Of a stretch of DNA of 20,267 bases, positions 1-20,267 are shown piece by piece; the first letter of the stretch is position 1; each line of letters begins with the position of its first letter. The notes beneath the pieces were generated by a model. That model searched no databases, was not told the DNA's origin, and was given only the letters and a program-made list of their open reading frames with translations. Origin of the DNA: a virus; IMG/VR virus record IMGVR_UViG_3300035698_011874, positions 1 to 20,267 of that record. One strand, written 5' to 3'. The position numbers and the translations under genes were made by a program.

Positions 1-825
1 ATAACCATTTGCGCCGATATTAAGGGCCCTCGGTGAGCCTACTTCCTGAGCTATAAAAGCATCCGGCCCAATTTGCAACGCTGTATACGTTGAATCCCAC
101 GTCTCCGGGACTACACCAATACCTACATCGCCATTAGTAGCAAGAACAAATTGATTAGTGCTACTTTCATCCGCGTAGATATAGATAGGAAACTCTGTTC
201 CTGTTCCCTCCGCGTCACAATGTATTCTATATGTGCTATTAAAATATCGTATCGTCAAACGCTCAAAATTTGTCGTTCTATCCGTAGGTGAACCAGATGC
301 AATTATATTAATTTCACATTGGTCTGTTCCATCAGCCGTTCCACCCGGCCCGTAAGGAAAAATATCAAAACTTGCAATTGTACTAGCTGTTCGGCCCTGC
401 ACTGCAAAACGTGTACCCGACCCAGTAAATAAATAACTCTGAGTACCTCCAGAATGAAGCAAATCTGCATTAACACCAAGCGTAGAACCATCAAAGGTGA
501 GATTAGCTTCACCGTTCAAACTGTTTGCATCGGAAGATGTCACTACACGATTATTTACACCATTGGTGAGTGACAGATCTGCTTTAAACTCTACCCAATC
601 AGGATTGGTTATACCATTTACTAATTGATATTCTTTTTCGTCAGCTACCACGTACACAACCATACCCTCTTCGCGTCTATCCGCAGGGATGGCGTCACGA
701 GCAGCTGTGTCAGCTACACTCCTCCATCCACCTATACCGTACTCTGCTTTATGGGTAGGAAAGGTATCCGCTGTATCCGTGGGCACCACAGGGGATCCGA
801 TGTTAGTTCCAACTAATGCTGCCAT
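1..825 (-). CDS. Tail fibre / receptor-binding protein, N-terminal part (cut by window edge)
   Basis: The frame is open from an ATG at 825 to base 1 (275 codons, no stop), so the C-terminus lies outside the window. An AAGGAG ribosome site stands at 832-837, eight bases before the ATG. The N-terminus reads MAALVGTNIGSP, followed by GGWRSVADTAARDAIPADRR and a short beta-rich stretch (EEGMVVYVV), a pattern I associate with phage tail fibre and tip proteins that begin with a small attachment domain. Near residue 105 comes a shaft-like beta repeat (NGEANLTFDGSTLGVNADL). Close to the edge it reads GDVGIGVVPETW and TALQIGPDAFIA, a sequence type common in long fibres that often end in a self-cleaving S74 chaperone domain. 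That ending cannot be seen here. It is the last gene of the tail cluster in the window. Fibre class is well supported; receptor and exact role are not. Confidence 0.72.
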   Translation of the reverse strand, partial: MAALVGTNIGSPVVPTDTADTFPTHKAEYGIGGWRSVADTAARDAIPADRREEGMVVYVVADEKEYQLVNGITNPDWVEFKADLSLTNGVNNRVVTSSDANSLNGEANLTFDGSTLGVNADLLHSGGTQSYLFTGSGTRFAVQGRTASTIASFDIFPYGPGGTADGTDQCEINIIASGSPTDRTTNFERLTIRYFNSTYRIHCDAEGTGTEFPIYIYADESSTNQFVLATNGDVGIGVVPETWDSTYTALQIGPDAFIAQEVGSPRALNIGANGY

Positions 826-848
826 AATTATCTCCTTAATTATTTGTT

Positions 849-1805
849 TTAACTGAACGCCAGTGTGACTGTGCCTGCTATTGTATACGGCGAAACATAT
901 GCGTAATAATTCTCCGTATTTCCTTCGGCATTAGTAACCGATACCGTAGCATAATTCCAAGTGCTCGCAAACCCATTGACCACAACGTTGCTGAGCACTC
1001 CCCACGCTGCCGGGTAGGCATAGTATATGTAATTACCCCCACCAGCCTGGCTGAAAATCCCCTTGCTCTTAGAGCCCGCTGCATCAGTCTCTAGAGTAGA
1101 GCCACCACTAGCTGCAGCTTCTATGATAGTCTCATCGATAGCTGTATAGTCGCTGGCTGACTGGCCCCAATATGAGTACAGGCTGAAATTGACTGAATCA
1201 CTTCCGACGCCTGTTTCACCAAGGATAGTGTCATATGCATATAGCGTGAATGTTTTATCTGCAGCCAGGCTAAGGCCGGTGTATCCAAAAGCTGTTTCAG
1301 AGCCGATGACACCTGTGCCTCCCTGGCCCTCATATTCTGTTATCCAGTTGGGTGTCGCTCCGTTATTGACAGCCATGACGCAATCAACATCAGTAACTGT
1401 GTCGCCCTTCTCGGGAGCTGCCGGTGTTACTGAGAGACTCACAGAGAACGCGTCGCTGAGCAGATAATCTAATGTGGACTCAACGTTATTTGATGGCAGT
1501 GTGATGCCTACAGGAATGTATGCTACCTGTGATGCCTGCAAACCTGTGATGCCTGCATATGTTGAGGGTATGATTCTACCATTTGAATCACCTGAGAGCA
1601 GTTCAGCATCGGCAAGCGTTGTATCTATTACGCGTTCGAACATTCCTGTTTCACCAGTGTTGGCTACATTCTTAATCGTTCCGCCATCGGTAGTGTATAC
1701 AAAATTCTCGTTTCCATTCTTCTCGATAGCGATCTTACCCGAGCCCATATTAGCAACTATGTCTGCACGAGTTTCTACTATCCTTTTAATATTTTTATCA
1801 GCCAT
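849..1805 (-). CDS. Probable tail fibre or tail-tip accessory protein
   Basis: A 318-residue acidic protein, rich in Gly, Ser, Thr and Ala, with no membrane segment or signal peptide. The N-terminal 50 residues (VETRADIVANMGSGKIAIEK, then FVYTTDGGTIKNVA) look like a short adaptor. The middle, about residues 125-215, is beta-rich with alternating hydrophobic and polar residues, as in an immunoglobulin-like domain. The C-terminal 70 residues contain GGGNYIYYAYPAAWG and NGFASTWNYATVSVTN, then an aromatic-rich strand pattern that I recall from the ends of phage fibre proteins. An AGGAG site lies just upstream, overlapping the stop region of the preceding 79-residue gene. It sits between the tail-tip genes and the long fibre. 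The assignment rests on composition, position and this general resemblance. A baseplate or decoration role on the tail tip is equally possible. Confidence 0.6.
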   Translation of the reverse strand: MADKNIKRIVETRADIVANMGSGKIAIEKNGNENFVYTTDGGTIKNVANTGETGMFERVIDTTLADAELLSGDSNGRIIPSTYAGITGLQASQVAYIPVGITLPSNNVESTLDYLLSDAFSVSLSVTPAAPEKGDTVTDVDCVMAVNNGATPNWITEYEGQGGTGVIGSETAFGYTGLSLAADKTFTLYAYDTILGETGVGSDSVNFSLYSYWGQSASDYTAIDETIIEAAASGGSTLETDAAGSKSKGIFSQAGGGNYIYYAYPAAWGVLSNVVVNGFASTWNYATVSVTNAEGNTENYYAYVSPYTIAGTVTLAFS

Positions 1806-1816
1806 TTAGAGCTCCT

Positions 1817-2056
1817 TTAAACTGGCGGCGTGTAGCTTCCGGTTACTGTTAAATCAACTATGGTTGCTGATGCGGCAGTGATACTCCCAGTGACTATTAG
1901 GTTGCCGTTGACGGTTAGGTCTCCATTGACTACCTGATCTGTATTGACATTCAACGCCTTGGTGGTGTCAGCATCACCAATATCCATCGTATTTTTAGCG
2001 GTCCCATAGCTGTCTTTCTGTTTCTCATTGTTTATAGCGTATAGTTTTTTAGCCAT
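1817..2056 (-). CDS. Small beta-repeat tail protein (79 aa)
   Basis: A 79-residue protein beginning MAKKLYAINNEKQKDSYGTA. From about residue 43 it is built of short strand repeats: NGDLTVNGNLIVTGSITAAS followed by ATIVDLTVTGSYTPPV. Repeats of the type DLTVNGNLxVTGSI are usual in trimeric fibre shafts, where each repeat is one beta strand. The gene has its own GGAG-type ribosome site within the short gap after the large tail-tip gene, and an AGGAG directly follows it for the next gene. The real short ORF, with good signals at both ends and no overlap, argues that it is a separate gene, not a broken piece of its neighbour. A likely role is a small adaptor or shaft segment between the tail tip and the fibres. 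This is inferred from the repeat and position only. Confidence 0.6.
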   Translation of the reverse strand: MAKKLYAINNEKQKDSYGTAKNTMDIGDADTTKALNVNTDQVVNGDLTVNGNLIVTGSITAASATIVDLTVTGSYTPPV

Positions 2057-2069
2057 ACCTCATCTCCTC

Positions 2070-5000
2070 TTAATCAATAGTATCCTGTATCTCCGGGTCT
2101 CCCGGGTTATAGGTATCAGTCCAATCGGTTGGCGTACGGTAAACATCCTGGATGTAGAACTGCTCATCATCACCAGCATTATAAATTACAGCCTGTATTT
2201 TTACGCTCGTTTTGTTTGCGGCGGCTGTTGGTACATCCTTAGCTATCTTCTCCACTATACAATACATGTCTGACCCATCAGTCTGGTGAGGAAGAAGCAG
2301 TTTGAACCTCTTAGTGAGGTACCAGTCTTTGCCCAATCCATATGGTATCGTGAAGCTGACCCTCTTTCTACTCTGCCAATACAACCAGTTATAGAGATAG
2401 TATCCGGCCTCTTCATCCCTGTATATCAAATCCAGTTCCGTGAGAGACGTCGGGGCCTCATTGATTATGCGGTATTTCATATATAACCCGCGTGCTAGAC
2501 CCCAAATTCTTTCTTTATATCCATCAGATATACCAGATCCACTCACATAGGTAGTGTCAAATGTGTCCTTATCTACATTGGTGACTTCCATATTACTGTC
2601 ATATAGATTGGTAGCTGTGTTCTTATTGTAGTAGATCACCGGTTGACAGAAGATATCCTTGTATCCATTCTGAGTGATGGGGCTGATCTTGCCGATAATT
2701 TCATCGAGAGTAACCGGTGTGTACACATATTCATCATCAGCGAGTGGGTTTACTATGCTGTCTACAGCCTCATATCCGTTGTTAGTCTGGTAGGATGCCA
2801 AGAAAAATTGCTGACAGATCTTTTTCTTTAACTTATCAGTGTACGCTTTACTTGCGTCAGTGATGACACTCCTTAGTTTCAAGGACTTCTCGTATGAGTA
2901 TCCTGGGTAATTGAAAGCCCCATGCTCACTATCGTTTTTGATAAGCACAGTAGCTGCTCTGCCTTGACCCCACCCATTAGTAGGAGCTGCTCCATTAAGT
3001 TCACTCCAGTTTTGGCGGTAGCATAAATCCTCCAGAAATGATATCGGATTATCTATGAGACCTGCCTGTGTGCCATCTGTTGAGCGCCCGTCGAATGGGA
3101 AGAATATTTTAGCGTTCAGGGTCGTAGAGCTCTTAGTAATGAGGCTACATTGCCTGATATTAAGCGTAAAAGGTTTTGGCATACCAGCACCGGTTGCAAC
3201 CTCTACATAAAAGAATAGCCCTATCTTACGTAGTGATAAATGGTCGCTTTTGCCTCCAGGTATTTCCATAGTTTTATTACCACTTCTTACAGCAGCGGCA
3301 GGCCCACCAGAAACATATATAGGAGTGTCGTCATAGAAATCCTGGTCTCTATCCCTGTATGCTAAGTCCTGAGGCACATCACCATCCCAATATTCTTCTA
3401 CGTAATTGTTAAATACTCCTCCCGTGTAAATCGTGCCCGCTGCGTTCTGTGTGTAATCTGATTTATTAGCACACCAATGGGAGTCCTGGCCAGTTACGTC
3501 TGCTGCATAGTTTATCCCCTGACGACAGGACATGGTCTGTCCGGGATCTTCGTAGATTTTACTGATGCCTCCCCAGAAACTTTTACCACGAATGATCAAA
3601 TCTAGGGTACCTATTCTAGCTGACTGACCTATATTACCCCCGTCAGTATACGCATCAGCAGCAAATGAAAAATACAGGGAATCGTAATCAATAGACTCTA
3701 ACAGCTCGTAGGGAACGTCAAATTCCAGGCAATGTAGCGCAAATACCGTTCTATTGAGTCCCCCTATATTGCCTGGAACCCCTTGTTGCATCCCCCACGA
3801 CAGAGGAGTGCTCCACTTATTATCAGATAGTTTTGCTAGGTCTGCTGCATTAGGCACATGAGAGAATGACGTATAGGGCTCATATACATTAGTTGGGATG
3901 CCATTTCCGAATCCGTTACGTGTATAGACACCAGTGCCGCGATAACTTAAATCATCTGCCAACAGGATATCTCTTATAGCATCATCGCCCTCACCAGCAG
4001 GAAGCACCCATTTATCAAATTCAGACGGTGCCTCTTCATAAAAATGAGGGGTAATATCTATGTTACCATATGCTACTATGTTCCCCACATCTCTCTCAAG
4101 GTATCTGGGATCAATCGTTATACTTTTTCTGTCAGCAGACGTCACAACAGCTATGCCATAACTAGGCAGGGGTACATATGTTGTGTCTCCGGCTATTATG
4201 CTGTCAAGCAGTTCACCGGTTATCGGATTATAATCCAGCTTTAGATCCTGTTCACTGTTATATATAGTGAGAGTATCGGTGATGATGTTACCATCACCGT
4301 CCGTGAAACCGGCTGTGCTGGCTGTCTCTCCATCAAAAGTCAGCGAGACCTGTACTATCTGTATCCACGTATTATCTGGATAGGAGGCGTACCAGTTGCC
4401 CTTGAGATCATCATCATAGTACGCTGCCAGCACCACTTTGAGTATAGGGTAATCCTCGAAGTTTATGTTAAACGGATATGCTCCACCCTGGGTACCGGGT
4501 ACCCTGTCAGGCCGCCACTCAATACTTTCTATTTTACGGTACTGGCCCTGCCCCTGCCCGGTGAGACTGTATATGAAATAGTCGTCTGTCAAGTCCACCC
4601 CTATGGCAGACGAGAATGCTGCGGTATCAGCGAGAGTAGTCTCATTACCCATCCGGATATAAAGTGTATCTCCCTGGTACTCGATGACCGGTACACTTTT
4701 CTGATCATTTGGTGTAATCGTTGCTCCGAAGTTAGTGAGATCCAGGATAGTCCTGTCTTGTGCAGTACGTATGAAGGCACTTTGAGTGGTTGCTCCGTAG
4801 ACGACCGGTATTGTTTCTCCCACTTCCTCCACACCCGCTGTAGGATTGTCTGCTGACATTATCACGGTGGCTATGTTTGCAGTACGTTTATCGTTCGGTA
4901 CATTAATTTTCAGCGAGTATTCGGTCTCAGAGTAGCTCTCAAAATTTATGATGCCTCGGAACACAGTCTCGGTGGTCTCAGCATCCATGTCAAATTCTAC

Positions 5001-5354
5001 CAACTCAGCGGATAATCCCTCCAGATATATGTCATAGTCCTCCAGGGTTTTCCACAGCTTGGTGGTATTATCAATTTCAAATGCCACGCCACCGTACTTG
5101 TTAACATTTCCACCGCGTCTGAAGTCTGCCTGCATAGTGATCGTAGAAATAGATCCACGGATAATCAGGCCTTCTGTCCAATCCTCCACCGGGAAAGCGA
5201 CAGTAGACGTAGCCCACCTGGCCTGATCGTTTTCTCCAGCTACCTCATATAAACCCATGGCTACGGCGACCGGTGCTGGGATGCTCTTAGAAACTATGTA
5301 GGTGTCATCAAGATAGATTCTTATGCCAAATTCAATATTTTCGTTTTGTGCCAT
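2070..5354 (-). CDS. Large tail-tip / tail hub-like structural protein
   Basis: A 1094-residue protein, the largest in the window, placed after the tape measure and the distal-tail candidate, the usual position of the siphovirus tail-tip or tail-associated (Tal-like) protein. The first 180 residues (RIYLDDTYIVSKSI, TMQADFRRGGNVNKYGG, TVFRGIINFESYSETEYSLK) are beta-rich and could be a hub domain that docks to the distal ring. The centre and C-terminus are rich in Tyr, Asp and Gly with a few long acidic loops. I see no membrane segment, no collagen repeat and no recognisable lysozyme or peptidase motif. Its ATG shares one base with the TAA of the preceding gene (TAATG), so the two are probably translationally coupled; an AGGAAAG site precedes it. 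The tail role is supported by order; Tal identity would need a structure search. Confidence 0.6.
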   Translation of the reverse strand: MAQNENIEFGIRIYLDDTYIVSKSIPAPVAVAMGLYEVAGENDQARWATSTVAFPVEDWTEGLIIRGSISTITMQADFRRGGNVNKYGGVAFEIDNTTKLWKTLEDYDIYLEGLSAELVEFDMDAETTETVFRGIINFESYSETEYSLKINVPNDKRTANIATVIMSADNPTAGVEEVGETIPVVYGATTQSAFIRTAQDRTILDLTNFGATITPNDQKSVPVIEYQGDTLYIRMGNETTLADTAAFSSAIGVDLTDDYFIYSLTGQGQGQYRKIESIEWRPDRVPGTQGGAYPFNINFEDYPILKVVLAAYYDDDLKGNWYASYPDNTWIQIVQVSLTFDGETASTAGFTDGDGNIITDTLTIYNSEQDLKLDYNPITGELLDSIIAGDTTYVPLPSYGIAVVTSADRKSITIDPRYLERDVGNIVAYGNIDITPHFYEEAPSEFDKWVLPAGEGDDAIRDILLADDLSYRGTGVYTRNGFGNGIPTNVYEPYTSFSHVPNAADLAKLSDNKWSTPLSWGMQQGVPGNIGGLNRTVFALHCLEFDVPYELLESIDYDSLYFSFAADAYTDGGNIGQSARIGTLDLIIRGKSFWGGISKIYEDPGQTMSCRQGINYAADVTGQDSHWCANKSDYTQNAAGTIYTGGVFNNYVEEYWDGDVPQDLAYRDRDQDFYDDTPIYVSGGPAAAVRSGNKTMEIPGGKSDHLSLRKIGLFFYVEVATGAGMPKPFTLNIRQCSLITKSSTTLNAKIFFPFDGRSTDGTQAGLIDNPISFLEDLCYRQNWSELNGAAPTNGWGQGRAATVLIKNDSEHGAFNYPGYSYEKSLKLRSVITDASKAYTDKLKKKICQQFFLASYQTNNGYEAVDSIVNPLADDEYVYTPVTLDEIIGKISPITQNGYKDIFCQPVIYYNKNTATNLYDSNMEVTNVDKDTFDTTYVSGSGISDGYKERIWGLARGLYMKYRIINEAPTSLTELDLIYRDEEAGYYLYNWLYWQSRKRVSFTIPYGLGKDWYLTKRFKLLLPHQTDGSDMYCIVEKIAKDVPTAAANKTSVKIQAVIYNAGDDEQFYIQDVYRTPTDWTDTYNPGDPEIQDTID

Positions 5355-6196
5355 TAGGTTACTTTCCTAAATTTAAAGCCGATGTCGACATCCTTGAATA
5401 AATTGTGTGTCATTCTGATAGAAGTCTGAGACAATTTGCATGTAAATCCCTGGTCATCACCCGATTCATAGCCAAAAGGATATGAATTTGCGGGTACTAC
5501 GAACTCAAATGAGGTAGCCCTGGCTGATGTCCTAAGTTGATATAGTAACTGACCGGCAACATCCTCTGATGTATATGCAGTGAAGGATGTCTCAAATGCA
5601 TCCGCATCCTCACCTCTATTGATCTGATAGACTTCACCACCCCTAGTAGTGCTCGTGTAATAGGCATAGGAGACCTTAGGCTTGAACATATTCTTTGGGA
5701 ACCTTACATTAGGTATCCCATCTATAGTGAGCGTACCAGGCTCTGTACAGCTTCCTAGGGAAGGATTAACTTCCTCAGTGAAATCATTCATCACAAGAGT
5801 AATCTCAAATGAGTGGTAGAGATAAGGCTTTGCCACCTGACCTTTATTGACGAACTTCTCTATGCGACTCTCAAATGACGTGCCTAGTGGGAAGGTAAAC
5901 CCAAAGGGATACATGCCCCATGATGCAGGAGCAAAGAAAGTTATAAGTTCATTACGACCTATGTCCTCAAAGAATGTGGTAAGATCTGATGCCTTATCTG
6001 CTGTTGTAAACAGCCTAAATTTAGATCTTACATAGTCATACTCTTCACCATTATCATATATGGCTATGTTTCCATCTGTCCTGTCAGCCACATTAAATGG
6101 AAGGACAAGCTCTATAGAGTATTTGTTATTGATATCGTCTATGTAGCACCGGGTGCCACCACCGACGTTTTCAACGTATGCTAGGTCTCTTGCCAT
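5354..6196 (-). CDS. Putative distal tail protein
   Basis: A 280-residue soluble protein starting MARDLAYVENVGGGTRCYID. It lies directly between the tape measure gene and the large tail-tip gene, where siphophages encode the distal tail (Dit) ring protein that joins the tube to the tip. The content is mainly beta with many aromatics, and no signal or membrane segment is visible. Two segments have a similar feel: PASWGMYPFGFTFPLG near residue 90 and FVVPANSYPFGYESGDD near residue 230. This may mean a duplicated fold, but the likeness is weak. The ribosome site TAAGGAG is formed by the stop codon of the tape measure gene, 12 bases upstream. Its stop overlaps the next ATG by one base. I do not recognise a family motif, so the function is taken from position. 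Confidence 0.5.
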   Translation of the reverse strand: MARDLAYVENVGGGTRCYIDDINNKYSIELVLPFNVADRTDGNIAIYDNGEEYDYVRSKFRLFTTADKASDLTTFFEDIGRNELITFFAPASWGMYPFGFTFPLGTSFESRIEKFVNKGQVAKPYLYHSFEITLVMNDFTEEVNPSLGSCTEPGTLTIDGIPNVRFPKNMFKPKVSYAYYTSTTRGGEVYQINRGEDADAFETSFTAYTSEDVAGQLLYQLRTSARATSFEFVVPANSYPFGYESGDDQGFTCKLSQTSIRMTHNLFKDVDIGFKFRKVT

Positions 6197-6208
6197 GTTG
6201 TCATCTCC

Positions 6209-8983
6209 TTAAGCAAAAGCCATTTGGACCCGGGATGAATCAATGATCCCCAGCTCGAAAACGGACTCTATTTTTCTTGCAAAATTATCAAGCTCATCAC
6301 CTATCGCTGATACAACAGATTCATCTGCATTACCCTGAATGACTATGGAAGGAGATATAGAAACCTGAGTTCCTACACCGCCGCCCTCATTCAATACATC
6401 AATGTTTTCACGTCCAAGACTCGCAGTGGCTCGTGCATTAAGTATCGCTTCCTGCCCGTTCTCATTAACAGTAACCTGAGCATTTGCTCCAGTAGGAAAT
6501 CCACCGGCAGCGAATGACTGTGACGCTATGCTGGCTACCTGTACGGCACCCATGGCTACAGTAGCAGCCGCTGCAACTGCACCAAGCGCCGGTCCTACCA
6601 CAGCGATCCCCGACATAGCCTTGAACGCGGACATGGCAGCAGAGGCTGTATCAATAATAGTCTGTGTGATGGCCATGGCTTTGTACATGTTACCATATGA
6701 TTTAGATGTTGCCGTAGATTTACCGTATGCATCCTTCTCCTGCTCGGCACGTGCTGCAAAATAATTAGCCCACATACCGGTGATGCTTGACAGTGCTGCG
6801 GCGGTATCCTCAGAAGTTTTCTTCTGAGTTTTTATCTGATCGAGTTCTTCTTTTTTCTGATACTTTTTCCTTATTGCAGCCTCTGCTTCAGCGTTACCGG
6901 CTACCGCTTTTAACTCCTTCTCAAGTGCTTTTTTCCGACGCTCAACATCATTCTCATATAAAGTCCCGAAATCCAGGAACTTCTCTTCTTCTATCTGTCG
7001 CTCAAGCTCTGCCTGCTCTTCCAGTATACTAAGGATAGTTTCATTGTAGTTGGCAAGGGACCCTTCTTTTATGAGTTCGAGTTCTTCCTGAGTGGCCCTC
7101 ACAAGCTCTATCGAAGCAGCGTGAAACTCTTTATCCTGCTCTTTTAAGGCATCATATTTAGCCTGAGATTGTGCAAGCTCCTCATCAGCAAGAGCAATTT
7201 TCTCTTCAGCTATCTCGATAGCCCCAGCCCTGTCTTTGTCGTTGGCCATTTCATGGGCCTTAGCCAACTCAAGCGTCGCTGCAAGCTGTTTTGCCTTAGA
7301 CTCATCGACAAGCGTGTCAGCCGCATCGATGTATGTCCGGAAAGAATTCATGAGTTCTTGGTGGCCGTCAGTTGCGGCAATCATACCATCGTTGTATGTA
7401 TTCCAGATATCTTTAAGACTCTGAGAAGTTTCGTTATCAGCTAACTGCTCAAGGTTTCTCTTTACCATAGTAAGCTGATCGTTCAGTGCATCGAAAGCGC
7501 CGCCTGCACCTTCCCTTATGCTTTTTATGTTTTTAAAGAATTCCTTAGACGACATTGACAGACTGAAGAGACTGTTCTTTAATTCAAGTGCAGATATACT
7601 GAAAGTTTTTACTGCTTCCGAAGTCTTTTTAGCTACCCCACCTACCTGGACAAGGTTACCTGAGAGATCAAATGTTGCTTGTGAAGCTGCAGCGGAGAAT
7701 GTTGTTACCTGCTTAAGCTGGTTGGCTACATCCCCTTCTAATACCAGCCCCAGTTCTACGGCAATAGACTTAGCTGCTTCCCACTCTTTAGTCACTTTAC
7801 TTATTGCTACAGCCTCATTATCACCTGCCTCAATAGTATTTCCGATAGCCTCAACAAGTGCCTTCTGTGCTTCTACAAGCTCTTCTCTTCGGGCTCTATC
7901 TTCAGTAGTGATCGCTACTGATCCCTTCATGGCCTCATTTAATTCATCGTAGTTCTTCTTCGTTTGTACGATGGCCACTCCGAGGGCTACAACAGCCAGT
8001 GCAGCAAGTCCGAATGGATTCGCTAACATAGCAGCATCTAGTGCCACGAATGAAGCTGTAAGCGATGTCGCCCATCCTATGAGGACAGGTATGAGAGCTA
8101 TCAGGGCACCTATAGCTAATGGTATAAAGTTGTCACTTATGAACTCTGTGATGGTGGTTATTGTCTCATACAGATTTGAGACTGTTTCAGCCAGGTCATC
8201 CATACGTTGTTTAAGCTCTCCGGACTCGAGCATACCACTGAAAATGCCGTCAAGCTTCTCCAGGACAGGTATCATTATGTCGAACTTCATCGACGTAATG
8301 GTTTTGTTGACCCTCTCCATGGTGTCATTGAATTCAGCCGCTGCTTTTACCTGATCTTTGCTGAGCACTATCCCTAATTTATCAAGCTCTCCAAGCTGTT
8401 CATCTATAGCATCAGACCCAGCATTGAGAAGAGGCGCTAAGTTACCTCCGGTCTTACCGAAAATCTTCATGGCAGTAGCATTACGGAGAGTAATGTCTTC
8501 CATATCTGCGAGCTTTTTTACAGTCTCTGTGAATATATCATCGGTTTCTCTGAAGGATCCATCGGCTTGTTTAAGTTGTATCTGCAAATTGGCAAATGAA
8601 TCAGCAGCAAGACCGGTACCCGATGCAGCATCAACGATGTTTGCAGAGAACCTTTTCAGGCCTGTCTCTACAGACTCTATGGTAGTGCCATTAAGCTTCA
8701 TGACATGTCCCCATGCCTGGTAGGACTCAATGGATAGATTAACACGCTGAGAGGCCTTATCTATGTTGTCACCAAGCTGTATGACATCCGAGGTCATAGA
8801 CTTGATACCTTTGATAGCAGCACTGGCACCAAATGCGAGACCCATAGCCCCGGCTACACCCATAAGGGTTTTCTTCATACCACCAAGCGTCTTGTTAGTC
8901 TTAGCAGTATTACTGTTAATTGACTTCATTCCAGCGGAGATATTATCCTGGAAGGTTCCGATTACTGAAAAATTAAGAGCCAT
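6209..8983 (-). CDS. Tail tape measure protein
   Basis: This protein sets tail length and fills the tube lumen before ejection. I place the start at ATG 8983 (MALNFSVIGTFQDN), with GAGGA at 8990-8994, giving 924 residues. The frame stays open 42 codons further upstream, but that stretch lacks a good ribosome site and overlaps the coding extension of the tail chaperone. Seen in order: an N-terminal helical region; the segment ATAMKIFGKTGGNLAPLLNA, typical of TP901-type tape measures; a long hydrophobic region at about residues 285-340; a coiled-coil-rich part at about 570-720; an Ala/Gly-rich hydrophobic part at about 780-830; and a C-terminal segment, AQVTVNENGQEAILNARATA, common at tape measure ends. 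By the usual rule of about 0.15 nm per residue the tail would be near 140 nm. The start overlaps the chaperone extension by 11 bases. Confidence 0.93.
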   Translation of the reverse strand: MALNFSVIGTFQDNISAGMKSINSNTAKTNKTLGGMKKTLMGVAGAMGLAFGASAAIKGIKSMTSDVIQLGDNIDKASQRVNLSIESYQAWGHVMKLNGTTIESVETGLKRFSANIVDAASGTGLAADSFANLQIQLKQADGSFRETDDIFTETVKKLADMEDITLRNATAMKIFGKTGGNLAPLLNAGSDAIDEQLGELDKLGIVLSKDQVKAAAEFNDTMERVNKTITSMKFDIMIPVLEKLDGIFSGMLESGELKQRMDDLAETVSNLYETITTITEFISDNFIPLAIGALIALIPVLIGWATSLTASFVALDAAMLANPFGLAALAVVALGVAIVQTKKNYDELNEAMKGSVAITTEDRARREELVEAQKALVEAIGNTIEAGDNEAVAISKVTKEWEAAKSIAVELGLVLEGDVANQLKQVTTFSAAASQATFDLSGNLVQVGGVAKKTSEAVKTFSISALELKNSLFSLSMSSKEFFKNIKSIREGAGGAFDALNDQLTMVKRNLEQLADNETSQSLKDIWNTYNDGMIAATDGHQELMNSFRTYIDAADTLVDESKAKQLAATLELAKAHEMANDKDRAGAIEIAEEKIALADEELAQSQAKYDALKEQDKEFHAASIELVRATQEELELIKEGSLANYNETILSILEEQAELERQIEEEKFLDFGTLYENDVERRKKALEKELKAVAGNAEAEAAIRKKYQKKEELDQIKTQKKTSEDTAAALSSITGMWANYFAARAEQEKDAYGKSTATSKSYGNMYKAMAITQTIIDTASAAMSAFKAMSGIAVVGPALGAVAAAATVAMGAVQVASIASQSFAAGGFPTGANAQVTVNENGQEAILNARATASLGRENIDVLNEGGGVGTQVSISPSIVIQGNADESVVSAIGDELDNFARKIESVFELGIIDSSRVQMAFA

Positions 8984-9835
8984 TTGTATTCCTCTGTCTG
9001 CTTTGGTTATCCGATAAAGCTGCAGAGTACACACTACCACACAAAAGATCCCAGTTACTCCGCTTGCCGTAGGGCAATACAGAAAACTTTTGATAGTGAT
9101 CGTATCGGGCATACCATTTGTAGATACGTCTTGTCACATACTTCTGAGGACAATGCCAGTACCTATAAGTTATGCCAGCATGCTGCTCTACAAACACCGG
9201 ATTCGGGGGCGTCGAGCCGTCGCACCCGCGCACAACCCGCATCTCATCAGTGCATTTTGCACAGGATGAGTATGCTTTGAGTGCGCCTGCGTGGAATCCG
9301 GCTAAAATTCTAAACCCGAAGTGTCCTCAGCAGAGGGTGCTGATGAGTTCATGATTGCTCTCTGTAATTCACTCAGCAATTTAAACGGCACTCTCTTAAG
9401 GAAACTATCGGGTACTTCATCATCTACTAATTCCAATTTGACAACAGTTCCGTTGCCATCCTTCAGGTTCTTGACATCTTTCAGACACCTTTTAACCAGC
9501 AACTTTGTGTTATCAGGGTCAGTCAGGAAATACTTCAAGGTCTCTTTTTCCGTCATCCCCTTCTCCAGTAGTACTGATACGATTACAGCCTCGTCGTCTG
9601 AGTTGTAGTTTCTCACTTTGAACACAGGCCACTGTGACCTATCATCCGGGTAGGTCTTTTTATAGGCATCAGGTACCCAAAATGAGAACTCCTCTGATCC
9701 ATACAGTACCATACCTGCAAGAGCTCTGGGTAATCCTACATCTTTTACGTTGCCTTCTGCTTCAATTTTCTTGTTGATCTCAGCCTTAGCTGATCTTTTG
9801 GCGGGCTTCCCGGCACTTTTCTTCTTGTAAGCCAT
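8973..9835 (-). CDS. Tail assembly chaperone, long form made by -1 frameshift (gpGT-like)
   Basis: If ribosomes slip back one base at GGGTTTA (9317-9311), the upstream chaperone continues into an open frame from base 9311 to the TAA at 8973-8975, adding 112 residues to 175 for about 287 in total. This extension frame has no stop over its full length and no convincing start of its own, and it ends 11 bases inside the tape measure gene, exactly as the lambda G/T arrangement does. The extension starts RILAGFHAGALKAYSSCAKC and carries Cys at CAKC, RGCDG and WHCPQ, a possible zinc-binding set, followed by many Tyr, Arg and Trp. In lambda the long form binds the tape measure and the short form coats it; the same split is inferred here. 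Slip site phase and position are seen directly; slipping itself is not proven. Confidence 0.85.
9243..9270 (-). other. Stem-loop downstream of the slip site
   Basis: On the minus strand CTCATC, two bases, GTGCA, loop AAA, TGCAC, one base, GATGAG form an 11-pair hairpin with one small asymmetric internal loop. It starts about 40 bases after the slip heptamer, further than the 5-9 bases of classical stimulators, so a role in frameshifting is only possible. A second imperfect GC-rich hairpin lies at 9204-9228. Confidence 0.4.
9302..9835 (-). CDS. Tail assembly chaperone, short form (gpG-like)
   Basis: A 177-residue soluble protein that should coat the tape measure while the tube polymerises. 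The start is put at ATG 9835 (MAYKKKSAGKPAKRSAKAE), served by AAGGAG at 9844-9849 with 8-base spacing. The frame is open ten codons further up to 9865, but that would overlap the preceding gene by 28 bases and place the ribosome site inside the coding part. The N-terminus is strongly basic. The core contains VPDAYKKTYPDDRSQWPVFK and then an acidic helical region with LLSELQRAIMNSS near the end, similar to the closing Leu-Gln helix of HK97 gp14-type chaperones. It lies after the tube gene and before the tape measure, the fixed place for this function. The last codons contain the slip site for the long form. Confidence 0.8.
   Translation of the reverse strand: MAYKKKSAGKPAKRSAKAEINKKIEAEGNVKDVGLPRALAGMVLYGSEEFSFWVPDAYKKTYPDDRSQWPVFKVRNYNSDDEAVIVSVLLEKGMTEKETLKYFLTDPDNTKLLVKRCLKDVKNLKDGNGTVVKLELVDDEVPDSFLKRVPFKLLSELQRAIMNSSAPSAEDTSGLEF
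9311..9317 (-). promoter_or_regulatory. Programmed -1 ribosomal frameshift slip site GGGTTTA
   Basis: Read on the minus strand the heptamer is G GGT TTA, with GGT and TTA being zero-frame codons of the short chaperone. It therefore fits the X XXY YYZ rule for simultaneous slippage of the P- and A-site tRNAs. The zero-frame stop TAG is two codons later (9302-9304). The same heptamer is the known slip site of the yeast L-A virus. Slippage leads into the 112-codon extension that ends at 8973. Confidence 0.82.
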
Positions 9836-9837
9836 TG

Positions 9838-10035
9838 TCACTTCTCCTTCGAAAGGGTTATCCATCCTCGACGGTTCGCTTCGTTTACATCTTCGGCAAC
9901 CTGTCGGACGCGCTTATTGCGCAAATACTCTTTGGCTATGACTGCTTTTTCCTGCGGAGATACATAGAGGCGGCCCTTAGATGGGTCATCCGTGATGATT
10001 TTTAGTACCTCATCCCTTACAGATGGTTTACTCAT
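9838..10035 (-). CDS. Small conserved-position protein before the tail chaperones (65 aa)
   Basis: A 65-residue, highly charged soluble protein (MSKPSVRDEVLKIITDDPSK at the start). AAGGAG sits seven bases before the ATG. The sequence reads like a compact helical protein: KAVIAKEYLRNKRVRQVAED in the middle could be a helix pair, and the ending is GWITLSKEK. I see no DNA-binding motif I would trust. Its stop is two bases ahead of the chaperone ATG, and the chaperone's ribosome site lies inside its last codons, so the two are probably translated together. It follows the tail-tube terminator, hence would be made at a lower level than the tube protein. Function unknown; a tail assembly helper is an inference from place. 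Confidence 0.55.
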   Translation of the reverse strand: MSKPSVRDEVLKIITDDPSKGRLYVSPQEKAVIAKEYLRNKRVRQVAEDVNEANRRGWITLSKEK

Positions 10036-10059
10036 GGTCTCTCCTTGAGGAGGTAAAAG

Positions 10060-10088
10060 AAAGGGCGGCGTATATCGCGCCGCCCTTT
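10060..10088 (-). terminator. Intrinsic terminator after the tail tube gene
   Basis: A perfect 11-bp inverted repeat, AAAGGGCGGCG (10060-10070) against CGCCGCCCTTT (10078-10088), with a 7-base loop. In the minus-strand transcript it is followed by TTTCTTTTA, a fair U-rich tract. It lies 42 bases beyond the stop of the tail tube gene. Since tail genes follow on the same strand, it is probably a partial terminator that lowers expression downstream. Confidence 0.8.
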
Positions 10089-10129
10089 ATATGTTACTTT
10101 ATGTGCTCTGTAAGTCCTTGATATAGAAG

Positions 10130-11095
10130 CTACCCCGAGATTCCTACGAGCAAATAAAACTCGTTATCATCAGGTGCGGCGACACTCTTAAAAGTGATAG
10201 CCTCTGTGACAAGACCGCCTCTGTCTCCATCCTGTAAACTATTCACGACCTGCAACTGCTTGAAATAGTATACAAAATTTGTGGTGGCAAAAGTCATATC
10301 GTTCAAGTTACTGTCGGGACTCAGATTCTGAGCATACCACTCCCGTTCTGCATAGGTGTGCAGATAAGGATCAATAGTGACTTCTGGTTTGCGGTTGACG
10401 ATGTGCGCACCTTTGTATCCCGATGCGTCCGTAGGATCGACTTCCATCTGAGTTTCGATACCCAGGTTCATACTAATTGCGTTACAATCAATGTCTGTGT
10501 ACCCACCGGCTTCGACAGAGGCACTTAACACACTGTCAGGAGTGGTTGCAAGTACATTAGCTGAAGTGAACGCTACTTCTCTGTCAGTGATGCTGGCTAT
10601 CTGACCCATAAAGCTATAATCCATGCGGACCGGATTACCAATTTGATCCAACATGAAGGCAACTGTGCCGGTACACCCGCTGAGCTTAACTACTCTCTGC
10701 CCGGGGGCATCACATTCTGCTGTGTCCGCTATTTCCATCGTGACTGTCGTGCACTCAGTAGAATCAGTTACCCAAGCCACTCCACCAGCCATAGCATCCT
10801 GACGCATACCGCAGGCTCTGAGAAGCTTACCATAGGACGGTACAACCGATAGATCCGTAGTAGACCCAGGAGCTACATCAACTGAGAAGGAACACGTCGC
10901 CATCTGCTTACCAGGTACGTCAGTTAGCTTACTGAAATTACTCAGATTTACTGGACGCTCATAGCGATCAATAGTAGCCGCGTAAGCTACATTGTATCCG
11001 GGGATATCATAGTCAGTTTCGGCTAAAGTCTCGGCAGCATATCTTGTTGATTCTACTTTAGCTCCGATAAATTTTCTCGCCGTAAGGAATCCCAT
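10130..11095 (-). CDS. Major tail tube protein
   Basis: A 321-residue protein beginning MGFLTARKFIGAKVESTRYA, with TAGGAG nine bases ahead. The N-terminus, with an early residue pattern of ...KVE...YAAETLAETDYD..., is the kind seen in siphovirus tail tube subunits: it opens with loading/adapter statements and then strands such as KQMATCSFSVDVAPGSTTDL. Thr, Val, Asp and Ser are abundant and the fold would be mostly beta. The place is right: after the terminator candidate and before the chaperones and tape measure. A strong hairpin terminator follows, which fits a gene whose product is needed in many copies per virion. The family is inferred from order and composition more than from a single diagnostic motif. 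An alternative, a head structural protein, is unlikely at this position. Confidence 0.72.
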   Translation of the reverse strand: MGFLTARKFIGAKVESTRYAAETLAETDYDIPGYNVAYAATIDRYERPVNLSNFSKLTDVPGKQMATCSFSVDVAPGSTTDLSVVPSYGKLLRACGMRQDAMAGGVAWVTDSTECTTVTMEIADTAECDAPGQRVVKLSGCTGTVAFMLDQIGNPVRMDYSFMGQIASITDREVAFTSANVLATTPDSVLSASVEAGGYTDIDCNAISMNLGIETQMEVDPTDASGYKGAHIVNRKPEVTIDPYLHTYAEREWYAQNLSPDSNLNDMTFATTNFVYYFKQLQVVNSLQDGDRGGLVTEAITFKSVAAPDDNEFYLLVGISG

Positions 11096-11121
11096 TTTGT
11101 TTCTCCTATTTGAAGGTCTTT

Positions 11122-11133
11122 ATATGATTATGG
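11122..11133 (-). repeat. Dispersed 12-base repeat, copy 1 (upstream of tail tube gene)
   Basis: The minus strand reads CCATAATCATAT. This exact 12-mer also occurs at 15204-15215 and 17681-17692. Here it lies in the gap before the tail tube gene, ahead of its ribosome site. The extended context, TAG(C/T)CCATAATCATAT, is shared with the copy before the portal gene. CATAAT is close to a sigma-70 -10 box, but I find no matching -35 box. Confidence 0.4.
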
Positions 11134-11139
11134 ACTAGG

Positions 11140-11634
11140 TTACGCTTTTGTTGTCGGGTCCAGCCTCAATTGCTGATATCTGATACTCAGCGTAAAGGTC
11201 ACCCCACAGCTTGGCTTATTAACTGTTAGCCCAAACGGACGTACTAGAGCCACCTGTGCCATAAAGCACGTACACGTACCGTCCGCATGTTCTAACCCGA
11301 AATGCTCCCCCACCATTCTCTCAATGTCTTGGATAATTCCGTCTTGAGTATCTGCAGGGTTGTAACTAGTGTGCAGGAATACGTGTAACAATACCTGCAA
11401 CTCCTTTTGCACAGTCTTAAAAGTCGAGCTATTAGTATCAAAACTATTTGTTCTCTCATCTCCCATCACCAGGACTACTGAAGGAAACACCTTCATCTGC
11501 TCCATGGATGGCGTAACGGTGTGTACTTCTATGATATCGTTGTTGTATCCACCGTTCTTTTTGATGTTCTTGAGCTGATAAACAAGTGCATCCCGTATGC
11601 GGCGGCGTACCGACTGTTCAGTGGCTACAGCCAT
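11140..11634 (-). CDS. Tail completion / tail terminator-like protein
   Basis: A 164-residue soluble protein starting MAVATEQSVRRRIRDALVYQ. The early helix (RIRDALVYQLKNIKK), then the strand PSVVLVMGDE and the pattern LQVLLHVFLHTSYNPADTQD followed by IIQDIERMVGEHF, match the general alpha/beta plan of small tail terminators that cap the growing tube and connect it to the head, in the style of HK97 gp11 or lambda gpU. It stands between the gp10-like and tail tube genes, the expected slot. Its ATG shares a base with the preceding stop codon (TAATG), so translation is likely coupled. The protein has three Cys near its C-terminus (CTCF and PSCG), which I cannot interpret. Family placement is inferred; a connector is the main alternative. 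Confidence 0.6.
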   Translation of the reverse strand: MAVATEQSVRRRIRDALVYQLKNIKKNGGYNNDIIEVHTVTPSMEQMKVFPSVVLVMGDERTNSFDTNSSTFKTVQKELQVLLHVFLHTSYNPADTQDGIIQDIERMVGEHFGLEHADGTCTCFMAQVALVRPFGLTVNKPSCGVTFTLSIRYQQLRLDPTTKA

Positions 11635-11936
11635 TATCTTGATACCTTCTCTTTTATCTCAGTAAGAATCTTCATCTGCTCTCTGTACTGGACCTGCTGA
11701 TTCTTTTCTATGATGATGATACGGTCAGTATTGTTAGACACACCTGTCTTAAGGGTTGCCGTAGAGCCCGATACATTCAAAGCCCATACCACAGAGCCGC
11801 CTAGCAACCCTATGATGGCCGCTACACCTACTATAGTCGACTTATAAAAATTTCTCTGACTCATGAATTCTTTCCTGCATTCAGTTTTCTCTGTAGTAAG
11901 GAGCTCATCAAGCACCTGTCTGTCATGTTCTTGCAT
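11634..11936 (-). CDS. Small single-pass membrane protein in the head-tail gene block
   Basis: A 100-residue protein with an acidic, hydrophilic head (residues 1-30), one clear membrane-spanning segment (STIVGVAAIIGLLGGSVVWA, about residues 33-52) and a charged C-terminal tail that could form a coiled coil (YREQMKILTEIKEKV). There is no signal-peptidase site. The ATG follows the TAA of the preceding gene directly (TAAATG), and its own stop shares a base with the next ATG, so it is embedded in the head-tail connector operon. An internal ATG (residue 25, MSQRNFYKS) has an AGGAAAG site upstream and would give a 76-residue form that keeps the membrane segment. It resembles small phage membrane proteins of the XhlA or holin-accessory sort only in plan, with the coiled coil after the segment. 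Function unknown. Confidence 0.6.
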   Translation of the reverse strand: MQEHDRQVLDELLTTEKTECRKEFMSQRNFYKSTIVGVAAIIGLLGGSVVWALNVSGSTATLKTGVSNNTDRIIIIEKNQQVQYREQMKILTEIKEKVSR

Positions 11937-12323
11937 TTAAACCGCCAGTATTTCACGCGCACTATCCTCGATAAGTTGCAGTACATCATTCTCGACAAAC
12001 GCTGTCCACTCTTCCTCGATGTACAGCCTCTTCGGAAGACCGTGCAAACCATACTCATGCTGTGCTAAGTAGTCTACGTCTGACCCCAGTATGAACTCTA
12101 AAGACTTTCCGGAGTCGATTATTTCTGTTTGTATAGAGCCTCTAAGATTACCAGTCACAACATTCAGTCCCGGTGGACCACTCATCTGCTCTGATTTTAT
12201 CTCTTCAGCGAACTCCCTGAGCCTCGGATCAAGCTTCTCCTCTACTACCTCATCAAGCTTACCTAGCTTATTAAGGGTAGCTATTACTTTCTCGAGTCCA
12301 TCTACCCTCAGTCCGGTAGCCAT
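11937..12323 (-). CDS. HK97 gp10-like head-tail joining protein
   Basis: A 128-residue protein of the HK97-gp10 family, which in siphophages acts at the head-tail junction or in tail completion. Diagnostic features are the helix LREFAEEIKSEQMSGPPGLN, the motif VVTGNLRGSIQTEII near residue 62, and the turn DYLAQHEYGLHGLPKRLYI near residue 85; TGNLRxSI followed by a YxxxxEYG element is the family hallmark. Length is normal for the family. Its ATG follows the connector stop by one base (TAAAATG) and its own stop abuts the next ATG, so the cluster is read as one coupled set. No anomaly is seen. Confidence 0.82.
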   Translation of the reverse strand: MATGLRVDGLEKVIATLNKLGKLDEVVEEKLDPRLREFAEEIKSEQMSGPPGLNVVTGNLRGSIQTEIIDSGKSLEFILGSDVDYLAQHEYGLHGLPKRLYIEEEWTAFVENDVLQLIEDSAREILAV

Positions 12324-12324
12324 T

Positions 12325-13194
12325 TTACGCCATCATCGTTAGTCTGCGGTATGGATCGAGTATCATGCGGACTTCAGCTTGAAGCTTAGCCGGGGATCCA
12401 TCAGATCTACGTATTGTTTCTCCCTCGCTGGTAGTCCCTGAGTTCTCGAAATCATCCTTATGCTGATACATGTAGCGTATCTGCATCTCCACTGCTTCAG
12501 TTATGTCTGAGTGAGATTCGGCGAGAGCCCTGCTTGTTACAGAGTCTATTGTGCCATCTTCACCGGTCGATATCTGGTTAGTGAGGTCTTCATACTCTGT
12601 GAGAAGCTCCCCGGCTTCGAATACGCCCGTTAATACCTCTATAGTCGCGGTAGTGGCATCTGCACTAACAACGCGCCCCATGGCACCTGTGGTGCCTCCT
12701 ATGACGTAGTTATCTGCGGTGAATGAATTGGTGATAACAAATACTGAGTTGACTGGGTGATATGCCATGCCGCCAGAGTATACTATCTTGAGGGCTCTCT
12801 CAGCGTTATCAAATGATACGCCATCTACCACCACACCGTCCTGGTAAGTAGATATGAAGTAATTAGAGGAGTTTACCGTTGATTCGGAGCCATCAAAAGT
12901 ACTCGATTGGTCTGTCTCAACAGAAGTGATGCTCCATACAGGCGATACTGCGGTTTTGTATGACCATTTGTCATAGATAGTGTCAAAGAATTCAGTATAC
13001 GACTTGATGAATATCTCTTTATCAAGGAATTTCGTGACCTGTGCCGATACAGAATGTACCAGTGCCTGCACCTGCCTCTGGGCAAGTACTGTATTTCCTA
13101 GAGAGGTGGCTGGGTCTATATGAAACAGGGCACGCTCAGTGGACGTAAGGGGCTCTATACGTGCAACATCAGTGAGTGCTTTTTGTATAGCCAT
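12325..13194 (-). CDS. Head-tail connector protein with an inserted beta domain
   Basis: A 289-residue protein in the slot where HK97-type phages encode the gp6-like connector ring that binds the portal. The N-terminal helical part (MAIQKALTDVARIEPLTSTE, then VQALVHSVSAQVTKFLDKEI) and the C-terminal helices (ITEAVEMQIRYMYQHKDDFE and AEVRMILDPYRRLTMMA) match the helical plan of such connectors, in which a C-terminal helix and tail follow a core bundle. Most connectors of this kind are around 100-200 residues. Here an extra part at about residues 155-210 (NYVIGGTTGAMGRVVSADAT, TIEVLTGVFEAGELL) has the strand pattern of small beta domains common in phage structural proteins and probably decorates the neck. 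AAAGG lies upstream of the ATG. Family is inferred from order and helices. Confidence 0.6.
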   Translation of the reverse strand: MAIQKALTDVARIEPLTSTERALFHIDPATSLGNTVLAQRQVQALVHSVSAQVTKFLDKEIFIKSYTEFFDTIYDKWSYKTAVSPVWSITSVETDQSSTFDGSESTVNSSNYFISTYQDGVVVDGVSFDNAERALKIVYSGGMAYHPVNSVFVITNSFTADNYVIGGTTGAMGRVVSADATTATIEVLTGVFEAGELLTEYEDLTNQISTGEDGTIDSVTSRALAESHSDITEAVEMQIRYMYQHKDDFENSGTTSEGETIRRSDGSPAKLQAEVRMILDPYRRLTMMA

Positions 13195-13206
13195 TAAGAA
13201 TACCTT

Positions 13207-13320
13207 TTACGTGATATTGATTATGCCTTCAGTATTCCATTGGATAATGAAATCACCTGTTGATGAGCTTTTATCTGTACCAAAATCAATAGGGAAAGGG
13301 AGGGGGAGTCCCTCCCTTAT
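13207..13320 (-). other. Protein-like 37-codon open stretch without an ATG
   Basis: The gap between the capsid-adjacent gene and the connector gene is open in one frame from 13320 to the TAA at 13207-13209. The conceptual peptide includes LPLPFPIDFGTDKSSSTGDF followed by IIQWNTEGIINIT, which reads like ordinary protein. There is no ATG, GTG or TTG start in frame, and the 5' part overlaps the hairpin at 13296-13318. It could be a small virion protein with an unusual start or the remnant of one. The rest of the gap shows nothing else. Confidence 0.3.
13296..13318 (-). terminator. Hairpin terminator-like element after the capsid-adjacent gene
   Basis: A perfect 9-bp inverted repeat, AAGGGAGGG (13296-13304) against CCCTCCCTT (13310-13318), with a 5-base loop, 13 bases beyond the stop at 13332. 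In the minus-strand transcript it is followed by TCCCTATTGATTTT, a weak U tract. It is likely a leaky terminator or an RNA-stabilising 3' end. Confidence 0.6.
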
Positions 13321-13331
13321 TTACCCAGCAA

Positions 13332-13763
13332 TTAAACGTCAAAAACTATCGTGTTGGCACCAGTTGGTACTGACTGAGCTTTGTTAAGCACAGCAACAAC
13401 ACCGAAATCAACCGGATTTGCAGCCACGACACTCTTAACAATCATGTACTTCTTGTCCCCACCAACGTGGACGCGTGCTACCTGCACAGCGTTATCATTA
13501 GCGGACGTAACAGCAGTGAACGCGGCACCTGTGATAAGAACAGCTGAGCTGGCATCATCGGTGTTGTCGTTCGTAGAAAGCACGGTTACTGTGTTAGTAC
13601 CAGTAGCTTCTCCACTGTTCATGATGATGAGAGCTTCGTTGTATCCAGAGACATCAATACCCAGACCTGATGCATCTGCCTCACCATTGTAGTACGTCTC
13701 AGCAGTGTAGGCGTCTGCACCTACAAGCTGAACAGTTTTTGTCATTTCTGTGATCTTATTCAT
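13332..13763 (-). CDS. Small abundant head protein, possible capsid decoration protein
   Basis: A 143-residue protein placed immediately after the major capsid gene, the common position of decoration or head-stabilising proteins. It is rich in Ala, Val, Thr and Asn with strand-like stretches (YNEALIIMNSGEATGTNTVT, KKYMIVKSVVAANPVDFGVV) and no membrane segment. A TAGGAG site precedes the ATG by six bases. It is bracketed by two hairpins, one after the capsid gene and one after itself, so its message is likely cut off from the genes that follow, which fits a product made in many copies. I cannot name a family; the pattern of strand, EATGTNTVTVLSTND, strand resembles small beta-sandwich virion proteins I have seen next to capsid genes. 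A minor tail role is the weaker alternative. Confidence 0.6.
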   Translation of the reverse strand: MNKITEMTKTVQLVGADAYTAETYYNGEADASGLGIDVSGYNEALIIMNSGEATGTNTVTVLSTNDNTDDASSAVLITGAAFTAVTSANDNAVQVARVHVGGDKKYMIVKSVVAANPVDFGVVAVLNKAQSVPTGANTIVFDV

Positions 13764-13801
13764 ATTGTTCTCCTATAGAACGGTTAGAGCTGTTTTAAAA
13801 A

Positions 13802-13820
13802 GGGGGACTTGAAGTCCCCC
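13802..13820 (-). terminator. Intrinsic terminator after the major capsid gene
   Basis: GGGGGACT (13802-13809) pairs with AGTCCCCC (13813-13820) around a 3-base loop. In the minus-strand transcript the stem is followed by TTTTTAAAA, a classical U run. It begins eight bases after the capsid stop codon. Because more head genes follow, read-through must occur, so it probably sets the ratio of capsid to later proteins. Confidence 0.85.
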
Positions 13821-13827
13821 AAGTTAC

Positions 13828-15033
13828 TTATGCAGCAATCTTAGCATCGCTGATAACAGCGAAACTATCTTCTCTACGAAGGTTGAAATCAAAAGATCCA
13901 AACGCGGCGATGAGAACCTGATTCTGCTTGAACGGTGTAGCAGCCTGCTCTGAAACTCTGATCTCCATCCCGCCCCATGACGCCAACAACATCTGGCTCC
14001 AATCACCAAAGAGGATATAAGAACAATCAGACGATGTGCCCTTAGACAAATTCACAGGAACGAGAGTAGAAGTTTCAAACCCGTAGCCCAGGAACTCTGC
14101 GATACCGGCGTTAGACTTCTTCTGAAGGTAGTAAGCGCCATCAGAAGCCGCAGCGTAAGGCATAACCTTAGTCTGACGAAGAACCTTAGCAATCTGCGGA
14201 GAAGTGACATAGGAGAGGTTACCCTCAAGTGTGTCGACCTTTTCCAGCTCGTGTACCAGGTTATCCATGTCATCCCAGTCCGGGAGAGCACCGTTTGCAC
14301 CAAGAGTAACTGTTGTAATACCAGCGTACTGCGTGACACCGCGAGGTTCATCAGCAAGACCCGTACCGTATACAGCTGCCTGCTCAAGCTTTCTGCTCAT
14401 AGCATAGCCGAGTTCTTCACGGATAAGTCCTTCAACACCGATCGTAGTCTGCTTCAAAAGTTCACGTGAGAGGGTAGTCCAGGCACGCAAATACTTCGGA
14501 CGGAGAGAAATCTGACCAAAAGCAGCGGTAGATTCCGTAACTTCTTCTTCAGATCCGCCCCAATAAGCGGTGTTCCCTGAAGTCACCTTGTTCATGGTGA
14601 TCTCACCAGAACCGAGTCCACTCAGTCTGCGGATACCAACGGTATTCAAAATCGGACGCCCAGCTTTAGCCAGCGAGATGACCTCATCCATTTCATCTGT
14701 CGGGGCGAGGAATCCACCGGAAGCTCCGGTGTCAACATTAACTGACTTTGCGATAACGTCAGAAATCTCTTTTTCATACTCAGCGTCAGTCCAGTCGCCA
14801 CGATATGAAGCGGCAACGGCTTTTGCGAAAGAGAACTTCTGTTTTTCATCTTCATATCCAGGGACCTTAAAGCCCACTGCATACTTCTCAGTCAGTGCGT
14901 TTACTTCTTCAGTAAGCTTGGTGATGCTTTCAGCCATAGCAGACTTATCTTCAGTTTGTGACGACTTGAACTCCTCAACACTTGTGCTGAGTTCAGTCAT
15001 TTTGGATTTAATATCTTCAATTAGTGTAGCCAT
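13828..15033 (-). CDS. Major capsid protein, HK97 fold (with N-terminal delta domain)
   Basis: A 401-residue phage_capsid family protein that builds the icosahedral shell. Residues 1-50 form a charged coiled coil (KSKMTELSTSVEEFKSSQTE and onward), the delta domain that acts as a built-in scaffold and is removed by the protease. The mature part begins around the motif VNVDTGASGGFLAPTDEM near residue 95, a usual cleavage and start region of HK97-type subunits. Further hallmarks are AGRPILNTVGIRRL, AYWGGSEEEVTES, LRPKYLRAWTTLSRELL, YGTGLADEPRGV near residue 220, and AFGSFDFNLRREDSFAVI at the end. CAGGAG lies eight bases before the ATG, directly after the protease stop. A strong terminator follows. 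No separate scaffold gene is seen, which fits the delta domain arrangement. Confidence 0.95.
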   Translation of the reverse strand: MATLIEDIKSKMTELSTSVEEFKSSQTEDKSAMAESITKLTEEVNALTEKYAVGFKVPGYEDEKQKFSFAKAVAASYRGDWTDAEYEKEISDVIAKSVNVDTGASGGFLAPTDEMDEVISLAKAGRPILNTVGIRRLSGLGSGEITMNKVTSGNTAYWGGSEEEVTESTAAFGQISLRPKYLRAWTTLSRELLKQTTIGVEGLIREELGYAMSRKLEQAAVYGTGLADEPRGVTQYAGITTVTLGANGALPDWDDMDNLVHELEKVDTLEGNLSYVTSPQIAKVLRQTKVMPYAAASDGAYYLQKKSNAGIAEFLGYGFETSTLVPVNLSKGTSSDCSYILFGDWSQMLLASWGGMEIRVSEQAATPFKQNQVLIAAFGSFDFNLRREDSFAVISDAKIAA

Positions 15034-15045
15034 TATTTACTCCTG

Positions 15046-15987
15046 TTATTGGTTTACTCTGTTGATGGCGTCCTGCAAATCGTCAAGTATTCCGTCGAAC
15101 TTCTCTTCCGGTTGTTCCGTGCCCTGTGGGACGGAGCCGAGCTTTTCAACGAGACCTTTGATGTTTACAGACAGCTCATCGATAGATTCTTTGATGCTTG
15201 TTAATATGATTATGGTGTCATCGGCTGATTTTGTGTCAGGTACCACATCATCTATGACATCTTCAAGGTTCAATTCTACTTTATCTTCTTGTTTTTCGAC
15301 AGTCACGAGTCCGATCTCCTTTAAATTTTTGATGGATGCATCACTCAGACCCTTAGATCTCAGTGAGTTTTGGTTGGACGGTATAGCACATACTGACCAT
15401 TCCAGCAGTGACACCTTCTCATACAACACCCCATAGGGCCCCATGCCCAATGTCTCGAGCTCTTTACTATCCGGGAAACGGGCCTTAATTGGCCTGAACC
15501 CTATGCTTGCACCCTTGATACCACCTGTTTTAACGAAGCTGAAGATAGTGTCTGAGGTGCCTGTCTTATCGATAGTATCGTCGAAGAACATAACGATAGC
15601 CTTGGTCTGTCCACTGCTCTTGTAGAGCTTCAATGACAGCCCTATAGGCAGTGAGTGCCTGTCATGAGCAAACAACACCACGGGATTCTTCTGGTAGTCG
15701 ACTGTGTCTATGCCGTTACCACGTACGATGTCACCGTCGCGGTCCACGTCCTCAGTGGAAATGGTGAAAACAGCCTGCCTGGACTCGAGTTCTTTGCGGT
15801 ACTCTATGCCGAGTTCCTTAAGTCTGTTCTTAAATTCAACAGAACTAAGAGCCTTGGACACTTCCACGGTCTCGAACGTCTGGCTGTCTATCCGTTCTGA
15901 GCTCTGCTTTGCGTTCTTGATCTCTTCTGCTGAGTCCGTCCCGTACTTTTCTACAAGAAAGTCTGGGATTTGTTCTTTTTTCGGCAT
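15046..15987 (-). CDS. Prohead maturation protease (peptidase S78 family)
   Basis: A 313-residue serine protease that cleaves the capsid delta domain during head maturation. Seen in the sequence: the strand RQAVFTISTEDVDRDGDIV near residue 70-88, the catalytic His in LFAHDRH (His108), the catalytic Ser in KGASIGF (Ser161), and LLEWSVCAIPSNQNSL near residue 195 with a likely third active-site acid, Glu196. This arrangement matches the HK97 gp4 family. Family members are often about 200-230 residues. Here there is a further acidic, helix-prone part at about 215-313 (EDKVELNLEDVIDDVVPDTK, then SIKESIDELSVNIKGLVEKL), which may act as a scaffold or be self-removed. The ATG follows the portal stop by two bases, with GGAG formed by the last portal codons, so the pair is coupled. 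Confidence 0.93.
   Translation of the reverse strand: MPKKEQIPDFLVEKYGTDSAEEIKNAKQSSERIDSQTFETVEVSKALSSVEFKNRLKELGIEYRKELESRQAVFTISTEDVDRDGDIVRGNGIDTVDYQKNPVVLFAHDRHSLPIGLSLKLYKSSGQTKAIVMFFDDTIDKTGTSDTIFSFVKTGGIKGASIGFRPIKARFPDSKELETLGMGPYGVLYEKVSLLEWSVCAIPSNQNSLRSKGLSDASIKNLKEIGLVTVEKQEDKVELNLEDVIDDVVPDTKSADDTIIILTSIKESIDELSVNIKGLVEKLGSVPQGTEQPEEKFDGILDDLQDAINRVNQ
15204..15215 (-). repeat. Dispersed 12-base repeat, copy 2 (inside the protease gene)
   Basis: Exact CCATAATCATAT on the minus strand, within protease codons for Thr-Ile-Ile-Ile, about 170 bases upstream of the capsid ATG. As it is coding, it may match by chance, although its distance upstream of the capsid gene would suit a regulatory site. 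Confidence 0.25.
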
Positions 15988-15989
15988 AA

Positions 15990-17654
15990 TTACTCTCCAT
16001 TTTGTTGCTGTATGATATCATTTTTGACTCCATTTACTTTTATAAAGCTTATAAGTAGGGGCAATTCCTTCTCAGCTATGCTTTTGTTTAGTTGGTACAT
16101 GTCCTGAAACATCTCATGTATGACGCGCTTATCCACAGTCGTATAGGCTTTTGATAGGATCTGAGACAAAAGTTCTTTATAACCGGATGACCTTCTGTTT
16201 AAAAAGTCTACAATATCAGCAGCGTCTACTGAAACATCCTTTATTTCACTGATTAAATTGCTGATTAAAGGAAGGTATGCACCCTTCAGCTCCTCCGTCA
16301 TAGCATCAAATTCTTCTTCGAGGGTGTAATCGACCTCTTTACCGGCATCAATTTTATCAAGGCATTTGTTCCGGAGCTTCGTGAAGTAACGGTTCAGGGA
16401 GGATTTGAGGGTTTTAGTATACGGACGGATATCTAATTCTTGATCTTCCATATCTTCTTCCTCATCGGTAGGCTCTTCGGTAGAGGCAGGCGGTGCTGCA
16501 GGCTCTTCAGCTGCATCAGCCTCCTCTAATTCCTCCACATAATCCCAATCGACAGGGATATTAAGCAGCCGGGCAGCTTCCTGCTTAGGCATCCCTGTTG
16601 ACATAAGCGCAGTATAAGCAGTGACCTTATCGCCCTGGATATCCTGTAGAGCCTCCACTTTGCTCAAGTCAGAGCGCAATTCCCAGTCTTTATCAAGCCC
16701 TACTATCCACTGATACGTGAATGCTTCGTTGACAAGCCTATCAATGGGAAGCAATGACTCCTGCCAGAATGTCTTCTTAGCAGTAATGGAGTTGGAATAA
16801 TTCACATCTGAGTAGTCAGACACAAGGCTCTTAGGCACTTTGAACGCTGCCAGTATACGTTCCTTGATAAAATCCTGCTGGAACTTAATCTGCATGTCCT
16901 TAAATGTACTAGAGATAGCCTGATAAGTTAAGCCTGAATGTAAGATAGGGGTCTTGCCAACCTTCTCAGTTCCGGAATACTTATCCGAAAATTGTGATGC
17001 TATAAACTTCGCCTGTTCTTCGGTGAGCTTCTCTCCTGTAGAGAGTACTCCGCCTATCTGACAATTGTTCTTAAAAAAGTTTGCTGTATATGATGTGGCG
17101 TTTGCATCCTGGATTATAGTAGGCATAGCAGCGAGGAGAGGCGGCATGCCCTTGGTTTTGTCGTATGGATTGTAGAGCCTGACCCGGATAAGCTGATTTG
17201 TTGTATATGGAATATCTTTCTGTCCCGGCGCGTATTTCCACACATCGATGATGTTGTTTTGGTTAGACTTAGCCTTCATATACTTATCTTTAGTGAGATA
17301 CAGCTCACGCGGTATCTGTCCGGCAGCTAAATCCTGCATATCGTCAGGCAATATGAATAATTGCCCTTCTAGCATAAGATGTATGACAACAGATTCCCAG
17401 AATGTCTCTCCAAAAGTCTCTGCGTTAGTTCGGGTGAATAGGTCCAGTACTGGATGATCATCAATTCTCTCTTCTGTACGCTTGTTGTAGATGTACTTAC
17501 CGAGTGAAGAGAGGTTATTTGCTATCATGGACACACAGCTATACACCCAAACCTGGTACTCATAAGGCTTATCCGTCGTATATTTGGCTATATTGGTGAT
17601 CAGCTTATCGGTTGATGACCCCAGGAACGGGAATAACGAATTTAAACTGGCCAT
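15990..17654 (-). CDS. Portal protein, HK97 type, with C-terminal extension
   Basis: A 554-residue portal protein, the dodecameric ring through which DNA enters and leaves the head. Seen: an N-terminal YEYQVWVYSCVSMIANNLSS helix near residue 31 (the V-x-x-C-V-x-x-I-A pattern of phage_portal proteins), HPVLDLFTRTNAETFGETFW, LYLTKDKYMKA, a wing region, and ERILAAFKVPKSLVSDYSDV near residue 267, followed by KKTFWQESLLPIDRLVNEAF. All are family hallmarks. Residues of about 365-408 form a very acidic Ala/Pro/Glu linker (EELEEADAAEEPAAPPASTE), and some 145 residues follow that are helical and charged, beyond the usual 400-430 length of HK97 portals. The role of that part is unknown. AGGAG precedes the ATG by seven bases. 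Its stop nearly abuts the protease ATG. Confidence 0.93.
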   Translation of the reverse strand: MASLNSLFPFLGSSTDKLITNIAKYTTDKPYEYQVWVYSCVSMIANNLSSLGKYIYNKRTEERIDDHPVLDLFTRTNAETFGETFWESVVIHLMLEGQLFILPDDMQDLAAGQIPRELYLTKDKYMKAKSNQNNIIDVWKYAPGQKDIPYTTNQLIRVRLYNPYDKTKGMPPLLAAMPTIIQDANATSYTANFFKNNCQIGGVLSTGEKLTEEQAKFIASQFSDKYSGTEKVGKTPILHSGLTYQAISSTFKDMQIKFQQDFIKERILAAFKVPKSLVSDYSDVNYSNSITAKKTFWQESLLPIDRLVNEAFTYQWIVGLDKDWELRSDLSKVEALQDIQGDKVTAYTALMSTGMPKQEAARLLNIPVDWDYVEELEEADAAEEPAAPPASTEEPTDEEEDMEDQELDIRPYTKTLKSSLNRYFTKLRNKCLDKIDAGKEVDYTLEEEFDAMTEELKGAYLPLISNLISEIKDVSVDAADIVDFLNRRSSGYKELLSQILSKAYTTVDKRVIHEMFQDMYQLNKSIAEKELPLLISFIKVNGVKNDIIQQQNGE

Positions 17655-17680
17655 GTAGTCTCCTAAAATTTTTCGCTTAC

Positions 17681-17692
17681 ATATGATTATGG
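17681..17692 (-). repeat. Dispersed 12-base repeat, copy 3 (between terminase and portal)
   Basis: Exact CCATAATCATAT on the minus strand, immediately after the terminase stop codon and about 27 bases before the portal start. The wider match TAG(C/T)CCATAATCATAT with the copy at 11122-11133 covers both gene gaps. It may be a promoter-like or regulatory element or a leftover of an insertion. Confidence 0.4.
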
Positions 17693-17693
17693 G

Positions 17694-19019
17694 CTAAAAC
17701 ACAAAAAGTCCGGGCAGCGATCTTATTTCGCTGTGTACTTTAGCCCACCACGCATAGCAAAGGGCATCTGCGTAGTCGGGTGAACGTCCTATCCGCTTTT
17801 TTAACTCTTCCTTCGACTCAATCTTTATCTGCTTATCAGCCTCTACAGTATAGCGTATAGCAGCCAAGTCACTCTGTATTCTTTCGCCGGTCAACCCGCC
17901 TATTGCATGATCCGAGAAAGCCAGCTTCAGGTGCCAATATGCCTGCGCCCGGAGATTTTTATAGTTGTACGTATTTTCGTCCTCTATGACCTTGCCACCA
18001 CCTATGAAATTTATCGGATATATCTTGTCAGCTTCCAGCTCATCAATTACCCCGGCCCCAAGCCCTGCTCCATCCACAGCTACATGCTCCGCATCTACTC
18101 CATGTAACAGCATCAATTCTTTTGTCTTAGCAGTCACCTCTGGGATGGAAGTATCGGCGAACTCGATTATCTCAGTGATGTTAGAGCCTGTCATCCTGAC
18201 GAATACTGTCTTATCTTTACCGTGACCGGCGACATCTACACCAAGACTCTGAGTCCCTACGTCCTCTAGGTACATATCCCGTGCTTCGTAGAGGTCCGTC
18301 CATGGTATCAGCTGTCCGGGGTCGTCAGTGCCTTCCCAACACCCCTCCACAAATCGTTTATAGATCTCTGGAGGCAATGATTTTAGAGAATTTATATAAG
18401 TCTGCGCCAAAAATGGGTTATCCAAAATTGAACTCGGCAGATAATAGTATGGTGCCTTTAGTGTCTTGTTCACATATGGATCATAAAACAGAGTCTTACA
18501 CCAATTTTGGGTAGGATTGCATGTCATAAGTACCAAGGGTGCGGGCATATTATCTATGATCCACGACCCTGCTCGCTCTATACACTTGTAAAAAGTGGCC
18601 TGCTGAAGCTCATTCACCTCTTCCAGGCAGAATCCATTAACCTCTAACCCTTTAAACCTGTCTAAATCTTTGTCCTTGTCGTAATTCTCGCCCATGAACA
18701 GTATCTCAGAACCGTTCTTAAACTTAGCTATGTAGTCCGATGAGTTGAATGACGTTAAGAATGTATCAGGCACAATCTTCCGGAACGTTGGGATAGTGTT
18801 GCGCTTGATTACCTGTAAATCTTTCCTAACTACTGCCCACCTCGACCCTGAATACAGCTTACACATAAGGATGATGGTGGCAAGACTTACATAACTCTTA
18901 CCGCCTCGTTATCGTATGGCACCTCCATAAAGTAGATAGTTATATTGTGTACTAAAAACTGCTTTCATGAACTGCGCCTGTTTGGGGAACGGTTCGAAAA
19001 GAACTTTATTGAGTGCCAT
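17694..19019 (-). CDS. terL: Terminase large subunit, interrupted by an in-frame TAA in Walker A
   Basis: The packaging motor ATPase and nuclease. The real N-terminus starts at ATG 19019 (MALNKVLFEPFPKQAQFMKA) behind a full AAGGAGGTG at 19030-19038, but a TAA at 18909-18911 ends translation after 36 residues, inside YGGAIR-stop-RGGKSY. The rest is open to 17694; the next ATG, at 18866, lacks a ribosome site and misses Walker A. Read through, the frame holds 442 codons, normal for the family. Downstream motifs are intact: the Walker B segment NGFCLEEVNEL, the coupling motif LMTCNPTQNW, and nuclease aspartates in SLGVDVAGHGKDKT, VAVDGAGLG and RSPDYADAL. GGAIRGGKS would be the canonical loop, so a 6-nt insertion (ATACGA-TAACGA-GGC) explains it. 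It is either a dead gene, a sequencing or assembly fault, or some form of recoding. Family identity is certain; functionality is not. Confidence 0.88.
18909..18911 (-). other. In-frame stop codon TAA inside the terminase P-loop
   Basis: Minus strand codons are GGT GCC ATA CGA TAA CGA GGC GGT AAG AGT. Dropping six bases restores GGT GCC ATA CGA GGC GGT AAG AGT, the usual terminase P-loop. The spot shows ACGA-TA-ACGA, a short direct repeat around the added bases. The +1 frame stops 12 codons on, so a single frameshift does not rescue the gene. Confidence 0.85.
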
Positions 19020-19072
19020 ACTGTTCCATCACCTCCTTCACGTAAGAAGTCCTATCCCATTACGAATATATC

Positions 19073-19522
19073 TTAAAAAGTTATTTCCTGATCGCCTATT
19101 TTAAAACTCTGAGGATCAGTGATAGTGTGCTCAAACCTCTGCTTGAAGTTGGGAATGGCGTCTTTGATAATAGCTCCCATCCTGGCTGCACCGGTTGAGT
19201 CTCGTACCTTCCAGCCACCCTTTTTGTCGTCTATAAGCTCCGAACAGTTATCAAATACCCTCATGCATTTTTCCAGGAACCACGTGCAATCAAGTCCTGC
19301 GGTATGTATGATGTCTTCTCTTAGCTCTTCTATATACGCTTTCACTTTCGGGTTGTCCCGTATACGTTTTACTTGACCACTAGCTACTCTTTGTCCATAT
19401 CCGGCTTCCAGGGCCGCCACCCTTCCATCATTACCACGGACATACGATTCAGCAAACGCCTTCATCCTCGGAGTCAGATTACACGTGTGTTTTTGATTGG
19501 TCTTTGGTTTTTTTGCTGCCAT
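19073..19522 (-). CDS. terS: Terminase small subunit
   Basis: A 149-residue DNA-recognition subunit of the Terminase_2 family. After a basic N-terminus (MAAKKPKTNQKHTCN) comes the family motif LTPRMKAFAESYVRGNDGRV followed by AALEAGYG, the helix-turn-helix region that binds the packaging site, and then a helical oligomerisation part (NPKVKAYIEELREDIIHTAG). The C-terminus (PQSFKIGDQEITF) is short and would bind the large subunit. The ATG has AAGG seven bases ahead. It lies directly before the large subunit gene, with about 50 bases between them that carry only the latter's ribosome site. Length is normal. There is no sign of damage, in contrast to the large subunit gene next to it. Confidence 0.85.
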   Translation of the reverse strand: MAAKKPKTNQKHTCNLTPRMKAFAESYVRGNDGRVAALEAGYGQRVASGQVKRIRDNPKVKAYIEELREDIIHTAGLDCTWFLEKCMRVFDNCSELIDDKKGGWKVRDSTGAARMGAIIKDAIPNFKQRFEHTITDPQSFKIGDQEITF

Positions 19523-19552
19523 ATGTAGCCTTATACCGGCGGTAGTGTACCT

Positions 19553-19906
19553 CTAAGATATCCAGATAATACGAGTGTTAACCAAATGTGTTACAGCCGC
19601 AGGAAAAGCCGTCGTGTAAATGACTAGAGGACTTAAGCTTACCCCTGTCGTAGTAGATTTAGAACTGATAATAATGTTATTTGCATCTGTATCTAATTTA
19701 GTAAGTGCAAATACGTACATACCTGCCATATTAGTAGCGTCTAACTCCGATGCCGAGTCTACTATGGCAGAAGGCGCACCGCCATCTTTACTGACATAAG
19801 CTGTAATATTAGCAGCATCACCGGTTTTAAATGTATCATTCACCGTATCGTACGCTACCACAGCTACAATCTGACCGGAACCATTTTTATATAAAGATCC
19901 AGACAT
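19553..19906 (-). CDS. Small beta-type structural protein, paralogue A (117 aa)
   Basis: A 117-residue protein beginning MSGSLYKNGSGQIVAVVAYD. It shares with the preceding gene the segment KTGDAANITAYVSKDGGAPS and then ELDATNMAGMYVFALTKLDT, so the two arose by tandem duplication. The pattern (strand, TGDAANITA, strand, ELxATNMxGxYVFxL, strand) reads as one small beta-sandwich domain. Proteins with this segment occur among phage virion genes, to my recollection, without an established role. The C-terminus, AAVTHLVNTRIIWIS, continues past the end of the paralogue. The ATG directly follows the preceding TAA (TAAATG), so translation is coupled. No cysteine, signal or membrane segment is present. 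Placement ahead of the terminase genes is unusual for a virion component. Identity beyond a paralogous virion-like protein is not claimed. Confidence 0.62.
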   Translation of the reverse strand: MSGSLYKNGSGQIVAVVAYDTVNDTFKTGDAANITAYVSKDGGAPSAIVDSASELDATNMAGMYVFALTKLDTDANNIIISSKSTTTGVSLSPLVIYTTAFPAAVTHLVNTRIIWIS

Positions 19907-20209
19907 TTATGCAGTTTCCGTGTAAATTATAACCGGCTCCAGGTATATGCTGGTAGTTGTAGATGCTGCCGAGAGAGAAAAAAGATCACAGTTAGTTTCT
20001 GGTTGATCCAAATCAAATACATATAACCCCGGCATGTTAGTAGCACTTAACTCTACAGGATTATTATCAGTAGACTGAGCAGCAGCGCCACCATCCTTAC
20101 TGATATAAGCTGTTATGTTAGCGGCATCCCCAGTCTTCTCCGTTTCTGCTGTTTTGTCGTACGCAAATACGACACATTTCTGTGAAGCTGTGTTTTTAAA
20201 TAAAGGCAT
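19907..20209 (-). CDS. Small beta-type structural protein, paralogue B (100 aa)
   Basis: A 100-residue protein beginning MPLFKNTASQKCVVFAYDKT. I choose ATG 20209 because GGAG at 20216-20219 stands six bases ahead; the ATG at 20221, four codons upstream in frame, would put that site inside the gene. The core segments KTGDAANITAYISKDGGAAA and ELSATNMPGLYVFDLDQ match the next gene nearly residue for residue, while the C-termini differ (YLEPVIIYTETA here). The proteins may assemble side by side or compete for one site. As with its partner, the fold is likely a small beta sandwich and the role is unknown; capsid fibre or decoration is a guess. Its ribosome site overlaps the end of an upstream frame. 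Confidence 0.62.
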   Translation of the reverse strand: MPLFKNTASQKCVVFAYDKTAETEKTGDAANITAYISKDGGAAAQSTDNNPVELSATNMPGLYVFDLDQPETNCDLFSLSAASTTTSIYLEPVIIYTETA

Positions 20210-20210
20210 A

Positions 20211-20267
20211 TTAAACTCCATGTGTTCTTATTCTAGGTCTTCTCTTGGCACCAGCAACCACTTCCTG
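20211..20267 (-). CDS. C-terminal end of an upstream gene (partial)
   Basis: One minus-strand frame is open from the window edge to a TAA at 20211-20213, one base before the next ATG, encoding QEVVAGAKRRPRIRTHGV. Stop-to-start packing like this is the rule in the cluster. A second frame (ending REDLE-stop) is also open for 12 codons, so the choice is not certain. A basic, Arg-rich ending is all that can be said of the product. Confidence 0.35.
   Translation of the reverse strand, partial: QEVVAGAKRRPRIRTHGV

Follow-up and report, generated by a model that had tools for sequence, protein, structure and literature searches.

Among the described systems in which ribosomes skip part of a message, the closest to the locus considered here is gene 60 of phage T4, an essential phage gene whose insert is bypassed between matched codons, with a stop following the take-off codon; the homing endonuclease MobA is inserted nearby, and the gene 60 insert is thought to protect from its cleavage (PMC5009743, PMC2988022). 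Synthetic stop-hops have been built in Escherichia coli, in which matched codons flank a stop and nine bases yield one amino acid, and a 2016 review gave the in-frame stop-hop no known natural occurrence (PMC5009743). In the mitochondria of Magnusiomyces, recurrent short byp inserts, found at 81 positions, are neutralised by bypassing (PMC5009743). Bypassing has also been suspected in a terminase gene, with a UUA codon involved (PMC5009743).

The locus described here is the P-loop of the phage terminase large subunit gene, terL. It parallels T4 gene 60/MobA in having a presumably skipped insert, matched codons, a stop at the take-off position and, in related phages, a homing endonuclease nearby. 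However, the gap in gene 60 is 50 nt long and out of frame, whereas the terL insert has 6 nt and is in frame; gene 60 relies on nascent-peptide and stem-loop stimulators, whereas the terL sites have no common structure; and gene 60 represents one phage, whereas the P-loop insert lies in a different gene and in many phages. The synthetic stop-hops have exactly the codon layout of terL but are laboratory constructs. The byp inserts are likewise recurrent and short, but they are mitochondrial and longer, and the review describes no endonuclease at the same site for them. The suspected terminase case involves a UUA codon where terL has a stop flanked by matched codons. The literature searched, which excluded preprints and most subscription journals, yielded no account of such a hop at the terL P-loop.

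An interrupted Walker A motif in terL

The window—the whole 20,267-nt stretch of viral DNA analysed here (IMG/VR record IMGVR_UViG_3300035698_011874)—carries terL with terS before it and the portal gene after it (Table 1). On the minus strand, the P-loop region reads TAT GGA GGT GCC ATA CGA TAA CGA GGC GGT AAG AGT, in which the six extra bases are the TAA stop and the following, or proposed landing, CGA. CGA is the rarest arginine codon of the window (10 of 211).

Table 1. Features of the window around the terL P-loop
Feature	Position	Strand	Remarks
terL, terminase large subunit (Terminase_3)	17694..19019	minus	one in-frame stop; 36 codons before, 404 after
terL ATG	19019-19017	minus	36 codons ahead of the stop
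AAGGAGGTG, likely ribosome-binding site of terL	19030..19038	minus	from the sequence
Walker A / P-loop codons GGA GGT GCC ATA CGA TAA CGA GGC GGT AAG	18897..18926	minus	
CGA (Arg), proposed take-off codon	18912..18914	minus	
TAA stop, proposed to be skipped	18909..18911	minus	
CGA, proposed landing codon	18906..18908	minus	missing from intact relatives
terS, terminase small subunit (Terminase_2)	19073..19522	minus	
Portal protein	15990..17654	minus	context

A first-pass annotation of this DNA had reported both a stop in the Walker A loop and an interruption of the loop by six bases, and both hold. The P-loop bases are identical in an independent contig of IMG/VR (L001, dataset 3300031227), which differs from the window by 3 mismatches over 7.2 kb, while the nearest insert-free relatives (L003–L005, 69–73% identity) align with a window-type loop that lacks just these six bases. 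An assembly or base-calling error, which the annotation had named as the result that would overturn it, is excluded by this second contig and by the many other TerL contigs that share the stop position. Its remark that TAA is a normal terminator here is likewise borne out: TAA ends 15 of the 20 main genes of the window, so it is not reassigned and an alternative code is rejected. The terL of another contig (L138) was not mended by reading it with table 15 and looks frame-broken.

Upstream of terS, at 19553–20221 on the minus strand, lie two tandem, similar proteins of ~110 aa, both with a DAANITAY.SKDGGA motif, which are likely the products of a duplicated gene.

Recurrence across environmental phages

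A degenerate search found the same arrangement in a distant phage (L006), whose terL reads GCC ATT CGA TAA CGT GGG GGT AAA. A homology-only search with the TerL protein of this phage returned 80 loci, 78 with a readable P-loop, and in seven of these (L029, L030, L041, L057, L060, L063 and L074) the loop contains a stop; all seven, and the window, have a CGN codon both before and after it. A pattern search in which TAA, TAG, TGA or TGG was permitted between CGN codons gave 40 stretches, 39 of them TerLs, across 37 metagenome datasets. Every one of the 39 has a stop (34 TGA, 3 TAG and 2 TAA), and none has the permitted TGG. For most of these 39 contigs the pattern itself demanded CGN on both sides, and the evidence on codon choice comes from the window and from the seven cases found by homology; the sequences are related within lineages, and the counts are accordingly not independent. 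Matched codons flank 19 of 291 other stops on the same contigs (6.5%), which gives the background, and the pattern matches outside TerL in viral contigs were chance. Among 84,980 species genomes the pattern had 13 matches, all by chance, so the phages with the stop allele are probably not common prophages. When the gap was widened to 1–31 nt, one real case emerged, on the contig of L057.

The stop allele is present in at least four TerL lineages and in 21 distinct nucleotide contexts, with CGC, CGA or CGG as take-off and CGA, CGT or CGG as landing codon. The third bases of the two codons are often unequal (CGG/CGA, CGA/CGG, CGC/CGT), and the base after the stop is always C. Two further regularities set these contexts against insert-free loops: the alanine codon ahead of the site is GCC in 17 of the 21 and GCG in 4, whereas insert-free relatives mostly have GCA or GCT, and the take-off codon is never CGT, which is common in insert-free loops. 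These biases could stem either from a shared cassette origin or from a role in the hop. The cultured relatives Flavobacterium phage 11b, Cellulophaga phi10:1 and Bacteroides phage Versailles, whose hosts are Bacteroidota, have unbroken P-loops of the form GGAAGG(G/A)KS, and that of Streptomyces phage Dagobah (AGPAGTGKS) is also unbroken.

A proposed ribosomal hop over the stop

The best fit to these observations is that the ribosome hops the stop and that the insert is probably the immunity half of a homing cassette, a combined reading that we regard as likely. A peptidyl-tRNA-Arg on the first CGN, with the stop and its following C in the A site, would let go, skip the stop and re-pair with the matched CGN three bases past the stop; nine bases would thereby be decoded as one arginine, and the protein would regain the normal GGAIRGGKS P-loop. 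A C after the stop is a weak, leaky termination context, and synthetic stop-hops work at low efficiency. One may speculate that the hop also holds the level of TerL low. Bypassed genes have a stop or slow codon next to the take-off codon; in every TerL case a stop, be it TAA, TAG or TGA, directly follows the proposed take-off codon, and selected coding sequence resumes past the gap. Stimulators such as a take-off stem-loop were not seen, single-sequence folds of nine sites having yielded no common stimulatory RNA structure, and because no structure is shared the site is not filed as a gene-60-type bypass, although such stimulators are not a defining trait of synthetic stop-hops. The missing structure counts against the hop reading, as do the frequent third-base mismatch between the two codons, the low efficiency of synthetic stop-hops and the lack of an HNH gene in the window and beside most stop alleles.

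The main rival is plain readthrough, in which a near-cognate or suppressor tRNA would read the stop. The leaky context would suit it, as would the use by most relatives of TGA, the leakiest stop, but we consider it improbable. The product would be GGAIR-X-RGGKS, with two extra residues that ruin the GxxxxGK[ST] spacing, which favours the hop. Were such a lengthened loop functional, one substitution, TGA to TGG, would be enough to rid the gene of its stop, and the absence of TGG in a search that permitted it argues against this. Nor would readthrough require an arginine after the stop, and no tRNA genes were found in the window. L057 bears on the same choice: its 7-nt insert, TGAACGA, is out of frame (ATT CGA TGAA CGA GGA GGC AAG), and its frame would be restored by a hop to the matched CGA but not by readthrough. 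Reassignment of a stop fares no better, with three different stops in use and TAA serving as terminator. The first-pass annotation had disfavoured recoding for its two added residues; this objection is sound against readthrough but fails against the hop, which would add none.

Selection on the interrupted gene

The stop-bearing terL is under strong purifying selection after the gap. Between stop alleles, dN/dS downstream of the stop is 0.075–0.10 where it can be estimated (~0.08), and where synonymous sites are saturated pN/pS is 0.10–0.26; these values equal those of insert-free genes. One clade of 13 distinct TerLs has the stop allele only, its rows having been gathered by the stop pattern. 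On the whole TerL tree, a quick tree with some long branches, the stop/no-stop label changes at least eight times on well-supported branches; stop and no-stop alleles sit next to each other, and gains and losses are frequent. None of nine records (up to 54 kb and possibly incomplete) has a second terminase, each having one TerL, by searches with a TerL protein query and with Pfam families, two in number; the protein query counts most, the families having missed several known TerLs.

These data bear on the reading that terL is simply broken, scarred by homing in phages that are dead or in decay or that borrow the terminase of a helper. Homing or insertion does occur at the site, and translation would normally terminate at such a stop, but dN/dS of ~0.08 on long branches, as in intact genes, the clade with the stop allele only, the spread over 37 datasets and the lack of a second TerL in the nine records make it very unlikely. 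The dead prophage and the helper-dependent particle offered by the first-pass annotation thus do not fit a widespread allele under purifying selection, and the second terminase gene that it proposed to look for did not turn up in those records.

About equally unlikely is that the mRNA, or a fraction of the population, lacks the six bases, through RNA-level removal, transcriptional slippage or mixed alleles. Close relatives do have insert-free alleles, but the site has no homopolymer run, and both assemblies of the window phage contain the insert; we also know of no precedent for a 6-nt intron, which argues against RNA-level removal. The weakest candidate, and a most improbable one, is a split gene in which a short peptide is followed by a downstream start and the ATPase works without its P-loop or together with the peptide: such splits are known at phage homing sites (PMC2988022) and the window has an ATG 15 codons past the stop, but the codons from stop to ATG, GGN GGN AAR included, are intact in every case though a restart would skip them, and the matched CGN codons would be left without a reason. 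As a whole, the evidence speaks against four readings: that the gene is dead, that the stop is an error, that the code is changed and that the stop is simply read through.

HNH homing endonucleases and the probable origin of the insert

In five stop loci (L057, L121, L111, L126 and L130) an HNH gene lies directly upstream of terL, between terS and terL, and ends 52–88 nt ahead of the stop. Pfam identifies HNH_3 in all four loci scanned and NUMOD4 as well in two; the gene of L057, which has both domains, occupies 5387–5950 on the plus strand of its contig. An HNH motif was found upstream of terL in none of 73 insert-free loci, some of which have little upstream sequence. The association gives a Fisher p of ~0.001 with L065 left out, an optimistic value given the relatedness of the sequences.

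In L126 and L130, terS is followed by a 27-codon copy of the terL 5' end that stops exactly past the P-loop GGN GCC. The relic is followed by TATTGCACC... and the HNH gene, and then by another copy of the terL 5' end and the stop-bearing P-loop, the distance from the end of the relic to that P-loop being 622 nt in both. The second 5' copy matches the first at 62 (L126) and 53 (L130) of 81 bases. L111 aligns across this cassette stretch; the relic junction was read in detail for L126 and L130. The endonuclease element is thus lodged within the terL P-loop codons and supplies a new 5' end for the gene it interrupts.

Divergence also breaks at the site. L121 and the insert-free L032 are ~95% identical just after it and strongly diverged before it, and among stop alleles of one clade mean synonymous divergence is 0.47 upstream as against 0.82 downstream, whereas insert-free pairs show 0.79 and 0.86. 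These recombination boundaries agree with the cassette anatomy. Two marks of a free-standing homing endonuclease cassette are seen: the HNH gene stands beside its target gene in the five loci but not in the window, and the target site shows an insertion junction in the relics of L126 and L130 and a break in divergence of the kind that an exchange tract leaves.

Most stop alleles have no HNH gene. The close relatives L119, L123, L125 and L131 have kept the stop without one, as has the window, where none was found between terS and terL or elsewhere in its 20 kb. The suggestion of the first-pass annotation that a mobile element might lie behind the insert gains a concrete candidate, an HNH homing endonuclease at exactly this P-loop site in related phages; the window itself has the insert without such a gene.

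The insert can thus probably be seen as a homing-immunity allele, like that of T4 gene 60/MobA but minimal. The HNH endonuclease would target the DNA of the terL P-loop, whose protein sequence cannot change, and would so have a target that hardly varies. The insert of the donor allele would break the DNA site yet vanish after translation, such that a stop and a repeated arginine codon would render the nuclease's own copy uncuttable if ribosomes hop. The established allele would also shield phages without the nuclease, and this protection would explain both its spread and the endonuclease-free state of the window. We infer both the cutting by HNH enzymes at the P-loop and the protection by the insert.

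Other inserts and variants

Besides the 7-nt insert of L057 described above, the P-loop site may also carry an insert of 41 nt and a −1 frame variant. The 41-nt insert, out of frame, is found at the same site in the terL of L097 (~5890–5990, plus strand): ATA CGA TTT TAA is followed by a 10-bp hairpin with a GCAA loop (GGGGATTGGA GCAA TCTAATCCCC) and then by AAAGATT AAGA GGT GGT AAG. This resembles a bypass element of greater length, a candidate with no clear landing codon. In L065 an HNH gene (1938–2540, plus strand) lies directly upstream of a terL with a P-loop that lacks one base (ATG GGG GGG GCA AAA CT). AMGGGKT would result from a −1 shift on G GGG GGG, or the missing base could be a homopolymer sequencing error.

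Apparent inteins were observed in two contigs. In L133 (50–2200, plus strand) the stop-bearing TerL frame extends over 724 codons with an apparent intein (..YGHCFVGETLIKTICGYKRIDEISINDLVLTRKGYKKV..), which may make this terL the host of inserts of two kinds. In L006 (500–1633, minus strand) a head-gene-like protein has an apparent small intein (CFTPDTEIEMGF...VHNC).

Implications

It seems to us somewhat more probable than its opposite that the P-loop allele is the first natural in-frame stop-hop, a translation-neutral change of DNA that gives the coding sequence of the Walker A motif immunity to a homing endonuclease in many phages. In that reading, a stop that is skipped in translation lets the phages change the DNA of a motif whose protein sequence cannot vary. 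The dozens of contigs at hand are natural stop-hop candidates with one fixed layout and a clear evolutionary reason. If the reading is true, gene-finding programs that annotate these terL genes as truncated or miss the P-loop would err for a class of phages, and what T4 gene 60 and MobA show for a single phage gene would extend to a strategy that recurs, in which a selfish nuclease targets a protein motif that does not vary and recoding supplies the immunity.
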